A program made the translations under genes and the position numbers. Below the pieces are notes generated by a model. It was not told the DNA's origin. It saw only the letters and a list, made by a program, of their open reading frames with translations, and searched no databases. A stretch of 64,000 nucleotides of DNA from Candidatus Saccharimonadota bacterium. GTDB lineage: Bacteria > Patescibacteriota > Saccharimonadia > Saccharimonadales > UBA4665. This document shows positions 1 through 64,000 of the stretch, in pieces; positions within the stretch are counted from its first letter, which is position 1, and every line of letters starts with the position of its first letter. The stretch covers positions 1 to 64,000 of the forward strand of contig JAQGGZ010000010.1 in the NCBI GenBank assembly GCA_028289125.1. Direction: 5' to 3'.

Positions 1-12
1 TAGCATACAGGT

Positions 13-252
13 ATGGCAAACAATGATAACGATATAGATGACCCTGACTTGCAGATGATAAGCGAGCCGCCGAGCGAGTATACGGAATTGACCCGACTAC
101 CAGACGAAGATAACCCGATGAGTGATCCATATGATCTGCCCAAAACCCTTGATGATACCCATCCGGCTACCGATACGGAAATTGATCCCATGGAAGAATA
201 TGATGAAGGCTTGTCTGGGGCGGCCGAGGCCGAAGACCCCCTTAGGGAATAA
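13..252 (+). CDS. Small acidic hypothetical protein
   Basis: Encodes 79 residues, very rich in Asp, Glu and Pro, with no membrane segment, signal peptide or cysteine. The C-terminal part contains DEGLSGAAEAEDP, which loosely resembles acidic actinobacterial proteins of the DUF5709 kind; this is only a resemblance from memory. It sits at the left edge of the window, so an upstream partner cannot be seen. The next gene is convergent. No function can be assigned. Confidence 0.5.
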   Translation: MANNDNDIDDPDLQMISEPPSEYTELTRLPDEDNPMSDPYDLPKTLDDTHPATDTEIDPMEEYDEGLSGAAEAEDPLRE

Positions 253-331
253 AACACCTACTTAACGACATTCAAGCGTTAACGCGGGCGCGATAGGCAG
301 ATGAGAGTGGCGTCGCAATTAGATGACTGGA

Positions 332-1012
332 TCATGTAACTGCTGCAGCGTATGACGGGGGCAGGTCATGCAAGTAACTCGCGAGTGTGTCGGAATCAAC
401 ATTCGCACCAAATGCCTCGTGTCCCGGTTCGAGCCATCTGCCGGCAGAAAGCTGCCCGATATGAAGGGGGTCGAAGCCCAAGTCATTAATAAGCTGCGCG
501 ACTACTTGGTTATCGGCGGCGTTATCCCCGGCTATAGCGATAGCCTTTCTGTTAGGTGCGCCAACTGGTCGTGTCTCATCGAGGAGGTGGTGATAACCCA
601 TATGGCTCAGTGCTTTGACGACACGTGAAGTGTCGAAATAGGATTGCACAAGTTCACTCGTTGAGGTCTCCGGGTTGCGCAAGTCGTCGCGATCGCCGTC
701 AACTTCCCACCAGTAATTCATGGCGTCAACAACTAATTTGCCGGCCAACATGTCTTTTGGAACGGACTGATACTTTCCTAGAGGCAGCGCCAAGACGATG
801 ATGTCTGAGCGTTTGGTCGCGTCAGCGAGTGTCAAAGCATGAGCGCCCGGAGCAAGGACTTCTACGCTTAACCGAATCTTGTCTGGCGACCCAGATCCTG
901 ACACGTATACCGTGTAGCCAGCCTTCAGCGCCAGCTGGGCGAGTACTATACCCAACTTACCGGCGCCTACGATGGTGAGGTTTTTATTTTGTTTTGCCAC
1001 TGATTCCGTCAC
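332..1012 (-). CDS. NADPH-dependent F420 reductase-like protein (NAD(P)-binding)
   Basis: 226 residues. The N-terminus has a Rossmann dinucleotide-binding motif, IVGAGKLGIVLAQLA (about residues 14-28), and the fold matches the F420_oxidored/NADP oxidoreductase family, which moves hydride between NADPH and an oxidised partner. It is cytoplasmic, with no signal or membrane segment. Its start lies 29 bases inside the upstream luciferase-like oxidoreductase gene, so the two are translationally linked and probably act together in a flavin or deazaflavin redox step. Cofactor F420 synthesis genes are not visible here, so F420 use is not shown; NADPH with FMN is equally possible. Confidence 0.75.
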   Translation of the reverse strand: MTESVAKQNKNLTIVGAGKLGIVLAQLALKAGYTVYVSGSGSPDKIRLSVEVLAPGAHALTLADATKRSDIIVLALPLGKYQSVPKDMLAGKLVVDAMNYWWEVDGDRDDLRNPETSTSELVQSYFDTSRVVKALSHMGYHHLLDETRPVGAPNRKAIAIAGDNAADNQVVAQLINDLGFDPLHIGQLSAGRWLEPGHEAFGANVDSDTLASYLHDLPPSYAAAVT

Positions 1013-2051
1013 TTTCGGCGAGTAATTCTTTGACGCGTGGGATAACTTTTGTGGCGTACAGCTCTATCATGTGTAATCGGGCTTTCGCAGGCATTGGACC
1101 GCCACCATATACGAGGTCAAAGCGGTTAACGCCCAGGGCTTTAATGGTTTTGGCCATTTTTTGAGCCACCGTTTCCGGAGATCCGATGTACAGTGAGTAC
1201 TTTGCCACTTCTTCGTCAAAATGTTCTCTTTTCATGGGCGGCCAGCCACGCGTACTGCCGATGCGGTCGAAATTTATCTTGTGATTAGGCCATGCTATCT
1301 CGACCGCTTCTTCATCCGTATCAGCGATGAAGCCAGGTGAATGTATGCCGATTTCGCTTGTATCGGTACCGAACTGCTCGCCCGCCTGTTTGTACAGTTC
1401 GATGTAGGGAATAAAGCGTTCTGGTGATCCGCCGATGACAGCCAGCATTAAAGGAAAACCATACTTTGCCGCTCTGATGACGGATTGCGGCGAACCACCG
1501 ACTCCGATAGAGGTATGGATGCGGCCCGATTCAGTCTTTGGATAGATCTCAGCACCAGCTAGAGCATGCCTGGTTGTGCCGGTCCAGGTAACGGGTTTCT
1601 CTTTAAGTACCTGAGCCATAAGTTCGACTTTTTCTTCAAACAAAAGCTCATAATCACGCAGCTCATAACCAAAGAGCGGAAATGATTCAGTAAACGATCC
1701 ACGCCCGAGGATAATCTGTGCTCGACCGTTCGACAGTGCGTCAAGCGTTGCGAAACGCTCGAAAACTCGCACCGGGTCGTCGGAACTCAATACCGTTACG
1801 CCAGACGCAAGCTTGATGTTTTTCGTCCTGGTAGCGATACCGGCTAACACGGTCTCGGGGCTGCTGATAGAAAAATCGTGGCGATGGTGTTCGCCGAGTG
1901 CGATAACATCGACTCCAAGCTTGTCCGCTAGGATAGCTTCTTCGACTACCTGCCGTATTGCTCCGGCGTGGGACATCAGCTTGCCATCATCGTCGACCGG
2001 GATGTCTCCGAACGAATCGAGACCGAATTTGAATGTTTGCGTGGTTTCCAT
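984..2051 (-). CDS. LLM-class flavin-dependent oxidoreductase (luciferase-like)
   Basis: 355 residues, the normal length for the bacterial luciferase-like monooxygenase superfamily. Visible family features are the N-terminal FKFGLDSFGDIP strand, ALGEHHRHDFSISSP (family xEHH motif), and the C-terminal YIGSPETVAQKM, which is typical of LLM oxidoreductases using FMN or F420. The substrate is unknown. It is the first gene of a two-gene unit with the overlapping F420-reductase-like gene. There is no Shine-Dalgarno; a TATAAT box lies seven bases before the ATG, so the mRNA is probably leaderless. Confidence 0.85.
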   Translation of the reverse strand: METTQTFKFGLDSFGDIPVDDDGKLMSHAGAIRQVVEEAILADKLGVDVIALGEHHRHDFSISSPETVLAGIATRTKNIKLASGVTVLSSDDPVRVFERFATLDALSNGRAQIILGRGSFTESFPLFGYELRDYELLFEEKVELMAQVLKEKPVTWTGTTRHALAGAEIYPKTESGRIHTSIGVGGSPQSVIRAAKYGFPLMLAVIGGSPERFIPYIELYKQAGEQFGTDTSEIGIHSPGFIADTDEEAVEIAWPNHKINFDRIGSTRGWPPMKREHFDEEVAKYSLYIGSPETVAQKMAKTIKALGVNRFDLVYGGGPMPAKARLHMIELYATKVIPRVKELLAESDGISGKTK

Positions 2052-2058
2052 GCATTCT

Positions 2059-2064
2059 ATTATA
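2059..2064 (-). promoter_or_regulatory. -10 box giving a leaderless mRNA for the LLM oxidoreductase
   Basis: On the minus strand TATAAT is followed by seven bases and then the ATG at 2051. Transcription normally starts six to eight bases after the -10 box, so the transcript would begin at or next to the start codon. No Shine-Dalgarno is present. Confidence 0.6.
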
Positions 2065-2121
2065 TAGATACATCTCTATAAATAATTTTCTCTTCAGCAT
2101 ACTCGCTGGTGGCGGGCCCGG

Positions 2122-3432
2122 TCAGGTTGTCCAGGGAAACGTTTCCGGTAAATCCCTGTCATGTTGCGGTTCGATATGTAAAGGATGCAGAGCTCTCGTC
2201 CGGTCGATATGGATCAGGGCGTCATAGCGTCGGGGTAGCAGTGTCGGGACGTAGTTGCCGAGACTCTCACGGCGTGGATCGTATACGACCCCGATCGCCC
2301 GGTGGTCTCGTGCCTCCCAGAAACCCTCATACTCCAGCACTTCATAGGACATAATCAACTTGTTATGGGGCATGGCTTCATGCAGCAGTGCCTCCCAGCT
2401 GCCGCTTTGCCCAGGCGGTACCTCGATGATGCGCATCGGGGCATCCCATTGCGCTCCGGCTACCACGGTGCCCTCATAAGTACTAAAGCCGACCAGCACC
2501 GTGTCGTCCTCTGTCTGTGCCTCGCGGACCAGCTGCCCGATATTTACCATGCCGTGGTCGGCCATATCGGTGTAACGTGCGTCGCCAACGTGGGTGTTGT
2601 GGGCCCAGATAATAGCCTTGGCCTCCGGCCCATAGCGCTTCATAAGGTTGCCGAGTGTTTCTACCATATGATTGTCGCGTATATTCCATGAGGCCGCATC
2701 TCCTCTGACCATCGTACGATAATAATGTTCGGCGTTCATGACGGTGCGAGCGTTCTGTTCGGCGTCAAGGTCGGCTTCAAAATCGTCGGCGTACGCTGGG
2801 AACTTTTCCTGTATGAGTCGGAGCACGCGGATAACCTCCTCTTCGCAAGACTTTGGAGCGAAAGCGGTGTGGTAGGCATACAACTGAGGATCATGTCCAT
2901 ACGGTTCAAAGCAGCGGTACGCTTGTTTGGCCTGTTCAGCCGCTTCGGGATCGGTCTTTTCCAGATATTTCACCACCGCGTCTAGCGAATCCCATAGGCT
3001 GTATACATCAAGGCCATAGAAACCGACGCGGTCTTCTAGCGGGCGGCTTGCGTTAAAAGCGTGCAGCCACTCGGCTAACCGTACGATTTCCTTGTTTGCC
3101 CACATCCAAGTCGGCCAGCGTTTGTATCGGCTGAGTACTTCGGTGGCACTGTTGCCGGAATGCGGGTATTGTTTTACGTAGCGGTTCACCTGGTAGCAGT
3201 CCGGCCAGTCGCCCTCGACGGCGATAAATGAGAAACCTTTCTCGGCGATTAACCGCTGGCTGATGCGGCTGCGCCAGGCATAAAACTCGCTGGTGCCATG
3301 CGAGGCTTCGCCCAATAGAACATAGTGTGCTTCACCTATCCGGTTCAGTAGGGCGTCGGTATCCTCCGTCTTGTCCCAAGGACGGGCTACGGTCTCGATT
3401 TCCTGGACGGGATCAGCGACTACGCTGACCAT
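2122..3432 (-). CDS. Erythromycin esterase family protein
   Basis: 436 residues. Motifs of the erythromycin esterase (EreA/EreB-like) family are clear: LLGEASHGTSEF with the candidate catalytic His at residue 45, FIAVEGDWPDCYQVNRY, and IIWAHNTHVGDARYTDM. Known members hydrolyse macrolide lactones, but many genomic members sit beside a phosphoribosyltransferase, as here, and have no proven resistance role. The downstream end of the upstream phosphoribosyltransferase gene overlaps this start by 20 bases. The start has a good AGGAAGT ribosome site five bases upstream. There is no signal peptide. The true substrate is unknown. Confidence 0.85.
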   Translation of the reverse strand: MVSVVADPVQEIETVARPWDKTEDTDALLNRIGEAHYVLLGEASHGTSEFYAWRSRISQRLIAEKGFSFIAVEGDWPDCYQVNRYVKQYPHSGNSATEVLSRYKRWPTWMWANKEIVRLAEWLHAFNASRPLEDRVGFYGLDVYSLWDSLDAVVKYLEKTDPEAAEQAKQAYRCFEPYGHDPQLYAYHTAFAPKSCEEEVIRVLRLIQEKFPAYADDFEADLDAEQNARTVMNAEHYYRTMVRGDAASWNIRDNHMVETLGNLMKRYGPEAKAIIWAHNTHVGDARYTDMADHGMVNIGQLVREAQTEDDTVLVGFSTYEGTVVAGAQWDAPMRIIEVPPGQSGSWEALLHEAMPHNKLIMSYEVLEYEGFWEARDHRAIGVVYDPRRESLGNYVPTLLPRRYDALIHIDRTRALHPLHIEPQHDRDLPETFPWTT

Positions 3433-4084
3433 GACTTACTTCCTGTGTCTTGAACCGCTCAAGCAGTTCCACGACTTCATCATCCTCTACCTGGTCGAAC
3501 TCCTCATAATAGGCACCGATATATCCGCGGAACATACGCGGCGCATCGAGTGCCACGACCTCATCGGCATACTGCTGTAGTTGCTCGACAGCGTCATAAG
3601 GAATGACCGGCACGGCTACGACGATACGAGCCGGCTGGTAGTTACGAATCTCTTGGAGTGCGGCCAACATGGTCAAGCCGGTGGCTACCCCATCATCAGT
3701 AACGATTGTCATGTGGCCTTCGGCCGTAATCGGACTGCGCCCGGCGAGATAGGTGAGCCGTCGCCGCCGAGCCTCGGCTATTTGGGCACCGGTGACTTGT
3801 TCCAACCACTCCATATCAAGCGCGGCAACTTCCTCCTGGTTACATACCAGGTACCCGCTTTCGGTTACGGCACAGATTGCATATTCAGGGTCCAGGGGAT
3901 GGCCGATTTTGCGCGGAATAATCAGGTCGAGCGGTGCCTGTAGATGTTCAGCAATCTCGGCACCTATCTCAACTCCGCCACGGGGTAGGGCATAGACTAT
4001 TGCATCTCCATCCTTATACTTTTCAAGTGCTTGTGCGAGAAGTCGGCCGGCTTGCTTGCGGTCTTTGAAACATACATTCCTCAT
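3413..4084 (-). CDS. Phosphoribosyltransferase family protein
   Basis: 223 residues. The PRPP-binding loop is visible as VTDDGVATG, and the N-terminal YALPRGGVEIGAEIA is the usual second motif of this stand-alone type I phosphoribosyltransferase family. The family is often found next to, or fused with, erythromycin-esterase-like proteins and dienelactone hydrolases. The nucleobase substrate is unknown. It is the middle gene of a DUF2267-PRTase-esterase operon: the DUF2267 stop and this ATG share a base (TAATG), and this stop lies inside the esterase start region. Confidence 0.85.
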   Translation of the reverse strand: MRNVCFKDRKQAGRLLAQALEKYKDGDAIVYALPRGGVEIGAEIAEHLQAPLDLIIPRKIGHPLDPEYAICAVTESGYLVCNQEEVAALDMEWLEQVTGAQIAEARRRRLTYLAGRSPITAEGHMTIVTDDGVATGLTMLAALQEIRNYQPARIVVAVPVIPYDAVEQLQQYADEVVALDAPRMFRGYIGAYYEEFDQVEDDEVVELLERFKTQEVSHGQRSR

Positions 4085-4512
4085 TACGGCACCAGACCCA
4101 CCAGGTCCTTAGGCAAAATAGACCTGATATCATCAAACTCGCCTTCGGACACGAATTCTTTTAAGGCGGTCAAGACGGTGGGAACCAATTTGTCCATACC
4201 GCCCTCTATCTCGTATGGAAAGTTCTGCTGCACGCGTCTCAAAAATTCTTCACGGTCCATTTTCAAAGGTACCTTGGACGGATTCCAGCCTTCATAGTAG
4301 ATGCCGCGGATCAGCATTGGCAGCTGGGCGGCGAAGTCAGCGGCTTCCGCTACGGTTAATCGGTCGCGCATGGCGTGGAGTACGGCGCGCAAAGCATCGT
4401 AGGACTGCTCGCGCCGCTCTTTCGGCCAACCGTAGCTCTGTTCAATCGTTTGCAGGACGTGGTTGGTCTTGTCGAATGTGGTGCTAAAGATAGTGTAGCT
4501 CGTATCGCTCAT
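4084..4512 (-). CDS. DUF2267 domain protein
   Basis: 142 residues from the chosen ATG. The protein is helical and soluble, with AADFAAQLPMLIRGIYYEGW, the characteristic centre of DUF2267. An in-frame ATG lies seven codons upstream, but the ATG at 4512 has GGGAGGA seven bases before it, so it is the better start. It is the first gene of the operon with the phosphoribosyltransferase and erythromycin-esterase-like genes, which overlap it in series. DUF2267 proteins have no established biochemical role; the context suggests stress or secondary metabolism. Confidence 0.85.
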   Translation of the reverse strand: MSDTSYTIFSTTFDKTNHVLQTIEQSYGWPKERREQSYDALRAVLHAMRDRLTVAEAADFAAQLPMLIRGIYYEGWNPSKVPLKMDREEFLRRVQQNFPYEIEGGMDKLVPTVLTALKEFVSEGEFDDIRSILPKDLVGLVP

Positions 4513-4682
4513 CTGAGATCCTCCCTCAGACACTTAATGCTTCATTCAGGTTCATTCTATTCCGTCGTGCGGCAGAATTCTGTACTAAATTTAACGGCGC
4601 GCGCTAGTTATATGTGTACGATTTATAACCGACGTATAGGCCGAGGTCGGATATAGTGTAATCATTAAGCGAAAATATATGC

Positions 4683-5042
4683 ATGAGCGTCAAACTCAAC
4701 CGACCAGCTTTAGCCTACGCCAAAGTCCTGATCAATAACGGTAGGGCAGTAGTGGACGAACGCGATGTATGGAGCAAGCATCAGCCATCGGCAGCGGTGG
4801 GAAATGATTTTATCGACAAGCACGGATGGCGGGAATACTCGCGATGGCATTTGGGCATAGACGACGCAGAGAATCCCAATACCAAAGGCCGATATAAGTT
4901 TCCTTACGGTGATTTTACGCAAGTACACCGCTGCGGAGTTCTGGCTGCCGAGTCACGGGCCGGCCAGTATAAGTACACTGACATAGAGCAGGCGGCGGCA
5001 CATTTACACGGTATGCTTGAAGGGCTAAAAGCCGGTCATTAA
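4683..5042 (+). CDS. Conserved hypothetical protein
   Basis: 119 residues with no signal or membrane segment. It contains strongly patterned stretches, YSRWHLGIDDAEN, RYKFPYGDFTQVHRCGVLA and AAAHLHGMLEGL, that look like a conserved bacterial family of unknown function (recognised from memory, no name known). Rich in aromatic residues and His. It is monocistronic, divergent from the DUF2267 operon across 170 bases. No convincing ribosome site is seen before the ATG. Confidence 0.65.
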   Translation: MSVKLNRPALAYAKVLINNGRAVVDERDVWSKHQPSAAVGNDFIDKHGWREYSRWHLGIDDAENPNTKGRYKFPYGDFTQVHRCGVLAAESRAGQYKYTDIEQAAAHLHGMLEGLKAGH

Positions 5043-5201
5043 AAGATATACAGGGGTATGATTTTACCGGCATTACGAGTAGTTCTGTCTGGGCGCTAAC
5101 TACTATGGTGGCAGTCATACCTTCAGGGGCTGCCACCACATTGGCCGCTCAGCTGGCTCTAAACCAGTGTGGCCCCAGACTAAGTCGGCGCCATTACCTG
5201 C

Positions 5202-5207
5202 TATACT
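5202..5207 (+). promoter_or_regulatory. Extended -10 promoter, leaderless start of GH25-like gene
   Basis: TGCTATACT (extended TGn plus TATACT) is followed by seven bases and the ATG at 5215. No Shine-Dalgarno is present, which fits a leaderless transcript. Confidence 0.6.
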
Positions 5208-5214
5208 AAGCAGT

Positions 5215-6081
5215 ATGAAAAAGCTCTCGATCCTAGCCGTTCTAGCTGTATCGGTGTTTTCTTTTAGCTTACTGCCGGCTACGGCATTAGCGGCTAAGCC
5301 GGTAGCCGGAGGTGGCGCGGCGCCCGCACCCGAATTGGTCGGGTATGACGTATCTTACCCGCAATGTGGCAGAAAACTGCCGACCGACCATTACTTCGGT
5401 GTCGTCGGTGTAAATAACGGACTGGCCAATGGAGCTAATCCTTGCTTGGCCGACCAGCTCGTGTGGGCCAGTAAGGCAAAGCCAGGCTCCGGTCAGTCCA
5501 AGTACCAGCTGTATGTAAATACGGCCAATCCTGGCGAAGTGATCTCACAGATAAATACTTGGCCGACGACAGATTATGATCTGAACGGCAACCGGCCGAA
5601 TAATCCTTATCAGGGTGGCTGTAATGGCAGTAACAGCAGTGCGTGCTCATGGCTTTACGGCTGGAACCGCTCAATTTACACGGAGAGCGTATTCAAGTCT
5701 GCCGCCAGCAGTAAGGGACTTAATACGAATACGGCAACCTACCTCTGGTGGCTTGATGTTGAAACGATGAATACATGGCAATCAGGCAGCAAAGAGGCCC
5801 TGATGCGCAACACAGCGGCTATTGAAGGCTTCGGTGCATACTATCAGTCCAAAGGCGCACGCATCGGACTGTACTCGACCGCTGTCCAGTGGGCAGAAAT
5901 TACAGGTAATACCGTGAGCGCGACCAGTAATCTGAATACCTTACCGAACTGGCGTCCAAGTGGTACAAGCCTTGCAAACGCAAAAGCTAACTGCAGCGTG
6001 GCGCCACTAACGCCAGGCGGCTTTATTTCACTGACCCAGTATGTCGTGAAGAACTTAGACCACGATCACTCCTGTGTCTAA
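5215..6081 (+). CDS. Secreted GH25-type muramidase-like protein
   Basis: 288 residues from the ATG at 5215; an ATG 16 codons upstream was rejected because a -10 box lies between the two. Residues 1-27 form a Sec signal peptide ending in ATALA. The mature part begins with GYDVSYPQCG, the DVS motif of GH25 lysozymes (D45), and carries WWLDVETMNTW with the catalytic D-x-E pair (D181, E183). GH25 enzymes cleave the MurNAc-GlcNAc bond of peptidoglycan. Several cysteines suggest disulfides. In an episymbiotic organism it could act on its own wall or on a host wall; the sequence cannot decide. It is monocistronic and convergent with the next gene. Confidence 0.75.
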   Translation: MKKLSILAVLAVSVFSFSLLPATALAAKPVAGGGAAPAPELVGYDVSYPQCGRKLPTDHYFGVVGVNNGLANGANPCLADQLVWASKAKPGSGQSKYQLYVNTANPGEVISQINTWPTTDYDLNGNRPNNPYQGGCNGSNSSACSWLYGWNRSIYTESVFKSAASSKGLNTNTATYLWWLDVETMNTWQSGSKEALMRNTAAIEGFGAYYQSKGARIGLYSTAVQWAEITGNTVSATSNLNTLPNWRPSGTSLANAKANCSVAPLTPGGFISLTQYVVKNLDHDHSCV

Positions 6082-6098
6082 GCGTCTTAGCGCCGGTC

Positions 6099-7274
6099 TT
6101 AAGCTGGCTGGAATACAGCCCGGACACAGTTGTCTTTTTTGTTTTTGAACAAGTCGTAGCCGAGCGCACCCTCATCAAGCGATAGGATATGAGTTGCCAG
6201 GTGTGCGGTTTGTAGCTCGCCACGTGCCATGCGCTCGAGCAGCATCGGTATGTAACGTTCGCCGTGCTGCTGGGCGCCTCGCAGGGTCAGCCCTTTGTTC
6301 ATAAGCGCCCCCATTGGGAATTTATCGAGCAGCCCGATGAAAACGCCGAGGTCGAACACCGTACCTCCCTTGCGACAGGCGATTATGGCCTCACGCAGCG
6401 CATGCCCTCGGTCGATTTGAAGGACTCTTGTCTGTTGCTTGGCTTGCTCAACGCGGTAGTAGGGGAGGGTCGAATGTGCCTCCATGCCGATGGCTTCGAT
6501 GCAGACATCCGGCCCGCGACCACCACTCCGTTCAAGTAGTTCTCCCTGGACGTCGGTCGTCTCGTAATTGATGACCTCGGCCCCAATAATGTCACGCATC
6601 ATGTCGAGGCGGTACTCGAAACGATCGATAGCGATGACCCGGTCGGCCCCGAGCAGTATCGCAGCCCTGGCGGCCATCTGGCCCACGGCCCCACAGCCCC
6701 AGACGGCAACGACATCACCTTCTTTGACGCCGCCCAGATCGGCGCCCATCCATCCGGTAGGAGCGGAATCAGAGGCAAATAGTGCGGTCAGATCGTCAAC
6801 TTCGTCGGGTATCTTGAACGCGATGTAATCAGCGTAAGGCACACGTACGAACTCAGCATGACTGCCCTTGAAACCGCCCATGGCGTGGGAGTATCCGAAC
6901 AGCCCGGCAGGATGCTGTCCCCAGAGCGTCTCAGTGATCGCTGGATTGGTATTGCCGTTTTCGCACAGGGAATACAAGTCATTCTCACAGTAGAAACAAC
7001 GGCCGCAAGCGATAACCGAGCAAACGACGACTCTGTCGCCGACTTTATGATTCTTTACGTTTTCGCCTATCTCCGCTACCTCACCCATGAATTCATGGCC
7101 GATGACATCGCCGCTCCGCATGGCCGGCACGTAGCCGCTAAGCAGGTGGAGATCGGAGCCGCAGACCGAACTCAAGCCGACTTTTATGATCATATCCTGG
7201 GTGTTCAGGATGCGTGGATCAGGCACGGTCTCAACGGATACTTCGTTGATTCCGGTCCAAGTAATAGCTTTCAT
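6099..7274 (-). CDS. Zinc-dependent alcohol dehydrogenase, formaldehyde dehydrogenase-like
   Basis: 391 residues from the chosen start. It belongs to the medium-chain zinc dehydrogenases: catalytic zinc region SVCGSDLHLLSG and GHEFMGEVAEIGE, four structural-zinc cysteines near CGRCFYC, and an NAD-binding VWGCGAVGQMAA. It resembles the glutathione-independent formaldehyde dehydrogenase group. An ORF opens 39 codons upstream, but the ATG at 7274 has AAGGAGG six bases before it. The start overlaps the upstream gene stop (ATGA), so the two are co-translated. A second dehydrogenase of the same group lies at 7780-8934. Confidence 0.85.
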   Translation of the reverse strand: MKAITWTGINEVSVETVPDPRILNTQDMIIKVGLSSVCGSDLHLLSGYVPAMRSGDVIGHEFMGEVAEIGENVKNHKVGDRVVVCSVIACGRCFYCENDLYSLCENGNTNPAITETLWGQHPAGLFGYSHAMGGFKGSHAEFVRVPYADYIAFKIPDEVDDLTALFASDSAPTGWMGADLGGVKEGDVVAVWGCGAVGQMAARAAILLGADRVIAIDRFEYRLDMMRDIIGAEVINYETTDVQGELLERSGGRGPDVCIEAIGMEAHSTLPYYRVEQAKQQTRVLQIDRGHALREAIIACRKGGTVFDLGVFIGLLDKFPMGALMNKGLTLRGAQQHGERYIPMLLERMARGELQTAHLATHILSLDEGALGYDLFKNKKDNCVRAVFQPA

Positions 7275-7738
7275 AGCCGGCCTCCTTCTTTGGCGTGCCG
7301 GGTGACGAAGTCTAGTGGCAGTCCGGTAAGAGTTCGGTGGGTTGATGGCGGTTCGTCGGCTTTTAATACCTCGCCTGTTTCGAACAGCCACTGCGTATCA
7401 CGAAGTGCGGTGCGCAACTTGGCGAGCATATTACGGGCTTCTCTGGCACTGAGTCCGTCACGGATAACCCTGCCCGCTATCTCAGTACCTTTCTTGCCTG
7501 GGGCAGGTGATATCTGAAGCTCGATGGAGCTGCCGTGTGTAAGGAGGGGCTGCAACTCCTCGCTCTCTAGTGTGACGTCCGCAACATCGCGGTTAATGGT
7601 AATGGGGTGCCAACGCTCGAGTGAATGGGCTATACGCTTCTGCGTCTGCTTTGCCTGTTGGACTGCGACGGCTGCGACACCGGCCACAACGGCTGTCCCT
7701 ACTAGTGCCAGGGCCGGCTTCTTATTATTAATTCTCAT
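7271..7738 (-). CDS. Membrane-anchored SRPBCC-like hypothetical protein
   Basis: 155 residues. Residues 8-27 (PALALVGTAVVAGVAAVAVQ) form a membrane anchor. The rest, with HPITINRDVADV, LQISPAPGKKGTEIAGRV and a Leu-rich helix, resembles truncated cyclase/COQ10-like proteins found next to zinc alcohol dehydrogenases in actinobacteria; this is a tentative match. A strong AAGGGGGG site precedes the ATG. It sits between two zinc dehydrogenases on the same strand and overlaps the second by four bases. Confidence 0.6.
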   Translation of the reverse strand: MRINNKKPALALVGTAVVAGVAAVAVQQAKQTQKRIAHSLERWHPITINRDVADVTLESEELQPLLTHGSSIELQISPAPGKKGTEIAGRVIRDGLSAREARNMLAKLRTALRDTQWLFETGEVLKADEPPSTHRTLTGLPLDFVTRHAKEGGRL

Positions 7739-7779
7739 AGTAACCCCCCTTATAAAGCGCTATGAATCCAGCGCTTTTA

Positions 7780-8934
7780 TTACTTCATTCCAGGCTTTAG
7801 TACTACTTTGGTCCATCCCTCATCGCGTGCGTCAAAGTGTTGATACGCTTCGGGGGCTTGTTCGAGTGGTAATTCATGGGACACGATGAATGAAGGCGTG
7901 GCCTTGCCGCTGACTATGAGGTCGCGCAGCAGACGGTTGTACTTTTTGACAGGACACTGACCTGTTCCCATCGTTTGTCCCTTGAACCAAAACCAGCCGT
8001 AATCAAAAACTGCCTTACCATTCTTAGCAAACTCGTCCTTACCGCCCGGGTCCTGCGGAACGAACACTCCGACGACGCCGATCTTACCGGTAAAACGGAC
8101 TGCTTGGACGAGTTGATTCAGGGTCAGATTCATGTCTTCGGTGCCGTCCGGTTCATGTGCCTGATATCCCACGCATTCACAACCGTTATCGGCACCCAGT
8201 CCCATCGTTTGATCTTTGATGAATTCCACGGGATCGACTTTGGAACCATCAACCGGAATAGCCCCGATTGATTCTGCCAATCCGAGACGGTCGGGGCGCC
8301 GGTCGACCACCCAGATCCGGCTGGCTCCCCTAATGCTGGCGGAAAGGGCAGCCATCAGGCCCACCGGTCCGGCGCCAAATATAACGGTCTGATCGCCGGG
8401 TTTAACGCCTGCCATCTCGGTCGCATGGTAGCCGGTCGGAAAGATGTCGGCGAGCATGACATAGTCATTCTGTCGTTTGCTGTCGCGTGCATCCTCGCCA
8501 AGTCGTAAGCAATTGAAATCCCCGTACGGCACGCGCAAAAACTCGGCTTGGCCTCCTTGGTAAGGGCCCATGTCTGCAAAGCCGTAGGCGGCCCCCGCCC
8601 ATTCTTTCTTGGGCTGCATGGTGAGGCAGTAGTTAGTGAATCCCCGCTCGCAATTTTTACAGTATCCACAGGCGACATTGAACGGGATAGCGACCATGTC
8701 GCCGACTTTGACTTTGTCGACGGCTGAGCCGACCTCGACGACTTCACCGAGGTTTTCATGGCCGAAAACACGGCCTGTCTCAAAATCCGTCCGCCCTTCG
8801 TACATGTGTAAATCCGAGCCGCAGATATTGGTGCTGGTAATCTTCACGATGACATCAGCTTGTTTTTCAATCTTTGGATCCGGGACTTCCTCGACGCTGA
8901 CGTCACGAGGTCCGTTGTACACTACTGCTTTCAT
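7780..8934 (-). CDS. Zinc-dependent formaldehyde dehydrogenase-like (glutathione-independent)
   Basis: 384 residues. Shows the formaldehyde dehydrogenase pattern: TNICGSDLHMYEGRT (catalytic zinc), VFGHENLGEVVEVG, structural-zinc cysteines around CGYCKNCERG, and nucleotide-binding FGAGPVGLMAALSA. These enzymes oxidise formaldehyde or other aldehydes with NAD. Start chosen at 8934 because GAGGAGG lies six bases upstream; a start five codons earlier lacks one. It is first in a three-gene unit (this gene, the membrane-anchored SRPBCC-like protein, the second dehydrogenase), which suggests aldehyde detoxification. Confidence 0.85.
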   Translation of the reverse strand: MKAVVYNGPRDVSVEEVPDPKIEKQADVIVKITSTNICGSDLHMYEGRTDFETGRVFGHENLGEVVEVGSAVDKVKVGDMVAIPFNVACGYCKNCERGFTNYCLTMQPKKEWAGAAYGFADMGPYQGGQAEFLRVPYGDFNCLRLGEDARDSKRQNDYVMLADIFPTGYHATEMAGVKPGDQTVIFGAGPVGLMAALSASIRGASRIWVVDRRPDRLGLAESIGAIPVDGSKVDPVEFIKDQTMGLGADNGCECVGYQAHEPDGTEDMNLTLNQLVQAVRFTGKIGVVGVFVPQDPGGKDEFAKNGKAVFDYGWFWFKGQTMGTGQCPVKKYNRLLRDLIVSGKATPSFIVSHELPLEQAPEAYQHFDARDEGWTKVVLKPGMK

Positions 8935-9175
8935 AACCCACCTCCTCAATATTCTTACTGCTTATCGCTAATTATAGGATCCGGGTACCGGTCGTTCTGT
9001 AAACATTCGTACAAAAACAGTAATTCGATCATTTATCGAGTCCTTCGCTTTTTCCTGCCACTCCGTGAAATATAAAATAACGTTTATCATTGATGTAGTA
9101 AGATAAGTGACTTACAGGTCCGTGGCACACGCCCATACTAAGCGGCTTGCGGTTAGCACAAAAAAAGGGGGGCGC

Positions 9176-9643
9176 ATGGGAGTCATCAATGTAGGTTTTG
9201 AACTTGGCAGCCGCGTACGAAGCGCTGCCGGGGTAATCACTCGGGGCATCAGACCGATGCTCGAGCCGCTCATCGGCACACCTTTAGACGAGCAAGGGAT
9301 TAAGGAGCGTCAAGCGCGGGCCCCGCAAGTTAAAGCCGAGCTTGGTGCTGCTGCCGTGACAGAAAGCCAAAAGGGCGAGGGCGACCCGCAGCTGCATGAC
9401 ATCGGGGTGGCCCTGGCCGTGACGGCCCTGACGGATTTAGACAAACCAGCCGCCGCGACTGCCGCACCGGAGGTACCAGAAGCCGTCACTGGTATGGTGG
9501 AATCGCTTGCACCAGGTGAAGAGACAGGTAGCCTGCCAGAAGTGGTAGCGGGTAATAAGCTTCTGGCGCCTGTTGTTGTTTCTAGAGCCTCGGCAATCTT
9601 AAGGAATACTGGTCAACCTCCTCAATTTACAGGACCCGTTTAA
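9176..9643 (+). CDS. Hypothetical protein, Ala/Pro/Glu-rich
   Basis: 155 residues from the ATG at 9176, which has AGGGGGG just upstream. An in-frame GTG at 9107 would add 23 residues, but its only advantage is length. The protein is low in complexity (Ala, Val, Glu, Pro) with no clear domain, signal or membrane segment. It does not match any family I recognise. It is divergent from the formaldehyde dehydrogenase operon. Confidence 0.5.
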   Translation: MGVINVGFELGSRVRSAAGVITRGIRPMLEPLIGTPLDEQGIKERQARAPQVKAELGAAAVTESQKGEGDPQLHDIGVALAVTALTDLDKPAAATAAPEVPEAVTGMVESLAPGEETGSLPEVVAGNKLLAPVVVSRASAILRNTGQPPQFTGPV

Positions 9644-9684
9644 TTCGCATTGCTGACATATAGAAAAACGACTACTATCAGCGT

Positions 9685-10128
9685 ATGGGAAAAACCGCAA
9701 CATATGAGACGCCTGTCATCGGCAATGGCAGCCATGCCGCGCTCGAGATTCCCGATAAAATCCTAGCCGAACTAGGCGCTAACAAGCGGGCTCCGCTTAA
9801 GATAACCATCAACGACTACACGTATCAAAGTACCGCCACCGGCGTGGATGGCAAATGCATGGTTGTGTTTCCGACGCGCGACCGCGAAGCTTCGGGTGTA
9901 GTAGCAGGTGATATGGTAACGGTGACTTTAGAACTCGATGTCGGCTATCGCCATGTCGAAATACCGGTGGCACTGAGTGATGCCCTGGCTGCAACTGGCC
10001 TCAGCGAAACTTTCCACGGCCTAAACTACTCCACGCGGAAAGAATTTGCGCGCTTAGTCGGGGAGGCTAAAGCCGAAGATACCCGTAGCCGCCGGATTGA
10101 AAAAATACTCAGCCAGCTCCAGCCGTAG
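9685..10128 (+). CDS. DUF1905/YdeI-OmdA family protein
   Basis: 147 residues. The N-terminal two thirds match DUF1905, with the HAALEIPDKILAELG opening and a FPTRDREASGVVAGDMV loop. The C-terminus (GLNYSTRKEFARLVGEA, then SRRIEKIL) matches the bacteriocin-protection YdeI/OmpD-associated domain. The molecular role of this combination is unknown. There is no ribosome site; a TACTAT box at 9673-9678 lies six bases before the ATG, so the mRNA is probably leaderless. Monocistronic. Confidence 0.8.
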   Translation: MGKTATYETPVIGNGSHAALEIPDKILAELGANKRAPLKITINDYTYQSTATGVDGKCMVVFPTRDREASGVVAGDMVTVTLELDVGYRHVEIPVALSDALAATGLSETFHGLNYSTRKEFARLVGEAKAEDTRSRRIEKILSQLQP

Positions 10129-10166
10129 CGTACTGCGGACGATTGCAATGGATGTAAGATAGAAAT

Positions 10167-10769
10167 ATGAGAAAAATTGTCGTACTATCATTCATCAGCC
10201 TTGATGGTGTCATGCAAGCGCCGGGCGGTCCGGCAGAAGATGTAACGGACGGTTTTCAATATGGCGGCTGGACCGTGCTATATTGGGATGAAATTTCAGA
10301 CAGACTGATGGGTGAACAAATGGGCATGCCTTTCGATCTGCTGCTCGGGCGAAAAACATATGACATCTTCGCCGCCTACTGGCCGACCCAGGGCCCGAAA
10401 GAGGTCGGAGATCCATTCAATAAGGCGACGAAATATGTCGTATCCGGTTCATCGCCCGACCTGAGCTGGGAAAACTCCGTGCTCATTGACGGCGACGTGG
10501 TTGCGAAACTGAATGAGCTGAAACGGCAGGACGGCCCTATGCTGCAGGTTCACGGCAGCGGTAACATGATTCAGACCCTACTTAAGAATGACCTGGTTGA
10601 TGAACTTTGGCTCAAGATATTCCCCGTTACGCTGGGTAGCGGCAAGCGCCTGTTCGCCGAGGGAACGATGCCGGCGGCGTTCGAGCTGACCGACTCTAAA
10701 ATTACATCCACCGGCGTCATCTTTGCTAACTACAAAAGAGCCGGTGACGTTAAGACCGGCTCGTTCTAA
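10167..10769 (+). CDS. Dihydrofolate reductase family protein (RibD C-terminal-like)
   Basis: 200 residues, the usual size of stand-alone RibD-C/DHFR-fold reductases. Motifs include VVLSFISLDGVMQAPGG at the N-terminus, LLLGRKTYDIFAAYWP, and VHGSGNMIQTLL, which form the NADPH and substrate pockets in this family. The substrate of such stand-alone proteins is normally unknown. The gene has no Shine-Dalgarno; TAAGAT at 10155-10160 is six bases before the ATG. Its last codons form a hairpin that may serve as terminator. Confidence 0.85.
   Translation: MRKIVVLSFISLDGVMQAPGGPAEDVTDGFQYGGWTVLYWDEISDRLMGEQMGMPFDLLLGRKTYDIFAAYWPTQGPKEVGDPFNKATKYVVSGSSPDLSWENSVLIDGDVVAKLNELKRQDGPMLQVHGSGNMIQTLLKNDLVDELWLKIFPVTLGSGKRLFAEGTMPAAFELTDSKITSTGVIFANYKRAGDVKTGSF
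10738..10765 (+). terminator. Possible terminator hairpin at end of reductase gene
   Basis: GAGCCGGT and ACCGGCTC form an eight-base-pair stem with a nine-base loop. It overlaps the last codons of the reductase gene and is followed by GTTCT, a weak T tract. Two convergent genes end here. Confidence 0.4.
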
Positions 10770-10777
10770 CCGCAGTA

Positions 10778-11653
10778 TCAACGGTAGGTGCGTAATCGGC
10801 TCGGCGCACAAGAAACCACGACGCGCTGATTGGAAGACAATTTTATGAGCTCGCCATCCAGTTGCATGGGCATCGGCGCCACGGTCGTAAACTCAAACCG
10901 GTCGACTGATTTTGGCGATCCCGGTTTGCCAGCAGCTGATCTGAACAGATGACTCACAAGCTGTAATTTACGCTTATGGGGCCAGTGCAGTACCTCAAAT
11001 TTACCATCCCGCGGGCTATTATCCTGATCGAGCGTTAAATATTTGGCCATGACCCCGATGTTGGCTAGGATGAGGCTGTCGAACGTAACCCGCTTCCCAT
11101 CTTCAATGATGGTGAAGGGCTTGAATTTCCAAAACGTTTTTAGTGACAACCACGCTTCTTTAAGGGCTGATAACTTGTGTTTATTGAGCTCTACCGCGAC
11201 CAGCGGCGTCAAGCCGAGTCCGGCATAGGAATGGGCATAGCGCGTTACGCCAGCTTCTACTTTCAGCAGATCGATTTCAGTCGAGCCTTCGGTGGCGATT
11301 GCCTCCAGTAACGGGCGGGTAGCAATGAAGCTGTGGTGATCGTTGGCGTTGCCACCCGGCAGCACCGCACAGATGGGCATGGGTGCCCCTTCGTCTACGG
11401 CCTTCATGACGCCGTTGACTAGTTCATGATAGCCACCATCACCGCTGACGGAAACTAACAAAACGTCAGTGTATTTATTCGTTAACTCGTAGCCTAATTC
11501 TTCAGCGTGGCCGGCATGCGTCGTTTCTTGCAGTTTCACTTTCGCTTCGGGCCGTAATTTGCGTAGATCACGACAGAATTCCTTAGCTATCGCCTGACTA
11601 TCCCCGGTACTATTGGGGTTAAAAATCACAATAGCCCGAGAAAAAGCCGTCAT
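10778..11653 (-). CDS. Diacylglycerol kinase-like lipid kinase
   Basis: 291 residues. Matches the DAGK catalytic/YegS-like family: N-terminal AIVIFNPNSTGDSQ, then VSVSGDGGYHELVNG (the GGDG-type nucleotide loop, here SGDGG), then CAVLPGGNANDHH. Members phosphorylate diacylglycerol or other lipids, or make sphingolipid-like products, at the inner membrane face. It is monocistronic and convergent with the RibD-like gene. A TGTTACTAT extended -10 box lies six bases before the ATG, so the transcript is probably leaderless. Confidence 0.8.
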   Translation of the reverse strand: MTAFSRAIVIFNPNSTGDSQAIAKEFCRDLRKLRPEAKVKLQETTHAGHAEELGYELTNKYTDVLLVSVSGDGGYHELVNGVMKAVDEGAPMPICAVLPGGNANDHHSFIATRPLLEAIATEGSTEIDLLKVEAGVTRYAHSYAGLGLTPLVAVELNKHKLSALKEAWLSLKTFWKFKPFTIIEDGKRVTFDSLILANIGVMAKYLTLDQDNSPRDGKFEVLHWPHKRKLQLVSHLFRSAAGKPGSPKSVDRFEFTTVAPMPMQLDGELIKLSSNQRVVVSCAPSRLRTYR

Positions 11654-11659
11654 GTTCTC

Positions 11660-11665
11660 ATAGTA
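11660..11665 (-). promoter_or_regulatory. Extended -10 box, leaderless lipid kinase gene
   Basis: On the minus strand TGTTACTAT is followed by six bases (gagaac) and the ATG at 11653. No Shine-Dalgarno is present. Confidence 0.5.
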
Positions 11666-11770
11666 ACAGACGCCCGGCCTTCTGCGAGTAACAATAATCC
11701 TGACCTCCGATTTATTGACATTCTGATGCCAGGTATCAATAATCCAGGGTAGTAAGCAAAGGATGAGACC

Positions 11771-12229
11771 ATGGCTAGCCTACACTACGCAATCGATATA
11801 AACGCACCGAAAGAAAAGGTTTGGCATGCCATGCTCGATCCTGAAACGTATAAACAGTGGACAGACGTTTTCCATCCAGGATCCTATTACGATGGGAGCT
11901 GGAAAAAAGGTTCAAGAGTTCGGTTTGTTTCCGAAAAGGATAACGGCCAAAGTGGCATACTAGGCGAAATCGTCGAACATGTACCGTATGAGTACACATC
12001 CATTGAAATGGTCGGGGAGATCGTAGACGGCGAGATTGAAAATACGAGTGACAGTGCAAAAAGCTGGATCGGATCCCGTGAAAGCTACAGATTCACCCAG
12101 AAAGACGGAGTAACCACCGTACAGGTGGAATTGGTCGGGGACGGTATCGATCCTGAAATCCAGGAGATGTTCGAGGGCATGTGGCCGCCAGGATTAGCTA
12201 AATTGAAGGAAATTGCGGAGCTATCTTGA
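11771..12229 (+). CDS. SRPBCC/AHSA1-like domain protein
   Basis: 152 residues. The opening SLHYAIDINAPKEKVWHAML and the following YKQWTDVF show a START/SRPBCC fold of the activator-of-Hsp90 (AHSA1) type, a hydrophobic ligand-binding pocket. The ligand is unknown. AAAGGATGAGACC precedes the ATG, so this gene uses an ordinary leader. The next, membrane-protein, gene starts 22 bases after the stop and is probably co-transcribed. Confidence 0.8.
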   Translation: MASLHYAIDINAPKEKVWHAMLDPETYKQWTDVFHPGSYYDGSWKKGSRVRFVSEKDNGQSGILGEIVEHVPYEYTSIEMVGEIVDGEIENTSDSAKSWIGSRESYRFTQKDGVTTVQVELVGDGIDPEIQEMFEGMWPPGLAKLKEIAELS

Positions 12230-12251
12230 TGCACAAAAAGGTTGCGAATCG

Positions 12252-12557
12252 ATGAAAGCCAAGATCATAGATGGTGACGTGCCACGCAAAGGTATATTGA
12301 TCGTCGGGATAGTGACGGTTCTGGCGCTGGCGGTGCCTCTGACTGCCATGCAATTTAGTAATGATCTGGATTGGAAGCCGGAAGATTTCGTTATCATTGG
12401 ATGTCTTGTGTTCGGCACCGGCTTACTTTATCTATGGTTAGCAAGCATGGCTCGGAGCCGTCGGGCGAAGACAATCATAGCAGCCACCCTGTTAGTCGGA
12501 CTCTTGTACGTATGGGCGGAATTAGCCGTGGGTATATTCACGCGCCTGGGCAGCTGA
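12252..12557 (+). CDS. Small three-helix membrane protein
   Basis: 101 residues from the ATG at 12252. Three hydrophobic stretches are visible: ILIVGIVTVLALAVPLTA, FVIIGCLVFGTGLLYLWLA and TIIAATLLVGLLYVWAELAV. No catalytic motif is seen. The ribosome site is weak. It follows the SRPBCC gene closely and probably shares its mRNA. Function unknown. Confidence 0.6.
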   Translation: MKAKIIDGDVPRKGILIVGIVTVLALAVPLTAMQFSNDLDWKPEDFVIIGCLVFGTGLLYLWLASMARSRRAKTIIAATLLVGLLYVWAELAVGIFTRLGS

Positions 12558-12590
12558 CAGTACTATATTGCAAATAACCGCAAACAATTG

Positions 12591-12596
12591 TATAGT
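12591..12596 (+). promoter_or_regulatory. -10 box for the 12606 gene, leaderless
   Basis: TATAGT is followed by nine bases and the ATG at 12606; the overlapping TAGTAT would leave seven. No Shine-Dalgarno precedes the start. Confidence 0.5.
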
Positions 12597-12605
12597 ATAG
12601 CTAAT

Positions 12606-13145
12606 ATGAGTCTGTATGCTGAAGGTACCTTCACTGGTGCCTATACCCCCTCCGATCCCGCCGAGATAGCCGCCGCCAACAACGTCATAGGCCATGAATT
12701 CGCTGCGGCCCCTGATGGCTTAGGTGCGCTTAATATCGCCTTGGCGGAGAACCTGGCTGAAAACTTTGCTGACAAACAGCTATATATCGCTCACTCGATC
12801 TCGAAGGCATTAAAAATAGTCGCACCCGAAATTTCGCCTTCCGGTATCTTCCTGCCGGTCTCTTCTGATACCACTGCCAGCGAAGGCGGCACATGGAGTG
12901 AATTGATCCAATACAAAGAAATGACCGGCGAATCGGACCTGAGTCCGATCCTGTTCGCCCAGGCGTATCACATCGGCCGAGTGTCCCTGCAAGCCAAGAA
13001 GGCCAAGTTAAATCCTTTACTGCCACCGGACATGCCGAAGCAGTTTGATACTGATTCGATACAGTGGTGGTGCCGCGGGCCGTTACGCTGGGGCATACGT
13101 GAGTTGCCGGGCGCTTTGGTACTCCGTCACCGCGGTCATCTATAA
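12606..13145 (+). CDS. Hypothetical protein
   Basis: 179 residues from the ATG at 12606; an ATG six codons earlier overlaps the -10 box and was not used. The protein is soluble-looking with no signal peptide. The C-terminus (IQWWCRGPLRWGIRELPG) is Trp/Arg-rich. I do not recognise a family. It heads a set of three genes on one strand, followed by a YbaK-like protein and an unassigned protein, though the next gene has its own -10 box. Confidence 0.5.
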   Translation: MSLYAEGTFTGAYTPSDPAEIAAANNVIGHEFAAAPDGLGALNIALAENLAENFADKQLYIAHSISKALKIVAPEISPSGIFLPVSSDTTASEGGTWSELIQYKEMTGESDLSPILFAQAYHIGRVSLQAKKAKLNPLLPPDMPKQFDTDSIQWWCRGPLRWGIRELPGALVLRHRGHL

Positions 13146-13169
13146 TTCTGTTTTTGATATGATGATGGC

Positions 13170-13703
13170 ATGCAACTTGGCACGCTCAGTTTTGACCTGA
13201 TCGATCACGACACGGTTTTAGTCGCTCCGGCTACTGCTGCGTCACTGCAAAACATTAATTCCAGTCAGGTGTACGTCACTGAAATCGACCCGACGCTTTC
13301 TGACACGGCCGCTTTCTGCGACCACTACGGTATCGGCATGGATATCTCGGCCAACTGCGTCATCCTCGAAGCCAAGCGCGGTGACCGCACCTGGTATGCG
13401 GCCTGCATGATCCTGGCGACGGATCGGGCCGACGTCAACAACATCATCAGACGGCAGCTTGATGCACGCAAGATTTCATTCGCACCGATGGATACCGCCA
13501 CCTGTCTGACCGGTATGGAATTCGGCGGCATCACGCCGATCGGTCTACCTGCCGACTGGCCGATTTTAGTTGATCGTAAAGTGGCCGAAGCGGAGCACGT
13601 GATAATCGGTGGCGGCATCCGAAAATCCAAACTATTAGTGCCAGGGGGCTTGCTCGCCGAACTGCCGAACGCCACCGTACTGAATCTGGCAAAGGAGACA
13701 TAG
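13170..13703 (+). CDS. YbaK/EbsC-type aminoacyl-tRNA deacylase domain protein
   Basis: 177 residues. The overall pattern (FCDHYGIGMDISANCVIL, a central RTWYAACMILATDRADVN, and GMEFGGITPIGLPADWPI) matches the YbaK/ProX trans-editing family, which hydrolyses mischarged Pro-tRNA or related substrates. The GGITPIGLP loop is the best family signature. The precise tRNA substrate is not inferable. A TATGAT box lies six bases before the ATG. It is followed after three bases by an unassigned gene with its own ribosome site. Confidence 0.75.
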   Translation: MQLGTLSFDLIDHDTVLVAPATAASLQNINSSQVYVTEIDPTLSDTAAFCDHYGIGMDISANCVILEAKRGDRTWYAACMILATDRADVNNIIRRQLDARKISFAPMDTATCLTGMEFGGITPIGLPADWPILVDRKVAEAEHVIIGGGIRKSKLLVPGGLLAELPNATVLNLAKET

Positions 13704-13706
13704 ACC

Positions 13707-14405
13707 ATGACTAAAAACGGCATATTACTGCATGTCTATCACTTGGAAGCCCAGGGCTGGGAGCGGCTCGTGTGGGGTGACCCGCAAGCCGACAAACTGG
13801 GTACGGTCACGACGTTCGCCAAGACATTACTTATGATTCCGGCTGACGAAGAAGTCCGCTCAATCGTGTATAGCGGTCCCTCCCAGAAAGACGGCTTGAC
13901 AGAAGGGCAGCACACAAAAAAGATATTAGTCGATCGAGTTGACTCGCTGACTGACTTTCCAACCTTGCGGACGCTGATAGAAAAACTCACGTCTGAAGAA
14001 TACGGGGTCTTCGTGCGACGGCTCAATGAACTGACGGCCGGACAGGTCATTAAGAATACCTATGACGAGATCATTCACGCCGCGGAATATCTGAATGAAG
14101 GAGTACCGGCCGCCAAAGTATTCCAGATAGCGAGCGCCAGTCACGCGCCACGGTGCCTGCATAGTCAGCTGATGGCCCGCCAACAAGGCGTCATACAGGG
14201 CCTGCAACCGTGGTACGTTATCGGGAGTGACATATGTTTCCAGGGAACGGACATGCGGGACGTCATCGTGGTCGAACCGCCGCATCGTGGAGACGATCCG
14301 CTGGTCGGTTTCAAGCCGACGTTATCGGAAGTGTTAAAGCCATTCTTTTCGCTTGATTCGGAGTCTCAGAAGCAATTCCTGCGTTCGATGCGCCGCGACG
14401 GCTGA
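13707..14405 (+). CDS. Hypothetical protein, possibly YdcF/SanA-like
   Basis: 232 residues with no signal or membrane segment. Features such as a nucleotide-like N-terminal strand, SAS-HAPRCLHSQLM and WYVIGSDICF are reminiscent of the DUF218 (YdcF/SanA) superfamily, but the match is weak and I give it only as a possibility. AAAGGAGA precedes the ATG, and the gene starts three bases after the YbaK-like stop, so they are co-transcribed. Confidence 0.5.
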   Translation: MTKNGILLHVYHLEAQGWERLVWGDPQADKLGTVTTFAKTLLMIPADEEVRSIVYSGPSQKDGLTEGQHTKKILVDRVDSLTDFPTLRTLIEKLTSEEYGVFVRRLNELTAGQVIKNTYDEIIHAAEYLNEGVPAAKVFQIASASHAPRCLHSQLMARQQGVIQGLQPWYVIGSDICFQGTDMRDVIVVEPPHRGDDPLVGFKPTLSEVLKPFFSLDSESQKQFLRSMRRDG

Positions 14406-14443
14406 CAGCGTAACCCGGCCCGCTTTTTTTGTCTCGTCTCTGT

Positions 14444-14449
14444 TATACT
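14444..14449 (+). promoter_or_regulatory. Extended -10 box for the glycosyltransferase operon
   Basis: TGTTATACT (TGn plus TATACT) lies nine bases before the ATG at 14459. A T7 run (14424-14430) just upstream may end the previous transcript. No Shine-Dalgarno. Confidence 0.55.
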
Positions 14450-14458
14450 TAAACAGCT

Positions 14459-15469
14459 ATGGCAATTGCCAAACTCAAACCTCACGCCACGATCCAAGAT
14501 AAGTTGCCGGCCCACGCGCCGGTCCTGTCCATCGTCGTACCGTTATATAACGAAGCCGTCATACTGCGTGACTTCCACTCCAGCTTGTTCGGTCTGCTCG
14601 ATACATTAGGCCTGCGTTACGAACTGATTTATTGCAACGACGGTAGCAGCGATGATACCGCCGAAATCGCCCTCAGCCTGGCTGAAACCGACCGCCGGGT
14701 GAAAGTCGTCAGTCTGACGCGCAACTTCGGCAAAGAAATCGCCACGACCGCCGGCATAACCGTCGCGCGCGGCCAGGCCATCATGACCCTTGATGCTGAC
14801 GGCCAGCATCCTATCGAACTGATTCCTGAATTCATCGAGCGCTGGCAGGCCGGTGAAAAGGCCATCATCGGCGTCCGCGTTTCGAACCAGCGCGAAGGTT
14901 TCGTGAAAAAGTACGGGTCAAAACTGTTTTACAAGATATTGAACAGCCTGACCGGCCGACGATTGGTGCCTGGGGTATCCGATTTCCGCCTGATTGATAA
15001 GAGCATCCAGCGCGAGTTCATCCGCATGACTGAACGCAATCGCATCACCCGAGGCTTGATCGACTGGCTCGGCTATCGTACGTCATACCTGGAGTTCGAT
15101 GCCAACGCCCGAATGGGCGGCATGAAGGCGACCTACTCGGTAATGAAGCTGTTCAAGTTAGCCACCGACAGCTTCATATCAATGAGCGTTCGGCCGCTCT
15201 ACCTGACTGCCTACTTTGGCGCTATCGTCCTGCCTCTGTCACTGTTGCTCGGGCTCGTCATGGTAATTAATTTTCTTTTAGGTGACCCGTTCAACTGGCA
15301 TGTCACCGGCGGTGCGTACGTCATGGTGCTGATACTGTTCCTGATCGGTGTCATCATGGTTTCGCAAGGCATCACCGGAATGTATCTGTCACATATCCAC
15401 ACCGAGACGCAGAACCGCCCGCTCTACGTCGTAGATAGAAGTTTGTCGAAGGGAATCGAGCATGAGTAA
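14459..15469 (+). CDS. Polyprenyl-phosphate glycosyltransferase (GT2, Dpm1/GtrB type)
   Basis: 336 residues. The GT2 domain shows LSIVVPLYNEAVIL, YCNDGSSDDT (nucleotide-sugar Asp), TLDADGQHP (DxD), and GVSDFRLIDK. Two C-terminal membrane helices (about residues 240-265 and 280-305) identify the Dpm1/GtrB group, which moves a sugar from a nucleotide donor to polyprenyl phosphate on the inner membrane face. The next gene is a GtrA flippase, overlapping by eight bases, then a membrane-PIG-L fusion protein. The three form an operon for exporting a lipid-linked sugar and modifying an envelope glycan. Confidence 0.9.
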   Translation: MAIAKLKPHATIQDKLPAHAPVLSIVVPLYNEAVILRDFHSSLFGLLDTLGLRYELIYCNDGSSDDTAEIALSLAETDRRVKVVSLTRNFGKEIATTAGITVARGQAIMTLDADGQHPIELIPEFIERWQAGEKAIIGVRVSNQREGFVKKYGSKLFYKILNSLTGRRLVPGVSDFRLIDKSIQREFIRMTERNRITRGLIDWLGYRTSYLEFDANARMGGMKATYSVMKLFKLATDSFISMSVRPLYLTAYFGAIVLPLSLLLGLVMVINFLLGDPFNWHVTGGAYVMVLILFLIGVIMVSQGITGMYLSHIHTETQNRPLYVVDRSLSKGIEHE

Positions 15470-15857
15470 GTCAGGCTTACGCTACCTCGTAGTCGGTGGT
15501 AGTGTTTATGTTTTCGAACTGGCTGTCATCGTAGCGGCTCAACAGATAGGCGCCTCATCGGTATGGGCGGTGGCATGGAGTTTTATACTTGGCACGCTGC
15601 TGTCGTTCATCCTGCAGAAGTTCGTCACGTTCGGTGATAAACGCACGCATCATAAGGTCGTGCTCGCACAGCTGGTGGCGGTAGGGTTGTTGGTATTGTT
15701 TAACTTCGGCTTCACGTTATTAGTCACCCGGGTGCTATCACCACCGCTACCGGCCGTCGTCAGCCGGACGCTCGCACTGGCTGTCACCGTCATTTGGAAT
15801 TATTATTTATATAAGACAAGAATATTCAAACGCAGTGAAGAAAACCCCGTCTACTGA
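15462..15857 (+). CDS. GtrA family membrane protein
   Basis: 131 residues with four membrane helices, the GtrA size and topology. Motifs: GLRYLVVGGSVYVFELAV at the N-terminus and LLSFILQKFVTFGD, the usual second-to-third helix link. GtrA proteins are thought to flip polyprenyl-phosphate-linked sugars. It overlaps the upstream GT2 gene and its end overlaps the start of the downstream PIG-L fusion gene by 23 bases. AAGGGA lies upstream of the ATG. Confidence 0.85.
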   Translation: MSKSGLRYLVVGGSVYVFELAVIVAAQQIGASSVWAVAWSFILGTLLSFILQKFVTFGDKRTHHKVVLAQLVAVGLLVLFNFGFTLLVTRVLSPPLPAVVSRTLALAVTVIWNYYLYKTRIFKRSEENPVY

Positions 15858-18471
15858 TACCGTAAAACACAAACCGGCGACGAAACCAACTGTCAAGAAA
15901 CTGACTGCCAAGGTCCGTAAACAGCGGCAGGCCGTATTGACGAGCCGGCCGGCGTACGTGTATTTAATTTTTTCACTGCTGGTCGTTTTCGGATCGACCT
16001 TGTTCTGGTCGATCACCAGTGCGCATCTGCAGAATCAGAATGCCGATCAACTGGTTGACCCGCTGTTATTCTCAGACGCCAGCACGTTCCATGGTGCGGT
16101 CTTTCCGAGTACGCACAGCTTCTTACTGAAATGGCCGCTGTTCTGGCTGGTCAGCCTGTTCGGCACGTCAATGGCAGCGCTGACCTTCGTGACGGTAGCG
16201 GTGAGCCTGCTGACGGTCGGCCTGCTGATACTGATTCTGAGCCGGATCGAGCGGCGCCCGATGGTACTGGGTACTATATGTCTGGGATTGGCGTCGGTCC
16301 TGATGCTGGTGCCGGCAGTGCCGGTGGCTGGGACGCTGCTGCCTGTCAATTTCGCGATGCTGACGACGCGCAACCTGGAATACATCGTCTATATCGGCAT
16401 CCTGCTGCTGCTCGTACGGGCCAAACATTTGCGTAGCCGTCCGGCCGTCATCGCTGTCGTCCTGTTCAGCCTGCTTGCGGCGACCGACCGGCTGTTCCTG
16501 TATATCGGTCTTGTCGGCTCGCTCATGGCTCTGGCCGTCAGTGCGCTGCGGGCCAACAACGTCCTCACGCTTCGGGCGGTGCAGTGGCTGGTCGTGTCGA
16601 TCGGCGCCGCGGTAGGCATGCTCGTCATACTTAGCCTGATCAAACTGACCGGGCTGACTGGCTTCAGTGAGTCTTCTGCGCAGCCATATGGATTGACGGG
16701 ATCATTCAAACAGTTAGTTCTTGGATTGATGTATGGCGTTTTGGGGGTTTTCACCAACTTCGGTGCCAACCCTGCCTTCGACGCTACGGAACTACACGCC
16801 CTCGGTTCAACGGCCTTGTCGCGTATGTGGAGTCTGAGTGGCATCAGCTATCTGGTCAATGCTACGCTCGTCGTGTTGCTCGGTTACCTTGCCGGCCGGC
16901 TTTTCATCGATGCGTTCCGCCGCACCAAACGACGCGACACCCTTAGCCAGGCCGAGACGATGGCGGTCTACCTGACATGGTCGGTCATCGCGGCTTTCGG
17001 TCTTTTCATCGGTACCGGTCACTATTACGCAGTCGATGCCCGGTATCTTACGCCGGTACTTTTCCTGGGAGCCGTCGTCGGCGCCGTCTATGCACGGACT
17101 AGGGTCTGGCAACCGAAAGTATTGGCCATCTGCGGCGCAGTCTTCACGGTGACCACGGTACTGGCGATTCCAAGTGTCCAACATGATTCACTGGCACATC
17201 AGGCCGCTCTGACACCGGTTGATTTCCGGAATCAAAAAATCGTCGAGGTGCTGAAAGGGCACCCCGTCGATCATCTGCTGGGTGATTACTGGCGGGTTCT
17301 GCCCATCAGTCAGGCTGCTGACGCGCGAAGCATCACGCCGATTCCGATGGCCAGCTGTGACCAGCTGCTAACGACCCTTACAAGCACTGCCTGGCAGAAG
17401 GATTGGCCAAAACATGGTTTCGCCTATCTCTTATCACTCGAGCCGGGACTCACCGGCTACCCCGCCTGTAGTCTGGATAAGGTTACCGCTGCCTACGGCA
17501 AACCGAACGCCAGCGTATTGATCTCGGGCACCTATCAGAACCCGAAAGAATTCCTGTTGTTTTATGATGGTGGTCGGCGTACTCCCGAACCGAAAAATGC
17601 GGCTCCTCAATCTAGTACCGTCACGCCGATCGCCTTAGACGAACTGACCGATACCGTCTGTACCGGACCGACGGTCGTGACGATCGTGGCCCATGAGGAC
17701 GACGACCTGTTGTTTACCAATCCTGATCTTATCCGCAGCATCAATAAAGGCTATTGCGTCCGGACAGTCTTCCTGACGGCGGGTGACGCCGGGGCCGGCA
17801 GGTCGTACTGGCTTGGCCGCGAACAGGGCGCCCAGGCAGCCTATGACCATATGGACGGCCCGGGTATGGACATCTGGGTGCAGCGGACGGTCCGGCTGAA
17901 CGACCATGCTTATTTCACTGTCTCGATGCCACGCGGTAATCCCAAGCTGGCATTAGTTTTTCTGCACCTGCCGGATGGCGGATTGCAGGGTCAGGGTTTC
18001 GCTAGCACCGGTAACCAATCAATTGCCAAACTCGTTGACGGTAATGTGTCGTCGATCAGTACCGTCGACGGTCAATCATCGTACAGCAAACCGGAGCTGA
18101 TCGAGGCGCTGACTGCCATCATGCAGGCCTACCGACCGACCGAGATCAGGACACAAGCACCAAGGGACGTCGGTACCCAATACAATGACCATAGTGACCA
18201 CGTTGCCGTGGGCAGCCTGGTGACGAGTGCCTACCAGCGATATGAAGAGGTGCAGTATGCGAACGAGGTTACGATTCCGCTGAAGTACTACGTCGGTTAC
18301 CCGGTTCGCGAACAATCAGGGAATGTCAGTGGCGATGAACTGCACCAGAAACTCGATGCCTTTCTAAGTTATGCCGGGTACGATGGGGCGGTCTGTCGGG
18401 ATCGGGATGACTGTCTGGCCACCGGGACGTATGGTTCGTATCTGACACGGCAGTACCAGACGCAGCCGTAG
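15835..18471 (+). CDS. Multi-pass membrane protein fused to a PIG-L (LmbE-like) deacetylase
   Basis: 878 residues, GTG start inside the GtrA gene end. The N-terminus is Lys/Arg-rich and cytoplasmic, followed by about ten membrane segments (roughly residues 40-450) resembling GT-C-type membrane glycosyltransferases, though the family is not certain. The C-terminal part (about 600-878) is a PIG-L deacetylase: zinc motif AHEDDD near residue 618 and HSDH near 787, with LTAGDAGAG between. PIG-L enzymes remove N-acetyl groups from sugars. Topology suggests the deacetylase lies outside the cell. Context with GT2 and GtrA suggests a lipid-linked sugar is transferred and the glycan deacetylated. Confidence 0.8.
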   Translation: MKKTPSTDTVKHKPATKPTVKKLTAKVRKQRQAVLTSRPAYVYLIFSLLVVFGSTLFWSITSAHLQNQNADQLVDPLLFSDASTFHGAVFPSTHSFLLKWPLFWLVSLFGTSMAALTFVTVAVSLLTVGLLILILSRIERRPMVLGTICLGLASVLMLVPAVPVAGTLLPVNFAMLTTRNLEYIVYIGILLLLVRAKHLRSRPAVIAVVLFSLLAATDRLFLYIGLVGSLMALAVSALRANNVLTLRAVQWLVVSIGAAVGMLVILSLIKLTGLTGFSESSAQPYGLTGSFKQLVLGLMYGVLGVFTNFGANPAFDATELHALGSTALSRMWSLSGISYLVNATLVVLLGYLAGRLFIDAFRRTKRRDTLSQAETMAVYLTWSVIAAFGLFIGTGHYYAVDARYLTPVLFLGAVVGAVYARTRVWQPKVLAICGAVFTVTTVLAIPSVQHDSLAHQAALTPVDFRNQKIVEVLKGHPVDHLLGDYWRVLPISQAADARSITPIPMASCDQLLTTLTSTAWQKDWPKHGFAYLLSLEPGLTGYPACSLDKVTAAYGKPNASVLISGTYQNPKEFLLFYDGGRRTPEPKNAAPQSSTVTPIALDELTDTVCTGPTVVTIVAHEDDDLLFTNPDLIRSINKGYCVRTVFLTAGDAGAGRSYWLGREQGAQAAYDHMDGPGMDIWVQRTVRLNDHAYFTVSMPRGNPKLALVFLHLPDGGLQGQGFASTGNQSIAKLVDGNVSSISTVDGQSSYSKPELIEALTAIMQAYRPTEIRTQAPRDVGTQYNDHSDHVAVGSLVTSAYQRYEEVQYANEVTIPLKYYVGYPVREQSGNVSGDELHQKLDAFLSYAGYDGAVCRDRDDCLATGTYGSYLTRQYQTQP

Positions 18472-18585
18472 TTCTTAGGCGGTGTTCCGGAGCCGGTACA
18501 TTCATGCAATAAAATGAAGCTTGGATTTTACTTAGGATTTGATACGATTAACATAGCCCTCATAAAATCAGATAGGTCAAACCAA

Positions 18586-19380
18586 ATGAAACAAATACGA
18601 AAAATAGAGATGCTGATAGTAGCAGTCGCCCTCGCTTCGGTAGTCAGCGCCGCACCGGTGTATGCCGAGCAGGGATCAGACGATACGATCACTACCGAAT
18701 CCAGTTCCGTCATCGGCTCGGGCGATGATTCTGCCAGTACCACTAAGACGACCGAACGATCGACTACCTCAACCAGTGGGAGTAGCTCTGAAAGCGGCCG
18801 GACGCGGGTGCGTGTTCCTGAAACCGTACATAGAAGTGGCGAAACTGAAGTTAAGTCCGGAACTCATGCCATAGAAACTGAGTTTGAGCACCGGTCATCT
18901 CTGGAAGCCCGTGCCAAATCACTGCTTGCGAATGATCGCAAGAATGGTAAGGAACACACGGTTGCCGAGCGACAAAAGTATTGTAAGGAACACCAGACTG
19001 CCATAACTGCCAAGATAACCAAGATCGGAACCAAGGCACAGAAGCACCTTGATAGTTTCGACGCTACGTTCATCAAGGTCAAAGCGTACCAGACCAAAAA
19101 TCAGTTGCCGGTCAGTAATTACGAAGAATTAGTGGCCACCGCTACCGCTAAGCAGGCCGCCGCTAATGCTGCCGTCGGCGCTCTGGTTTCAGTCAGCGGA
19201 AAGGTAGACTGTTCTTCTGCCGACCCGGCTACGTCGGTTGCTACGGTCAAGGCCGCTGCCGATGATGCCAAAGCCGCCTTACAGGCGTACCGGTCGTCAG
19301 TGAAGGCGATAGTTGAGGCCTTGCTCGCTGCCCAGCCTGCCAGCACGACTTCCAAGTCGACTACAGAGGGGACCAACTAA
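18586..19380 (+). CDS. Secreted Ser/Thr-rich coiled-coil protein
   Basis: 264 residues from the ATG at 18586. A signal peptide covers residues 1-28 (MLIVAVALASVVSAAPVYA). The next 75 residues are Ser/Thr-rich and low in complexity. The rest (ARAKSLLANDRKNG onward) is helical with heptad-like Ala/Lys patterns and two cysteines. No family recognised. It is followed by a single-pass membrane protein whose ATG shares the last stop base (TAATG), so the two are co-translated and probably work together at the envelope. Confidence 0.7.
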   Translation: MKQIRKIEMLIVAVALASVVSAAPVYAEQGSDDTITTESSSVIGSGDDSASTTKTTERSTTSTSGSSSESGRTRVRVPETVHRSGETEVKSGTHAIETEFEHRSSLEARAKSLLANDRKNGKEHTVAERQKYCKEHQTAITAKITKIGTKAQKHLDSFDATFIKVKAYQTKNQLPVSNYEELVATATAKQAAANAAVGALVSVSGKVDCSSADPATSVATVKAAADDAKAALQAYRSSVKAIVEALLAAQPASTTSKSTTEGTN

Positions 19381-19652
19381 TGAACCTACGCATTAATCAG
19401 GCCGGCTCGCACATCATCGCTATCGCAGTCGGCATTGTCATCCTCGGCGTTATCGGCCTGGCTGGCTACCGTGTATTACAGCACGACAACCCAATGGCTG
19501 ATTCAGCCGCCAAGACCCCGTCTGTCCCCGCGAGTATCACCAGCAAGGATGACCTCAAACAAACAGCAGCCTCATTAGACGGTTCAAGCGTTGACGTGAA
19601 TAACTCGGTCGATGGTAGCAGTCTCGACGAGAATCTTACTGATATGCTGTAG
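19380..19652 (+). CDS. Single-pass membrane protein
   Basis: 90 residues. One membrane segment, HIIAIAVGIVILGVIGLAGYRV (residues 11-32), is followed by an external Ser/Asp-rich tail. It resembles short exported proteins that accompany other envelope proteins in Saccharibacteria, but no family is known. It is co-translated with the preceding secreted protein via a TAATG junction. Confidence 0.6.
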   Translation: MNLRINQAGSHIIAIAVGIVILGVIGLAGYRVLQHDNPMADSAAKTPSVPASITSKDDLKQTAASLDGSSVDVNNSVDGSSLDENLTDML

Positions 19653-19674
19653 GGCAGTGCTCATAGCGTTCATT

Positions 19675-19680
19675 TATAGT
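19675..19680 (+). promoter_or_regulatory. -10 box for the 19694 membrane protein gene
   Basis: TATAGT lies 13 bases before the ATG at 19694, leaving a leader of about six bases or none. No Shine-Dalgarno. Confidence 0.4.
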
Positions 19681-19693
19681 ATGCTTATGGTTA

Positions 19694-20311
19694 ATGGATA
19701 GATCACATCATAAACGGGCTCTGCTCATACCGGACCGCTACGATATCGCTGTCGTCCTGCTCGCTACGACAATCGTCGTCATGCTGGCCAATATGGCCCA
19801 TCTTTTGCAAGCCTACGGTTACGGGCCTTCGGCGCAACTGGTTAATGCACGTGCCCATGACGTATTTATAGATGCCCTCCGTAAAATCGATAGTTTCGAG
19901 CTGACACCAGCCATCGTCTCGTTTCTGATATGGGCCGTGGTGGGCTCGATCACTGCTATGGTCATGTACTCTATCCGCCAGGTATACGTCGAGCTCCATA
20001 CGGATGTGGATATCACCACTGAAAAGTACGTGCAGCCCCGTACTTTTAATAAGGTCCACTTCCTGGAACGTGTCGCTCTTGATATCGGGCTGGTGCTGAC
20101 CGGTTCAGCTTTGGTCATCGGTTTGGTCATCGTCTTTTTCAAGGTCGTATTCCCGACCGTGAACGCCTACGTACGGATGCTCGTACCAACGCAGCCCTTA
20201 TTATCCGGCTTCGGCCATGCACTGGTCGGTCTGTTGTACGCCGCCCTTGCAGTCGGTATCATCCTCTACGTCTTACGCCTGTTGCTCTGGCGTCGTATCT
20301 GGCTTAATTAA
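19694..20311 (+). CDS. Four-helix membrane protein
   Basis: 205 residues with four membrane segments: IAVVLLATTIVVMLANMA, PAIVSFLIWAVVGSITAMVM, IGLVLTGSALVIGLVIVFF and LVGLLYAALAVGIILYVLRL. No catalytic motif seen and no family recognised. It ends ten bases before the dockerin gene, which is on the opposite strand. Confidence 0.6.
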   Translation: MDRSHHKRALLIPDRYDIAVVLLATTIVVMLANMAHLLQAYGYGPSAQLVNARAHDVFIDALRKIDSFELTPAIVSFLIWAVVGSITAMVMYSIRQVYVELHTDVDITTEKYVQPRTFNKVHFLERVALDIGLVLTGSALVIGLVIVFFKVVFPTVNAYVRMLVPTQPLLSGFGHALVGLLYAALAVGIILYVLRLLLWRRIWLN

Positions 20312-20321
20312 TTACTACCTA

Positions 20322-21851
20322 CTACCGGTTCCGGTAGGCTTTGATCAAACGGTTGAGGTCAAGGATGTTGACTATACCGTCACCGTTGATGTCGGCCCGT
20401 GACGTCAAAATCTGTTTGTCTTTGTGGTGATAGTCATTGATCAGGAGGCTGAAGTCCTTGGTGTTGATGATACCGTCGCGGTTGATGTCCTCGGCAGTAT
20501 AGCGGGCGTTCTTGACGGTGAAGGTTACGTCAGCGCTGGTAGAGGTGTTGTTCTTGCTCGAATTGTCGGTCGCGATGACCTTGACCGTGTGTTTGCCGTT
20601 AGCTAGGTTCTTGGTATTGAGGGTGATGCGGTAAGGCGTGTCGTTTTTGGTGAACTTCAGTTTTCCGTCAACGTACAACTGGATTTGCTTGATGCCGCTA
20701 TCGTCATTGGCGGCGACATTGACCGTCAGGTTGCCCGAAACGGTGCTGTCGTTCCGTGGTGCGGTAATGCGTACGGTCGGCGGAGTGGAATCACCGGTGG
20801 TAGCCGTCGCGCTGTTTTGCACGTTCAGGGTCGTAGCTGGGCTCATGGAGCTGTTGCCGACAGCGTCAAAAGCTTTGGCGGAGACCGTGTGGTTGCCGTT
20901 TGACAGCGCCTTCGTATTGACAGAGCTTGCGTAGTTCGGTGCTGTCGGCTGGGTATCTTTCAGCTTGCCGTCGACATAAAATTCAACCTTTTTGACACCG
21001 ATGTTATCAGTGGCTTTGACGGCGACTGCCACGGTTCCGGATACTCGGGAATTGTTAGCAGGAGCCGTGATGGTTACCGTCGGCGCGGTCGTATCGATAC
21101 TGGCGATGGTAAAGCCGATAGTGCTGCTGGTAGCTTTATTGCCAGCCGCATCGTAAGCCCGGGCTGTCAGCTGGTGCGGACCTTTGGCGAGCGTTGCCGG
21201 GTTCAGGCTCATGGCATACGGGCCGTTCGTGTCCGTTGCCTTCAGGGCATTGTCGACGTAAAATTCCACTTTGGTAACGCCAACGTTGTCGCTCGCATTA
21301 GCTGTCACGTTCGTCGTGCTGCGGATCGTAGAATTATTGGCCGGTGCCGTAATGTTGACCGTCGGTGCGACCGCATCGACGCTGTCGATGCAGTTATCGC
21401 CCGTACATGAGAAGTTCTGTGTGGCGATGACGCGATCAACGACAACGCCGTCTATGTTGCCGGCCAATGTAATGGTATGGGTGCCCGTCGTCAGGTTAGT
21501 CTGGGGTATGCTGGCCGGGTTGCCGTTCTGGTAGCCGACCCACGTCCAGGTATTGGCCGGCAATGAGGCGCCGCCCATCTTGATGTTGCAGAGGCTGTTG
21601 TCCACTTGCATGAGGACGGTGTTCTTTGAGCTGGTGGCGGTCTTCATACGGACAAGGAATCGATACGTTCCGGCACTGGAAACCGAAATGCTCGTCGTGA
21701 CAGTGCCACGGTCGGTCGGCAGTGCCGGGCAGGCGGCTGCGACAGTCGGTACGACTCCGCTGGCTATCGAAAATATGGTGATTGCCGGTACGACCAGTAA
21801 AGTCGTTACGATACGACGGTAGGACTTAGAAACGTCTGTTATTGTCATCAT
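20322..21851 (-). CDS. Secreted dockerin protein with CBM-like and Ig-like domains
   Basis: 509 residues. A signal peptide (about residues 1-37) is followed by a jelly-roll domain resembling CBM6/35 (about 40-165, with GTYRFLVRMKT and a closing DGVVVDRVI), then three bacterial Ig-like repeats (about 165-445), each opening PTV-ITAP-N-S and containing VEFYVD or IQLYVD. The C-terminal 59 residues (451-509) are a type I-like dockerin with two calcium loops: DINRDGIINTKD (455-466) and DINGDGIVNILD (487-498). Dockerins bind cohesins, and the gene upstream in the same operon encodes one; the genes overlap by 26 bases. This points to a surface complex that binds polysaccharide. The catalytic partner, if any, is not in this protein. 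Confidence 0.85.
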   Translation of the reverse strand: MMTITDVSKSYRRIVTTLLVVPAITIFSIASGVVPTVAAACPALPTDRGTVTTSISVSSAGTYRFLVRMKTATSSKNTVLMQVDNSLCNIKMGGASLPANTWTWVGYQNGNPASIPQTNLTTGTHTITLAGNIDGVVVDRVIATQNFSCTGDNCIDSVDAVAPTVNITAPANNSTIRSTTNVTANASDNVGVTKVEFYVDNALKATDTNGPYAMSLNPATLAKGPHQLTARAYDAAGNKATSSTIGFTIASIDTTAPTVTITAPANNSRVSGTVAVAVKATDNIGVKKVEFYVDGKLKDTQPTAPNYASSVNTKALSNGNHTVSAKAFDAVGNSSMSPATTLNVQNSATATTGDSTPPTVRITAPRNDSTVSGNLTVNVAANDDSGIKQIQLYVDGKLKFTKNDTPYRITLNTKNLANGKHTVKVIATDNSSKNNTSTSADVTFTVKNARYTAEDINRDGIINTKDFSLLINDYHHKDKQILTSRADINGDGIVNILDLNRLIKAYRNR

Positions 21852-23130
21852 GATACCTTATGTCGTTACCATTATTTTGCGGCGGCTGATTATAAATATC
21901 GTACACCTGGGGCGGTACGCCCGGCTGGCCCTGGTACACTGTCGGGTTTACGGCGGTGTTTGGTGACGCGACTGATTTGCGGAGGCGCAGCCCGAGCGTG
22001 ATGATGACACCGAGGGCAATCAGGATTATGACACCGATGAAGACAAGGCGCAGCCAACCAAGAGACGATGGCTTTACCTCGTATACGACGGAAAATGTCT
22101 GGGTATCAGACGTCTGGGTATTACCATCAGTGGCGACGTTGTCAACGATACTGAGGGTCTGGCTGTACTCTTTTCCACCAGTCTTGAAGACGATGGCTTG
22201 GTTGCCGGGTGATACATCGTTAAAAGTAGCCACGCCTGTCTTGTCTGTCTTGACTTTGAGGGTGGTCGGACCGCGAAGCTCGAGGGTTGTGCGCTTCAGT
22301 GGCTGACGGTTGACATCGTAGGCGGCTACACGAACGGTCAAACCCTTAAGTTTGAACTGGCGCGTTTCGGACTGGGCGGTATTGCCGAAAGCATCCTGGG
22401 TTACGACGGCGTAATTATAAGAGGAACCCGGGACAAGGGCATCGGATCCGAGCGTGATCGTATGGGTGCTGCCGGAATCGGTCAAGGGAGTGGTGTAAAC
22501 CAGTTCGTCCTTGCTGAAACCGTACATGATATAAGCCTGGGCGGCTTGCTTCAGACTGATGCTGATCATGGCCTGGTTATACTTGACGGTCTCTTTAGAA
22601 ATGGCGGCGGGTGTAAGGGAACGGATATTCGATTGACCATCGCTCGGTAATAGGCTCACGGTCGTTCCTGCCGTACCGTAACTCATGGATTCGCCGGCAC
22701 TCGTGGCGTTCGCATCACTGATGCTGATACCGGTAGTGCCATCCGCGACCAGAGCCTTGAAGGCGAGGACTTCAATCAGCGCATCGGTCGAGATAGCGCC
22801 GGTCGTACTCCCGCGTGAAACGTTGATCGTTCCATCGGCCTGCTTCTGTTCTAGCTGTGCATTGAAAGCGGTTCCGCCGAAGGTGGCTTTCAAGAACTGA
22901 AGTTTCGCCGGGTCATACGTGATCTTGGCCTCGACACTATCGATCGAGCCGCCCGGCGTGACCCGGAGTTGGATAATGACGGCATCGCCTTTTTTGGTAC
23001 TGGCCGCCGCCGGTGACAGGTATACTTGCCCGGCCTCAGCCAGCGCCGGGCTCGGTACGCCAAGGCACGCCAGCAATACCCCTGGAGTGATAAGGGCGAA
23101 ACTGAGCGCGAGCTTTAGTATCTTTTTCAT
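21826..23130 (-). CDS. Membrane-anchored cohesin-domain protein
   Basis: 434 residues from the ATG at 23130. A signal peptide (1-31, ending PSPALA) leads into a cohesin fold (about 34-163): QVYLSPAAASTKKGD, then SVEAKITYDPAKLQFL and an IEVLAFKALVADGTTGIS strand. Next are an FN3-like region (about 170-260) and a carboxypeptidase-regulatory-like domain (KTDKTGVATFNDVSPGNQ). One membrane segment follows (357-382), with a 50-residue Pro/Asn-rich tail inside. The protein would display a cohesin on the cell surface. The co-operonic dockerin protein is its obvious ligand. Longer start options exist upstream but extend the signal peptide unnaturally. Confidence 0.85.
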   Translation of the reverse strand: MKKILKLALSFALITPGVLLACLGVPSPALAEAGQVYLSPAAASTKKGDAVIIQLRVTPGGSIDSVEAKITYDPAKLQFLKATFGGTAFNAQLEQKQADGTINVSRGSTTGAISTDALIEVLAFKALVADGTTGISISDANATSAGESMSYGTAGTTVSLLPSDGQSNIRSLTPAAISKETVKYNQAMISISLKQAAQAYIMYGFSKDELVYTTPLTDSGSTHTITLGSDALVPGSSYNYAVVTQDAFGNTAQSETRQFKLKGLTVRVAAYDVNRQPLKRTTLELRGPTTLKVKTDKTGVATFNDVSPGNQAIVFKTGGKEYSQTLSIVDNVATDGNTQTSDTQTFSVVYEVKPSSLGWLRLVFIGVIILIALGVIITLGLRLRKSVASPNTAVNPTVYQGQPGVPPQVYDIYNQPPQNNGNDIRYHDDNNRRF

Positions 23131-23217
23131 GTTTATGTTGACTGTTAATGCTGACTGTATCAGATGATGCATATGCTTGCAAGCCGTTACGGCGTGGTAG
23201 CTGGCGTCCACATGCCA

Positions 23218-23223
23218 TATAAT
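23218..23223 (+). promoter_or_regulatory. -10 box of the sortase gene, leaderless
   Basis: TATAAT lies eight bases before the ATG at 23232 with no Shine-Dalgarno. The cohesin operon is divergent from here; its upstream region contains two CAGTCA repeats (23134-23152 on the plus strand as TGACTG). Confidence 0.6.
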
Positions 23224-23231
23224 AAGACCGA

Positions 23232-23828
23232 ATGACCCTGCGAAAAATAAATACCGTCCTGCTTGTCCTCATAATCCTTATAAATGCCTACGTCTTGCTG
23301 ACTCCGTTTACCCCGCGCCTGGTGTATTGGTGGCAGAATCGTGATGGTCACCGGCAGCAGGCTTTGACCGCGCAGTTGCACGCAACCGACGCCGTCACCA
23401 ATAGGGCTCAGGCTAACACCCACCCGGACGGTGTGGTGATACCAAGTATGTCACTCGACCAGTTCATACACGAAGGGCCGGTCAGTACGACCTACCGAAA
23501 TCTGGACCAGGGCGTCTGGCGCTGGCCGAACGGCAGTACACCGGACAAAGGCGGCAACACCGTCCTGTTAGGACACCGGTTCACATATACTCATCCTAAA
23601 GGCGTCCTATACTTCATGGACAAGGTGCGGCTCGGTGACGAGATCGGTGTCTGGTGGAGTGGGAAGCGGTATCTGTATAAGGTGTCGTCTATAACGACGG
23701 TACCCCCGACTGACACCTCTATCCTGGCGCCCACCACTGACAGCAGACTGACCATCTACACCTGTACGCCGCTTTGGAAACCGGTCAATCGCCTGGTAGT
23801 CGTCGCCAAGTTGGAAGGAGAATCATGA
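23232..23828 (+). CDS. Sortase (class D/E-like)
   Basis: 198 residues. An N-terminal membrane anchor (residues 7-24) is followed by a sortase beta-barrel. The catalytic set is present: His115 in VLLGHRFT, Cys178 in LTIYTCTP, and Arg187 in PVNRLVVV. Sortases cleave a C-terminal sorting signal and attach the protein to the wall or to another protein. The gene is divergent from the cohesin-dockerin operon, 101 bases away. No classic LPxTG tail is seen in the cohesin or dockerin products, so the substrate is unknown. It overlaps a 35-residue membrane peptide gene by four bases. Confidence 0.85.
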   Translation: MTLRKINTVLLVLIILINAYVLLTPFTPRLVYWWQNRDGHRQQALTAQLHATDAVTNRAQANTHPDGVVIPSMSLDQFIHEGPVSTTYRNLDQGVWRWPNGSTPDKGGNTVLLGHRFTYTHPKGVLYFMDKVRLGDEIGVWWSGKRYLYKVSSITTVPPTDTSILAPTTDSRLTIYTCTPLWKPVNRLVVVAKLEGES

Positions 23829-23932
23829 ACGAAAGAACCAAGACCGTTCTGCTCGTCATATTGCTGTTGCTGAGTATTGGCCTGGCCCTGTATGTCAACG
23901 GAACTTATGGCCGGTTGACGGGTATTTCGTAA
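23825..23932 (+). CDS. Small membrane peptide downstream of sortase
   Basis: 35 residues, starting in the ATGA overlap with the sortase stop. One membrane helix (TVLLVILLLLSIGLALYV) makes up most of it. GGAGAATC lies just upstream of the ATG as ribosome site. Translation coupling suggests it works with the sortase, perhaps as a subunit or chaperone, but no family is known. Confidence 0.5.
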   Translation: MNERTKTVLLVILLLLSIGLALYVNGTYGRLTGIS

Positions 23933-24012
23933 GTCATTGCGCTTCCGGATGGCGGCCGGTAAAAGCAACGCTTAGTCTGAGAATACATCTGGTACAATAG
24001 GGCAGTGGAATC

Positions 24013-24086
24013 GGCGCCTTGGCGGAGTGGTTACGCAGCGGTCTGCAAAACCGCGTACACGGGTTCGAGTCCCGTAGGTGCCTCCA
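24013..24086 (+). tRNA. tRNA-Cys (anticodon GCA)
   Basis: A 7-bp acceptor stem pairs GGCGCCT with AGGTGCC, with U as discriminator base and CCA encoded. The anticodon loop reads CTGCAAA with GCA in the centre. The T loop GGTTCGAGTCC is canonical. U73 and the GCA anticodon identify Cys. Confidence 0.95.
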
Positions 24087-24093
24087 AATATTC

Positions 24094-24180
24094 GGGCGAG
24101 TGGCGGAATTGGTATACGCGATTGACTTAAAATCAATTGGCTTTACGGCCTTGAGGGTTCGAGTCCCTCCTCGCCCACCA
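24094..24180 (+). tRNA. tRNA-Leu (anticodon TAA)
   Basis: A class II tRNA with a long variable arm. The acceptor stem pairs GGGCGAG with CTCGCCC, then A and an encoded CCA. The anticodon loop is ACTTAAAAT with TAA in the centre. It lies seven bases after the tRNA-Cys gene, so the two are one transcript. Confidence 0.95.
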
Positions 24181-24191
24181 CTAGTATCATT

Positions 24192-25118
24192 ATGAAAAAA
24201 TTATCCCGCCCACAGAGGCTTACCGTACCCGGACCGTTGCGACCCGTCGCCCGGTTCGTCAAAGCAAATCTTCGCTTGGTCGGCCTGGTGGCGGCGATCA
24301 TCATCGTCGGGGGCGGTATTCTGGCGTGGCGGTTCCTATATTATGACCGCCCATCGCAGGCCTGGCAGGACATGCTTACCAAAAGCGTCCAGACCAAAAG
24401 CGTGACCCTTACCAGCAGCCAGAGAGCGGCGGCGGCCAGTAATATCCAGACGATCAAATATCGGACGGGAAATGACAAGCTGGCGACTTCCGAGACTGAT
24501 GTCACTCAACAATCAAACACCTTGAAAGTCGAAACCATCGGTACGGCCGACGCTGAATATGCGCGCTATACGGCCATCAACGTTGCCGGTATCGATAGCA
24601 GCAAGGTGCTGAACGTTTGGGCTAAGCTCGACCATAAGAACCAGGCTCCGACCGATGAACGCCAGCTGCTTGCGGACGCCGTACTACGGCTCGGCAACGG
24701 TTACGGTATCATCCTGGCCGACGTACCGGCCGGTCAACGCGACAAGATCCTGAACGAACTTCAAGACAAAGTACTGACCGTTGATACGGCTGCCGCCAAA
24801 CGCGAATCATTCAACAATCAGTCGGTGTACGCCTATGACCTTAAGGTTAACCCGCAGGCCTATAATACCTACTTGAAAGATATGTCGGCAGCGACCGGTA
24901 TCAAGACGAATTCGTACGATTTCACCATCAGCGATCCGACGCCGACGCCGCTCAGGTTGTACGTTTCCCGTTCAAGCCATCGGCTGGTCGGTCTGATGTA
25001 CCCGCAGTTGTCCTCGTACCAGGAAACCTACGATCAGTATGACCAGCCGGTCACCGTGACCATACCCGGTAATACCATCACTTACGACGAACTTGCCAAG
25101 CGGCTTGTTACCAAATAA
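24192..25118 (+). CDS. Exported LppX/LolA-fold-like protein (paralog 1)
   Basis: 308 residues. A membrane helix (about 29-49, LVGLVAAIIIVGGGILAW) is followed by an external domain starting YYDRPSQAWQDML. It aligns with the proteins at 25191 and 47432 in three blocks: the Pro/Asn-Arg-Pro start after the helix, VYAYDLKVNPQAYNTYL, and LYVSRSSHRLVGLMYP. The domain is beta-rich and resembles LppX/LolA-type lipid-binding folds, an inference from pattern only. The start is 12 bases after tRNA-Leu and has no ribosome site. It forms a tandem with the next paralog. Confidence 0.7.
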   Translation: MKKLSRPQRLTVPGPLRPVARFVKANLRLVGLVAAIIIVGGGILAWRFLYYDRPSQAWQDMLTKSVQTKSVTLTSSQRAAAASNIQTIKYRTGNDKLATSETDVTQQSNTLKVETIGTADAEYARYTAINVAGIDSSKVLNVWAKLDHKNQAPTDERQLLADAVLRLGNGYGIILADVPAGQRDKILNELQDKVLTVDTAAAKRESFNNQSVYAYDLKVNPQAYNTYLKDMSAATGIKTNSYDFTISDPTPTPLRLYVSRSSHRLVGLMYPQLSSYQETYDQYDQPVTVTIPGNTITYDELAKRLVTK

Positions 25119-25190
25119 TTCAATTGCATTCCATGACGCTGCTTATGTATAATGAGGGCTAGTTAACGTGTGAAATAAAAAGAGGAAAAG

Positions 25191-26666
25191 ATGGAACCGA
25201 TTAATCGGGCACAGACGCCAAACGGTAGTTTTAGCCGCAGCCTACCCAACCGACCGATATCAATGGCACGCTCGCGACCCGTAATTAGCCCGGTCCGTGA
25301 TCGGCCTGCCGGTTTGTCGCCGGCCGCGCCTGTCCTCCAGCCTACGCCTGTCTCCGCTCCGGTCACCGCGACGCCAGAACCGGCTCCTGTCGTGGTTGAA
25401 GCACCAAAGCCGGCGCCCGCACCGGTTCAGGCTCCGACGCCGGTTCAGGCAGCTCCCACTCCGGCACCCGTACGTCCGCAACCGTCAATGCCAAGTCCGT
25501 CCCAGGGAACCATGAACGACTTCGGTCCCATGAAACCGGCTCAGCCGGTTGCTGGCAAGCCACGTCCGGCCGTCGCTCCGATGTCTCCTGACTTCGACGT
25601 CGCCAGCTTCATCAATACGCCGGTAACCCCGGCGCCTCGGCCGGCCGAGAGTACGCTACCGGTCCGTGTCAAAGCGCCTGCCAAGCGGTTCGCACATCTT
25701 AAAGGTCGCTTGCTGACCGGGGTTCTGAGCTTCGGCGCGGTCCTGATTTTGGCCGGGGGCAGTGCGGCGGCCTACTTTACGCAGGTTATCCCAAACCGAC
25801 CGGATAACGTCTTATTACAGGCCCTCGCTAACTCGATGAACGCCAAAGTTACGCCCCAGACCTTCAAGGGATCACTTAATAGTGTGGATTACCAGATCGC
25901 TATGAGCGGCGGCGTCGGCACAAATGGAGCGTACAGCTTGTTGGCAGACGCGACGATCAACGGCGAGACTGCCCGGATTGAAAGCCTCAGCGCAGACGGT
26001 AAGAGTCTGTACGTCCGCGGCAACAGTATCGCCGCCTTGCTGAGTGCTCCGACTACGAATGCGGATTCACTGGCGCAGACTATGCTTGACCTGTATGCGC
26101 CGCTACTCAAACAGATGGACGGTCAGTGGTATCAGTTCGGGTCACCGGTCAAGACTATGAGCAAGGCTGACGCCGCTAAACTGGCTGCAATATATCGGGA
26201 ACACACGTTCCTTAGCATCAGCAGTATTCAGAAAGACGAGGTAGTCAACGGTATCGATAGCTACCATTACCAGGTGACCATCGAAAAAGAAGCCCTGCGC
26301 AACTTCCTTATAGCCTTGCGCAATGCCCGCATCGCTAACTTCAATGTTTCACTCGATAAGCTGAGCCTGTTGAACGACACCATCCGTAAAGCCGATTTCA
26401 TCAAGCACCCGATCGATGTCTGGATCGGCAAGGACAACAAACGGATCGACCAGGTGGCATTCAACGTCAACGGTATCAGTCTGCAGATGTCGTTCAGTGA
26501 TTTCGGCAAGCCCTACAATGTCACGGCACCGACCGCCGCTAAACCATCTAGTGATATTTACCGCACGGTCCAAGCTGTCAAGTCCGACGACGCCCTTTAC
26601 CAAAGCGGCATCATGGACGGCAGCAACAGTGGTATCGGTGTCCTCTTGATGGTCGCTCTCCAGTAA
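25191..26666 (+). CDS. Exported LppX/LolA-fold-like protein with Pro-rich cytoplasmic tail (paralog 2)
   Basis: 491 residues. The first 165 residues are rich in Pro, Ala and Val (cytoplasmic), then a membrane segment (LLTGVLSFGAVLILAGGSAAAYF), then IPNRPDNVLLQALAN and a beta-rich external domain. Shared blocks with the paralogs include SYHYQVTIEKEALRNFL and DVWIGKDNKRIDQVAF. AGAGGAAAAG precedes the ATG and a TATAAT box lies at 25147-25152. Probably binds a hydrophobic or lipid ligand outside the membrane; no direct evidence. Confidence 0.7.
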   Translation: MEPINRAQTPNGSFSRSLPNRPISMARSRPVISPVRDRPAGLSPAAPVLQPTPVSAPVTATPEPAPVVVEAPKPAPAPVQAPTPVQAAPTPAPVRPQPSMPSPSQGTMNDFGPMKPAQPVAGKPRPAVAPMSPDFDVASFINTPVTPAPRPAESTLPVRVKAPAKRFAHLKGRLLTGVLSFGAVLILAGGSAAAYFTQVIPNRPDNVLLQALANSMNAKVTPQTFKGSLNSVDYQIAMSGGVGTNGAYSLLADATINGETARIESLSADGKSLYVRGNSIAALLSAPTTNADSLAQTMLDLYAPLLKQMDGQWYQFGSPVKTMSKADAAKLAAIYREHTFLSISSIQKDEVVNGIDSYHYQVTIEKEALRNFLIALRNARIANFNVSLDKLSLLNDTIRKADFIKHPIDVWIGKDNKRIDQVAFNVNGISLQMSFSDFGKPYNVTAPTAAKPSSDIYRTVQAVKSDDALYQSGIMDGSNSGIGVLLMVALQ

Positions 26667-26682
26667 AGCCTTGCCGGACTGG

Positions 26683-26688
26683 TATACT
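26683..26688 (+). promoter_or_regulatory. Extended -10 box, leaderless Mur ligase gene
   Basis: TGGTATACT is followed by eight bases and the ATG at 26697. No Shine-Dalgarno. Confidence 0.6.
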
Positions 26689-26696
26689 GACAACAG

Positions 26697-27971
26697 ATGC
26701 TTCCAAAGATAAAATCCCTCGGTAAGAACATACTATGCGTCATCCTTGAAAAACAGGTACGCCGGTTGCGCAGCCGTAACACATTCACGATCATCGCAGT
26801 GGCCGGCAGCGTTGGTAAGACCTCGACAAAGCGCGCCGTCGCGACCGTCGTCAGCTCGAAGAAGAAAACGGTATACCAGGACGGTAATTACAACGACCGG
26901 CTAACTGTGCCGCTGGTCCTGTTTGGGCACGCCGAACCGTCGATCTTCAATGTCTTCGCGTGGCTGAGAATCATTCTGAATAATGAGCGCCAGCTCCGTC
27001 GGCCATACCCGTATGCAGTAGCCGTCCTGGAGTTGGGGACGGACGCTCCTGGTCAGATCAGGCGATTCGCTTATCTGCGGCCTGAGCTTGCTATCGTCAC
27101 AGCGGTGGCTGATGAGCACATGGAGTATTTCAAGACCCTGCAAGCGGTCGCGGACGAAGAACTGGCAGTGGCGGATTACAGCAAGCAGCTGCTGATCAAT
27201 GCTGACGCGGTTCAGCCCGACTATATCGGTGAACGCGATGTCAGGCGCTACGGCGCAGCTGTCGGCAGCGGCTATCGTCTTGCCGGGCGCCGACCTCAGG
27301 GTCTTCACGCTCAGACCATAACTGTCGAAGCCAAAGGGATCGCGACTGACATGCGGACGGTGCTCCTTGGTAACCAGGGAGCAAGTATCACTACTGCGGC
27401 CTTTGCGGCGGCCTGCGAAGTCGGATTTACCGCCCAGGAAGCGGCAGCCGCGGTCGCCTCATTGACGCCGGTACCAGGGCGTATGCAGGTACTGGCTGGC
27501 CAGAACGGCGTGACGATCATCGATGATACATATAATGCCAGCCCGATCGCCGTCACGGCAGCCCTCGACGTGTTATACGGGGCGGATGCTCCGCAGCGTA
27601 TCGCGATTCTTGGCAGTATGAACGAACTTGGTGACGTCAGTCCGGCCGCCCATCAAAGCGTCGGTGCGTATTGTGATCCGACGAAGCTCACGCTGGTCGT
27701 AACAGTCGGGCGGGTGGCTGAACAGGACCTCGCGCCGGCCGCCGTTCAAGCCGGCTGCAACGTGAAGAGCTTCAAAAGCCCCTACGAGGCCGGCCGGTAT
27801 GTAGCGGGTATTTTACAGCCAGGAGCGGTCGTGCTTGCCAAAGGTTCTCAGAATGGTGTCTTTGCCGAAGAAGCCATCAAATCATTCCTGCAGGATCCAG
27901 CCGATTCCAAGCGTCTGGTGCGCCAAAGTCCGTACTGGATGGCCCGCAAACGGCAACAGTTCGGCGAGTAA
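26697..27971 (+). CDS. Mur ligase family protein (MurF-like), N-terminal domain absent
   Basis: 424 residues. The ATP-binding P-loop VAGSVGKTSTK (Gly37-Lys41) is at the very start, followed by QDGNYNDRLTVPL, AVLELGTDAPGQI, ADEHMEYFKT and IIDDTYNASPIAV. These are the MurF central and C-terminal domain motifs. MurF proper joins D-Ala-D-Ala to UDP-MurNAc-tripeptide and has a preceding UDP-substrate domain of about 90 residues, which is missing here. It is either a reduced MurF or a MurF paralog with another substrate. No other mur gene is in the window. Confidence 0.75.
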   Translation: MLPKIKSLGKNILCVILEKQVRRLRSRNTFTIIAVAGSVGKTSTKRAVATVVSSKKKTVYQDGNYNDRLTVPLVLFGHAEPSIFNVFAWLRIILNNERQLRRPYPYAVAVLELGTDAPGQIRRFAYLRPELAIVTAVADEHMEYFKTLQAVADEELAVADYSKQLLINADAVQPDYIGERDVRRYGAAVGSGYRLAGRRPQGLHAQTITVEAKGIATDMRTVLLGNQGASITTAAFAAACEVGFTAQEAAAAVASLTPVPGRMQVLAGQNGVTIIDDTYNASPIAVTAALDVLYGADAPQRIAILGSMNELGDVSPAAHQSVGAYCDPTKLTLVVTVGRVAEQDLAPAAVQAGCNVKSFKSPYEAGRYVAGILQPGAVVLAKGSQNGVFAEEAIKSFLQDPADSKRLVRQSPYWMARKRQQFGE

Positions 27972-27984
27972 TTTCCGCCTCTGT

Positions 27985-27990
27985 TATACT
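27985..27990 (+). promoter_or_regulatory. Extended -10 box, leaderless leuS
   Basis: TGTTATACT is followed by eight bases and the ATG at 27999. No Shine-Dalgarno. Confidence 0.6.
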
Positions 27991-27998
27991 AGATAATC

Positions 27999-30872
27999 AT
28001 GCAACGCTACAACCCGAAAGACATCGAGCCGAAATGGCAGCAGCGCTGGGCTGCGGACAAGATTTATCAGGCCGTCGATTTTGACGACAAACCAAAGTAC
28101 GTCATGTTGACGGAGTTCCCATATCCGTCAGGCACCGGTATCCATCTGGGTCACGCCCGTGAATATACGTACGGTGACATCATGGCCCGGCACAAACGCA
28201 TGCAAGGATATAACGTCCTGTATCCCATGGGTTACGACGCCTTCGGTCTGCCGACTGAAAACTACGCGATCAAAAATAAGGTAACCCCGCAGTCCGCTAC
28301 TGATACCAACGTCGCCAACTTTCAGAAGCAGCTCGAACAACTGGGCTACAGCTTTGACTGGAGCCGTAGCTTCCGCACGAGCGACCCTGAGTATTACCGC
28401 TGGACTCAGTGGCTGTTCCTGAAATTCTTTGAAGCCGGTCTGGCCTATCAGGCTGAGATCGCCATCAATTGGTGTCCGTTCGAAAAGACCGGGCTCGCTA
28501 ATGAAGAAGTGGTCAATGGTCGCCACGAACGCTGTGACACTCCCGTCGAAAAGAAATTATTGAAGCAGTGGTTACTAAGGATTACTGATTACGCCGACCG
28601 TCTGATCGATGGGTTGCAGGATGTTGACTACCCGAGCCGCATCGCCGATCAGCAGATCCACTGGATCGGCCGCAGCCGGGGTGCCGAAGTCAGCTTTGCC
28701 ATCGACGGCCATGATGATGTCATTAACGTCTTCACGACCCGACCCGACACGATATTCGGCGCGACTTTCTTAGTTCTGGCCCCCGAACACGCCCTCGTCG
28801 ACGATATCGTCACGCCTGGCCAAAAAGCAGCCGTCCACACGTACGTCAAAGCAGCCATGGCCAAGAGCGATGTCGAGCGGCAGGATACCGACCGCCAGAA
28901 AACAGGCGTATTTACCGGGGCCTATGCACGTAACCCCGCTACCGACGAACTCATACCGATCTGGGTAGCCGACTATGTGCTGCACGGTTACGGCACCGGG
29001 GCCATCATGGCAGTGCCGGCACACGACGAGCGCGATAATGAATTCGCCAGCAAGTTCGAGCTGCCGATCATACCGGTCGTTGCTCCGGTCTTGCAGGAGT
29101 ATGTACCTGATACCACGCCCCGACCAACGGTCGTGGTTCTGGCCCGTGACCCTCATACTGACACGTACTGCGTCCTCAATTGGCGTGAGAATACTGCCTA
29201 CAAGCCGCAGGGTATAGAGTTTCCGGGCGGCGGCATAGATGACGGGGAAGCGCCTGAAGAAGCCGCCCGACGTGAATTCAGCGAAGAGACCGGTTACACC
29301 GACATCACTATCGACCGGATCATCCCGGCCTCGACGTTGTCACATTACGTCAGCGAAAAAGGGCCTCGCCGAGCTGTTCGGACGATCGTCTTGGCCACTG
29401 TTAACTCGATGGCCGCCAATGGCGTCGTCGGCACCGAAGAGTATGAAAAAGACGCCTACGATATCCAGTGGCTAACCAAAGAGCAGATCATGGAGCAGGC
29501 TGATAACCAATGGCAGACCGTCGCCCGGCTGGCCTTTGAAAGCAGCATTTATACCGGTGAAGGCCGAATGGTTAACTCCGGGATCTATGACGACATGACT
29601 ACCAGTGAAGCTCGCGAACAGATCGTGACTGACCTGGTTGAAAAAGGCGTCGCCAAAGAGCGCGTGACGTACCGTCTGCGTGACTGGGTCTTCAGCCGAC
29701 AGCACTACTGGGGTGAACCGATACCTATCATCCACTGCCCAGAGCATGGCGCCGTAGCCGTGCCGGATGATCAGCTGCCGGTCACGCTGCCCCCGGTCGA
29801 TCACTACGAACCGACCGACACCGGCGAAAGCCCGCTGGCTGCCATTACCGATTGGGTCAACACGACCTGTCCGACCTGTGGCGGTCCTGCCAAGCGCGAG
29901 ACGGACACCATGCCCAACTGGGCCGGTTCTTCCTGGTATTATCTACGGTATTTCGATGCTCACAATGACCAGGCGTTTGCCGACCGTGCCAAATTGAACT
30001 ACTGGGGTGCCGTCGATATGTATCTCGGCGGCATGGAGCATACCACGCTCCACCTGTTGTATTCCCGTTTTTGGCACCAGTTCCTGTTTGATCAGGGCTT
30101 ACTGCCGACGCCCGAACCGTATGTGGCCCGTCGCGGTCAGGGAATTGTCCTCGCCGCTGACGGCACCAAGATGAGTAAGAGCAAGGGCAATATTGTCAAT
30201 CCGACCGAAGTCATCGATAGCGGGTACGGCGCTGACGCACTGCGTATCGCGATCGCGTTCCTGGCACCATATGATCAGACGACGCCTTGGGGCCCCGAGG
30301 GCGTAGCGGGAACGTACCGGTTCTTGCAGCGTATCTGGACGCTGGTGCAGGACTTTGATACGTCCGCCGTATCTGATCAGGAGCCACCGATTGAGATATT
30401 GCGCCCGTTGCACCGCACGATAAAGAAAGTGTCCCAGGATTTGCAGGAGATGAGCTTTAATACGGCCGTCGCATCGCTGATGCAGCTGGTCAATGACCTC
30501 TATAAAGTGAAGGCCGAAGTACCGTTGACCGACGGTGTATGGCGGCAACCGCTGGCGACGCTCGTCCAGCTAGTGGCGCCGTATGCACCGCACATGGCTG
30601 AAGAATTATGGCAGCAGCTCGGTAATGAAGGTTCGGTTCATGTCAGCGCCTGGCCGGTCCATGAAGAAAAGTATCTGCAGTCCGAGACGGTCACCATAGT
30701 GGTCCAGGTAAACGGTAAGGTTCGCGCTCAGCTTAAGCTGCCGGTGGGTCAGTCCGAAGCAGACGTTTTGACCGCCGCGCAGGCCGAATCGGGGGTCCAG
30801 GCTCAGCTCGCCGGCAAAGAAATCAAGAAGCAGATTTATATCGCCGACAAGTTGTTAAATCTGGTCGTTTGA
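27999..30872 (+). CDS. leuS: Leucine-tRNA ligase with inserted NUDIX domain
   Basis: 957 residues. Class I motifs: PYPSGTGIHLGHARE (HLGH at 49-52) and TKMSKSKGN (KMSKS). The CP1 editing domain has TTRPDTIFGAT (246-256) and AHDERD (341-346). A NUDIX domain is inserted at about residues 375-515, right after the AHDERD strand where ordinary LeuRS continues; its NUDIX box (411-433) fits GX5EX7REUXEEXGU exactly, including REFSEETGY. The rest of CP1 resumes at GRMVNSGIY. A C-terminal VQVNGKVRAQLKLP domain is present. LeuRS charges tRNA-Leu; the NUDIX domain could hydrolyse a nucleotide made during editing or starvation, but its substrate is unknown. Confidence 0.9.
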   Translation: MQRYNPKDIEPKWQQRWAADKIYQAVDFDDKPKYVMLTEFPYPSGTGIHLGHAREYTYGDIMARHKRMQGYNVLYPMGYDAFGLPTENYAIKNKVTPQSATDTNVANFQKQLEQLGYSFDWSRSFRTSDPEYYRWTQWLFLKFFEAGLAYQAEIAINWCPFEKTGLANEEVVNGRHERCDTPVEKKLLKQWLLRITDYADRLIDGLQDVDYPSRIADQQIHWIGRSRGAEVSFAIDGHDDVINVFTTRPDTIFGATFLVLAPEHALVDDIVTPGQKAAVHTYVKAAMAKSDVERQDTDRQKTGVFTGAYARNPATDELIPIWVADYVLHGYGTGAIMAVPAHDERDNEFASKFELPIIPVVAPVLQEYVPDTTPRPTVVVLARDPHTDTYCVLNWRENTAYKPQGIEFPGGGIDDGEAPEEAARREFSEETGYTDITIDRIIPASTLSHYVSEKGPRRAVRTIVLATVNSMAANGVVGTEEYEKDAYDIQWLTKEQIMEQADNQWQTVARLAFESSIYTGEGRMVNSGIYDDMTTSEAREQIVTDLVEKGVAKERVTYRLRDWVFSRQHYWGEPIPIIHCPEHGAVAVPDDQLPVTLPPVDHYEPTDTGESPLAAITDWVNTTCPTCGGPAKRETDTMPNWAGSSWYYLRYFDAHNDQAFADRAKLNYWGAVDMYLGGMEHTTLHLLYSRFWHQFLFDQGLLPTPEPYVARRGQGIVLAADGTKMSKSKGNIVNPTEVIDSGYGADALRIAIAFLAPYDQTTPWGPEGVAGTYRFLQRIWTLVQDFDTSAVSDQEPPIEILRPLHRTIKKVSQDLQEMSFNTAVASLMQLVNDLYKVKAEVPLTDGVWRQPLATLVQLVAPYAPHMAEELWQQLGNEGSVHVSAWPVHEEKYLQSETVTIVVQVNGKVRAQLKLPVGQSEADVLTAAQAESGVQAQLAGKEIKKQIYIADKLLNLVV

Positions 30873-30958
30873 AGCACCACTTGAGTTTTTGAGCAGTCCG
30901 TTGTAAAATACAGTTAACGTTATAAGCTAAAATACCACCGTGTAAGGAGTTATACACC

Positions 30959-31108
30959 ATGGGTAAACCCAAAAAGCGAACCAGTCCGCGTAAGACCGGA
31001 ATCCGCCGCAGCCACTTGGTGCTTGAATTAGCCCGCAAGGTCAACAGCAAGTCACCTGTTAAAGTCCGTACCACCAAGCGCGAATCCGGCGCTGTTAAGA
31101 CTGCCTAA
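30959..31108 (+). CDS. rpmF: 50S ribosomal protein bL32
   Basis: 49 residues. MGKPKKRTSPRKTGIRRSH is the recognisable bL32 N-terminus, though without the zinc-binding cysteines of the C+ form. TAAGGAG lies nine bases before the ATG. It follows leuS and precedes nusB. The gene is short, so it is easily missed. Confidence 0.9.
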   Translation: MGKPKKRTSPRKTGIRRSHLVLELARKVNSKSPVKVRTTKRESGAVKTA

Positions 31109-31183
31109 GTCCTTTCCCGGTCTCACTTGCTAGAATATCAATAGCCCTTACGGCGCATCGTACCTAATCAGGAAATAAACAAT

Positions 31184-31639
31184 ATGGCATCAAACCGTCA
31201 CCTCGGTCGTATCATCGCCCTCCAGACGCTCTATGAGCAGGATTTTCGGTGTGATGCCAAAGACCCTGAATTCGACTTGTCAGAGGTCCTGAATCGTAAC
31301 ATTGACCGTTACAAGGACATGGTTGATGACATCGCCTTCATTGAAGCCCTGGTCAAAGGCGTCTCTGAAAAGGCCGAAGAGCTCGATGCCACGCTGCAGC
31401 CTGTCGCCCCTGACTGGCCTATCAAAGACATCGCCCGGATGGACCGCGCTGTCTTGCGTGTCGGTCTCTATGAACTGCTGTATGAAAAAGACGTACCGCC
31501 TAAGGTCGTCATCAATGAGGCTGTCGAACTAGCCAAAGCCTTCGGTGGCGAAAATTCCTCGAAGTTCGTCAACGGTGTACTCGGTACCGTGCTGCGTCAA
31601 CGCGAAACGCCGGAGCCTACTCCAGAAAAGGGAGCCTGA
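31184..31639 (+). CDS. nusB: Transcription antitermination protein NusB
   Basis: 151 residues, the normal NusB size. ASNRHLGRIIALQTLYEQDF opens the family fold, and PDWPIKDIARMDRAVLRVGL followed by VINEAVELAKAFGGENSSKF closes it. NusB binds boxA RNA with S10 in the rRNA antitermination complex. It is part of the leuS-rpmF-nusB-NUDIX-rnc group, where the following gene starts four bases after the nusB stop. Confidence 0.9.
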   Translation: MASNRHLGRIIALQTLYEQDFRCDAKDPEFDLSEVLNRNIDRYKDMVDDIAFIEALVKGVSEKAEELDATLQPVAPDWPIKDIARMDRAVLRVGLYELLYEKDVPPKVVINEAVELAKAFGGENSSKFVNGVLGTVLRQRETPEPTPEKGA

Positions 31640-31643
31640 CATC

Positions 31644-32150
31644 ATGGCAATGCGACGCCCGAAACCACTTGAAGGCATCAAGAAGCTGGTTAACAAGCGG
31701 CGCCCGGCGATTGATGAAGTCGTCAGGGAGACCACTGCCGGCGGTGTCATCTTCCGTCACAATAAGACGACGGGCAAACTCGAGATTCTCTTGATCCAGG
31801 ATGCCAAGAACCGTTGGACGATTCCAAAGGGGCACGTCGAGCCGGGCGAAGAGCCGCGCCAGACGGCCGCCCGCGAAATTCAAGAAGAAACCGGTCTGCA
31901 AGAGATGAGAGTCCACAACTGGCTCGGCAAAGTCAACTTCCGCTACCGTCGCACCCACACGCTGGTGCTGATGACTATGCATATCTTCTTGGTCGAAGGC
32001 AAAGGCGACACTGATAAGTTGGAAGGTGAAGACTGGCTGACTGACATGAAATGGTTGCCGGCGACTGATGCTATCGACAAGATTGCCTATGATGATATCG
32101 GTAAATTAATACTAGTCGGGATGAAACGGATCCGGGAGCAAAAATTATAA
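31644..32150 (+). CDS. NUDIX hydrolase
   Basis: 168 residues from the ATG at 31644 with GGGAG ten bases upstream. The NUDIX box (GHVEPGEEPRQTAAREIQEETGL, split here as GHVEPGEEPRQT and AAREIQEETGL) is complete. Such enzymes hydrolyse nucleoside diphosphate-X compounds; the substrate is unknown. Four bases separate it from nusB, and its stop overlaps the rnc start (TAATG), so the three are translationally coupled. The preceding leuS also contains a NUDIX domain. Confidence 0.9.
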   Translation: MAMRRPKPLEGIKKLVNKRRPAIDEVVRETTAGGVIFRHNKTTGKLEILLIQDAKNRWTIPKGHVEPGEEPRQTAAREIQEETGLQEMRVHNWLGKVNFRYRRTHTLVLMTMHIFLVEGKGDTDKLEGEDWLTDMKWLPATDAIDKIAYDDIGKLILVGMKRIREQKL

Positions 32151-32854
32151 TGGATTTAACACCGTACGTCAGTTTTGCACGCGATGTGCTGCACACTGAA
32201 TTCAAAGATATCGATCTGCTGCTGACAGCTTTCACTCACCGGTCATACCTGAACGAGCACCGTAAGACCGTCAGTCAGCACAATGAGCGGCTCGAATTCC
32301 TGGGCGACGCCGTCCTTGAGCTCGTCGTCACCGAGTACCTGTATAGTAATTTCGCTGAACCGGAAGGCATCCTGACCAACTGGCGCTCCAGCCTGGTCCG
32401 CACCGAGAGCATCGGCGCAGCTGCCAGCCGCTACGGTTTTGAGCCACTGCTACGTCTGAGCCGTGGTGAAAAGCGCGGTACCGATCGGGCCCGCGCCCAG
32501 ATCTTAGCTAACTCCTTCGAAGCCGTCATCGGCGCCCTCTACCTTGACCAGGGATATGAGCCGGCCCGCCAATTCATTACCGAGAGTATTCTCAGTACAT
32601 TCCAGGAGATCCTGGACAGCGGTTCGTGGATGGATGCCAAGTCTCATCTGCAAGAAGTCGCCCAGAGCCAGGATGGTGCGACACCGATGTACAAGGTGCT
32701 AGAAGAAACCGGTCCTGACCACGACAAGACGTTCGTCGTCGGTGTCTACGTCAACAACATTCTGAAAGGCCAGGGGACCGGTCCGAGCAAGCAAGCCGGC
32801 CAACAGAAGGCCGCCGAAGAGGCTTTAGTCGGCTATAAGCAGCCTAGCAATTGA
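32150..32854 (+). CDS. rnc: Ribonuclease III
   Basis: 234 residues. The RNase III signature HNERLEFLGDAVLELVV is intact, and the later ARAQILANSFEAVIGALYLD supplies the other catalytic acids. A double-stranded RNA binding domain (about 160-230) follows, ending KQAGQQKAAEEALVGY. The enzyme cleaves dsRNA, including rRNA precursors. The ATG shares bases with the NUDIX hydrolase stop. Confidence 0.95.
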   Translation: MDLTPYVSFARDVLHTEFKDIDLLLTAFTHRSYLNEHRKTVSQHNERLEFLGDAVLELVVTEYLYSNFAEPEGILTNWRSSLVRTESIGAAASRYGFEPLLRLSRGEKRGTDRARAQILANSFEAVIGALYLDQGYEPARQFITESILSTFQEILDSGSWMDAKSHLQEVAQSQDGATPMYKVLEETGPDHDKTFVVGVYVNNILKGQGTGPSKQAGQQKAAEEALVGYKQPSN

Positions 32855-32934
32855 CAGATAGAGCTAATATCTGTAAAATAACAAAGATTATCTACAACAA
32901 CTTGATTGAAGGAAGAAAGAGGTAGTAACCGTTT

Positions 32935-33324
32935 ATGTTAGCAATTCGTCTACAGCGCACAGGTCGTAAGGGACACGCCATGTTCCGTGTCGTAGTCCAG
33001 GACTCACACGTCACACCAAGTAGTGGCAAGGTAGTAGCCGCCCTCGGCAGCTATGACCCACACACCAAGACCGCAACCATCGTCAAAGACAAAGCGAGCT
33101 TTTACCTCGAGCACGGAGCGCAGCCTTCTCCTCGAGTCGTCCGCTTATTCGAACAGGAAAGCATCGCTCTGCCGGCCTGGGTCCTGAAAGCCGCTGAGAA
33201 GCAAGGCAAGCTGCGCAACCCGGAAAAACTTCGCCGCAACCAGCCTAAAGAAGAGCCGGTCGCTGAAGCCGAACCGGAAACTACCGCTGAAGAACCAGCC
33301 GCTGAAACCACCGAAGAAGCATAA
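32935..33324 (+). CDS. rpsP: 30S ribosomal protein bS16
   Basis: 129 residues. LAIRLQRTGRKGHAMFRVVV and LGSYDPHTKT are bS16 signatures. The C-terminus (EEPVAEAEPETTAEEPAAE) is a 35-residue acidic extension beyond the ordinary 80-90 residue protein. A hairpin terminator follows at 33351-33374. In many bacteria rpsP, khpA, rimM and trmD are neighbours; here rimM is not seen. Confidence 0.95.
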   Translation: MLAIRLQRTGRKGHAMFRVVVQDSHVTPSSGKVVAALGSYDPHTKTATIVKDKASFYLEHGAQPSPRVVRLFEQESIALPAWVLKAAEKQGKLRNPEKLRRNQPKEEPVAEAEPETTAEEPAAETTEEA

Positions 33325-33350
33325 TCCGTTTCAACTGTGTGTTTTCCGAC

Positions 33351-33374
33351 AAACGCGCTCCGGCGCGTTTTGTT
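33351..33374 (+). terminator. Rho-independent terminator after rpsP
   Basis: AAACGCGC (33351-33358), a TCCG loop and GCGCGTTT (33363-33370) form a stable stem followed by TTGTT. It separates rpsP from the next promoter. Confidence 0.75.
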
Positions 33375-33379
33375 ATAAT
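33374..33379 (+). promoter_or_regulatory. Extended -10 box of the KH gene
   Basis: TGTTATAAT comes directly after the rpsP terminator. The following leader has GGAGG eight bases before the ATG at 33416, so this gene is leadered. Confidence 0.6.
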
Positions 33380-33415
33380 GGGCAGTAATACAGTAACCAA
33401 CCGGAGGCGCTTCCC

Positions 33416-33799
33416 ATGAACAGCATTGACCAGCAATTCGTAGAATTCATCGTAAAATCCCTCGTCAACAACCCTGACGCCGTCCAAATCGAACGCCGTA
33501 TCGATGAAAAAGGCGTCCTGCTTGAACTGACCGTCGATCCTGAAGATCTCGGCCGGGTCATCGGTAAGCGTGGCGGTACCGCCCAGAGCCTCCGTACTCT
33601 CTTACGTGCGCTCGGCACCAAGAACGACGCCCGTTACAACCTGAAGATAATTGACAACGGTGTGGCCCCTCAACACCATCAGGATGACAGTCAGCGTTCG
33701 GCTGATGACAGCGAGGACCGGGGCGAGCCGACTGATAATGAAGACATGGTCAGTAAGACGCGCCGCGAACTCCAGGATCTCGACGACCTCGATGTCTAA
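33416..33799 (+). CDS. khpA: KH domain RNA-binding protein (KhpA-like)
   Basis: 127 residues. The KH motif DLGRVIGKRGGTAQSLRTLL (GxxG loop is GKRG) makes up the N-terminal 75 residues, matching KhpA (YlqC), a small RNA chaperone often encoded between rpsP and trmD. The C-terminal 50 residues are an Asp/Glu-rich tail not found in most KhpA proteins. GGAGGCGCTTCCC precedes the ATG. Confidence 0.85.
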   Translation: MNSIDQQFVEFIVKSLVNNPDAVQIERRIDEKGVLLELTVDPEDLGRVIGKRGGTAQSLRTLLRALGTKNDARYNLKIIDNGVAPQHHQDDSQRSADDSEDRGEPTDNEDMVSKTRRELQDLDDLDV

Positions 33800-33816
33800 A
33801 ATGCATCACTTTTAGC

Positions 33817-33846
33817 TTGCAAAACATAAGCCCCATAGGCTATAGT
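33817..33846 (+). promoter_or_regulatory. -35/-10 promoter of the putative small RNA
   Basis: TTGCAA (33817-33822), an 18-base spacer and TATAGT (33841-33846). Transcription would begin near 33853, well before trmD, whose own -10 box is downstream. Confidence 0.5.
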
Positions 33847-33852
33847 ACTGAT

Positions 33853-33972
33853 TAGTCGATCTTACGACGCACCTGATAACAAACAAAAAACAAAAAGCTC
33901 ATTGCGAGCCAACTTCCCAAGTTTGGGAGCTTTATGTGACAAAAAGAACCAGTCTTATGATTGGTTCTTTTT
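33853..33972 (+). ncRNA. Putative small RNA or leader between khpA and trmD
   Basis: About 120 bases with no ORF of any size. It starts after a good promoter and ends at a perfect 11-bp terminator stem (33941-33951 with 33962-33972, AAAAAGAACCA and TGGTTCTTTTT). Two other hairpins lie inside: AAAGCTC (33894-33900) with GAGCTTT (33927-33933), enclosing TCCCAA and TTGGGA. trmD is then transcribed from its own box at 33985-33990. The RNA is either an independent regulator or an attenuating leader; no known family is recognised. Confidence 0.4.
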
Positions 33973-33984
33973 GGTTTCAATTGA

Positions 33985-33990
33985 TATAAT
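33985..33990 (+). promoter_or_regulatory. Extended -10 box, leaderless trmD
   Basis: TGATATAAT (TGn plus TATAAT) is followed by seven bases and the ATG at 33998. No Shine-Dalgarno is present. Confidence 0.65.
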
Positions 33991-33997
33991 AATTACA

Positions 33998-34651
33998 ATG
34001 AAAATACAAGTGATCACGTTGTTCCCTGAAATGTTCACAGGCGTTCTGGGCAACAGCATGCTATGGAAAGCGGCCGACCGTGGCATTGCCGAGTATAGCT
34101 TCATAAACCTGCGCGATTATGGTCTCGGGCCACGCAAGCAGGTCGACGACACGCCGTACGGAGGAGGCGACGGCATGCTCCTCAAGCCGGAGCCGCTCGT
34201 GGCAGCGATCGAATTCGCCAAACAGAATGATCCGGACGCCCGCGTGATCCTGCCTACGCCTAGAGGCGAACTGTATAAACAATCCGTCGCTAAAGAGCTA
34301 GCCGCCAGCGATAAGGGGCTGATCCTCATCTGTCCGCGCTACGAAGGCTACGATGAGCGCGTAACCGAATGGGTCGATTCGCAGTACCGCATCGGTAATT
34401 ATGTCCTGACAGGCGGTGAGCTGCCGGCCATGATCATTATCGATTCCGTGGTGCGACTATTGCCAGGTGTACTGGGTGGTGAGACATCGGCCGATATCGA
34501 ATCGTTCCAAGATGATGATGAATCGATCGAATTTCCGCAGTACACCCGGCCGGCCGACTTCCGTGGCCGGGCAGTACCAGAGGTCCTACTGAACGGTCAC
34601 CACGCCGAAATCGCCAAGTGGCGAGCCCGATCTTCTGACAATGTGAACTAA
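33998..34651 (+). CDS. trmD: tRNA (guanine(37)-N1)-methyltransferase TrmD
   Basis: 217 residues from the ATG at 33998; an in-frame ATG 32 codons upstream lies inside the terminator hairpin region and was rejected. The start KIQVITLFPEMFTG and the trefoil-knot motifs CPRYEGYDERV and GNYVLTGGELPAMIIIDS are diagnostic. TrmD methylates G37 of tRNAs to prevent frameshifting. This copy is shorter than the usual 230-250 residues at the C-terminus. Confidence 0.95.
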   Translation: MKIQVITLFPEMFTGVLGNSMLWKAADRGIAEYSFINLRDYGLGPRKQVDDTPYGGGDGMLLKPEPLVAAIEFAKQNDPDARVILPTPRGELYKQSVAKELAASDKGLILICPRYEGYDERVTEWVDSQYRIGNYVLTGGELPAMIIIDSVVRLLPGVLGGETSADIESFQDDDESIEFPQYTRPADFRGRAVPEVLLNGHHAEIAKWRARSSDNVN

Positions 34652-34678
34652 TCGGCAGCACAGCCGGCGTAAGAGCGG

Positions 34679-34684
34679 TATACT
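34679..34684 (+). promoter_or_regulatory. -10 box of the nickel superoxide dismutase gene
   Basis: TATACT lies 28 bases before the ATG; the leader carries AAGGGGG as ribosome site, so this mRNA is leadered. Confidence 0.5.
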
Positions 34685-34712
34685 TAAAACATAACGTTTA
34701 AGGGGGTTCGTA

Positions 34713-35096
34713 ATGAGATTACCGTTTATCAAGCCTGTCTATGCCCACTGTGACCTGCCATGCGGCGTCTATGACCCGGCTCAGGCCCGGATCGAGGCGC
34801 AGTCCGTATTGGAAATCATGAAGAAATATGACGGCCTAGACGAACATAACAAAGTTCGTGCCATCATCATCAAAGAGGACAGGGCAGAGCTCGTCAAACA
34901 TCATCTGATGGTACTATGGGCAGATTATTTCAAACCGGAACATCTCGAAAAATACCCCGACTTACACGACAAATTCTGGAAGGCGATCAAGCAAGCCGGT
35001 GAGTGTAAGCACCATCTAGATCCGTCTGAAGCCGATAAATTGTTAGTCATGATCGATGAGATCGCTGAAATCTTCTGGGCTACCAAAAAGGCTTAG
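34713..35096 (+). CDS. sodN: Nickel superoxide dismutase
   Basis: 127 residues. The nickel hook HCDLPCGVYDP is at residues 12-22 (His12, Cys13, Cys17). An 11-residue propeptide precedes it and must be cut to free the His amino group, which ligates nickel. The rest (AELVKHHLMVLWADYFKPEHL and so on) is the four-helix bundle typical of NiSOD. It dismutates superoxide. The next gene encodes the probable maturation protease; the two overlap by 41 bases. AAGGGGG lies upstream. Confidence 0.95.
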   Translation: MRLPFIKPVYAHCDLPCGVYDPAQARIEAQSVLEIMKKYDGLDEHNKVRAIIIKEDRAELVKHHLMVLWADYFKPEHLEKYPDLHDKFWKAIKQAGECKHHLDPSEADKLLVMIDEIAEIFWATKKA

Positions 35097-35391
35097 GTTA
35101 CCTTTTGTCATCCGCCAGGTTGTCGGCGACAGTATGTTGCCGACCTTGCGGGTCGATCAGATCGTCATAGCTTGGCGGTGGGCTGATATTCGTGAAGGAG
35201 ACGTCATCTTATTGCGTCACGAATCACGCGACATGCTTAAACGGGTTGCGTGGGTACGAAAGGACATGATGTTCGTCGTCGGTGACAATGTCACGGCCAG
35301 TCGCGACAGTCGCCAGTTCGGGCCGATTAAAACTACCTCGGCGAGAGGCCGGGTTATATTTCCGCGCCGCCTGAGCCGGCCTCTTTCTTGA
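35056..35391 (+). CDS. sodX: S26-type protease for nickel SOD maturation (SodX-like)
   Basis: 111 residues. VVGDSMLPTL provides the catalytic Ser26, and MLKRVAW provides Lys62, the S26 signal-peptidase dyad; VVGDNVTASRDSR is the box near the C-terminus. SodX-type proteases remove the propeptide of NiSOD, matching the adjacent substrate. There is no N-terminal membrane anchor, unlike most signal peptidases, which fits a cytoplasmic substrate. The gene end overlaps the end of a convergent exporter gene by 38 bases. Confidence 0.85.
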   Translation: MRSLKSSGLPKRLRLPFVIRQVVGDSMLPTLRVDQIVIAWRWADIREGDVILLRHESRDMLKRVAWVRKDMMFVVGDNVTASRDSRQFGPIKTTSARGRVIFPRRLSRPLS

Positions 35392-36937
35392 TCGTATCGT
35401 GAAGTGGCAGCTCACGCAGGAAAAGTGCGACGATGAAGGCGGCGACCGCGAACGGTATCGCTGCTAAGAATACGTCTTGGAACGCGTTGGTGTAAGACTG
35501 AAGAACGGTCTGTGCCACCTGGGGAGGTAGGCTTTGAATCGCCGCGCTGCTGGATTGCAGGCCGGCCGATGATACCTGACTGGCGGAACCGGCGAATGCC
35601 TGTGTCAGGTAGTGTGTCAGCTGGCTGGTAAGGATCAAGCCGAAGACGGCGGTTCCGATGGAGCTACCCAGGCTTCGGAAGAAAGTGACGATAGATGTCG
35701 CCGTTCCAAGGTCTTTCCTGTCGGACGAGTTTTGGACGGCCAACGTCATGACCTGCATCTGTAATCCGATTCCTAATCCCATGATGATCATCCAGATGGA
35801 TAAGACGACCTGACTGGTGTCGGTCTGGATGTGCGAGAACAGAAACAGACCAAGCACCAATAAGGCATTACCGATCAGGGGGAAATGACGGTACCGGCCA
35901 TATTTCGAGATGAGTCGACCCGAAGTCAGTGAGCCTGAGAACAGCCCGGCCACGAACGGCAGTAAGAGCAATCCGGAAATGGTCGGTGAATCGTGGCGGA
36001 CGATCTGCTGGTATAAAGGCAAGAAGATGATACTTCCGAGCATGACCAAGCCTACCAAGCCGGATAACAACGATGAGACGATAAAGATATCATTTTTGAA
36101 AAGGCGCGGTGGAAAGATCGGTTCGGCAGCTTTGCGTTCGCGGGCAATCAGGGCGGCACCGAGGACTATGGCACCTGCAAACAGACCGAGAATGGTACCA
36201 GAGCCCCAGGCGTAGGTGTTGCCGCCCCAGGTCAAAGCTAACAACAGACAGCTGACGGCGCCTGCCATCAGAAGGCTGCCCCAGACGTCGAAGCGGTGAC
36301 GCTCACTACGTACCGGCAAGTGCAGGCGTAAGGCGATAGCGGCAAACGCTACTATACCAATCGGGATGTTGATATAGAAAATCCAGCGCCAGCTTAAGTG
36401 ATCGGTAAAAAGGCCGCCTAACAGTGGCCCCAAGATACTTGATACACCGAATACGGCACCGAAATAGCCCTGATAGCGGCCGCGCTGGCGAGGTGGCACA
36501 ATATCACCGATCGTCGCGAGTGCCAGGCTGATCAGACCACCGCCTCCAAGACCCTGGATGGCTCGGAAGATGACCAACTGGTCCATGTTCTGAGCGGCGC
36601 CACAAAGGGCTGATCCGATCAAAAAGACGATGATAGCGAACTGAAAGACCTTTTTGCGGCCTAACGAGTCACTCACCTTACCGTATATCGGTGTGACAAT
36701 GGCACTGGTGAGCAGGTAGGCGGTAGCCACCCATGACAGTTTATTAAGACCGTGTAAATCGCTGGCGATTTTCGGCAATGCGGTTGAAACGATAGTCTGG
36801 TCGAGGGCGGCCAGGAGCATGGCTGCCATCAAAGCGAAGATGATGACCATGATTTCCCGATGTGATCGCTGGGCATCGGGGTCCGCTGGTGTGTGACGGG
36901 CTTTCTGGTTGGCGATTCTAGCTTTGATTTTTTCCAT
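35354..36937 (-). CDS. MFS multidrug exporter (DHA2/EmrB-QacA family)
   Basis: 527 residues from the ATG at 36937, with AAAGGAGC six bases upstream; a start five codons earlier is possible. Fourteen membrane segments are expected for this length; the motif LAALDQTIVSTALPKIASDL (motif D1 of DHA2) is clear, and GKVSDSLGRKKVFQ is motif A. Such proteins export drugs or toxic lipids by proton antiport. The gene is downstream of, and overlaps, the marR gene, so it is probably controlled by it. Confidence 0.9.
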   Translation of the reverse strand: MEKIKARIANQKARHTPADPDAQRSHREIMVIIFALMAAMLLAALDQTIVSTALPKIASDLHGLNKLSWVATAYLLTSAIVTPIYGKVSDSLGRKKVFQFAIIVFLIGSALCGAAQNMDQLVIFRAIQGLGGGGLISLALATIGDIVPPRQRGRYQGYFGAVFGVSSILGPLLGGLFTDHLSWRWIFYINIPIGIVAFAAIALRLHLPVRSERHRFDVWGSLLMAGAVSCLLLALTWGGNTYAWGSGTILGLFAGAIVLGAALIARERKAAEPIFPPRLFKNDIFIVSSLLSGLVGLVMLGSIIFLPLYQQIVRHDSPTISGLLLLPFVAGLFSGSLTSGRLISKYGRYRHFPLIGNALLVLGLFLFSHIQTDTSQVVLSIWMIIMGLGIGLQMQVMTLAVQNSSDRKDLGTATSIVTFFRSLGSSIGTAVFGLILTSQLTHYLTQAFAGSASQVSSAGLQSSSAAIQSLPPQVAQTVLQSYTNAFQDVFLAAIPFAVAAFIVALFLRELPLHDTIKKEAGSGGAEI

Positions 36938-37370
36938 TTGTGCTCCTTTCAAGGTAGGCTAAGATTTTTGTTTGAGTATTTAGCAATTGTTCGATTTCAT
37001 CATCAGTGAGTATCTCGCTCATATCATGCTGGAAGTTTTTCTGGTGCCGTCGAAGCTCCATCAACATGTCGTTCCCATCCTCTTTGAGGCTTATTGCTGT
37101 CGAGCGACGGTCGGTCGGTGAGGGCGTCCGGATGACATGGCCGTTTTCGACTAGGCTGTCAACCAGCTGGCTGACGGCTCCGGGAGTCAGCTGCAGGCAG
37201 CGGGCGATTTCTTTCGGCTGCAACGGTTCAGGTTGTTTCAAGAGGAGTATAAGTACCTCTGATTGGGCGGTGGAGACATTGTAGCTGCGCAAGAACTCCT
37301 GGAACCACGTTTGGGTCAGGCGCCGCATACGATTGTTGTTAGTGAAATATTCAGTGATGGATGCTGTCAT
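36918..37370 (-). CDS. MarR family transcriptional regulator
   Basis: 150 residues. The winged helix is clear, with PKEIARCLQLTPGAVSQLVDS as helix-turn-helix and GHVIRTPSPTDRRS as wing. MarR proteins bind palindromic DNA and release it when a small ligand binds. The end of the gene overlaps the start region of an MFS exporter by 20 bases, so the pair form an operon. An inverted repeat lies just upstream (37374-37406), as expected for autoregulation. Confidence 0.9.
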   Translation of the reverse strand: MTASITEYFTNNNRMRRLTQTWFQEFLRSYNVSTAQSEVLILLLKQPEPLQPKEIARCLQLTPGAVSQLVDSLVENGHVIRTPSPTDRRSTAISLKEDGNDMLMELRRHQKNFQHDMSEILTDDEIEQLLNTQTKILAYLERSTNGKNQS

Positions 37371-37373
37371 AAT

Positions 37374-37406
37374 AGTTTAGATACTTAACAGTATACTAAC
37401 TAAACT
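37374..37406 (-). promoter_or_regulatory. Candidate MarR operator upstream of marR-MFS operon
   Basis: AGTTTAG (37374-37380) and CTAAACT (37400-37406) form an inverted repeat with a 19-base AT-rich centre that includes TATACT- and AAGTATC-like promoter boxes of the minus-strand gene. Binding here would block RNA polymerase. Confidence 0.5.
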
Positions 37407-37420
37407 AAATACCGACAAGC

Positions 37421-37888
37421 CTATTCCTGTGCTATGGCTGTTTCAGCTGCAACTTTGCGGTCTTTGAAGATGACATAGCTGTACCAGAGGTAATTCCAGG
37501 TCAGTGTAACGACTACTGAACCCAGCTTCGGTATGGCATTGCTCAAGATAGATTCGTGTCCGACGAGGCCGGCAGCCCACTGTACGTAGGGAACATGCTG
37601 ATCGAGTACCATGAGTAGGCTGATCGCAATCGGCTGTAAGATCCACAGGCCGAATAACGTCACGCCTATGTATAACGCTATCTTCGGCGGTGCCAGCCCT
37701 CCTGTCGTCTTGAATGTGTACCGATAGTTGAGGGCCAAGCTGACGGCTAGGCCGATCGTCGTTGAAATGATATTAGCGAGCAGCACACTTAGCCCCAGTT
37801 CACGCAAGGTGACGAAGATTATCGTGTCAATGGCGGTGTTTACCAAGCCGACTATGCAGAAACGGATGAATTGTGGCGAAAGTTTCAC
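37421..37888 (-). CDS. GtrA family membrane protein
   Basis: 155 residues, GTG start, four membrane segments. FIRFCIVGLVNTAIDTIIFV is the family N-terminus and SLALNYRYTFKTTG matches the helix-2 link. GtrA proteins are thought to flip polyprenyl-phosphate sugars. It begins three bases after the YrdC-like gene stop, so they share an mRNA, an unusual pairing. This is the second GtrA in the window. Confidence 0.8.
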   Translation of the reverse strand: MKLSPQFIRFCIVGLVNTAIDTIIFVTLRELGLSVLLANIISTTIGLAVSLALNYRYTFKTTGGLAPPKIALYIGVTLFGLWILQPIAISLLMVLDQHVPYVQWAAGLVGHESILSNAIPKLGSVVVTLTWNYLWYSYVIFKDRKVAAETAIAQE

Positions 37889-37891
37889 GAC

Positions 37892-38797
37892 TTAGACGGT
37901 CGCTCCTTCGCGTTCAAATATCAGTCGTTGTTCGACGACGGCCTGTCGGGCATCGCTACCGTATAGGTTATCGTTGATCAGTTCAGGAACGTCCGATAGG
38001 CGAAGTGAGCGGTAGGGAGGCGTGTCAACGTGTGGTTCCTGCGCTCCTACGAACGAACCGAACGGCGCGAGGACGCGTTCCATGACGGCGCGGCTGATAT
38101 TGCCGGTGCGCACGCATATCAGACCCGTCGGCGCAGTCTCATATATCGGGCAGGATCCGAATGCCAAGGGGCTATGACCGACGTCGTGAAGGACATCAAT
38201 TTTTTGATCGGCACAGAACTCATCGGCGTCTTCGCGTTCGGTGATTTCGCCTTCACCCGAATAATTCATGGAAGATATGGCCGGAAAGGCAACTTTACGG
38301 TCGGCCATTTTTTGGGCGAGGCCAGCGAACAAGGTGTCGGCGACCGCGAAATATGACTGAATGAAAGGAACGTGTTCACCATCTGTGCGTCGTTTCGAAA
38401 CGGCGTATTTTTGCATTTGGGCCGGTAGATCAAGCTGCACTGAGCGCAACAGCGGTACGCGCACGAAAGCCAGGTCGCCGAGAGTATTTTCTAGTGTCTC
38501 AGGGTTTTCCAGCAGAGGCCGCACGTGCGGTTCAACCCTATCAAAGTCAACCATTTCCACAAAACTGGCAGCACCGAGAAACATCCCCATGGTGCGGGAC
38601 GGGGCCCGGTGCTTGATAGTGAACAGCCGATCGCCGAAATCAGGGTGTCCGCCGTCACCGGCCAGGGCATAGACGCCGGTATTGCCGACACCAACGACGA
38701 CACCGCCATTGACGATACGGTCGGCCACCAGATCGACATCCTCGGGATTAGTTAAACTGCCGACAATGCGGCGTGATTCATCAAAAATCTCAGGCAT
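37892..38797 (-). CDS. Divergent YrdC/Sua5-domain protein
   Basis: 301 residues. The N-terminal half has the YrdC pattern: ADRIVNGGVVVGVGNTGVYAL and FTIKHRAPSRTMGMFLGAA resemble the Sua5/TsaC substrate loop (KxR then SxxN). TsaC makes threonylcarbamoyl-AMP for tRNA t6A. The overall length matches Sua5 proteins, but the motifs are altered (NTGVYALAGD replaces the usual PTDTVYGLA), so another substrate is possible. It is divergent from the methyltransferase gene at 38839 and followed by GtrA. Confidence 0.55.
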   Translation of the reverse strand: MPEIFDESRRIVGSLTNPEDVDLVADRIVNGGVVVGVGNTGVYALAGDGGHPDFGDRLFTIKHRAPSRTMGMFLGAASFVEMVDFDRVEPHVRPLLENPETLENTLGDLAFVRVPLLRSVQLDLPAQMQKYAVSKRRTDGEHVPFIQSYFAVADTLFAGLAQKMADRKVAFPAISSMNYSGEGEITEREDADEFCADQKIDVLHDVGHSPLAFGSCPIYETAPTGLICVRTGNISRAVMERVLAPFGSFVGAQEPHVDTPPYRSLRLSDVPELINDNLYGSDARQAVVEQRLIFEREGATV

Positions 38798-38838
38798 ACA
38801 CTATACTTAAGCATACTTTTATTGTAGGGTATAGGGGA

Positions 38839-40071
38839 ATGGGTACTTATCCACAGATACCATCACCGGAGACACAGCACGACGCCAACCGGCTTATTGA
38901 AGCAAGAGAAAAATTTGTCGGTTCTCTTCATGATTTGACCGAATCACCGCCAGGCGATGAGCAAGTACTGACGGCATTCGGGGTCGCGGCCATCGATGTG
39001 CTGACCGATTCCGAAGTCGGTTTGCCCCCGATTCAGGGCATGGTTGATCGGTTCATGATGAAACGGCCTGATATGACACCAGAGCAGCAAGTCCAATTAT
39101 TCTGGCGGCAAATCCAGTTTCATCGCGGTCCGCTCGATCCTGAGTATCCGTATGCCTTTGAAGATCCGGCCCGCTGGTACGGTATGTTGAAAGGATTGTC
39201 AGAAGATCGCGCCGCCATGGACCGGATTGACCACCAACTGGGTTATTTTTCAGTGCAGACTAATGAGCCGAAACGACATGTCGGGCTGCTACTGGCAATG
39301 AAGCTGCACGAGGACCAGCTGCCACGCGAAGGCGCCAGCGTCGTAGACTGGGGCTGTAGCGTCGGTCTCGTGATGATGCAGATGAAAACTAACCGGTTGC
39401 CTCATCGGCCTGAAGTCGCCAGCGTGGACATCAAGGGTAATAAGTTGGATCCCGCATTTCAGCGGGGCTTCGAAGCCATCTTTGCCGGTTATGCCGGCCG
39501 CGTAGCCCTGGGTGAGTGTTGGGGTGTCGATCTAGCGGATCATGACCAGGCCACGATGGGGTGGGCAGTGCCAGGTTGCCAATATCCGTCCGAGTATGGC
39601 GATTTGGAAAGAAGAGAGCAACTTGCCAAGCTGACCTCCTTGCGCCTGGTGCAGCTTCGTAACCTTGGCCTGCGGTTCTTTCAGGGAGACTTTACCGATG
39701 AAGAGGATATGTCGATGTTTGATATCGAGACCGGTTTTCATCGGTTCGATGTCAGCTGGCAATCCACCGTGCTGTACCAGTATCAAGGCAAACCGAAAGA
39801 GCTGGAGGCGGCTTTACATAACGAACGGCAGGTGCTCAAGGATAACGCCCTCGAAGTCATCCAGGACTTCGCCACGCCTTGGAATAATGGCCAGCAGCTA
39901 CGGTTTACTCCGCTTTATGGCAAGGGCTCGCAGTATAATCTTATGGTCCGTAATCTGGCTGATCAGGAGCCGCGGCTTGAGACGCTCGGCCGTTTTTCTA
40001 ATGGTCGATGCGAAGTTTTCTTTCCGGGTTCGGCGGCAGTACATCGCCTGGTCGCGGCCGGCTTAGCTTAA
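38839..40071 (+). CDS. Class I SAM-dependent methyltransferase-like protein
   Basis: 410 residues from the ATG at 38839; a start 22 codons earlier was rejected because it overlaps the divergent gene. The glycine-rich motif VVDWGCSVGLVMMQMK followed by VASVDIKGNKL (acid of motif II) shows a Rossmann methyltransferase core around residues 155-200. The N-terminal 150 residues do not match a domain I know. No substrate can be named. Its end overlaps the convergent GAF gene by nine bases. Confidence 0.6.
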   Translation: MGTYPQIPSPETQHDANRLIEAREKFVGSLHDLTESPPGDEQVLTAFGVAAIDVLTDSEVGLPPIQGMVDRFMMKRPDMTPEQQVQLFWRQIQFHRGPLDPEYPYAFEDPARWYGMLKGLSEDRAAMDRIDHQLGYFSVQTNEPKRHVGLLLAMKLHEDQLPREGASVVDWGCSVGLVMMQMKTNRLPHRPEVASVDIKGNKLDPAFQRGFEAIFAGYAGRVALGECWGVDLADHDQATMGWAVPGCQYPSEYGDLERREQLAKLTSLRLVQLRNLGLRFFQGDFTDEEDMSMFDIETGFHRFDVSWQSTVLYQYQGKPKELEAALHNERQVLKDNALEVIQDFATPWNNGQQLRFTPLYGKGSQYNLMVRNLADQEPRLETLGRFSNGRCEVFFPGSAAVHRLVAAGLA

Positions 40072-40605
40072 ATATTTGGTAACCAAGTCGATATACCGGC
40101 GCATGAAGTCACGGTGCGCGTCCGTGATCGCACCTGGTTCAGAAAAGAAACTGAATATCATCGCACCGTTTCTGAAGGGATATATGGCGCTGGTGCCGAT
40201 GCCGGCACTGGCCTGATTCAGCCTGGCTTGCGAGGGAGTCAGTTCGGGGACGAACATATGGGACCAGTCGCTGACAAATTCGGGTTCGCCGGTCCTGACG
40301 GCTTTGACAAGAATATTTTCCGGACTGCTCATTGGGATACGGATATCGTTGAAACGCTTCATCGAATAGCGGGTCGACCCCTTGGCCATCTCGGTATCAG
40401 ACAAGGCGATGCGATCGAGTGTCTGGTTCTCTTCGTTTACGAGAAGCAGCACGGTAATCCCGAGGCGGAGCAGAGCCATCTGCACGGTTTCGGTAAAAGG
40501 TGTATTGACGATAGCTTTGTGAAGATCGCCCTCAGAAGCAGTAGCGAGTGAGTGCTCGAGTTTTTGGAAGTCAACCTGATAATCGGCTGGTAGGCGATGT
40601 GACAT
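40063..40605 (-). CDS. GAF-domain-like sensor protein
   Basis: 180 residues from the ATG at 40605, chosen because TATACT lies nine bases before it; an ATG six codons upstream lies before that box. The stretch AIVNTPFTETVQMALLRLG and the aromatic IYPFRNGAMIFSFFSEPGA match the GAF fold, a small-molecule sensing domain, with no output domain. It could be a regulatory partner for another protein. The gene is close to the degenerate response regulator on the same strand but has its own promoter. Confidence 0.6.
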   Translation of the reverse strand: MSHRLPADYQVDFQKLEHSLATASEGDLHKAIVNTPFTETVQMALLRLGITVLLLVNEENQTLDRIALSDTEMAKGSTRYSMKRFNDIRIPMSSPENILVKAVRTGEPEFVSDWSHMFVPELTPSQARLNQASAGIGTSAIYPFRNGAMIFSFFSEPGAITDAHRDFMRRYIDLVTKYLS

Positions 40606-40614
40606 CTTGCATAC

Positions 40615-40620
40615 AGTATA
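40615..40620 (-). promoter_or_regulatory. -10 box of the GAF gene, leaderless
   Basis: On the minus strand TATACT is followed by nine bases (gtatgcaag) and the ATG at 40605, with no Shine-Dalgarno. An ATG upstream of the box cannot be translated from this transcript. Confidence 0.55.
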
Positions 40621-40644
40621 CATGCTTGCCTGGGCCGTGCCTAT

Positions 40645-41334
40645 CTAGGCCTCGGCGGAGAGTTTGTAGCCGTGACCTCGCACCGTATGAATCAGATTGC
40701 TCGAAAAGGGACGGTCAATTTTTGACCGCAGCGTACTGATATGGACATCTATTGTCTGATTCCAGCCGGTTTGGGCAAAATCCCAGACGTGACGGGTGAA
40801 TACTTCACGACTGACGACTGACCCGGCATGCAGGAGCAGACATTCAAGCGCCGCGAACTGCTTTGGTGTCAGGCTGATGGATTGCCCGGCACGTTTGACG
40901 GTCCGGCTACTGGTATGAAGTTCCAGATCGTGATAGCGAAGGCAGACATTATTTGCCATAGGGCGGCGGCGTAGCAGGGTCTGGCAGAGGCAAAGAAGCT
41001 CCGAATAATGCAGTGGCACGCCAAGCCAGCCGTCGGCGCCTGCCGTCAGAGCATTGATACGATGTTGCACGCCGCTATCATCCAGAATGGCTATTATGAG
41101 TATCTTTGGTAGTAGAGCACGTATCTGCTGGCAAAGGTTGGTCGCGAGCAGATCGGGCAAGTGCCCGCTGACAAGCACGATGTCGTATGTATGGTCGGTC
41201 AACTTCCGAAGTGCGACCGTGCTTGAGAACGCGAAATCGACCGTGAAATCTGCCTTCATGTGGCGCTGCAGTATGCGGGCATACTGGCTGTTGCCTTCGA
41301 TTAAAAGAACGGTCGGGATTGTTGCGGTTGCCAT
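40645..41334 (-). CDS. OmpR-type regulator with a degenerate receiver domain
   Basis: 229 residues. The C-terminal winged helix (about 130-229; LTPKQFAALECLLLHAG, then TIDVHISTLRSKID and HTVRGHGYKL) is a normal OmpR/PhoB DNA-binding domain. The receiver domain has lost its switch: the phospho-acceptor Asp is Ser56 (IVLVSGHLP), the acidic pair is E13-G14, the conserved Thr is lost, and the conserved Lys is Val106 (GWLGVPL). It cannot be phosphorylated conventionally. It lies downstream of the GH6 cellulase gene. A CATACT box is six bases before the ATG, so it has its own leaderless promoter. Confidence 0.85.
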   Translation of the reverse strand: MATATIPTVLLIEGNSQYARILQRHMKADFTVDFAFSSTVALRKLTDHTYDIVLVSGHLPDLLATNLCQQIRALLPKILIIAILDDSGVQHRINALTAGADGWLGVPLHYSELLCLCQTLLRRRPMANNVCLRYHDLELHTSSRTVKRAGQSISLTPKQFAALECLLLHAGSVVSREVFTRHVWDFAQTGWNQTIDVHISTLRSKIDRPFSSNLIHTVRGHGYKLSAEA

Positions 41335-41340
41335 GCCTGC

Positions 41341-41346
41341 AGTATG
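41341..41346 (-). promoter_or_regulatory. -10 box of the degenerate regulator gene
   Basis: On the minus strand CATACT lies six bases before the ATG at 41334 with no Shine-Dalgarno, consistent with a leaderless mRNA. Confidence 0.4.
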
Positions 41347-41379
41347 GCGGGGCAGTGTTAAATTCCTATTAACCGTTAC

Positions 41380-43266
41380 TTAATTTCTTACCAGGCCGAG
41401 TGCGTAATCAGCCCACCAGGCGCCTGCCGAAGGACCGCCGTTACAAGTGCCGTCAGATTCGCCAGGAATCTTGATCCACAGGAAAGCATCAACATTGGCT
41501 TGCCCGGTGCTGAGTGTCGGCGCTTGACCGATGGCCCGGCCTGACGGGTTACAGAACTGACCGTTAGTGCCGTTGCCGTTACGGCTAGTGTCGACGACGA
41601 ACGGTTTGTGGACCATGGCGTTCAGCTTGTTGCCGTAGGCGACTTCAGACGATGTGGAATTGAAGTTAGAGACGTTGAGTGCGAAACCGCTGGCTTTGGC
41701 GATGCCGGCTTGCTGTAAACGGCCTCCCATGTCGTCAACGCCTACCCAGGTGCTGTTACCGGCATCCAGGTATACAAGCGCACCCTGGGCACTCAATGTC
41801 GTGACAGCCTCGCTGAGCATCTGGTAGCGGCTTTGTTTGTCGAGCGCTGACAGACAATCATTGAGTGCAAGTGCGTCCGGCTCGAGTATTACGATGGCCT
41901 TATGACCACCTAGACCGCTGGCGAAAGCACTGACCCACTGGCTGTAGGCAGCGCTGTTGGCTGACCCGCCGGCGGAGTAACTGCCGCAGTCACGGTTTGG
42001 TATGTTATAAGCGACGAGGATAGGAACCTTGCTGCCGGCAGCGTTGACGTATGAACGGACGGCAGCGCTGACATCACCGCTCCAGTCACCGAACCACTTG
42101 GCGGTCGGCTGATTGGCGATCTTAGCCAAAAGGTTGGCGTCCTGCGGTCGGCTGTTTTTCCAGGCGGCGACCTGTTGGGCGGCTGCGGTATTCGGGTCAA
42201 CGTACAGTGAAGCGGACACCAGATTGTTGACGCTGTTGGCTACAGCGTTCGCTTCTGCGCCGGCGGCCGCAGCACTTGATTTGGCCGCGACAGAAGCGGC
42301 CGCGGTAGGCGCTGCGACGGCAGTCTCAGGAGTGCCGACACCAAAGGTTAAAGTGTCGAGGCGTAAATTGCGGTCACAAATGTCGTGGGCATCATTAGTA
42401 AAGGCGACCGAGACAGTGTGATCACCCGCCGTGATGGCCACTGGAATGCTGTAGTTACGCCAGGCGGCGCTATCGACGGCAATGGTGGTGAGAGCCTTGC
42501 CGTCAAGACTGACGACCATGGTGGCAGCGCCTTGGCAAAGGTCTGCCTTGGCCCGTATGATGATTTGATTGCTGGCTGGCGCTGCGTATTGATTGCTGAC
42601 GGTTGCATTCGTCCAAACCAGAAGAGCTGTGCCGCCGCGGGCGTCACTGTCTTCGTAGCCCGCTCCGGCCCAGTTCGGTAAATCGTTCGCGGAGAAATCA
42701 AAACTGTTCTGAGGCTGCGTAGACGGAGCTGGAGTGATAGCGTTAGCTTGCAGCGCGACATCATCCATATAGAAGGTCGGTTGAGTCTGTCCGGTCGTGT
42801 CCTGTAATACCAGGCCGTTCAGGGAATTGCTGGCCAGTCGCAGGGCACTGAGTGGCACGGTGTATATGCGCCAGCCGTCATTGCTGATATTGGCGGTCAC
42901 GTAGTCTTTGAGCTCGACGCTCTGGCTGGGCTGCCAGTTCTGGTCGAATCCGTATAAGCGCATGCTGGTAGGACTGCTGGTTTTCAACTTGAACTGGATG
43001 GAATTATACGGGCTCGTCGGAACTGCCCTGTCAGTGTGCAGGTACAGCCCGAACCAGCCGGTGCTCGGCGTGAAAGCGATCTGGTTGTCCTGCACGCCAA
43101 GCTGACCGCTCCACGACCAGTTGGTCCAGTCATTCTGAAACTGATCAGTAAAGACGGCGTAGTTGGTCGATGGCTCGGCTTCGGCGCGAGTCAAAATAGC
43201 CAGCGGGATGCCCAGGCTGGCTACAAGAGTAAGAGCTAAGATTGCGATTTTTGTTCGGAAGCGCAT
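41380..43266 (-). CDS. Secreted GH6 cellulase with two carbohydrate-binding modules
   Basis: 628 residues. A signal peptide (1-30) is followed by a jelly-roll module (about 38-175) and a second binding module resembling CBM60 (about 205-310, with RAKADLCQGAATMVVSLDG). An Ala-rich linker (315-345) leads to the GH6 domain (350-628). Family motifs are LVAYNIPNRDCGSYSAGG (Asp426), IVILEPDALALND (Asp464), FVVDTSRNGNGTN and WIKIPGESDGTC. GH6 enzymes cut beta-1,4-glucan with inversion. GAGGACCGAC precedes the ATG. It is in the same direction as the degenerate regulator and is the larger of two GH6 enzymes in the window. Confidence 0.9.
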   Translation of the reverse strand: MRFRTKIAILALTLVASLGIPLAILTRAEAEPSTNYAVFTDQFQNDWTNWSWSGQLGVQDNQIAFTPSTGWFGLYLHTDRAVPTSPYNSIQFKLKTSSPTSMRLYGFDQNWQPSQSVELKDYVTANISNDGWRIYTVPLSALRLASNSLNGLVLQDTTGQTQPTFYMDDVALQANAITPAPSTQPQNSFDFSANDLPNWAGAGYEDSDARGGTALLVWTNATVSNQYAAPASNQIIIRAKADLCQGAATMVVSLDGKALTTIAVDSAAWRNYSIPVAITAGDHTVSVAFTNDAHDICDRNLRLDTLTFGVGTPETAVAAPTAAASVAAKSSAAAAGAEANAVANSVNNLVSASLYVDPNTAAAQQVAAWKNSRPQDANLLAKIANQPTAKWFGDWSGDVSAAVRSYVNAAGSKVPILVAYNIPNRDCGSYSAGGSANSAAYSQWVSAFASGLGGHKAIVILEPDALALNDCLSALDKQSRYQMLSEAVTTLSAQGALVYLDAGNSTWVGVDDMGGRLQQAGIAKASGFALNVSNFNSTSSEVAYGNKLNAMVHKPFVVDTSRNGNGTNGQFCNPSGRAIGQAPTLSTGQANVDAFLWIKIPGESDGTCNGGPSAGAWWADYALGLVRN

Positions 43267-43440
43267 GTCGGTCCTCTACCGAGATTATTACGTGCTAAGT
43301 GGTAGAAATGTGAGGTCATGCGAGTCCAACTTAGGTTACTAAAATTATAAAGTGAAAGTTCTAAGCCGTCAAGCTTATGATTAAGAATATTCTAAGTCGC
43401 GTGTACTACAGTGGCAGTACCTAAACAGGAGAACGCCCCT

Positions 43441-43704
43441 ATGAACAAGGTACACTTATCAAACGAATTCGCCCTCGTCCTTCAACAAGTCGATGAGGCC
43501 GGTGGTGAAGATTTCGTCACATTGGCCGACACCCTCCAAGTCGAGCGATCACGGCTGGTTCACATTGTGACGAGCCTCCGCAACAAAGGTCTGGTGGTGT
43601 TGAGTCAGAGCAGTCCGACAGAAATGTGGATACGGGTAACGACCAAAGGGCGGCGGCTGACGCACTATATATGGCCGGAATCAACCAGCCTCCATGCGAG
43701 TTAG
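43441..43704 (+). CDS. Small winged-helix regulator
   Basis: 87 residues from the ATG at 43441 with AGGAG upstream; an in-frame GTG 10 codons before was rejected. FVTLADTLQVERSRLVHIVTSLRNKG is a helix-turn-helix of the MarR/winged-helix kind (the sequence is given in part), and MWIRVTTKGRRL is a wing. The lack of dimer helices makes it smaller than MarR. It lies between the divergent GH6 gene and a two-component system, so it may regulate either. Confidence 0.65.
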   Translation: MNKVHLSNEFALVLQQVDEAGGEDFVTLADTLQVERSRLVHIVTSLRNKGLVVLSQSSPTEMWIRVTTKGRRLTHYIWPESTSLHAS

Positions 43705-43746
43705 TCTATTAAGGTAATTTTAAAGTTTCTATAGCATCATGAGCAT

Positions 43747-44421
43747 ATGAGAATTTTAGTAGTAGAAGATGAACATCGAATCGCCCAAGCTGTCCGCGAG
43801 GGCCTGCAACAGGAATCGTACGCCGTCGACGTCGTATATGACGGGGAGGACGGCCTCAATGCAGCGCTTAACGATGAATACGATCTGATAATCCTTGACG
43901 TCATGTTGCCGGGTAAGGATGGCTACAGCGTTTGCCAGGCAATCCGTGAGACAGGCAATCACGTGCCTATCCTTATGATGACCGCAAAAGATCAAAGTCG
44001 AGATGTCGTCAAAGGTCTGGATGGCGGCGCCGATGATTATATCGCCAAGCCATTCGCCTTCGAGGTACTCCTGGCCCGGGTCAGGGCATTACTGCGCCGA
44101 CCGCACGAATCACTCGGCGAAGTTCTGGCCGCTCAAGACCTGACGATGAACACGGTTACCAAGGAGGTCCATCGGGACGGCAAACCGATAGCCCTATCAA
44201 GTAAAGAGTATGCCTTGCTGGAGTACCTGTTGCGCAACAAAGGAAAGGTCCTTAGCAAGAACAATATCATGACGCATGTCTGGGATTTTGATGCCGACAT
44301 CCTCCCGAACAACGTCGAAGTTTTCGTCGCCTATCTGCGGGCGAAGGTGGACAAACCGTTTGCCGGCCCTGATTTGATTCAGACGGTCCGTGGTTTCGGC
44401 TATAAAGCAGCCGGCTCGTGA
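43747..44421 (+). CDS. OmpR/PhoB-family response regulator
   Basis: 224 residues. The receiver has all switch residues: E7/D8, Asp51 in LIILDVMLPGKDG, Thr79 and Lys101 in IAKPF. The C-terminal winged helix includes ALLEYLLRNKGKVLSKNNI and VRGFGYK. It is a phosphorylatable regulator. The histidine kinase gene starts inside its stop codon (ATGA), so they are made together. Confidence 0.95.
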   Translation: MRILVVEDEHRIAQAVREGLQQESYAVDVVYDGEDGLNAALNDEYDLIILDVMLPGKDGYSVCQAIRETGNHVPILMMTAKDQSRDVVKGLDGGADDYIAKPFAFEVLLARVRALLRRPHESLGEVLAAQDLTMNTVTKEVHRDGKPIALSSKEYALLEYLLRNKGKVLSKNNIMTHVWDFDADILPNNVEVFVAYLRAKVDKPFAGPDLIQTVRGFGYKAAGS

Positions 44422-45458
44422 ATACGACGGAGCTGAAGCGACTGTTCAATACACCGACGACGCGGTTGGCGGCCACATACCTGCTTATCATCATGGCGAT
44501 GAGCATCGGCTTCAGCATCGTTTTCTATAAGACTTCGGCGCAACAGTTGCATCGGCAAGTCCCGCCCGATGCTCTGCTCGTGCGTCCGCAGGATGACCAG
44601 CACAAGCCGGACCCGGCCATCAGACAGTTCCTGGAGCTTAGGGCAGAAGAAGGCAGGGACGTTTTAAGAACGCGCCTGATCGCCATCAACATCGGAGCAT
44701 TGCTCTTGGGTGGCGGTCTCAGCTGGTGGCTGGCACGCCGTAATTTGCGCCCCATCGAAGCGGCGATGGAAGCGCAGAGCAGGTTTGTCAGTGATGCCTC
44801 GCATGAACTGCGGACGCCATTGACAGCTATCCAGACGATGAATGAGGTGACGCTTCGCAAGCCCCGGCTGTCTCTCGCCGAAGCCAAAGAAGTGATAAGC
44901 CATAATACCGAGGAAGCTCTGAAACTGAAAAGTTTGTCCGACGGTTTGTTGAATCTGGCGCGGCAAGAAGAGATCGGCGTTAGCGCCCGGCCGGTGTCGT
45001 TACCTGATGTCATGACCGAAGCCATTAACCAGGTGCTACCGAACGCCGTCGCCAAGGGCATATCTATCGACGAGCAGGTGCCGAAAGTTTCGGTATTGGC
45101 CAGTCACTTCCCGCTCGTGCAGGTCGTGGTCATTATTTTAGACAATGCTATCAAATATAGCCGTAAGGGCAGTACTATCGTTGTCACCGCAGAACGCCAC
45201 GGCCGATATATCCGGCTACATATCATTGACCAAGGAGATGGTATCAGTGAAGCCGACCTGCCACATATCTTCGAAAGATTTTATCGGGCTGACAGTGCTC
45301 GGTCTAATAGTCAGCGTGACGGCTACGGTCTCGGCCTGGCGATCGCCCATGCCATTATCCGGCAGATGCACGGCACCATCGGTGTAACTAGCAAAATAGG
45401 CAAGGGATCACATTTCGTGATCGCCTTGCCTATAGCAAAGACACAAGACAGTCTTTAG
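44418..45458 (+). CDS. Sensor histidine kinase
   Basis: 346 residues. Two membrane helices (about 17-36 and 86-104) flank a short external loop. HisKA has SDASHELRTPLTAI with His129. The ATPase domain has N-box IILDNAIKYS, G1-box DQGDGISEADLPHIFERFYR and GYGLGLAIAHAI. With the upstream regulator it forms a complete two-component system. The sensor loop is small (about 50 residues), so it may sense membrane state or a partner. Its end overlaps the convergent helicase gene by four bases. Confidence 0.95.
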   Translation: MNTTELKRLFNTPTTRLAATYLLIIMAMSIGFSIVFYKTSAQQLHRQVPPDALLVRPQDDQHKPDPAIRQFLELRAEEGRDVLRTRLIAINIGALLLGGGLSWWLARRNLRPIEAAMEAQSRFVSDASHELRTPLTAIQTMNEVTLRKPRLSLAEAKEVISHNTEEALKLKSLSDGLLNLARQEEIGVSARPVSLPDVMTEAINQVLPNAVAKGISIDEQVPKVSVLASHFPLVQVVVIILDNAIKYSRKGSTIVVTAERHGRYIRLHIIDQGDGISEADLPHIFERFYRADSARSNSQRDGYGLGLAIAHAIIRQMHGTIGVTSKIGKGSHFVIALPIAKTQDSL

Positions 45459-46642
45459 GCTTCGACGAAAGTCAAAGCCTGGCCGGCGCGACCGGCGCGA
45501 CCGGCGCGACCGATGCGGTGGACGTAGTCGGAGTACGTCTGAGGCGTCGAGTAGTTGATGACATGGGTGATGTCAGAAACGTCGATACCACGGGCGGCAA
45601 CGTCAGTTGCGACCAGGATCAAGATATCATTCTTCTTGAAACGGTTCAGCGCGCGTTGGCGTTGTCCCTGAGATTTACCGCCGTGAATGGCGTCGGCTTT
45701 GAAGCCGCGGCTCAGAAGTTCGTTACTCAAACGTTCGACACTACGTTGGGTGTCGTCAAAGACCAAGGCTTTCATACCTTCGGTCTTAGTCAGGATGTGA
45801 TGGAGCTGGTCGATCTTATCCTGGTTAGTCTGGTAAGCAACGATATCTTGTTCGACGTTATCACTGGTGTCACCGGTCTTGACCGATACGGTGACAGGGT
45901 CATGCGTAAAGGTCTGGATCAGGCGGGCAACTTCACCGTCCATAGTGGCGGAGAAGAAGAACGACTGACGCTCAGCCGGAACTTCCGACAGGATGGTGCG
46001 CATGTCGTGGATGAAGCCCATGTCGAGCATACGGTCGACCTCGTCGAGGACGACGATAGAAGCGTCGTCCAGCTTGAGGCTGCCGCGTTCCATGTGGTCT
46101 TTAATACGGCCAGGCGTACCGATAATGATCTGTGGCTTGGCAGAAAGTTCGCGTAGCTGAGGTCCCATTGCGGCACCACCAATTAGTAATGCGCCGAACA
46201 GACCGCTACCTTTGGCGATCGCACGGAATTCATCCTCGATCTGAGTAGCTAATTCACGGGTCGGAGCCATGATGATGGCCCGGCTCGATTTGTCGTCCAT
46301 CAGTTTTTGCAGGACTGGAAGCGCAAAAGCGATGGTCTTACCGGTACCAGTATTGGCGATGCCGATAATGTCCTTACCTTCAAGGCCGAGAGGGATAGCT
46401 TGATCCTGAATCGGAGAAGGGACGGCGATGCCTTTTTTCTCGAGATTCTTCTTGATAAGATCGTCAACCGCAAAGTCGGCGAAAGTATTGACCGGCTGGT
46501 AAACGACTACATCGGCCAAAGGTTTGGCGGCTTTAATGAATTTACGAGGGTCGATGTAATCTTTTTTGCGACCCTTGTTACCGCGAACGGGGCGGCTGCT
46601 ATAGGCCCGCGGTTTGCGGGCGGTACGTGAGTTATAAGGCAT
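45455..46642 (-). CDS. DEAD-box-type RNA helicase
   Basis: 395 residues. Motifs: Q motif PSPIQDQAIP, Walker A GIANTGTGKT, motif II written DEVD instead of DEAD, motif III SAT, and HRIGRAGRAGRAG as motif VI. A 50-residue basic N-terminus precedes the core, and there is no C-terminal extension. Likely remodels RNA in ribosome assembly or decay. A 9-base repeat (ccggcgcga, three copies at 45483-45509) encodes the repeated GRA of motif VI. GGA lies upstream of the ATG. Confidence 0.9.
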   Translation of the reverse strand: MPYNSRTARKPRAYSSRPVRGNKGRKKDYIDPRKFIKAAKPLADVVVYQPVNTFADFAVDDLIKKNLEKKGIAVPSPIQDQAIPLGLEGKDIIGIANTGTGKTIAFALPVLQKLMDDKSSRAIIMAPTRELATQIEDEFRAIAKGSGLFGALLIGGAAMGPQLRELSAKPQIIIGTPGRIKDHMERGSLKLDDASIVVLDEVDRMLDMGFIHDMRTILSEVPAERQSFFFSATMDGEVARLIQTFTHDPVTVSVKTGDTSDNVEQDIVAYQTNQDKIDQLHHILTKTEGMKALVFDDTQRSVERLSNELLSRGFKADAIHGGKSQGQRQRALNRFKKNDILILVATDVAARGIDVSDITHVINYSTPQTYSDYVHRIGRAGRAGRAGQALTFVEA

Positions 46643-46787
46643 AAAAAATGAATCCTTTTATTTAGATTGGTACTGTCGATTGTCAATAATGAAATCGGAG
46701 TACTTTATAACCTAAACGCCGGATTCACTTCAACAATACATCCATAATAGCATATTTGATTCTTATGGTCAATGTCAGGGGGTGGGT

Positions 46788-46793
46788 TACAAT
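46788..46793 (+). promoter_or_regulatory. -10 box of the metal-dependent hydrolase gene
   Basis: TACAAT is followed by seven bases and the ATG at 46801. No Shine-Dalgarno, so the mRNA is probably leaderless. Confidence 0.55.
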
Positions 46794-46800
46794 AAGCAGT

Positions 46801-47373
46801 ATGACCGGACGCACCCATGACTTGGCAGCCGCCACAGCCCTCGTAGCCACCGCTATCGTACTGCAACCGACGCCGGTAAATCTCGCCACTGCACTGGCTG
46901 CGCTGCTCGCGAATCAGATAGGCGGAATCGCGCCTGATATCGATCAGCCGACAGCACCATTCTGGCGCAACTTACCGATCGGCGGCTTTTTTGGACGGAT
47001 ATTCGGCAAGCTGCTCGGAGGGCACCGCTTTCTGAGCCATTCTCTCGTCGGCGTGGTGGTATTCGGGCTTGCCGCCCGCGCCCTCATTAATTTTTTGCAT
47101 CCGTTGATGCCGCATATAGATATAGGTATCGTATGGGTGGCGTTCATGATAGGGGTGTGTTCGCACCTGGTGATGGACAGTTTCACGCGGGAAGGTGTGC
47201 CGTGGCTGTTGCCGGTTCCTGTCAAATTCGGCTTTCCGCCGGTACGGTCCTTGCGCGTGACCACGGGTAAGAAAATGGAAGTCATACTGATATTTCCACT
47301 GATTGCACTTGGCCTTATCTGGTTGTGCAGCACGCATTATGTATTGTTGCAACAGCTGATTTTGCGCCCGTAA
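46801..47373 (+). CDS. YdjM/DUF457-like membrane metal-dependent hydrolase
   Basis: 190 residues from the ATG at 46801. The metal-ligand pattern is present: THD at residues 5-7, APDIDQPTAPFW, GHRFLSHSLVG and SHLVMDSFTREG. Four or five membrane helices surround it. Members of this family are inner-membrane proteins linked to membrane stress (LexA-controlled YdjM); the substrate is unknown. Monocistronic. Confidence 0.75.
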   Translation: MTGRTHDLAAATALVATAIVLQPTPVNLATALAALLANQIGGIAPDIDQPTAPFWRNLPIGGFFGRIFGKLLGGHRFLSHSLVGVVVFGLAARALINFLHPLMPHIDIGIVWVAFMIGVCSHLVMDSFTREGVPWLLPVPVKFGFPPVRSLRVTTGKKMEVILIFPLIALGLIWLCSTHYVLLQQLILRP

Positions 47374-47431
47374 GCTTTCTTTCAGTTTTATGGTATACTG
47401 CGGGTAATTTAGTAAGCATAAAAGGAACCCT

Positions 47432-48997
47432 ATGGAACCCAAACCATTCAATCAGCAACCTTCAATCGATGGAGTGGTATCCACAGGTCCGATACCGCCC
47501 GTCGCGCCGACGCCGACGTTAGCTTCGCCACAGGCGCCGGCACAACCGGTTACACCAAGTACGGAACAAGCATTCCAGCCATCTCAGCCGGCAAGCTTTG
47601 CTGCACCCGGTTCGACCGTCGGGCCGACTATCGGCGGCGGTGATATGCCACCGGCTGCTCCGAACCCCGGCCAGCCGGCAGTATTCGGCGGCGGTCCGCA
47701 GCCACCTATCACTAACTTGCCGATGGGGACACCCGACAACGGCAAATCGAAGAAGAAAAAGCTGATCATTATAGGTATCATTGCCTTGCTTATCGTGCTC
47801 GCTGCGGCAGCGACGTACGTGTTCGCTTTCTATATACCCAACAAACCTGAAAACGTCTGGAAGACCGGCCTCGACCGTACCGGTACAACGCTTTCCAAAT
47901 TAGTCGACAGCGCCTCCGAGGACGATAAGCTCAAATCATATGAAAAGTCCGAAGTGACGGGCTCGATCGACATCAAGAGCGATGATGGTTCGGGCAGTGC
48001 CTCTTTCGCCGCCAAGTTCGATCCGAAGAATGTCGATAGTGGCATGGACTTCAACTTTACCCAGAGCGGAGAGACGCTGAACGCTTCGGCCAAGCTCAAG
48101 GCGGCCCTTGCGAGCGGCAATGAGTACCCTGATCTTTACTTCCAGATAACCGGCCTAAAGGACTTCGGCCTCGATGGGTATGTCCCAGGCATCAGCAACT
48201 ACGACGGCAAATGGATCACGGTAAGCTCCGATACTATCAAGTCATTAGCAGACCAGTCCGGCGCTACCTCGGCTGATAACGACAAGCCGGAAACACCCAC
48301 GGCTGCTGACATAGCCGAACTTACCAAGGCTGTGACGAAAGTCGGTAACGACTACGTGTTCACTTCGGACGAAAGCAAGGCCGTACTGACCCGCCAGTCT
48401 TTCGTTGCCAAAGAAACCACGTCACAGGGCGTAAAAGCGTATCATTACAAAGCTACGCTCAACAAAGATCACCTGAAACTGGCCTGTGAAGCCCTGATTA
48501 ACAGCGTGTACGAGACCAAAGCTTTCCAGAAGTTAGCCAGCAGTGACGAGAAAACCGATAGTGCCAAGAAGGACTCGATCAGTTCTTGCAAAGACAGCGT
48601 CGAGTCAGGCGTGACGAGCGACCAGAAGCCTTTTGACGTATGGATCGACGCCAAATACAAGCTGCTTCACAAGGTCCGCATCGATGATGACGATGATGCC
48701 GGCACCTATGTCGAACTCGGTCAGAGCTTCAAGGGCGGCGACGTCCTGCCATTCTTCGTCACCTATCATGGTGCCAGTGATAAGACGGATGTCACCTGGA
48801 GCCACGAACTGAATACCAAGACTTACAAGTCGAGCGGTACCATCAATGCCACGTCGAAAGATAGCAGCAACGTTAGCCTTAAAAGCACATACACGATCGC
48901 TCCATACTCCGGTACGATCGACTCGGCTGCACCAAGCGGAACAGTACCGATTGAAACGGTCATGAAACAGCTCGGATTCGATCCGAACGCGATGTAG
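47432..48997 (+). CDS. Exported LppX/LolA-fold-like protein with Pro-rich tail (paralog 3)
   Basis: 521 residues. A Pro-rich cytoplasmic region (1-110) is followed by KKKKLIIIGIIALLIVLAAA (membrane), IPNKPENVWKTGL and a beta-rich external domain. Blocks shared with the 24192 and 25191 proteins: VKAYHYKATLNKDHLKLAC and FDVWIDAKYKLLHKVRID. It differs in having Lys/Asp-rich loops and four cysteines. TGGTATACT lies upstream, and AAAGGAACC precedes the ATG. Likely an exported ligand-binding protein; the ligand is unknown. Confidence 0.7.
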   Translation: MEPKPFNQQPSIDGVVSTGPIPPVAPTPTLASPQAPAQPVTPSTEQAFQPSQPASFAAPGSTVGPTIGGGDMPPAAPNPGQPAVFGGGPQPPITNLPMGTPDNGKSKKKKLIIIGIIALLIVLAAAATYVFAFYIPNKPENVWKTGLDRTGTTLSKLVDSASEDDKLKSYEKSEVTGSIDIKSDDGSGSASFAAKFDPKNVDSGMDFNFTQSGETLNASAKLKAALASGNEYPDLYFQITGLKDFGLDGYVPGISNYDGKWITVSSDTIKSLADQSGATSADNDKPETPTAADIAELTKAVTKVGNDYVFTSDESKAVLTRQSFVAKETTSQGVKAYHYKATLNKDHLKLACEALINSVYETKAFQKLASSDEKTDSAKKDSISSCKDSVESGVTSDQKPFDVWIDAKYKLLHKVRIDDDDDAGTYVELGQSFKGGDVLPFFVTYHGASDKTDVTWSHELNTKTYKSSGTINATSKDSSNVSLKSTYTIAPYSGTIDSAAPSGTVPIETVMKQLGFDPNAM

Positions 48998-49018
48998 CCA
49001 CCCGGCTATCCCACATAC

Positions 49019-49057
49019 AAAAGACCGGTATCTATCAAAGGTACCGGTCTTTTATTT
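49019..49057. terminator. Bidirectional terminator between paralog 3 and pgi
   Basis: AAAAGACCGGTA (49019-49030) and TACCGGTCTTTT (49042-49053) form a 12-bp stem with A and T runs on both sides, so it works for both convergent genes. Confidence 0.85.
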
Positions 49058-49067
49058 TCACCTGGTT

Positions 49068-50681
49068 TTACTGATTGAGAGATTTGAACGTGTCAAGCAG
49101 GGCGGCCGTTGAGCTGTCGTGGTTGCCGGAAGTACCATCATTGAGCTGATGATAGATATCTTTTGCCAGCACCTTGCCCAGCTCCACGCCCCATTGATCG
49201 AACGAATTGATATTCCAGATAACGCCCTGGACGAAGATCTTGTGTTCGTACAGTGCGATCAGCTGGCCAAGAGTATTCGGCGTCAACTCGGGTAAGAGCA
49301 GGGTATTGCTCGGATGATTACCGGCGAAGACCTTGTGCGGGAGAAGTGAATCCGTTACGCCTTCAGCTCGGACCTGGTCCGCGGTCTTACCGAAAGCCAG
49401 GGCTTCGGTCTGGGCAAAACAGTTCGCGACCAGTTTGAGATGGTGGTCGCCGAGCGGATTCAACGATCGTGCAAACACGATGAAATCAGCCGGTACCAAT
49501 CGAGTGCCCTGGTGCAGTAGCTGGTAAAAAGCATGCTGTCCGTTGGTGCCCGGTTCGCCCCAGATAATCGGGCCGGTCGTGTAGTCAACCGCCGTGCCAT
49601 TGAGGGTGACCGATTTGCCGTTGCTCTCCATGTTGCCTTGTTGGAAATAGGCTGCGAAGCGATGCAAATATTGGTCATACGGCAAGATGGCTTCAGATTG
49701 TGCGCCGAAGAAATTTCCGTACCAAATACCCAAAAGGGCCAGGATGACTGGCAGGTTGGCTTCGAGCGGTGCGGATTTGAAATGCTCGTCCATGGCATAG
49801 TAACCCTTTAGCAGGTCATTGAAACTGTCAGGGCCTATCGTGACCATGATCGACAAGCCGATCGCGCTGATCAAGGAATAGCGGCCGCCGACCCAATCCC
49901 AGAATTCAAACATATTATTGGTGTCGATACCGAACTCGGCGACGGCTTCAGCATTCGTGGAGACGGCGACGAAGTGGCGGGCCACCGCTGCATCGTCCTG
50001 CAGGCTGTCCAGGAGCCACTGCCGGGCCGATGTGGCATTCGTCATGGTCTCGTCGGTCGTAAAGGTCTTGGACGCGACTATGAAGAGCGTCTCGGCCGGA
50101 TCCAGGTCACGGACGGTCTCGACAAGTTGATTCGCATCGACATTCGATACGAAACGCACAGTCAGTTCACGGTCAGTGTAGAATTTCAGGGCTTCTGACA
50201 CCATGACAGGCCCTAGGTCGGAGCCGCCGATACCGATGTTGACGATATTCTTGACGGGTTTGCCGGTGTGGCCGGTCCATGTCTTATTGCGGATAGCGTT
50301 GCTGAAGGCTGCCATCTTATCGAGTACCTCCCGTATGGCCGGCATGACATCTTCGCCGTCCACCATGACCGGTTGGTCGGATTGGTTGCGCAAGGCAGTG
50401 TGCAGGACGGCCCGGTTCTCGGTGGTATTGATCTTGTCGCCGCGAAACATGGCATCGCGTCGGTCTTCGACGCCACAAGCCCTGGCCAGCGCGAAAAGTC
50501 GTTCAAGCGTGTCGTCATTGATAATGTTCTTTGAGTAGTCGGCGTAAATATCACCGGCCTGCAGACGGTATCGGCTGCCACGATCGGCGTCTTCGGAAAA
50601 GAGGTCGCGCAGGTGTGTGCCTGACATTGCCTGGTAATGTTCGATAAGGTTTTGCCACTCGGGTCGTACGGTCAGTTCCAT
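49068..50681 (-). CDS. pgi: Glucose-6-phosphate isomerase
   Basis: 537 residues, a full-length PGI of the long bacterial/eukaryal type. Motifs: [37 protein letters not shown] (PGI signature 1) and [17 protein letters not shown] (signature 2). It interconverts glucose-6-phosphate and fructose-6-phosphate and could supply glucose phosphates for glycan synthesis. GGAGA lies upstream of the ATG. Monocistronic. Confidence 0.97.
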
Positions 50682-50785
50682 GTTGTTCTCCGCTTAAGGC
50701 TGTTTCTATTCTATCACCGCTGTTGCAGGTTGTCTGTATGAGGGAACTCATTGTTACCCACTGTTAAATATGATACAACGTTAGT

Positions 50786-51406
50786 ATGCTCGAGGCATTT
50801 TTCACTCGGCAACGAAAACGTAGTCTTACTGTTCTTGTTCTAGCCATCAGCCTTATCATTCTGGGCGGCAGCCATACTGCGGCTCCCTCAAAAGCCCCTC
50901 AAGCCTTACAGACAGTGAGCAACGGTGACGTTGACGACACTTCGACAGCCGCCCCGTCTGCCAACCGCCCGATTAAAGCGGCTCAGACGATTGACAATCA
51001 GGCTGTTCCGGATACTGCCGCTCCATCAACCGCTCCTACTGACACGACAGCTACTCCGAGCCCGGGCCCGTCGACTAAGCCGGCTCCGGCTATCACCCTG
51101 ACGCAGGGCAAAATCGAACGTCAGGAAACCACTGACGGCAGCGTGACCTATACCGTCCACTATGGTTTAAGTAACGGGGATACCAACGGCTCAGCACCGA
51201 TACATGCCAAACTATCGACGGATGTCGCCTGTGACAAAGGTAATCTCGACGCGACTTACACGTATTCGGCACAAAATGACCTGACACTCAGCTGCACCTA
51301 CAGCAGGGCTACCTGGCAGGCACTCCCAGCTGACATTACGTTCAAACTTGATGTCAGTACGGAGTCCACCGTTATCGGCAGCCTAACGTACCACACCGCC
51401 AAGTAA
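50786..51406 (+). CDS. Membrane-anchored secreted protein, Pro/Thr-rich
   Basis: 206 residues. One N-terminal membrane helix (SLTVLVLAISLIILGGS) is followed by a Thr/Pro/Ala-rich linker (about 35-105) and a beta-rich domain (ITLTQGKIERQETTDGSVTY onward) with two cysteines. No family recognised. A TATGAT box at 50769-50774 leaves a very short leader. Its end overlaps the convergent rhomboid-like gene by 24 bases. Confidence 0.6.
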   Translation: MLEAFFTRQRKRSLTVLVLAISLIILGGSHTAAPSKAPQALQTVSNGDVDDTSTAAPSANRPIKAAQTIDNQAVPDTAAPSTAPTDTTATPSPGPSTKPAPAITLTQGKIERQETTDGSVTYTVHYGLSNGDTNGSAPIHAKLSTDVACDKGNLDATYTYSAQNDLTLSCTYSRATWQALPADITFKLDVSTESTVIGSLTYHTAK

Positions 51407-52042
51407 ACGGCGTTTGCTAATAAGATAGACTGCCGTGATGCTGCCGGCGGCCAGGGCGAAGCCATGGATATCGAGCCAGGTCAGGGAGAATAGCCCCAGG
51501 GCGAGAATACCGGCGGCAATGATGCGTAGCCAACCCCTGGTGTAGCGGATTGCGCCGACCAGTATTAAGGCCGCCACCCCGAAATTTCCCACGGAGTTGC
51601 CGGCACCCACCGGCAATAGTACGAGGCCGGCCAGTTCTCCGGCGATGGTGCCGATGAGGAAGCATAGCCACATCCGTTTGCCGCCGTACAGACGCCCGCA
51701 GATAGGTGCCAGTAGTACCAAGCTGACCAGATTGAGTACGGCACCACCGAAAGCACCGCCTTGGACGGTGACGGCCGTGAGAAGCCGCCAGGGTTGAAGA
51801 TGATGCACTATTTCTGCCGTGTCGCGGCGGAGCCATGTTAGTAGGTCCGGCCAGAAGAAGAGTTGTATTACGGTCGGTATGAAGATGAGTGAAATGAGCC
51901 CCAACACGGCCAGGTCGGTGATATCCGGTCGCTGTTTCTTCAATATGAGCTGACAGGCCCCGACGAATGCAGCGCCGAAGAACACGACGATATAGACGCC
52001 GAGACCGGTATGAAACAAGTCTTGTGTCAGGTTTTCGGTCAT
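51383..52042 (-). CDS. Rhomboid-like membrane protein
   Basis: 219 residues with six to seven membrane segments. Rhomboid-like parts: QPWRLLTAVTVQGGAFGGAV (loop 1 region), GAGNSVGNFGVAAL in the place of the catalytic Ser motif, and WLDIHGFALAAGSI where the His should be. The Ser could be that of GNSVG, but the GxSG motif is not exact, so activity is uncertain. It is the last gene of corA-cupin-rhomboid. A canonical rhomboid is encoded at 62268-62966. Confidence 0.65.
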   Translation of the reverse strand: MTENLTQDLFHTGLGVYIVVFFGAAFVGACQLILKKQRPDITDLAVLGLISLIFIPTVIQLFFWPDLLTWLRRDTAEIVHHLQPWRLLTAVTVQGGAFGGAVLNLVSLVLLAPICGRLYGGKRMWLCFLIGTIAGELAGLVLLPVGAGNSVGNFGVAALILVGAIRYTRGWLRIIAAGILALGLFSLTWLDIHGFALAAGSITAVYLISKRRLLGGVVR

Positions 52043-52047
52043 CTACA

Positions 52048-52356
52048 TTAACTTTCGGTTACGATTTCATAACAACTGCAGCCGTTCAGACCGGCTATAG
52101 CCTGATACGCTCCGGGAGCGGCGATATCAAGCGTATCTCCTGGCTGGAGAGAATAATTCTTTTCGTTGACGATGACGGTAGTCGATCCTTCGGCGCACCA
52201 CAGGCGTCGTCCGCTGGGGGCCGGCTCGGCTACCCGGTTTTCAAAGGCGTCGATTGACCAGCGCTCGGCCGTAATATTCTTGTGTGCGAGTAATGCTGTC
52301 AGTTCTTCCTCGGCTGACTCGTATGTTTTTGACCAGCGGTACTTGCGGGCTGTCAT
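52048..52356 (-). CDS. Small cupin-like protein
   Basis: 102 residues from the ATG at 52356; an in-frame TTG four codons upstream overlaps corA. The stretches STTVIVNEKNYSLQPGDTLDI and GAYQAIAGLNGC look like the two strands of a small cupin barrel, without the usual metal His residues. Function unknown. It sits two bases after the corA stop and six bases before the rhomboid-like gene, so the three form an operon. Confidence 0.65.
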   Translation of the reverse strand: MTARKYRWSKTYESAEEELTALLAHKNITAERWSIDAFENRVAEPAPSGRRLWCAEGSTTVIVNEKNYSLQPGDTLDIAAPGAYQAIAGLNGCSCYEIVTES

Positions 52357-52358
52357 AG

Positions 52359-53282
52359 TTAGAGCCAACGTCGGCGTTTAAAGTAAGCGACAGTACCGGC
52401 GACGAGCGCTGCGATCAGAACACAGACGATCCAGAATGCGTAGGGCGTATCATGGAGAGGTACGGGTACGTTCATACCGAACAGACCACCGATGACGGTC
52501 GGTACGGCAAGGAAGATAGTGATACTGGTAAGACGTTTGAATATGCGGTTCAGGTTGTTGGCTGCGATGGTCGCATAGGCTTCGCGCATGTTCTGAATGG
52601 TCTTTAGGCGGTTCTTGGACAGATCGATCAGCTCGTTGGTCGATAGTTCGATGTCCTCAATCAAGTTAAGGTCATCCTCGTGGAAATTGACATACCGGCC
52701 GCTGGCCAGTGCCCGGAGCAACAGACCGTACGGCTGTAGGGCGGTCAAGAACTCGTTAAGGTCTTCTTCGAGGTCGATGAAACGGATGATATCGTCATCA
52801 CTGACGATCTTACGTTGCAGCCGCGAACGGCTGGCGTAAATCTGTTTCGTGATTTGATTGAGATCGCGGCGGTAGCCGTTGTTGACCTGGTTAAGAATCT
52901 GCAGGATAAGCTTAACCTTTTGCGTCGTGACGACTTCACCGAGCGAGACGAGGTGTTCGATCGGCTCGGGCGAACGGCGACTGACGGTGACGAGGTTCTC
53001 GCTGGTAGCGATAATCAGCAGGGGCTGCGTACTGGTCTCAAGGCTTTCCGGCCAGCTGTAGCGGATGTAGAGATAGGTAACGCCATCCTCGTGCTCCAGG
53101 CGAGGCGATTCGTACAGGTCGATCCCATCGTTTAGCAAGTCGGCGTCGAATGAGAACCGTTGCGCCAACTCATCGAGTTCCTCGCCCGTCGGATTTACGA
53201 CATGGAGCCAGCTGCCCCGTTTAATGTCGTCGATCTGTCCGATATAGGCCTGACGGATCGACCGGTAATAAATTGTTTGCAT
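52359..53282 (-). CDS. corA: CorA-type magnesium/cobalt transporter
   Basis: 307 residues. The long N-terminal cytoplasmic domain is followed by two C-terminal membrane helices with the pore motif FGMNVP (GMN). The family moves Mg2+ or Co2+ down the gradient. A TACAAT box lies six bases before the ATG, so the transcript is probably leaderless. It is the first gene of an operon with the cupin and rhomboid-like genes. Confidence 0.93.
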   Translation of the reverse strand: MQTIYYRSIRQAYIGQIDDIKRGSWLHVVNPTGEELDELAQRFSFDADLLNDGIDLYESPRLEHEDGVTYLYIRYSWPESLETSTQPLLIIATSENLVTVSRRSPEPIEHLVSLGEVVTTQKVKLILQILNQVNNGYRRDLNQITKQIYASRSRLQRKIVSDDDIIRFIDLEEDLNEFLTALQPYGLLLRALASGRYVNFHEDDLNLIEDIELSTNELIDLSKNRLKTIQNMREAYATIAANNLNRIFKRLTSITIFLAVPTVIGGLFGMNVPVPLHDTPYAFWIVCVLIAALVAGTVAYFKRRRWL

Positions 53283-53288
53283 TCCTCT

Positions 53289-53294
53289 ATTGTA
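53289..53294 (-). promoter_or_regulatory. -10 box of the corA operon
   Basis: On the minus strand TACAAT is followed by six bases (agagga) and the ATG at 53282. The AGAGGA could also serve as a ribosome site but is too close to the ATG. Confidence 0.45.
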
Positions 53295-53409
53295 AGCCTA
53301 TGGCTACGCTAACGCCAAGTACAACAACCATGAGCGTCATGCGGATGCCAGCCATGAACACGCTCAAGCTTGACATATCTTCTTACTCGTAGTGATAATA
53401 ACAATAGTT

Positions 53410-54447
53410 ATGAGACGTCGTCGAGTAATCATCACCATCGGTATATTTTTGTTCATGGTGGCCGGAGTCGGCCTGACAGTTGCGGCCCTGACAAGGCGTG
53501 ATCTGACGCCGGCCCAGAACCCGTTACTTGGCAAGACCTTATATGTGGATTCGAACAGGGTGGCGAATAAGACAGCTCAGCAATATCGGGCTGATAATGA
53601 CATCACGAACGCCATGTATATGGAACGTATCTCGGACCGCCCTGGCACCACTTGGTTGATCGGGCCGTCCGCCTCTGATCCGAAAGCTGATCATGATATC
53701 GCAATGGTGGCCCGTACTTCGGCCGAAGCGTATAACCAAGGGGCCGTTCCGGTATACGAGATGTATGCCATTCCTGGTCGGGACGCGTGTGCCGGTTATT
53801 CCAAGAGTGGCTTTCAGACGAGCGACGATTATCTGGCCTGGGTCGATCGCATCTTGGCGGCTACCAAACAGCCTGCCGTCTTCAGCGTCGAAGCCGATGC
53901 TATCGCACAGACCATCCATGACAGCTGTCTGACGCAAAAACAAATCGCTGACCGGTATCAGTTGCTAGAGGCGACAATGAAAAAGCTGTCTATGTCGCCG
54001 ATGGTGCTGGCGGCCTATTTGGACGCCGGTCATTCGGAATGGTTTCCGGATCCGACCGCCCTGGTGGGGCCGCTTGAACGCTCCGGTGTGAGCTATGGCC
54101 GGGGCATAGCGGTCAACGTATCGTTCTTCGTGCCGACATCCGACGCCGTCTTATGGTCACAGAAACTGCTCAATATGATCGGTGGCAATAAAGCGGCGAT
54201 CATCGACACCAGTCGCAACGGCAAAGGCGCTCCCGACCCGTCGATTAAGGGCGACGAGCGTTGGTGCAATCCGGAAGGCCGTGGCCTGGGCGATGTGCCG
54301 ACGACTGATACGAAAGCGAATAACATCGATGCTTTTGTGTGGATAAAGAACGTTGGTGAAAGTGATGGCAGTTGCAACGGTTATCCGACCGCCGGGACAT
54401 TCGTTCCTGAACTGGCCATCGATTTAGCCCGCAACGCTAAGGAGTAA
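53410..54447 (+). CDS. Membrane-anchored GH6 endoglucanase (CslZ-like)
   Basis: 345 residues from the ATG at 53410. One N-terminal membrane helix (IITIGIFLFMVAGVGLTVA) anchors it, without a cleavage site, and there is no binding module. GH6 motifs: YEMYAIPGRDACAGY (Asp125), FSVEADAIAQT (E161, D163), AAIIDTSRNGKGAPD and WIKNVGESDGSCNG. The usual EPD triplet reads EAD. It hydrolyses beta-1,4-glucan near the membrane. It is convergent with the copper-radical oxidase gene (11 bases of overlap), as expected if it trims the glycan made by the neighbouring synthase, like CslZ in Streptomyces. Confidence 0.85.
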   Translation: MRRRRVIITIGIFLFMVAGVGLTVAALTRRDLTPAQNPLLGKTLYVDSNRVANKTAQQYRADNDITNAMYMERISDRPGTTWLIGPSASDPKADHDIAMVARTSAEAYNQGAVPVYEMYAIPGRDACAGYSKSGFQTSDDYLAWVDRILAATKQPAVFSVEADAIAQTIHDSCLTQKQIADRYQLLEATMKKLSMSPMVLAAYLDAGHSEWFPDPTALVGPLERSGVSYGRGIAVNVSFFVPTSDAVLWSQKLLNMIGGNKAAIIDTSRNGKGAPDPSIKGDERWCNPEGRGLGDVPTTDTKANNIDAFVWIKNVGESDGSCNGYPTAGTFVPELAIDLARNAKE

Positions 54448-56422
54448 CTTGTATCATTTTGGCGACGGACGGGGTGCCGTTCGTGTTGGTTACGAACAGC
54501 ATGTACCAGCCGTTGCTCATCACGTTCTCATCAGTCGGCAACTCAATAGTGACGGTATTACCGTCATGCTTGACGATGGCGCCAAGCGAGCGCTGCTCGA
54601 TATTCGTGACATGCGTCGTCGTACTGGGTGCGATCAATCGGGCGGTCTTTATGCTGCCGGCATCGGTCGACGTGAAGGTCAGGGTTTGGCCACGGTGCGC
54701 CTGCGTGTCATTGTTACCGTTCAAAGTCGGGCGGGCGCCACGGTATAACTGGGGCGGCGTGTAGATCTCCATACGCTGTTCAAATTTACCTGGCTGGGTG
54801 TTGTCCTTGTCGGAGTACAGCGGGTCGTTGCCGAAAACCAGGATACGGCTATCAGGCAGCAGCAGTGAGCCGGAGTGATAGCTTCGGCCTACCAGTGAAT
54901 CGGCCATCATTTCCATTTGGTTGGTGGTGGGGTTCAACATGGCGGCTTTATAGTTATAGCTGTTTTCCTTGCCGCGGTAATCACTTGAACCACCGGAGAT
55001 GAAAAGTTCGTCCCAAGGGGTGACCGAAACGTTCGGGTAACGGACGGCTGCCGGTAAACCGGGTCCGGCTTTGTACGACGGGTTGTCGCTGGCCAGATCG
55101 ATGACATCGGTACGGGCCGTCACGAGAGGGGATTCACCGACGCCACCACCTCCCAAGATCATGATTCGAGAGCTTTGGCTAGCATCGTTCGATCCGGCAG
55201 TCGGCGGCAGGACGACGGACGCACTCGTCTCGGCGATATTGGTATCACGCAGGCCGGTGACGGTCCTGAATGAGTTGGTCTTGACGTTCCAGAACCCCGG
55301 TACGCGGCCTTTATCGGCCGGCCCGTAGCCAGCGCTAGAACCTGAGAAGAACAGTACGTCAGGATCTTGCGTCCGGAACAGTGCCGGATAGGTCGGGAAA
55401 GCCTGATCCGGGCCCCAAGACCAGGCCTTGGTGGCCGGGTCATACCGTTCAGTCGTATCAGTAATCTGGCCGGTGTTGTCGAGACCTGATACCGCGAGAA
55501 CGTCCCCGTTGGTCATGACCGGCAGGGTCGGGTACCAGCGGCTTTCTTTCATGTCACCGACACGCACGTAAGCCTCTTTGACCGGATCGAATTCATACGC
55601 CCGGTTGTCGCCACGGTAATCCTGCTTGTTTAGGGTCATCGGTCCGCCCTGGCCGTAGATGTTATGTACGTCGTCACCCTTCAGACCGACGATGTCGTAA
55701 TGCTCATTGCTGCTCGTGATGTACGAAGTATCTTCGGCGACGGCTTCGACGAACACGGTGACCGAGCTATGGGTGATCATGATACTCCCGTCGTCATGCT
55801 CCATCTTTGTAGCGGGCTGGACGACGATATCCTGGGTTGAAACATAGACCTTTCCGTCCGGTCCGGTGAATCGGGTGCCTTTATTGAACGAGCGCGCCTT
55901 TCCGTCCGGATTCTCGTTATGGATGATCATAGCGCCGGCCGGTTTCTTGACGTCACCTTCAAGTAATTCATAGCCGCTCGTGCCACCGGCCACTAAGACT
56001 TTACCTGATTGCAGCAGGGCATGGCCGCTACAGAACAGATCGCTCGGAGTCGGTATGATCTTCACCTCCATCGTCGTCGGGTCAAGCACGGCAGTCTTGA
56101 GGACGCTGATCATGTCATTATTATTAAACTCGTTGAAGCTGTCCCGGTTATTACCCGAGCCGGCCACGAGCAGTACTTTGCCAGTCGGTAGCAGGGCTGC
56201 ATGAATGGTGTTGAGGCGGAACGCCTCCGGAAGGTTGATAATGTCCCATTTGCCACGGCTGCTTAAGTAATCCGGTGCATTGATGATTTGGTTATGGTGC
56301 CATTCGGCGACAGCCGGCACCGACAAAGGCGACGAGGCTGCCAGTAGCGCGATGACCGTGCTGACGAATAAGGTAAACGGTTGCCCCCGGCGTGCCGTTC
56401 TGACCGGATTGTCTTTACGCAT
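54437..56422 (-). CDS. Copper-radical oxidase, GlxA/galactose oxidase family (AA5)
   Basis: 661 residues. A signal sequence or signal anchor lies at 16-40. Kelch-type repeats and a C-terminal DUF1929 Ig-like domain (about 555-660) follow the galactose/glyoxal oxidase plan. All predicted radical-copper residues are there: Cys131 in FCSGHALL, Tyr297 in SRWYPTLP, Tyr515-His516 in GRSYHSGSL and His604 in TTTHVTNIEQR. An extra stretch of about 110 residues lies between Cys131 and Tyr297 compared with Streptomyces GlxA (from memory). The enzyme would oxidise a primary alcohol of the glycan to an aldehyde using oxygen, making peroxide. It overlaps the glycan synthase gene by eight bases; GGAGG precedes the ATG. 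Confidence 0.85.
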   Translation of the reverse strand: MRKDNPVRTARRGQPFTLFVSTVIALLAASSPLSVPAVAEWHHNQIINAPDYLSSRGKWDIINLPEAFRLNTIHAALLPTGKVLLVAGSGNNRDSFNEFNNNDMISVLKTAVLDPTTMEVKIIPTPSDLFCSGHALLQSGKVLVAGGTSGYELLEGDVKKPAGAMIIHNENPDGKARSFNKGTRFTGPDGKVYVSTQDIVVQPATKMEHDDGSIMITHSSVTVFVEAVAEDTSYITSSNEHYDIVGLKGDDVHNIYGQGGPMTLNKQDYRGDNRAYEFDPVKEAYVRVGDMKESRWYPTLPVMTNGDVLAVSGLDNTGQITDTTERYDPATKAWSWGPDQAFPTYPALFRTQDPDVLFFSGSSAGYGPADKGRVPGFWNVKTNSFRTVTGLRDTNIAETSASVVLPPTAGSNDASQSSRIMILGGGGVGESPLVTARTDVIDLASDNPSYKAGPGLPAAVRYPNVSVTPWDELFISGGSSDYRGKENSYNYKAAMLNPTTNQMEMMADSLVGRSYHSGSLLLPDSRILVFGNDPLYSDKDNTQPGKFEQRMEIYTPPQLYRGARPTLNGNNDTQAHRGQTLTFTSTDAGSIKTARLIAPSTTTHVTNIEQRSLGAIVKHDGNTVTIELPTDENVMSNGWYMLFVTNTNGTPSVAKMIQVTP

Positions 56423-58238
56423 GCTGGACCTCCTCCGTCCTTAATGATTTACGGAAATTCAATGTGCGCAGCCGGTCAGGAATTGCAACAGCCAGACCGA
56501 GTGCCATGGGTGCGATACAGACAAGGCAGAGTACACCTACCCAGACCAACATGGCGGGGTGTTCCCGGCCGCGTTGCAAGCCATAGGTGAGGCCAAGGGC
56601 TAAAACGGCGGCCCAATGCCCGTGACTTTTGAAAGTCGGCAACCAGTCGGGATTATCGTTTGACCCCTTAGTCGTAACTACGAAATGAGGCTTTCGCCCG
56701 ACGGTAATACCGATCAGGGCTGAGAGATAAATCGGTGCGGTCAGGCTGGAAATGACCATGCCGGCAACGCCATATGAGCCACTCGGCTCATGCGGCGAGA
56801 CATTGTATCGGCGGTTCCAGAAGTATAGGCTCAGTTGCATCACGAGTGTCATCAGGTAGAGGGCAATGAACGCCCCCCACGGCGCCAACACGGCCGTGGC
56901 ACCCCATATCAGATAAATCATGCTGCTGGTCACGGCCAGGAGCCACGTCAGGGCGGTCATCGGATAATACGTTAACATTAAGAAGTAATGGAGCATGGCC
57001 TTGGGAGATAGTTTCCAGAATATGCGCCAGACGACACGCCGCCAGGTATCGAACGTGCCGGCAGCCCAGCGCCATTGCTGGGTAAAGTAGGGTGCCCAGA
57101 AGTTCGGCCCTTCGCCGATAGCGAGCACGTCCGGCGTGTAGACGGATCGCCAGCGCTGGCCGGTGTCAGGGTTGGCGGAACTGTGTATGGCCAGACCGGT
57201 AGCCATGTCTTCGGTAATACACGGCTGGAATCCACCGATTTGTTTGAGCGTGGCAAATCGGACGGCGTAGTTGGTGCCGACGAACATGGCCGAGCGAGAA
57301 GCGTTACCGGCACGCTGAATCGTACTTTGAAAGAATGAGGCTTGCGACTCGGCCCAACGGGCAACCAGACCTTTCAGGCCCGGGCCATAATTGCCGTATA
57401 CCTGTGGTCCGACGACGTATGCGACGTCCGGATCGCGGAAATAACCAAGAAGACGGTTGAGGTAGTTCGGCAATGGTACTTGATCGGTGTCGACGCCGGC
57501 CAGGATATCGTATTCGATGCCCGTCAGGCGCAGGTAGTCCATCCAGGAGTTTATATTGCCGTGTTTAGAGCGGGCGGCGTAGAAACGATCGGTCGTCGGC
57601 TTGGGCCGACGCAGCAGCCGGTCCTGCCAGCGATACGTCGTTTCGGCAGTGTTCCAGCAGGCTATCCCGGCGCGGCTGAAATGATGCACTCCCAGCTTAT
57701 CGCAGATAGCCTCAATCTCTGGGTCGTCGGTTTCATCCAGCAACCAGACGTCGACGGTGCCGCTACGATATCGGATGCGCTTGGCGGCTGCCAGTGTCGT
57801 CTCGACCATACTGGCTGGTTCGCCCGGCGCCCTGGTCGTGATAAAGGCAACCCGCAGATTTCGCGGAGGTGCGACCGGCACCGGGTCCTTTGCTTTGATC
57901 GTGGAACGGGTAGCGGAAAATGTGCCGATAATAGTGAACAGCTGCAAGAGCATCAGGCAGATTAGCATTATCAAGTTTGCAAAATGCGTCGAAGAATCGG
58001 GGTTCTGGACGATGATCCAGTGAGAAGGCCAGAACAGCACGAGGCAAAAGCAAAGCGTTATAATAAAGGCGCCGTAGGACAAGATGTAGAGCCACGCCCG
58101 GTAAAAGTAGTTATCGTCACGGCTCACCGGGACGAAACGCACACGATATGACTCATACCTAGGAACCTTGTCAAATTTTCCAGCAAGTTGGCTAAAATGC
58201 CTGAGTTGGCGGGTGAGCTTGGGTCCAGCTATCTTCAT
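56415..58238 (-). CDS. Processive beta-glycan synthase (CslA-like, GT2)
   Basis: 607 residues. About seven membrane segments surround a GT2 domain with the processive synthase set: DETDD (168-172), VDTDQ (D250/D252), TED (342-344) and QQWRW (387-391). This is the cellulose synthase-like group, which polymerises a nucleotide sugar and moves the chain through the membrane. There is no C-terminal PilZ domain, so c-di-GMP control as in BcsA is not expected. The overlapping downstream gene is the copper-radical oxidase. The product is probably a beta-glucan but the sugar cannot be read from sequence. The upstream region is 140 bases of AT-rich DNA with no Shine-Dalgarno. Confidence 0.9.
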   Translation of the reverse strand: MKIAGPKLTRQLRHFSQLAGKFDKVPRYESYRVRFVPVSRDDNYFYRAWLYILSYGAFIITLCFCLVLFWPSHWIIVQNPDSSTHFANLIMLICLMLLQLFTIIGTFSATRSTIKAKDPVPVAPPRNLRVAFITTRAPGEPASMVETTLAAAKRIRYRSGTVDVWLLDETDDPEIEAICDKLGVHHFSRAGIACWNTAETTYRWQDRLLRRPKPTTDRFYAARSKHGNINSWMDYLRLTGIEYDILAGVDTDQVPLPNYLNRLLGYFRDPDVAYVVGPQVYGNYGPGLKGLVARWAESQASFFQSTIQRAGNASRSAMFVGTNYAVRFATLKQIGGFQPCITEDMATGLAIHSSANPDTGQRWRSVYTPDVLAIGEGPNFWAPYFTQQWRWAAGTFDTWRRVVWRIFWKLSPKAMLHYFLMLTYYPMTALTWLLAVTSSMIYLIWGATAVLAPWGAFIALYLMTLVMQLSLYFWNRRYNVSPHEPSGSYGVAGMVISSLTAPIYLSALIGITVGRKPHFVVTTKGSNDNPDWLPTFKSHGHWAAVLALGLTYGLQRGREHPAMLVWVGVLCLVCIAPMALGLAVAIPDRLRTLNFRKSLRTEEVQHA

Positions 58239-58376
58239 CTATCGTGCGCTTTATTTACATTAGTACGTTATCCACCTAATTATGTAACTTGTACTATAGT
58301 CGAAGCGGCGAGCGCTGTCTATATTAATCTATATATTTGCACAAATGACAAATTTAAGCATAAGCGCGATAAAAAC

Positions 58377-59831
58377 TTAATGAGCGATGGGAGCGACAGC
58401 GTCGACGTTGACGTCGCGTTTCGTTTCCTTGACGACGAAGAAGGCGACGAGGGCGGCGGCGATAGCGAAGCCCATGCCGACATAAAAGGCAGCATGAAAA
58501 CCCTGAACGGTCGCATAAGCGGCAATCTTATCAGTCGGGATGGTGTATGCCTGGCGGGCGGCGCTTGCGGCGTGGGAAGCGGCCACACCGCTTAAGATAG
58601 CCAGCCCCAGTGACCCGCCGACTTGCTGTGCTGTATTCAGTAGCCCGGAGGCCAGACCGGATTGACGAGCCGGCACGCCGGAAGTGGCGGCGATCGTTGA
58701 CGACACGAAGCTCATACCGGCACCCACGCCCAGCAGGATGAACGCAGGCAATAGGTTACGGACATAGCTTCCCTCGACAGGGATGTGTGCCCAAAGGAAC
58801 AATGAGACAGCGATCAGGATAGGGCCGGCCACGAGGGTTGGTTTGTAGCCATATCGTTTGATGACGCGGGGAATGTTGGTAGCCGTAATCGCAATCGTCA
58901 ATGGGACCACCAAGAAGCTCAGGCCCGTCTTGACGGCAGAATAACCCAGGACTTGCTGGATATAGAGCGAACCGAAGAAAAATGTTGAGAACATCGCAGC
59001 AATTACTGGAAACACGGTCAGGTTGGCGCCGGTCAGGTTACGGATCTTGAAAATGCTCAGCGGTATCAACGGGCGGCGCGTGCGTTGTTCATTCACGACG
59101 AAAGCCACCAATAGCATAGCGCTGATGGCAAAATAAATCAGAGACGACGGCGACGTCCAGCCATGGCTTGGGGCCTCGGTCAGTGCATACACCAGGAGCA
59201 GGGTAGCGGACGTTACCGATATGGCACCAAAAAGATCGAGGTCGTTGTGACGTTCTTCAGCCTCATGTGCCGGTAGCAGCTTGACCGCTGCCACCACCAC
59301 GGCGATAGCGACCGGAATATTGATGAAGAAATTCCAGCGCCAGTTAAGATATTCGGTCAGTACGCCGCCGAGAAGTACGCCGGCGGCAGCACCTCCGGAG
59401 GCGACAGCGCCCCATACGGCTAATGCAGCGTTACGCTCATGACCTTCACGATAAGTAATCAGAACGATCGATAGCGCCGCCGGTGACATAAAAGCGGCCG
59501 ATAAGCCTTGCACGGCGCGCAAGACTATAAGCATCGATCCATTTTGCGCAAGGGCGGCTAGCAGTGAAGAGATACCGAACATCGTGACACCAATCAAAAA
59601 GATGCGTTTACGTCCGTAGAGGTCGGCGGCACGTCCGCCAAGCAGCAGGAAGCCTCCAAAAGCTAAGGTATAAGCAGTCACGATCCACTGAAGGCTGGAC
59701 TCGGTGATACCGAAAGCATGCTGAATAGCTGGCAGCGCGACATTCACGACTGACGAGTCGAGCACGACCATGAACTGGGCCAAAGCCAATATCACTAGTA
59801 TCAGCCAGTGGCTGCGAGATTTGTTTGTCAT
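58377..59831 (-). CDS. MFS multidrug exporter (DHA2 family)
   Basis: 484 residues, 14 expected helices. Motifs FMVVLDSSVVNVALPAIQHA (motif D1) and GGRAADLYGRKRIF (motif A) are clear. It is a close structural cousin of the exporter at 35354 but has no MarR gene beside it. AAAGGTCTC precedes the ATG, and a TATACT box lies about 45 bases upstream. It may export drugs, toxins or a lipid. The gap between this gene and the glycan synthase holds only AT-rich DNA. Confidence 0.9.
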   Translation of the reverse strand: MTNKSRSHWLILVILALAQFMVVLDSSVVNVALPAIQHAFGITESSLQWIVTAYTLAFGGFLLLGGRAADLYGRKRIFLIGVTMFGISSLLAALAQNGSMLIVLRAVQGLSAAFMSPAALSIVLITYREGHERNAALAVWGAVASGGAAAGVLLGGVLTEYLNWRWNFFINIPVAIAVVVAAVKLLPAHEAEERHNDLDLFGAISVTSATLLLVYALTEAPSHGWTSPSSLIYFAISAMLLVAFVVNEQRTRRPLIPLSIFKIRNLTGANLTVFPVIAAMFSTFFFGSLYIQQVLGYSAVKTGLSFLVVPLTIAITATNIPRVIKRYGYKPTLVAGPILIAVSLFLWAHIPVEGSYVRNLLPAFILLGVGAGMSFVSSTIAATSGVPARQSGLASGLLNTAQQVGGSLGLAILSGVAASHAASAARQAYTIPTDKIAAYATVQGFHAAFYVGMGFAIAAALVAFFVVKETKRDVNVDAVAPIAH

Positions 59832-59934
59832 GAGACCTTTCTGTGAGCGGACTGAATGATTGCTTATTACTACTTAGTATACAGGACGGCCATGGCGAGC
59901 CATGGGAAAAGACCGCCCGGTAACGATATGCAAT

Positions 59935-59962
59935 GAAAAGTCCCGGGCATGTTCGCCCGGGA
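59935..59962 (-). terminator. Terminator after the 40-residue gene
   Basis: TCCCGGGC and GCCCGGGA form an eight-base-pair stem with a six-base loop (59941-59962). On the minus strand it is followed by CTTTTC (59935-59940), a T tract. Confidence 0.7.
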
Positions 59963-59967
59963 GTTAT

Positions 59968-60090
59968 TTAAAGGTCTTGCGGATACTTGTCTTGGCCTCG
60001 TTTCATCCGTTCGACCTTTTGTTTCTGACGGAGATTGGCTTCATCCATTGCTTTTTTTGCCCGATCTCCCATGCCATTTAATACTCCCAC
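59968..60090 (-). CDS. Small basic protein, 40 residues
   Basis: GTG start with AGGAG eight bases upstream. The protein (KKAMDEANLRQKQKVERMKR in the centre) is highly charged, Lys/Arg/Gln-rich and probably one helix. It ends just before the terminator hairpin. No family is known. It fills most of the gap between an exporter and the beta-helix protein; the remaining 146 bases up to 60237 are AT-rich and hold the promoter of the latter. Confidence 0.55.
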   Translation of the reverse strand: MGVLNGMGDRAKKAMDEANLRQKQKVERMKRGQDKYPQDL

Positions 60091-60236
60091 GATGCATACT
60101 CCTGCTTACTTACTATATATCGTACTTGCCAGTCACTGGCGACACAGTGATAATTTTTATATTGCATAAGACTTGTAATAAAACGTAAATAGCATATATT
60201 TAAGGAAAGAACCGTTTAAGCTTAAACCAACACCGT

Positions 60237-62261
60237 ATGCGAAAAGAATTCATGAAGTTTAATACGCGTTATCTGACACAGACCATCTTTGTCTTGGTGT
60301 TTGGCATGGTAGGCGTCAGTGCTTTGATAATCTCGCATGCCGCCTCATCTACAGTGGCGACTGAAGCCGAAAACGGTACGCTTTCTAATTGTGTCACCAA
60401 AGTAAAAGACGCTTCGGCTTCGGGTGGAACGGCCGTTCAGTTCGGCACCTGTGCGCCGAGCGCCGGCGGCAACCCACCAGCCGGCGGGGGCACCACCAGC
60501 CCGGTAGGCAGTAGCTCCGGCCCTGGGGCCCACCTGCCGATTTCGTACAGCTTGTCGTCTTTGACAGGAACGGTGCGTTATGTGGCCACCAATGGCTCGG
60601 ACACAAACCCGGGGAGCGCGAAAGCTCCGTTCGCCACGCTCTCGAAGGCGATCAGTGCGTCAGCTGCTAACGACTCCATAGTCGTCCGGGGCGGTACGTA
60701 TCGTATCGGCAACCTTGCAGTTAGTAAGAGTCTGAAAATTTACGCTTACCCAGGTGAAATACCTGTTTTTAACGGGGCTCAGAGCTTCGCCAGCGGCTGG
60801 ACGACAAGCGGCAGCCTATCCTCACACTCATACGCACCGAAAGCTGCCACCGACGGAAGTGGCATCTCGTTCACTGGCGGACAGAATCTAAGTGGTGATG
60901 GCGTCGGTAAATACCCCGATCAGGCGTGGGTTGGCGGGAGTCAGTTGAAGCAGGTCAGCTCACAAGCAGCTGTTACGGCTGGTAAGTTCTATGTCGACCG
61001 GACCGCCAAGCGGATATATCTGGCGGCCAGTGACGTCAGCAAAGGTGGGGTAGAGGCTTCGGACAAAAACGTATTCATGAGCATCTCGGCGGCTAACACC
61101 GTCCTCCGCGGCCTGACGATTACCCGTTACTCGAACGGTGGCGCCGACTACGGCATCATCAATATCACGGGTAATGCTGACTCGTCGCTGCTGCAGGACG
61201 ACGTCATATCGGATGCCGCTTTCATCAGCGTTGCCTACCAAGGCAATAGCAACACGAACGCCAATGGCACGATGCGTAATGTGACCGTCACATCATCCAA
61301 CTGGATGGGCGTGAGTGCGACCTATACCGACAACCTTACCCTGGATGGCGTCAAACTGGTGAATATGAATCAGTTCAACGAGTTCACTTACTCACCGCAG
61401 TCCGGTGGACTTAAGACGAGCCGTACGACATTCACCAAGGTTATCAATAGCGATATCAGCAATAATAAAAGCCACGGCCTGTGGTTCGATCAGAGCAACT
61501 ACCATGTCGAAGTCGCCAACAACACGATTCTCGATAATGCTGGCAGCGGGATGTTCTTTGAAATTTCAGACAACTTGTGGCTGGTTAACAATTACATCCG
61601 TTCCACTGGCGGTGCCAGGGCGGTCAAGCTGGCAGGCTCTTCCGGCATGAATCTAATTAACAATACGATCATCGGCGGAGCCGATCCGATCGGCGTGTAT
61701 GTCGATAACCGCTCATTGCCAGGTTGTTCTGACCCGGCGCGTGCTCTCTGCGCGGGATCATATAACAGTGACCGTGATTCTGTCCGGGCACACCGCGCGA
61801 CGATGACGTGGGTGCCGAGTATCGATATAATGATCAACAATATTGTGGCGTACCCGACAGCCGCCGGTTATTGCGGTACCACGACCGGCTTGTGCATCAC
61901 GTCCAGTAACGCGACCGCTAAAGTCGGGCTTAACACGGTCATCCACAAGGCGGCCGGTGGCCGTCCGCTCACACAGATGAACGGTAACGTGTATGCCAAC
62001 GGCAGCGGCAAGATTATCAATACCGCTTCGGGCAATTTCACGACGACAGCCGCATTCATGAACGCAATGGCCGGAGCCCCGGTAGGCATCGGTGGCATCG
62101 AATCTGCCGGTTTGTCTGGCAATACGTATGTCGCGGCTGACGGCAAGCCGACGGCAGCGCTCACAGCTGTTCATAGCAAGGCGGTTGCCATTCCGGGCAA
62201 TGCGACTATCAACCAGTATGTGGCGGCCGGTACCCGCCATTACGGCGTCACTTACAAGTAA
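60237..62261 (+). CDS. Secreted right-handed beta-helix protein with CBM6-like N-terminus
   Basis: 674 residues; an ATG five codons later (60252) is an equally good start since neither has a clear ribosome site. A signal peptide or anchor covers about 1-40. The next part (TEAENGTLSNC, then ASGGTAVQFGTC) is a short CBM6-like element. A Gly/Pro/Ser linker follows, then a beta-helix starting RYVATNGSDTNPGSAKAPFATLSKA, a DUF1565-type opening, with Asn-ladder turns (NNTILDNAGSGMFF, LVNNYIR, NLINNTIIGG). Such folds belong to polysaccharide lyases and hydrolases. No catalytic residues can be named. It probably acts on, or binds, an external polysaccharide. Confidence 0.8.
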   Translation: MRKEFMKFNTRYLTQTIFVLVFGMVGVSALIISHAASSTVATEAENGTLSNCVTKVKDASASGGTAVQFGTCAPSAGGNPPAGGGTTSPVGSSSGPGAHLPISYSLSSLTGTVRYVATNGSDTNPGSAKAPFATLSKAISASAANDSIVVRGGTYRIGNLAVSKSLKIYAYPGEIPVFNGAQSFASGWTTSGSLSSHSYAPKAATDGSGISFTGGQNLSGDGVGKYPDQAWVGGSQLKQVSSQAAVTAGKFYVDRTAKRIYLAASDVSKGGVEASDKNVFMSISAANTVLRGLTITRYSNGGADYGIINITGNADSSLLQDDVISDAAFISVAYQGNSNTNANGTMRNVTVTSSNWMGVSATYTDNLTLDGVKLVNMNQFNEFTYSPQSGGLKTSRTTFTKVINSDISNNKSHGLWFDQSNYHVEVANNTILDNAGSGMFFEISDNLWLVNNYIRSTGGARAVKLAGSSGMNLINNTIIGGADPIGVYVDNRSLPGCSDPARALCAGSYNSDRDSVRAHRATMTWVPSIDIMINNIVAYPTAAGYCGTTTGLCITSSNATAKVGLNTVIHKAAGGRPLTQMNGNVYANGSGKIINTASGNFTTTAAFMNAMAGAPVGIGGIESAGLSGNTYVAADGKPTAALTAVHSKAVAIPGNATINQYVAAGTRHYGVTYK

Positions 62262-62267
62262 CCGAAT

Positions 62268-62966
62268 CTATCGGGTAGCAGGCTGGCTGTTTCGCTTCGC
62301 GAGTATCGGAGCTAGTACTAAACCGACTACGAAGCCCCCGACGTGGGCCAGGAAAGCGACGCCTCCACTGGCGACCGTATTGGCGGCTCCAAGTGTCGCG
62401 ACGGTATTGAACAGCTGCATGATGAACCAATACCCAATGAATAATATTGCCGGCAGGCGTAATCGGAAGAAAAAAATGACGATCCAGACGATGCCTTTCA
62501 CCGATGAGTGCGTCGGATGTAAAGCGAGGTAACCGCCCAGCACTCCGGCGATCGCACCGCTGGCACCGATCAAGGGGACATTCGAATGCCGGTTGAAGAG
62601 GGCGAAAATGAGGTTGGCCGCGACCCCGCAGATGAGGTAAAACAACAGATAACGGATAGGCCCGAGTCGATCTTCGACATTATCACCGAACGGCAGCAGG
62701 TACAGCATGTTCCCGATGATGTGCACGATACCGGCATGCAGGAACAGCGAGGTCAGCAAGCCGACTTGGAGGAAATTACCCTCCAGTGAGTTGGGTATGA
62801 AGGAGTAATGCGCAACCAACCTCTCAAAGGCTGCTTCGCCCTGAGTGGCAAGAACCGAATATTCTACGAAGAAGGCGATGAGATTCGCGACGACGATGAA
62901 GACATTGATGTACGGAAACGCTCTCCGAGGTGATGCTTCATCGGTGCCATATGGAATAAATAGCAT
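62268..62966 (-). CDS. Rhomboid family intramembrane serine protease
   Basis: 232 residues from the ATG at 62966; nine codons upstream is an alternative. Catalytic residues are in VPLIGASGAIAGVLGGYL (Ser in GASG) and FLAHVGGFVVG (His). The HIIGNMLYLLPFG loop has the usual His/Asn. Six membrane helices. It cleaves membrane proteins inside the bilayer. It is followed by a terminator on the other side and is convergent with the beta-helix gene. Confidence 0.9.
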   Translation of the reverse strand: MLFIPYGTDEASPRRAFPYINVFIVVANLIAFFVEYSVLATQGEAAFERLVAHYSFIPNSLEGNFLQVGLLTSLFLHAGIVHIIGNMLYLLPFGDNVEDRLGPIRYLLFYLICGVAANLIFALFNRHSNVPLIGASGAIAGVLGGYLALHPTHSSVKGIVWIVIFFFRLRLPAILFIGYWFIMQLFNTVATLGAANTVASGGVAFLAHVGGFVVGLVLAPILAKRNSQPATR

Positions 62967-62983
62967 GGCGTCATTTTGGCATG

Positions 62984-63028
62984 AAAAACGCAATAGCTAT
63001 GTTATTTATTTCGCATAGCAGCGTTTTT
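62984..63028. terminator. Terminator hairpin after the frameshifted gene
   Basis: AAAAACGC (62984-62991) and GCTATG (62996-63001) pair with CATAGC (63014-63019) and GCGTTTTT (63021-63028). The stem has A/T runs on both ends. It ends transcription of the gene at 63027-63399 before the rhomboid promoter. Confidence 0.7.
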
Positions 63029-63399
63029 AAGAATCAAAACGCTCGGCGATGATGGCCTGTAAATGCAAATGCAATGCAGGACTGGCGACGCAGAACGTAA
63101 CATTCTGTCCGGCTTTACTGACAGGGTCGGTATAGTCGATCGGCTGACCCTAAATGGGCGATAGCGACCGCGAAGTCGGGAAAATCACGTGTCAGGCGAA
63201 GTACATCGTCGGTACTTTCCACGATCATTTTAGGGGTGTTATGTTGTTTGGGATGAAACATGCCTTGCACCTTACGCGATTCATCGATGACATCGGCCGG
63301 CAGCCAATCGGAAAAATCGGGTATAAGTGCCTGCTCGGTGTCGGTGATGTCAAGCGCGTCCTTGAGGTAGGTTTCCCGAGCGTCGTAAAGTTTATGCAT
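63027..63399 (-). pseudogene. Frameshifted hypothetical gene
   Basis: The frame starting at 63399 encodes 94 residues and stops at 63115. A shift by one base near the GGG at 63149-63151 joins AIAHL to another open frame reading GQPIDYTDPVSKAGQNVTFC and on to a stop at 63027, just before the terminator. The joined protein would be about 123 residues, and the second part looks like real coding sequence. This is either a recent mutation, a sequencing error in a homopolymer, or programmed frameshifting. No family recognised; no Shine-Dalgarno at a normal distance. Confidence 0.6.
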
Positions 63400-63598
63400 C
63401 GTAGTGAGCCGGACCTCTATTAATGATTACTCCAGTATGATTATAAAATTACCTTTGTCATAAAGGAAATTCATTGTGTCGTTTGTATCAACATATGTCA
63501 GGTATTTTACCTAGGTGGATTATATGTCCCATAGTATGATGTATGCATAAGGGTTTTATGGGGTACGGAGTCATCGTAGAAGTATCAGCGGCAACAAA

Positions 63599-64000
63599 AT
63601 GTTAAGTCCGGCCAGAAAATGGCTCGGCTTTTTATTCAGCACACTTCGAAGACAGTACGGACGTTTATCACTAACGGCGAAGCGTTTCCTGATATTCATG
63701 CTCTGCGTACTGAGCACCGGCATACTGAATCTGGACCTGGGCGGCCGTGCGACGGCAGCGCTCGATGCCGGTAAATCACAGTATTTAATTTCGATAGGCC
63801 CGGTCACAGGCTCTGCGACGGCCGCATATACCTATGCCAGTTTTTATAACCCCGTCAATAGCGGCAAGACGCTGGTGGCGAAACATATCCGCTTCGGGTC
63901 GGACGCAATCGCAGCCGCCACTTATCAGGACTTGGTATTAAGCCGGGTATCGACGGCCGCCGGCGGAACGCAGATCGCAGCCGCGAATATTCCGAAAAAA
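63599..64000 (+). CDS. Exported protein, truncated by window end
   Basis: 134 codons are visible, and the frame is open to the last base. The ATG at 63599 is followed by a basic segment, then FLIFMLCVLSTGILNLDLGG as a signal or membrane segment. The outer part (SQYLISIGPVTGSATAAYTY onward) is Ala/Ser/Thr-rich and could be a beta-sandwich. No family recognised. The 200 bases upstream (63400-63598) hold AT-rich sequence and no other gene. Confidence 0.6.
   Translation, partial: MLSPARKWLGFLFSTLRRQYGRLSLTAKRFLIFMLCVLSTGILNLDLGGRATAALDAGKSQYLISIGPVTGSATAAYTYASFYNPVNSGKTLVAKHIRFGSDAIAAATYQDLVLSRVSTAAGGTQIAAANIPKK

Follow-up and report, generated by a model that had tools for sequence, protein, structure and literature searches.

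A membrane-anchored cohesin and its adjacent dockerin protein as a candidate surface attachment unit in Saccharibacteria

The mode by which tiny epibiotic Saccharibacteria grip host cells is an open question. In a 64,000-nucleotide stretch of contig JAQGGZ010000010.1 from a Candidatus Saccharimonadota bacterium (the window), a gene for a cohesin protein overlaps with a gene for a dockerin protein, and the locus raises the question whether the two products form a unit on the surface of the cell that makes them. The relevant features of the window are the following:

21826..23130, minus strand: cohesin anchor gene, 434 aa, ATG at 23130 (ORF, Pfam, AlphaFold2)
23038..23130, minus strand: putative signal peptide of the cohesin protein, residues 1-31 (hydrophobic N-terminus that ends in ALA, read by eye)
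22642..23034, minus strand: cohesin domain, residues 33-163 (PF00963, 30.0 bits; VIA match to 2vo8)
22339..22629, minus strand: fibronectin-III-like domain, residues 168-264 (VIA Z 10.9 to 7y8s and 10.8 to 6xax)
22081..22335, minus strand: prealbumin/CarboxypepD_reg-like sandwich, residues 266-350 (weak Pfam match below the cut-off; strands modelled with confidence)
21970..22062, minus strand: transmembrane helix, residues 357-387 (hydropathy and model), followed by a charged, disordered tail
20322..21851, minus strand: dockerin arm gene, 509 aa (ORF, Pfam)
21826..21851, minus strand: overlap of the cohesin and dockerin genes, 26 bases
21735..21851, minus strand: putative signal peptide of the dockerin protein, residues 1-39 (read by eye)
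21402..21734, minus strand: CBM35-like domain, about residues 40-150 (Pfam CBM_35, E 0.02; profile A5 versus PDB)
20505..21374, minus strand: three Big_7 Ig-like repeats, about residues 160-449 (PF17957, three stretches, E 2.3e-56)
20340..20492, minus strand: C-terminal dockerin with two calcium loops, residues 454-504 (PF00404, 36.7 bits)
23232-23828: sortase gene, divergent neighbour of the pair

The initial annotation had described the first protein as a signal peptide, a cohesin fold and a membrane anchor, encoded by a gene with a 26-base overlap with the next, and this description was borne out, with the signal peptide remaining a putative one. The ORF, for which a GTG further upstream (at 23211) is an alternative start, has 30.0 bits with the Pfam Cohesin family against a curated cut-off of 24.1, and 34.1 bits in the genome search. 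A sequence-only search of the PDB with the cohesin protein retrieved no relative. Structure prediction, which had been named as a check that could refute the assignment, placed the domain inside the cohesin fold: the AlphaFold2 model (pLDDT 84) has a cohesin sandwich at residues 31-164, with blocks of pLDDT >=87 over residues 31-160, and the C-terminal helix at 357-387. The domain was superimposed on 2vo8 with a Z of 18.1 and 1.7 Å over 128 aligned residues (VIA), and the top 41 matches of the model are cohesin-containing entries, with Z values from 18.1 down to 11.4. The closest folds are the Clostridium perfringens modules 2vo8, 2w1n and 2jh2 (Z 18.1, 17.1 and 17.1), and in 2w1n the cohesin lies beside an Fn3 module, as it does in the window protein. 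However, the C. perfringens cohesins are part of secreted glycoside hydrolases, as stated in the titles of 2vo8 and 2w1n, whereas the window cohesin is free of enzymes and sits on a membrane helix.

For the second protein, a dockerin with two complete calcium loops and three Ig-like repeats had been proposed, and both were recovered. Dockerin_1 scores 36.7 bits on the ORF against a cut-off of 22.9 (42.4 bits in the genome search), and the calcium-loop residues are present in both loops, DINRDGIINTKD and DINGDGIVNILD, as judged by a loose 12-residue pattern. In an alignment read by eye, the first dockerin segment has a K where most relatives have a hydrophobic residue. Big_7 reaches 188.8 bits across three stretches. 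The proposed CBM-like domain fared less clearly, and it is named no more than CBM35-like, because the Pfam score for CBM_35 (PF16990; 15.6 bits) lies below the cut-off of 28. A search of the PDB with the domain as a single sequence gave nothing credible, but profile A5, built from 24 sequences, had its best matches with 2vzp (E 0.0027) and 2wz8 (E 0.011), chains that we take to be CBM35 modules; the PDB listing names the parent proteins only. Of the 294 genomes of the class, 31 encode homologs of the domain, and at 15 of 39 places the domain lies in frame and 5' of a dockerin. Sequence inspection revealed no membrane anchor on the dockerin protein, and Pfam shows no enzyme domain on it, in agreement with the initial annotation.

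This architecture is probably that of a two-protein surface attachment unit, in which the dockerin protein docks on the cohesin in the membrane of the same cell and presents a glycan-binding arm. The cohesin protein would be exported and fixed in the cytoplasmic membrane via its C-terminal helix, and its socket would face outward on top of a stalk formed by the Fn3-like and the prealbumin-like domains. The dockerin protein would be exported without an anchor of its own, and its C-terminal dockerin, presumably folded by calcium, would insert into the socket. The three-Ig stalk would then extend the CBM35-like, predicted sugar-binding tip, and the unit may tie the cell to a glycan, whether this belongs to a host cell, to debris or to the cell's own coat.

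A presumed cognate pair is supported most strongly by the comparison with 294 genomes of the class, which were assigned to the Saccharibacteria by contig match. Pfam detected a cohesin in 38 and a dockerin in 70 of these genomes, and both in 32 (Fisher p 1.5e-17); the two genes are at most 5 kb apart in 30 of the 32, and in each of the 18 genomes that have a single cohesin and a single dockerin the pair lies within 2.8 kb. The pairing exceeds chance by far, given the conserved adjacency. Among 22 pairs, 14 have the dockerin first, four have the cohesin first, and four are convergent; the gene order is thus variable, and therefore the adjacency is not merely one inherited layout. The protein architecture is well conserved: a transmembrane helix lies C-terminal to the cohesin in 20 of the 22 pairs, 20 anchors have a signal peptide by the measure used for the window protein, the dockerin is at the very C-terminal end in all 22 arm proteins, and both calcium loops are found in 20 paired dockerins with the same loose pattern. 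These side-by-side genes suggest a minimal plug-and-socket mode of surface protein retention. The sortase was dropped as a member of the unit, since of 31 other loci with a pair only three have a homolog nearby, and neither protein carries a sortase signal (the motif LPXT[GAS] is absent from both); seven other neighbours in the window were found at none of the 31.

The divergence of the two proteins is correlated. Cohesin and dockerin distances have an r of 0.61 for 21 pairs. LeuRS turned out to be a poor species marker (its correlation with RpoC is 0.13), and therefore the test was redone with RpoC, which for 18 pairs resulted in an r of 0.563 and a partial correlation of 0.568 given RpoC, with p at the floor of 20000 permutations. 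After removal of the window's own cluster, 12 pairs still have a partial correlation of 0.507 (p 0.0017). Across the 18 pairs the cohesin distances do not track RpoC. Two genomes were left out of both tests, one with a dockerin ORF truncated at the end of its contig (G039) and one with two cohesins (G165), and three were left out of the RpoC test only, namely, G200 (no RpoC match), G064 (split RpoC) and G278 (RpoC fragment).

Adjacency and correlated distances favour a partner from the same genome, and this bears on an alternative that we regard as unlikely, namely, that the pair acts in trans, with a released dockerin protein that docks on cohesins made by other cells or by other species, or with a surface cohesin that captures the dockerins of neighbours. 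The missing anchor of the dockerin protein would suit such a role, and so would the 6 of 38 cohesin genomes in which Pfam did not detect a dockerin and the 38 of 70 dockerin genomes in which it did not detect a cohesin. However, of 19 of these 38 dockerin-only genomes that were sampled, four encode a cohesin beside the dockerin, one that escaped Pfam and was found with a profile from 66 cohesins of the class. In the window genome, the search for further dockerins that had been suggested with the initial annotation revealed none with Pfam and the class-specific profile, and no second cohesin was found with Pfam or with the class profile at E values up to 10. At a completeness of 88.94%, a second partner may be missing from the assembly.

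A similarly improbable alternative is a cellulosome-like degradative complex, in which the arm would recruit the cell or secreted enzymes to a polysaccharide that is then digested. Two GH6 proteins are encoded in the window, one of them with a CBM60, and in relatives polysaccharide deacetylases are present on 5 of 35 paired dockerin proteins and a subtilase on one of 35; in addition, three genomes have ORFs that combine three cohesins with one dockerin. Neither GH6 protein carries a dockerin, however, and with a single detected cohesin and no dockerin-bearing enzyme found in the genome, a multi-enzyme complex cannot be built. A cellulosome is therefore rejected for the window genome, in which the searches recovered a single cohesin and a single dockerin, the latter on a non-enzyme protein. 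The pair resembles the clostridial cellulosome in its cohesin and two-loop dockerin modules and in having a CBM on the outer part, but a multi-cohesin scaffoldin is lacking among the genes found. The initial proposal of attachment rather than digestion would fit the window species; it would not extend to the whole group, because the arms of relatives are sometimes enzymes.

Least probable is that the two are not partners but unrelated surface proteins whose genes lie in one operon because the same conditions call for both. Domain matches alone do not imply binding, and co-transfer of linked genes, which is frequent in operons, would be expected to yield an equal distance correlation even in the absence of protein contact. 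However, a shared operon is impossible for the four convergent pairs among the 22, which are nevertheless adjacent, and the genes flanking the window pair are not kept near it elsewhere.

The preferred reading, a same-cell attachment unit, can be compared with systems from other lineages. The noncellulosomal cohesin of Archaeoglobus fulgidus (2xdh) matches the window fold with a Z of 16.2 and an rmsd of 2.6 over 131 residues, and Peer et al. in 2009 reportedly described cohesin and dockerin modules in neighbouring genes of this organism. To our knowledge, that work concerns one archaeal species and does not describe a class-wide one-to-one pairing, in contrast to the situation in the Saccharibacteria. 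A search of open-access papers, by title, abstract or passages of text, gave no description of cohesin-dockerin pairs in Saccharibacteria or Patescibacteria. We regard the pair as a noncellulosomal cohesin-dockerin system of a new, one-to-one kind that recurs across the class. Ca. Stygibacter (Cloacimonadota), another uncultured lineage, is reported to have one large scaffoldin, in which cohesins are arranged in tandem, and several enzymes with dockerins (PMC8542988), among them a dockerin-bearing peptidase S8 that is reminiscent of the subtilase arms in some relatives; this organization differs from the single cohesin and dockerin of the window genome. For Omnitrophota, nine dockerins in one giant ORF have been reported, with the proposal that noncellulosomal dockerins act as adhesins in small host-dependent bacteria (PMC10066038); the passages on this ORF describe no paired anchor, unlike the one dockerin plus anchor of the window. 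In Southlakia epibionticum, the dockerin-domain surface protein SEML1_0315 was found to be essential for epibiotic growth by Tn-seq, and its authors speculated about targeting of host glycans (PMC10633639). Both SEML1_0315 and the window arm are dockerin proteins of Saccharibacteria, likened here by domain description, and the text on SEML1_0315 names no partner and contains the word cohesin 0 times (PMC10633639). A conserved, adjacent, membrane-anchored cohesin is a directly testable partner candidate for the dockerin of an epibiont. If the proposal is true, the pairs represent a natural set of small cohesin-dockerin modules that could be put to use in protein assembly, and cohesin-dockerin contacts have a role in surface display that goes far beyond the digestion of cellulose.

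A broader reading is plausible, although we would stop short of calling it probable: in Saccharibacteria, and probably in other Patescibacteria, one-to-one pairs could be a general means to fix exchangeable "tool heads" non-covalently to a membrane socket. The heads would comprise CBM and Ig arms, deacetylases, proteases and beta-helices, and in some genomes chains might be formed by adaptor proteins that carry a cohesin at one terminus and a dockerin at the opposite one. The essential dockerin protein of Southlakia would be a head and an unnamed gene would encode its socket, and in lineages without a Pfam cohesin the socket may have been replaced by a fast-diverging or a different sandwich domain.

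Candidates for such sockets are present in the sampled dockerin-only genomes. In 13 of the 19, the gene directly downstream encodes an exported protein whose N-terminal region is beta-rich, and 11 of these 13 proteins have a C-terminal membrane helix by hydropathy, while one of the others is cut by a contig end; two genomes (G009 and G049) have neither a missed cohesin nor such a gene. The anchor domains of group F1 align with cohesin at an hhalign probability of 52.7, whereas two control domains reach 0.3 and 0.4, and the AlphaFold2 model of F1 (pLDDT 69) matches cohesins with Z values of 10.1, 10.0 and 9.6, a tie with unrelated Ig-like sandwiches, which reach up to 10.5. Group F2 has an hhalign value of 5.0 against cohesin and looks Big_2-like, and F3 and F4 have 0.7. 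At all eight F1-domain loci from named genomes a dockerin gene lies directly upstream, four of these loci being from the query's own genomes and four being independent, two of the latter in genomes named Bacilli/Bacillales.

The observation of a cohesin gene and a dockerin gene in one operon at 20322-23130 was confirmed. The two genes are:

21826-23130, minus strand: cohesin anchor gene, 434 residues
20322-21851, minus strand: dockerin arm gene, 509 residues

The ORF positions bear out the 26 overlapping bases reported in the initial annotation, and AAGGT precedes the start codon of the dockerin gene at approximately the spacing of a ribosome-binding site, as read from the sequence. In the cohesin protein, a signal peptide and the cohesin are followed by two further domains, one fibronectin-III-like and the other a prealbumin-like sandwich, and then by a transmembrane helix (residues 357-387) and a charged tail. 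The signal peptide, cohesin and membrane anchor originally assigned to it were thus recovered, with a Pfam match to PF00963 of 30.0 bits (curated cut-off 24.1 bits). An AlphaFold2 model, calculated from the window protein and 29 relatives, had a mean pLDDT of 84. Its top PDB match in Foldseek was 2w1n (E 5.1e-12), a double module from Clostridium perfringens that joins a cohesin to an Fn3 domain, and VIA-align superimposed it on 2vo8, the C. perfringens GH33 cohesin, with Z 18.1 and rmsd 1.7 over 128 aligned residues; the 41 top-ranked entries contained a cohesin without exception. Structure prediction places the protein inside the cohesin fold, so that one of the outcomes initially named as a refutation did not arise.

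The dockerin arm starts with a signal peptide and an N-terminal domain, followed by three Big_7 Ig repeats; at its extreme C-terminal end is a dockerin (PF00404, 36.7 bits, curated cut-off 22.9 bits) with the loops DINRDGIINTKD and DINGDGIVNILD, so that the proposed three Ig-like repeats and two-loop dockerin held. Neither the anchor nor the arm carries a sortase signal. The proposal of a CBM-like N-terminal domain stood in part: the match to Pfam CBM_35 remained under the cut-off (E 0.02), but a profile built from 24 copies, out of 39 places among the matches listed, had as best PDB matches 2vzp (E 0.0027) and 2wz8 (E 0.011), which we take to be family 35 carbohydrate-binding modules. Therefore, "CBM35-like" is a fair name, and we infer that the domain may bind polysaccharides. 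It was found in 31 of the 294 class genomes, and at 15 of the 39 places listed (14 genomes) a dockerin is encoded downstream of it in the same frame.

The genome of the window (874,203 bases, 11 contigs, 88.94% complete) contains one dockerin and one cohesin, both in the Pfam search and with class profiles at E values of 10 or less; the genome-wide search for further dockerins, suggested initially, returned only the window copy. Thus, neither a sign of a multi-enzyme complex nor another detectable partner for either protein was found with these profiles in the 88.94% complete genome. The pair belongs to a known kind, the noncellulosomal cohesin-dockerin pairs, with a putative partnership. The original interpretation, docking of the arm on the surface cohesin in cis, is supported by evidence that was not available to it, the binding, the cell on which it would take place and the ligand all being putative.

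The 294 genomes of the class, the Saccharibacteria, were searched for both domains. Cohesins were present in 38, dockerins in 70 and both in 32 genomes (odds ratio 31, p 1.5e-17). A cohesin was within 5 kb of a dockerin in 30 of these 32 genomes; in the remaining two (G065, G171), the matches listed were on separate contigs. Where a genome had a single cohesin and a single dockerin, the two were adjacent in every case (18 of 18), at a distance of at most about 2.7 kb. By simple arithmetic, two randomly placed genes in about 1 Mb would be within 5 kb of each other in about 1% of cases. A set of 22 pairs, including four genomes whose cohesin Pfam missed, comprised 14 dockerin-first, four cohesin-first and four convergent layouts, and 18 pairs had a gene overlap or a gap within 4 bases. 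A membrane helix followed the cohesin in 20 of 22 pairs (the score for G165 comes from a short additional cohesin ORF; the helix is present in the other cohesin of that genome), and the dockerin ended at most eight residues from the C-terminus in all 22. Adjacency persists while the layout varies, which argues for a functional tie between the genes.

The distance matrices of cohesins and dockerins were correlated (Mantel r 0.61, 21 pairs), and neither tracked LeuRS (0.08 and 0.02, respectively). As LeuRS is a poor species marker, the test was repeated with RpoC. For 18 pairs r was 0.563, and 0.568 as partial correlation given RpoC, with p as low as 20,000 permutations allow. There was some correlation with RpoC for the dockerin (0.22) and almost none for the cohesin (0.05). 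After removal of the window's own cluster (12 pairs) the partial correlation was 0.507 (p 0.0017), and the dockerin tracked RpoC (0.62), the cohesin did not (0.09). This supports the view that the pair travels and diverges as one unit, and not direct contact, because linked transfer alone could produce the same signal.

Across the paired proteins of the class the socket, i.e., the cohesin anchor, stays constant while the head varies: 35 paired dockerin proteins contained Big_7 (17), fn3 (14), an RGI_lyase-type sheet domain (10), polysaccharide deacetylase (5) or a subtilase domain (1). Twelve proteins from 10 genomes combine a cohesin with a C-terminal dockerin. Two genomes (G089, G267) encode three neighbouring proteins, [dockerin], [cohesin ... 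dockerin] and [cohesin ... membrane helix], which we read as tip, adaptor and anchor and which would be enough for a chain. A single protein with three cohesins and one dockerin occurs in G096, G199 and G276; these scaffoldin-like ORFs (loci L088, L090, L092) have 1000-1194 aa and a C-terminal dockerin, and the genus has up to eight cohesins per genome.

A Pfam cohesin was absent from 38 of the 70 dockerin genomes, 19 of which were examined. Pfam had missed a true cohesin in four. In 13 the gene directly downstream of the dockerin encodes a candidate socket, an exported protein whose N-terminal region is rich in beta structure, 11 of them with a C-terminal membrane helix; two genomes had neither. 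For F1, one group of these candidate sockets with a divergent N-terminal anchor domain, a dockerin gene is directly upstream at all eight loci taken from named genomes, four of them independent of the query. Two of these four (L123, L128) are from MAGs named Bacilli or Bacillales; as they share the pair of dockerin and F1-domain genes with gut Saccharibacteria, transfer or mis-binning may be involved. As read from the alignment, several dockerin proteins of the dockerin-only genomes carry motifs of subtilases or papain-like motifs. Large dockerin proteins from one family of the order (L103, L112, L114, L117 and L102, L104, L106) have such motifs, those of the subtilase kind being GHGTHIAGTI and GTSMATPHA, which suggests docked surface proteases.

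Saccharibacteria are part of the Patescibacteria. In 286 genomes sampled across this phylum, cohesins were found in 78 and dockerins in 105. Outside the class, among the matches listed, at least 34 genomes had both and at least 19 had both within 5 kb; pairing is thus common there and less strict. Three genomes of other classes had 8 (G358, contig C27), 10 (G383, contigs C33 and C36) and 19 (G460) dockerin matches. In G358 several dockerin ORFs stand in a row next to an ORF of 945 aa that combines two cohesins with a dockerin; in outline this arrangement resembles a cellulosome. In the open-access literature searched on cohesins and dockerins in Saccharibacteria or Patescibacteria and on noncellulosomal pairs, the sole relevant statement concerned SEML1_0315, a dockerin-domain protein described as essential in Southlakia epibionticum; the authors speculate that it targets host glycans (PMC10633639), and the word "cohesin" is absent from that text. 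Cohesin-dockerin or dockerin proteins are known in other uncultured phyla, according to two reports (PMC8542988, PMC10066038). The new aspect is a class-wide, one-to-one, membrane-anchored version of the putative cohesin-dockerin pair in ultra-small bacteria.

A sortase gene (23232-23828, plus strand) is divergent from the cohesin gene of the window; of 31 other loci with the pair, just three have a sortase nearby. At 53392-58238 a GlxA-like oxidase (PF21110, E 1e-26) is grouped with a family 2 glycosyltransferase and a GH6 protein. This is the gene set of the CslA/GlxA/GH6 glucan system of Streptomyces hyphal tips, here in a Saccharibacterium. A glucan made in this way by the cell itself would be a possible ligand for the CBM35-like arm in its putative docked state. 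The window also encodes a GH6 protein with CBM60 and without a dockerin (41383-43266, minus strand) and a right-handed beta-helix protein (60237-62258, plus strand), the N-terminus of which reads as a CBM6/35-like stretch.

Follow-up and report, generated by a model that had tools for sequence, protein, structure and literature searches.

A likely CslA-GlxA-CslZ-type cellulose synthesis locus in a small Saccharibacteria genome

Within the 64,000-nucleotide stretch of Saccharibacteria DNA that we analysed (the window), three linked genes encode a cslA-like GT2 synthase, a radical copper oxidase of the GlxA type and a GH6 beta-1,4-glucanase, and we consider it likely that they form a cellulose synthesis locus of the CslA-GlxA-CslZ type, with CslA-GlxA exporting a beta-1,4-glucan that the membrane-anchored GH6 enzyme trims. 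This type of locus is known from Streptomyces, but its occurrence in the present lineage is new and apparently undescribed; our literature search, limited in its evidence and covering few subscription papers, returned no report of a cellulose synthase or of GlxA in Saccharibacteria. The gene content of the locus, its motifs, linkage and recurrence, and the polyphyly of its copies are matters of direct observation.

The window lies within a contig of 205 kb (C8) belonging to a genome of 874 kb (G000) that is 89% complete with 0.5% contamination. The partial 16S rRNA gene of this genome (G000:C2, L142; Rfam RF00177) carries exact sites for TM7-580F, TM7-305 and TM7-905 (three of three, no mismatch), and the assignment of the host to Saccharibacteria is thereby borne out.

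All three reading frames are open and, together with their overlaps and key residues, lie exactly where an earlier sequence-only reading had placed them (Table 1). The cslA and glxA genes share eight bases (56415-56422), with a Shine-Dalgarno-like GGAGGAGG immediately 5' of the glxA ATG, and the 3' ends of the GH6 gene and glxA share 11 bases (54437-54447), confirming the convergent arrangement proposed before for a membrane-anchored GH6 enzyme. The GH6 gene was taken to start at the ATG at 53410; an in-frame GTG lies 18 bases upstream. Elsewhere in the window, a right-handed beta-helix protein of 674 aa with a signal-like N-terminus lies near the trio (60237-62261, +), two adjacent genes (20322-23211, -) encode a cohesin domain (21826-23211) and Ig repeats with a dockerin domain (20322-21851), possibly a small surface cohesin-dockerin pair, a leucyl-tRNA synthetase (27999-30872, +) has an internal NUDIX domain match at residues 374-503, and an erythromycin esterase family protein (PF05139, 3e-121) is encoded at 2122-3432 (-).

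Table 1. Genes of the locus and candidate promoters, in window coordinates.
Feature	Coordinates	Strand	Remarks
cslA-like GT2 synthase	56415..58238	-	607 aa, membrane protein, ORF intact
glxA radical copper oxidase	54437..56422	-	661 aa, ORF intact
cslZ-like GH6 beta-1,4-glucanase	53410..54447	+	ORF intact, convergent with glxA
Candidate promoter, cslA-glxA operon	58293..58321	-	TAGACA-17-TATAGT, 10/12 consensus; from a scan alone, no proof of function
Candidate promoter, GH6 gene	53370..53399	+	TTGACA-18-GATAAT, 11/12 consensus; from a scan alone, no proof of function

The synthase matches the GT2 models PF13632 and PF13641, and its score of 82 bits against the CelA model TIGR03030, although far under the cut-off of 699, compares with only 20 bits against NodC. 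BcsA proteins were its only solved relatives in a PDB search (4e-18). The hallmarks of a processive GT2 synthase noted in the earlier reading are present as DTD250-252, TED342-344 and QQWRW387-391, and are joined by a gating loop, FVVTTK519-524. When compared with actinobacterial CslA proteins adjoining GlxA, the window protein scored 426-519 bits (phmmer), and it fell among actinobacterial CslA in a tree that contained no chitin or hyaluronan synthase. From its profile and motif matches the protein is a BcsA-like rather than a chitin-type synthase, and the alternative affiliation with chitin or hyaluronan synthases that had been considered found no backing in the profile scores or among the solved structures. 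No PilZ domain was found in CslA, at its C-terminus or elsewhere; the c-di-GMP response of the Streptomyces enzyme goes with a partial PilZ domain (RxxxR).

The oxidase passes the NCBI curated equivalog model for GlxA, NF052501, with 829.7 bits (cut-off 800). It is predicted to be membrane-anchored and to comprise the GlxA barrel domain 2 (residues 161-258; PF21110, 1e-26), a kelch propeller and a galactose oxidase-like E-set domain. The nearest solved relative by sequence is S. lividans GlxA (PDB 4UNM, 8e-189), and this was also the top Foldseek match of the AlphaFold model (TM 0.74-0.75 on the query, 46% identity, mean pLDDT 72), which was predicted from an alignment of Streptomyces, Kitasatospora and Pseudonocardia rows only. 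Since the copper-site loops are of low confidence in this model, we assessed the site by alignment to 4UNM instead, which pairs Cys131 of the window protein with Cys121 of S. lividans GlxA and Trp296/Tyr297 with Trp288/Tyr289. Cys121 and Trp288 are both named for the S. lividans enzyme (PMC4736821, PMC13094651). Cys131, the stacking Trp296 with the equatorial Tyr297, the axial Tyr515 with His516, and the second histidine, His604, are invariant in an alignment of eight Saccharibacteria and five actinobacterial GlxA proteins, which upholds the earlier claim of a copper-radical oxidase with all of its predicted metal and radical residues and, by the 4UNM alignment, with the residues of a Tyr-Cys centre kept. 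The window protein is 48-49% identical to Streptomyces GlxA, and in the tree it sits with GlxA, apart from galactose oxidase-like proteins. An identity as a GlxA-type radical copper oxidase is thus supported by these comparisons. The fungal and bacterial galactose and glyoxal oxidases (AA5 and relatives) have the same kelch propeller, E-set domain and Tyr-Cys copper site, but the window protein differs from them in possessing GlxA domain 2 and in clustering with GlxA.

Two other groups of proteins were considered as GlxA and excluded. Kelch proteins of 850-890 aa (in G099, G353, G260 and G363) fall into a galactose-oxidase-like clade of their own, and 13 weak matches in the order cover the barrel domain only (profile positions near 149-250). 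One of the latter that we examined has a baseplate-J-like domain at the same place, and we take these matches to be a domain-level resemblance rather than GlxA. Proteins of about 550 aa with a weak GlxA-barrel or baseplate-J-like match occur both in the order and in the wider phylum (L013-L025, for example L016:748-2379).

The GH6 protein of the trio matches PF01341 (6.9e-48), and its best PDB relative is the GH6 cellulase 1uoz (1.7e-51). Both catalytic-motif aspartates, Asp125 (RD) and Asp163 (EAD) in numbering from the ATG, are conserved. At the N-terminus the lipobox AGC of Streptomyces CslZ is replaced by AGV, for which reason we call the gene cslZ-like; with no lipobox cysteine and a single N-terminal anchor, the protein likely keeps an uncleaved membrane anchor rather than being a lipoprotein. 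In the GH6 tree it groups with the copies of G146 and G085 (100/100), co-inherited with GlxA. A single clade of this GH6 with Streptomyces CslZ is neither supported nor rejected (p=0.38). Of the Streptomyces-like identity proposed in the sequence-only reading, the gene arrangement, CslA and GlxA have stood, with the GH6 enzyme a possible ortholog of CslZ. The window also encodes a second, secreted GH6 protein of 628 aa with a CBM60 (41380-43266, -), 10 kb from the trio; its closest relative in G146, at 54% identity, adjoins the trio of that genome.

The locus recurs within the order. GlxA was found in eight of 393 genomes, spread over four families, so that there are seven further carriers where the earlier reading had asked whether relatives share the trio. 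It is near full-length in six (G000, G363, G146, G183, G085 and G125) and shorter, lacking domain 2, in two; these short forms (G101, L036:7967-9529; G244, L037:3036-4631) are about 520-530 aa long, keep the copper-site residues and lie beside CslA and GH6. CslA adjoins GlxA in all seven carriers with flanking sequence, the G085 contig ending before cslA. A GH6 gene is present within 0.7 kb of the locus in seven of the eight carriers, convergent in six and missing from G183. The order CslA then GlxA with a convergent GH6 is found again in G146, G125, G101 and G244, G085 fits as far as its contig goes, and the G363 layout is rearranged, with GH6 upstream of cslA and divergent. Across the order GH6 occurs in seven of eight GlxA carriers vs 13 of the 385 other genomes (p=2e-9, uncorrected for kinship, the carriers belonging to four families). 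The linkage of the trio is no chance assembly. In an alignment scan of named genomes the best 80 matches were all from Actinobacteria, and 70 of the 80 actinobacterial loci retrieved show exactly the arrangement of CslA, GlxA and convergent GH6; searching named genomes with the protein P0002 on its own gave no match. GlxA exceeded the NF052501 cut-off in seven genomes of a 297-genome Actinomycetota sample, and searches of plasmids returned outgroups only.

The phylogeny called for by the earlier reading does place the Saccharibacteria copies with actinobacterial CslA and GlxA, and adds that these copies are of more than one origin. The window GlxA forms one clade with those of G146 and G085 (100/100), the GlxA of G363 and G183 groups with Pseudonocardia (99/96), and the CslA of G363 and G183 does so again (95/99). 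A single clade of all Saccharibacteria copies is rejected on the concatenated data (AU p=0.0013), and the trees carry signs of exchange of the trio genes with Actinobacteria, which probably passed between the two groups more than once. How many transfers there were, and which way they went, is uncertain given the long branches of G125 and G183. The G000 and G146 loci have no flanking genes in common, and the genes that flank the G363 locus sit about 20 kb from the trio in the window; these differing surroundings fit a cassette that settled at different sites. Cultivated Saccharibacteria live on Actinobacteria. If one supposes instead that the genes were inherited vertically within Saccharibacteria and widely lost, the patchy presence over four families could reflect that loss, and the long branches leave some room for it; yet the AU test, the different flanks of the G000, G146 and G363 trios and the finding of no full-length GlxA elsewhere in the sampled Patescibacteria (287 genomes of the phylum) all speak against this history, which we judge improbable. 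That faulty assembly or binning placed actinobacterial DNA in a Saccharibacteria genome is harder still to credit, although the closest trio relatives beyond the order are actinobacterial. At 0.62-0.68, the GC3 of the trio is the same as in neighbouring genes and far from the 0.96 of Streptomyces, which indicates resident, long-adapted DNA; the contig is long and the bin barely contaminated; the window GlxA clades with other members of the order; and trio relatives are found on contigs of 1.0-1.3 Mb within the order, including a 1.1 Mb contig, from a 98% complete genome, that encodes GlxA and CslA with 65% identity. Contamination as the source of the trio is rejected.

Biochemical work on Streptomyces gives these genes their probable meaning. 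The S. lividans CslA-GlxA pair synthesises cellulose in vitro, with GlxA required and c-di-GMP increasing activity without being indispensable; the in vitro product is plain cellulose, the physiological substrate of GlxA is still open, and the authors of this 2024 study raise mixed sugars as possible (PMC11022532). CslZ is a membrane-bound GH6 enzyme that, with the LPMO LpmP, lets the glucan through the wall, and it also acts on chitin and peptidoglycan (PMC9040799). Copper is required for GlxA to mature, and when it is scarce Sco and DtpA assist (PMC4736821). The window shares with the Streptomyces locus the synthase, an oxidase over the GlxA cut-off and the GH6 enzyme, their active-site motifs, the overlapping cslA-glxA pair and the convergent GH6. 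It differs in its host, a Saccharibacteria genome of 0.87 Mb, in the transmembrane anchor of its GH6 where CslZ has a lipobox, in a CslA without the long N- and C-terminal tails, and in two insertions of seven residues in GlxA (near 102 and near 410). Comparison with the Gram-negative bcsA-bcsB-bcsZ and clostridial ccs systems shows a common plan, in which a GT2 synthase with DxD, TED, QxxRW and a gating loop is accompanied by a partner outside the cytoplasm and by a cellulase, but here the partner is a radical copper oxidase rather than BcsB, the cellulase is GH6 and there is no PilZ domain. The usual BcsZ family differs from GH6.

Accessory functions on which Streptomyces relies seem to be missing. 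Neither LPMO10 (LpmP; PF03067) in G000, a genome 89% complete, nor DtpA (DyP peroxidase; PF04261) in any of the eight carrier genomes gave a match, and GGDEF genes, found in 143 of the 393 genomes of the order, are no more associated with carriers (3/8) than with the others (140/385), so that only the core of the system seems to be left. We rejected c-di-GMP control as an explanation of the distribution of the locus on the same counts. G000 itself encodes, in its 874 kb, a lone GGDEF protein with an intact motif (L125:1264-2013; G000:C5). Since CslA has no PilZ domain and GGDEF does not track the locus, dependence of the window CslA on c-di-GMP looks doubtful and its regulation must presumably differ from that in Streptomyces. 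For substrate supply the genome holds a GalU-like gene, with a score under the equivalog cut-off.

By analogy with the Streptomyces enzymes, from which we infer that a complex forms, what it makes and what each protein does, the GalU-like enzyme would supply UDP-glucose, which CslA would polymerise to beta-1,4-glucan and pass across the membrane. GlxA, an enzyme that needs O2, would be anchored next to CslA, become a Tyr-Cys radical enzyme on maturation by copper, and serve as a partner that the complex cannot do without; it may in addition oxidise an extracellular substrate. The membrane-anchored GH6 would trim or release the glucan or clear its path through the wall. It is possible, though a good deal less probable, that CslA makes another or mixed beta-linked polymer (with galactose or amino sugar units, for example) whose primary alcohols GlxA oxidises. 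The full set of radical-copper residues, the mixed sugars suggested for Streptomyces and the activity of CslZ on chitin and peptidoglycan would accommodate such a polymer, but cellulose is the only product demonstrated for a pair of this kind and the synthase scores far better on cellulose synthase models than on NodC. The oxidised glycan put forward in the sequence-only reading accordingly stands here as a hypothesis, as does its proposed service in attachment to a host or surface. The presence of the secreted GH6-CBM60 protein 10 kb away means that the trio GH6 might serve degradation instead, and one could extend this to a set in which GlxA provides H2O2, both GH6 enzymes break down cellulose of plants or microbes and CslA is incidental. 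The cohesin-like and dockerin-like proteins and the 13 genomes with GH6 and no GlxA could be read in this way. We think this very unlikely, given that GlxA, full-length or short, is always beside CslA wherever the flank is present, that the cslA and glxA frames overlap or nearly abut in G000 and others, and that G000 gave no LPMO match. Cellulose synthesis by CslA-GlxA is the reading we prefer.

Published accounts of CslA-GlxA cellulose synthesis present it as a conserved trait of streptomycetes, linked to growth at the hyphal tip. The presence of the pair in tiny, probably epibiotic bacteria means that it is kept far from filamentous growth, and the short natural GlxA variants of two carriers could show which parts the complex needs. 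That such small, dependent bacteria may make a cellulose-like surface coat or adhesive is something we purely infer, from the Streptomyces analogy. Saccharibacteria live on Actinobacteria as hosts, and one may speculate, with considerable reserve, that they repeatedly took up an actinobacterial cellulose synthase and its oxidase, dropped LpmP and DtpA, and would use a host-type glucan coat to attach to their hosts or to pass as them. The locus suggests, as a hypothesis, that a surface polymer takes part when Saccharibacteria encounter their actinobacterial hosts, and the movement of a surface-glycan operon between the two groups would itself be testable evidence of their contact.
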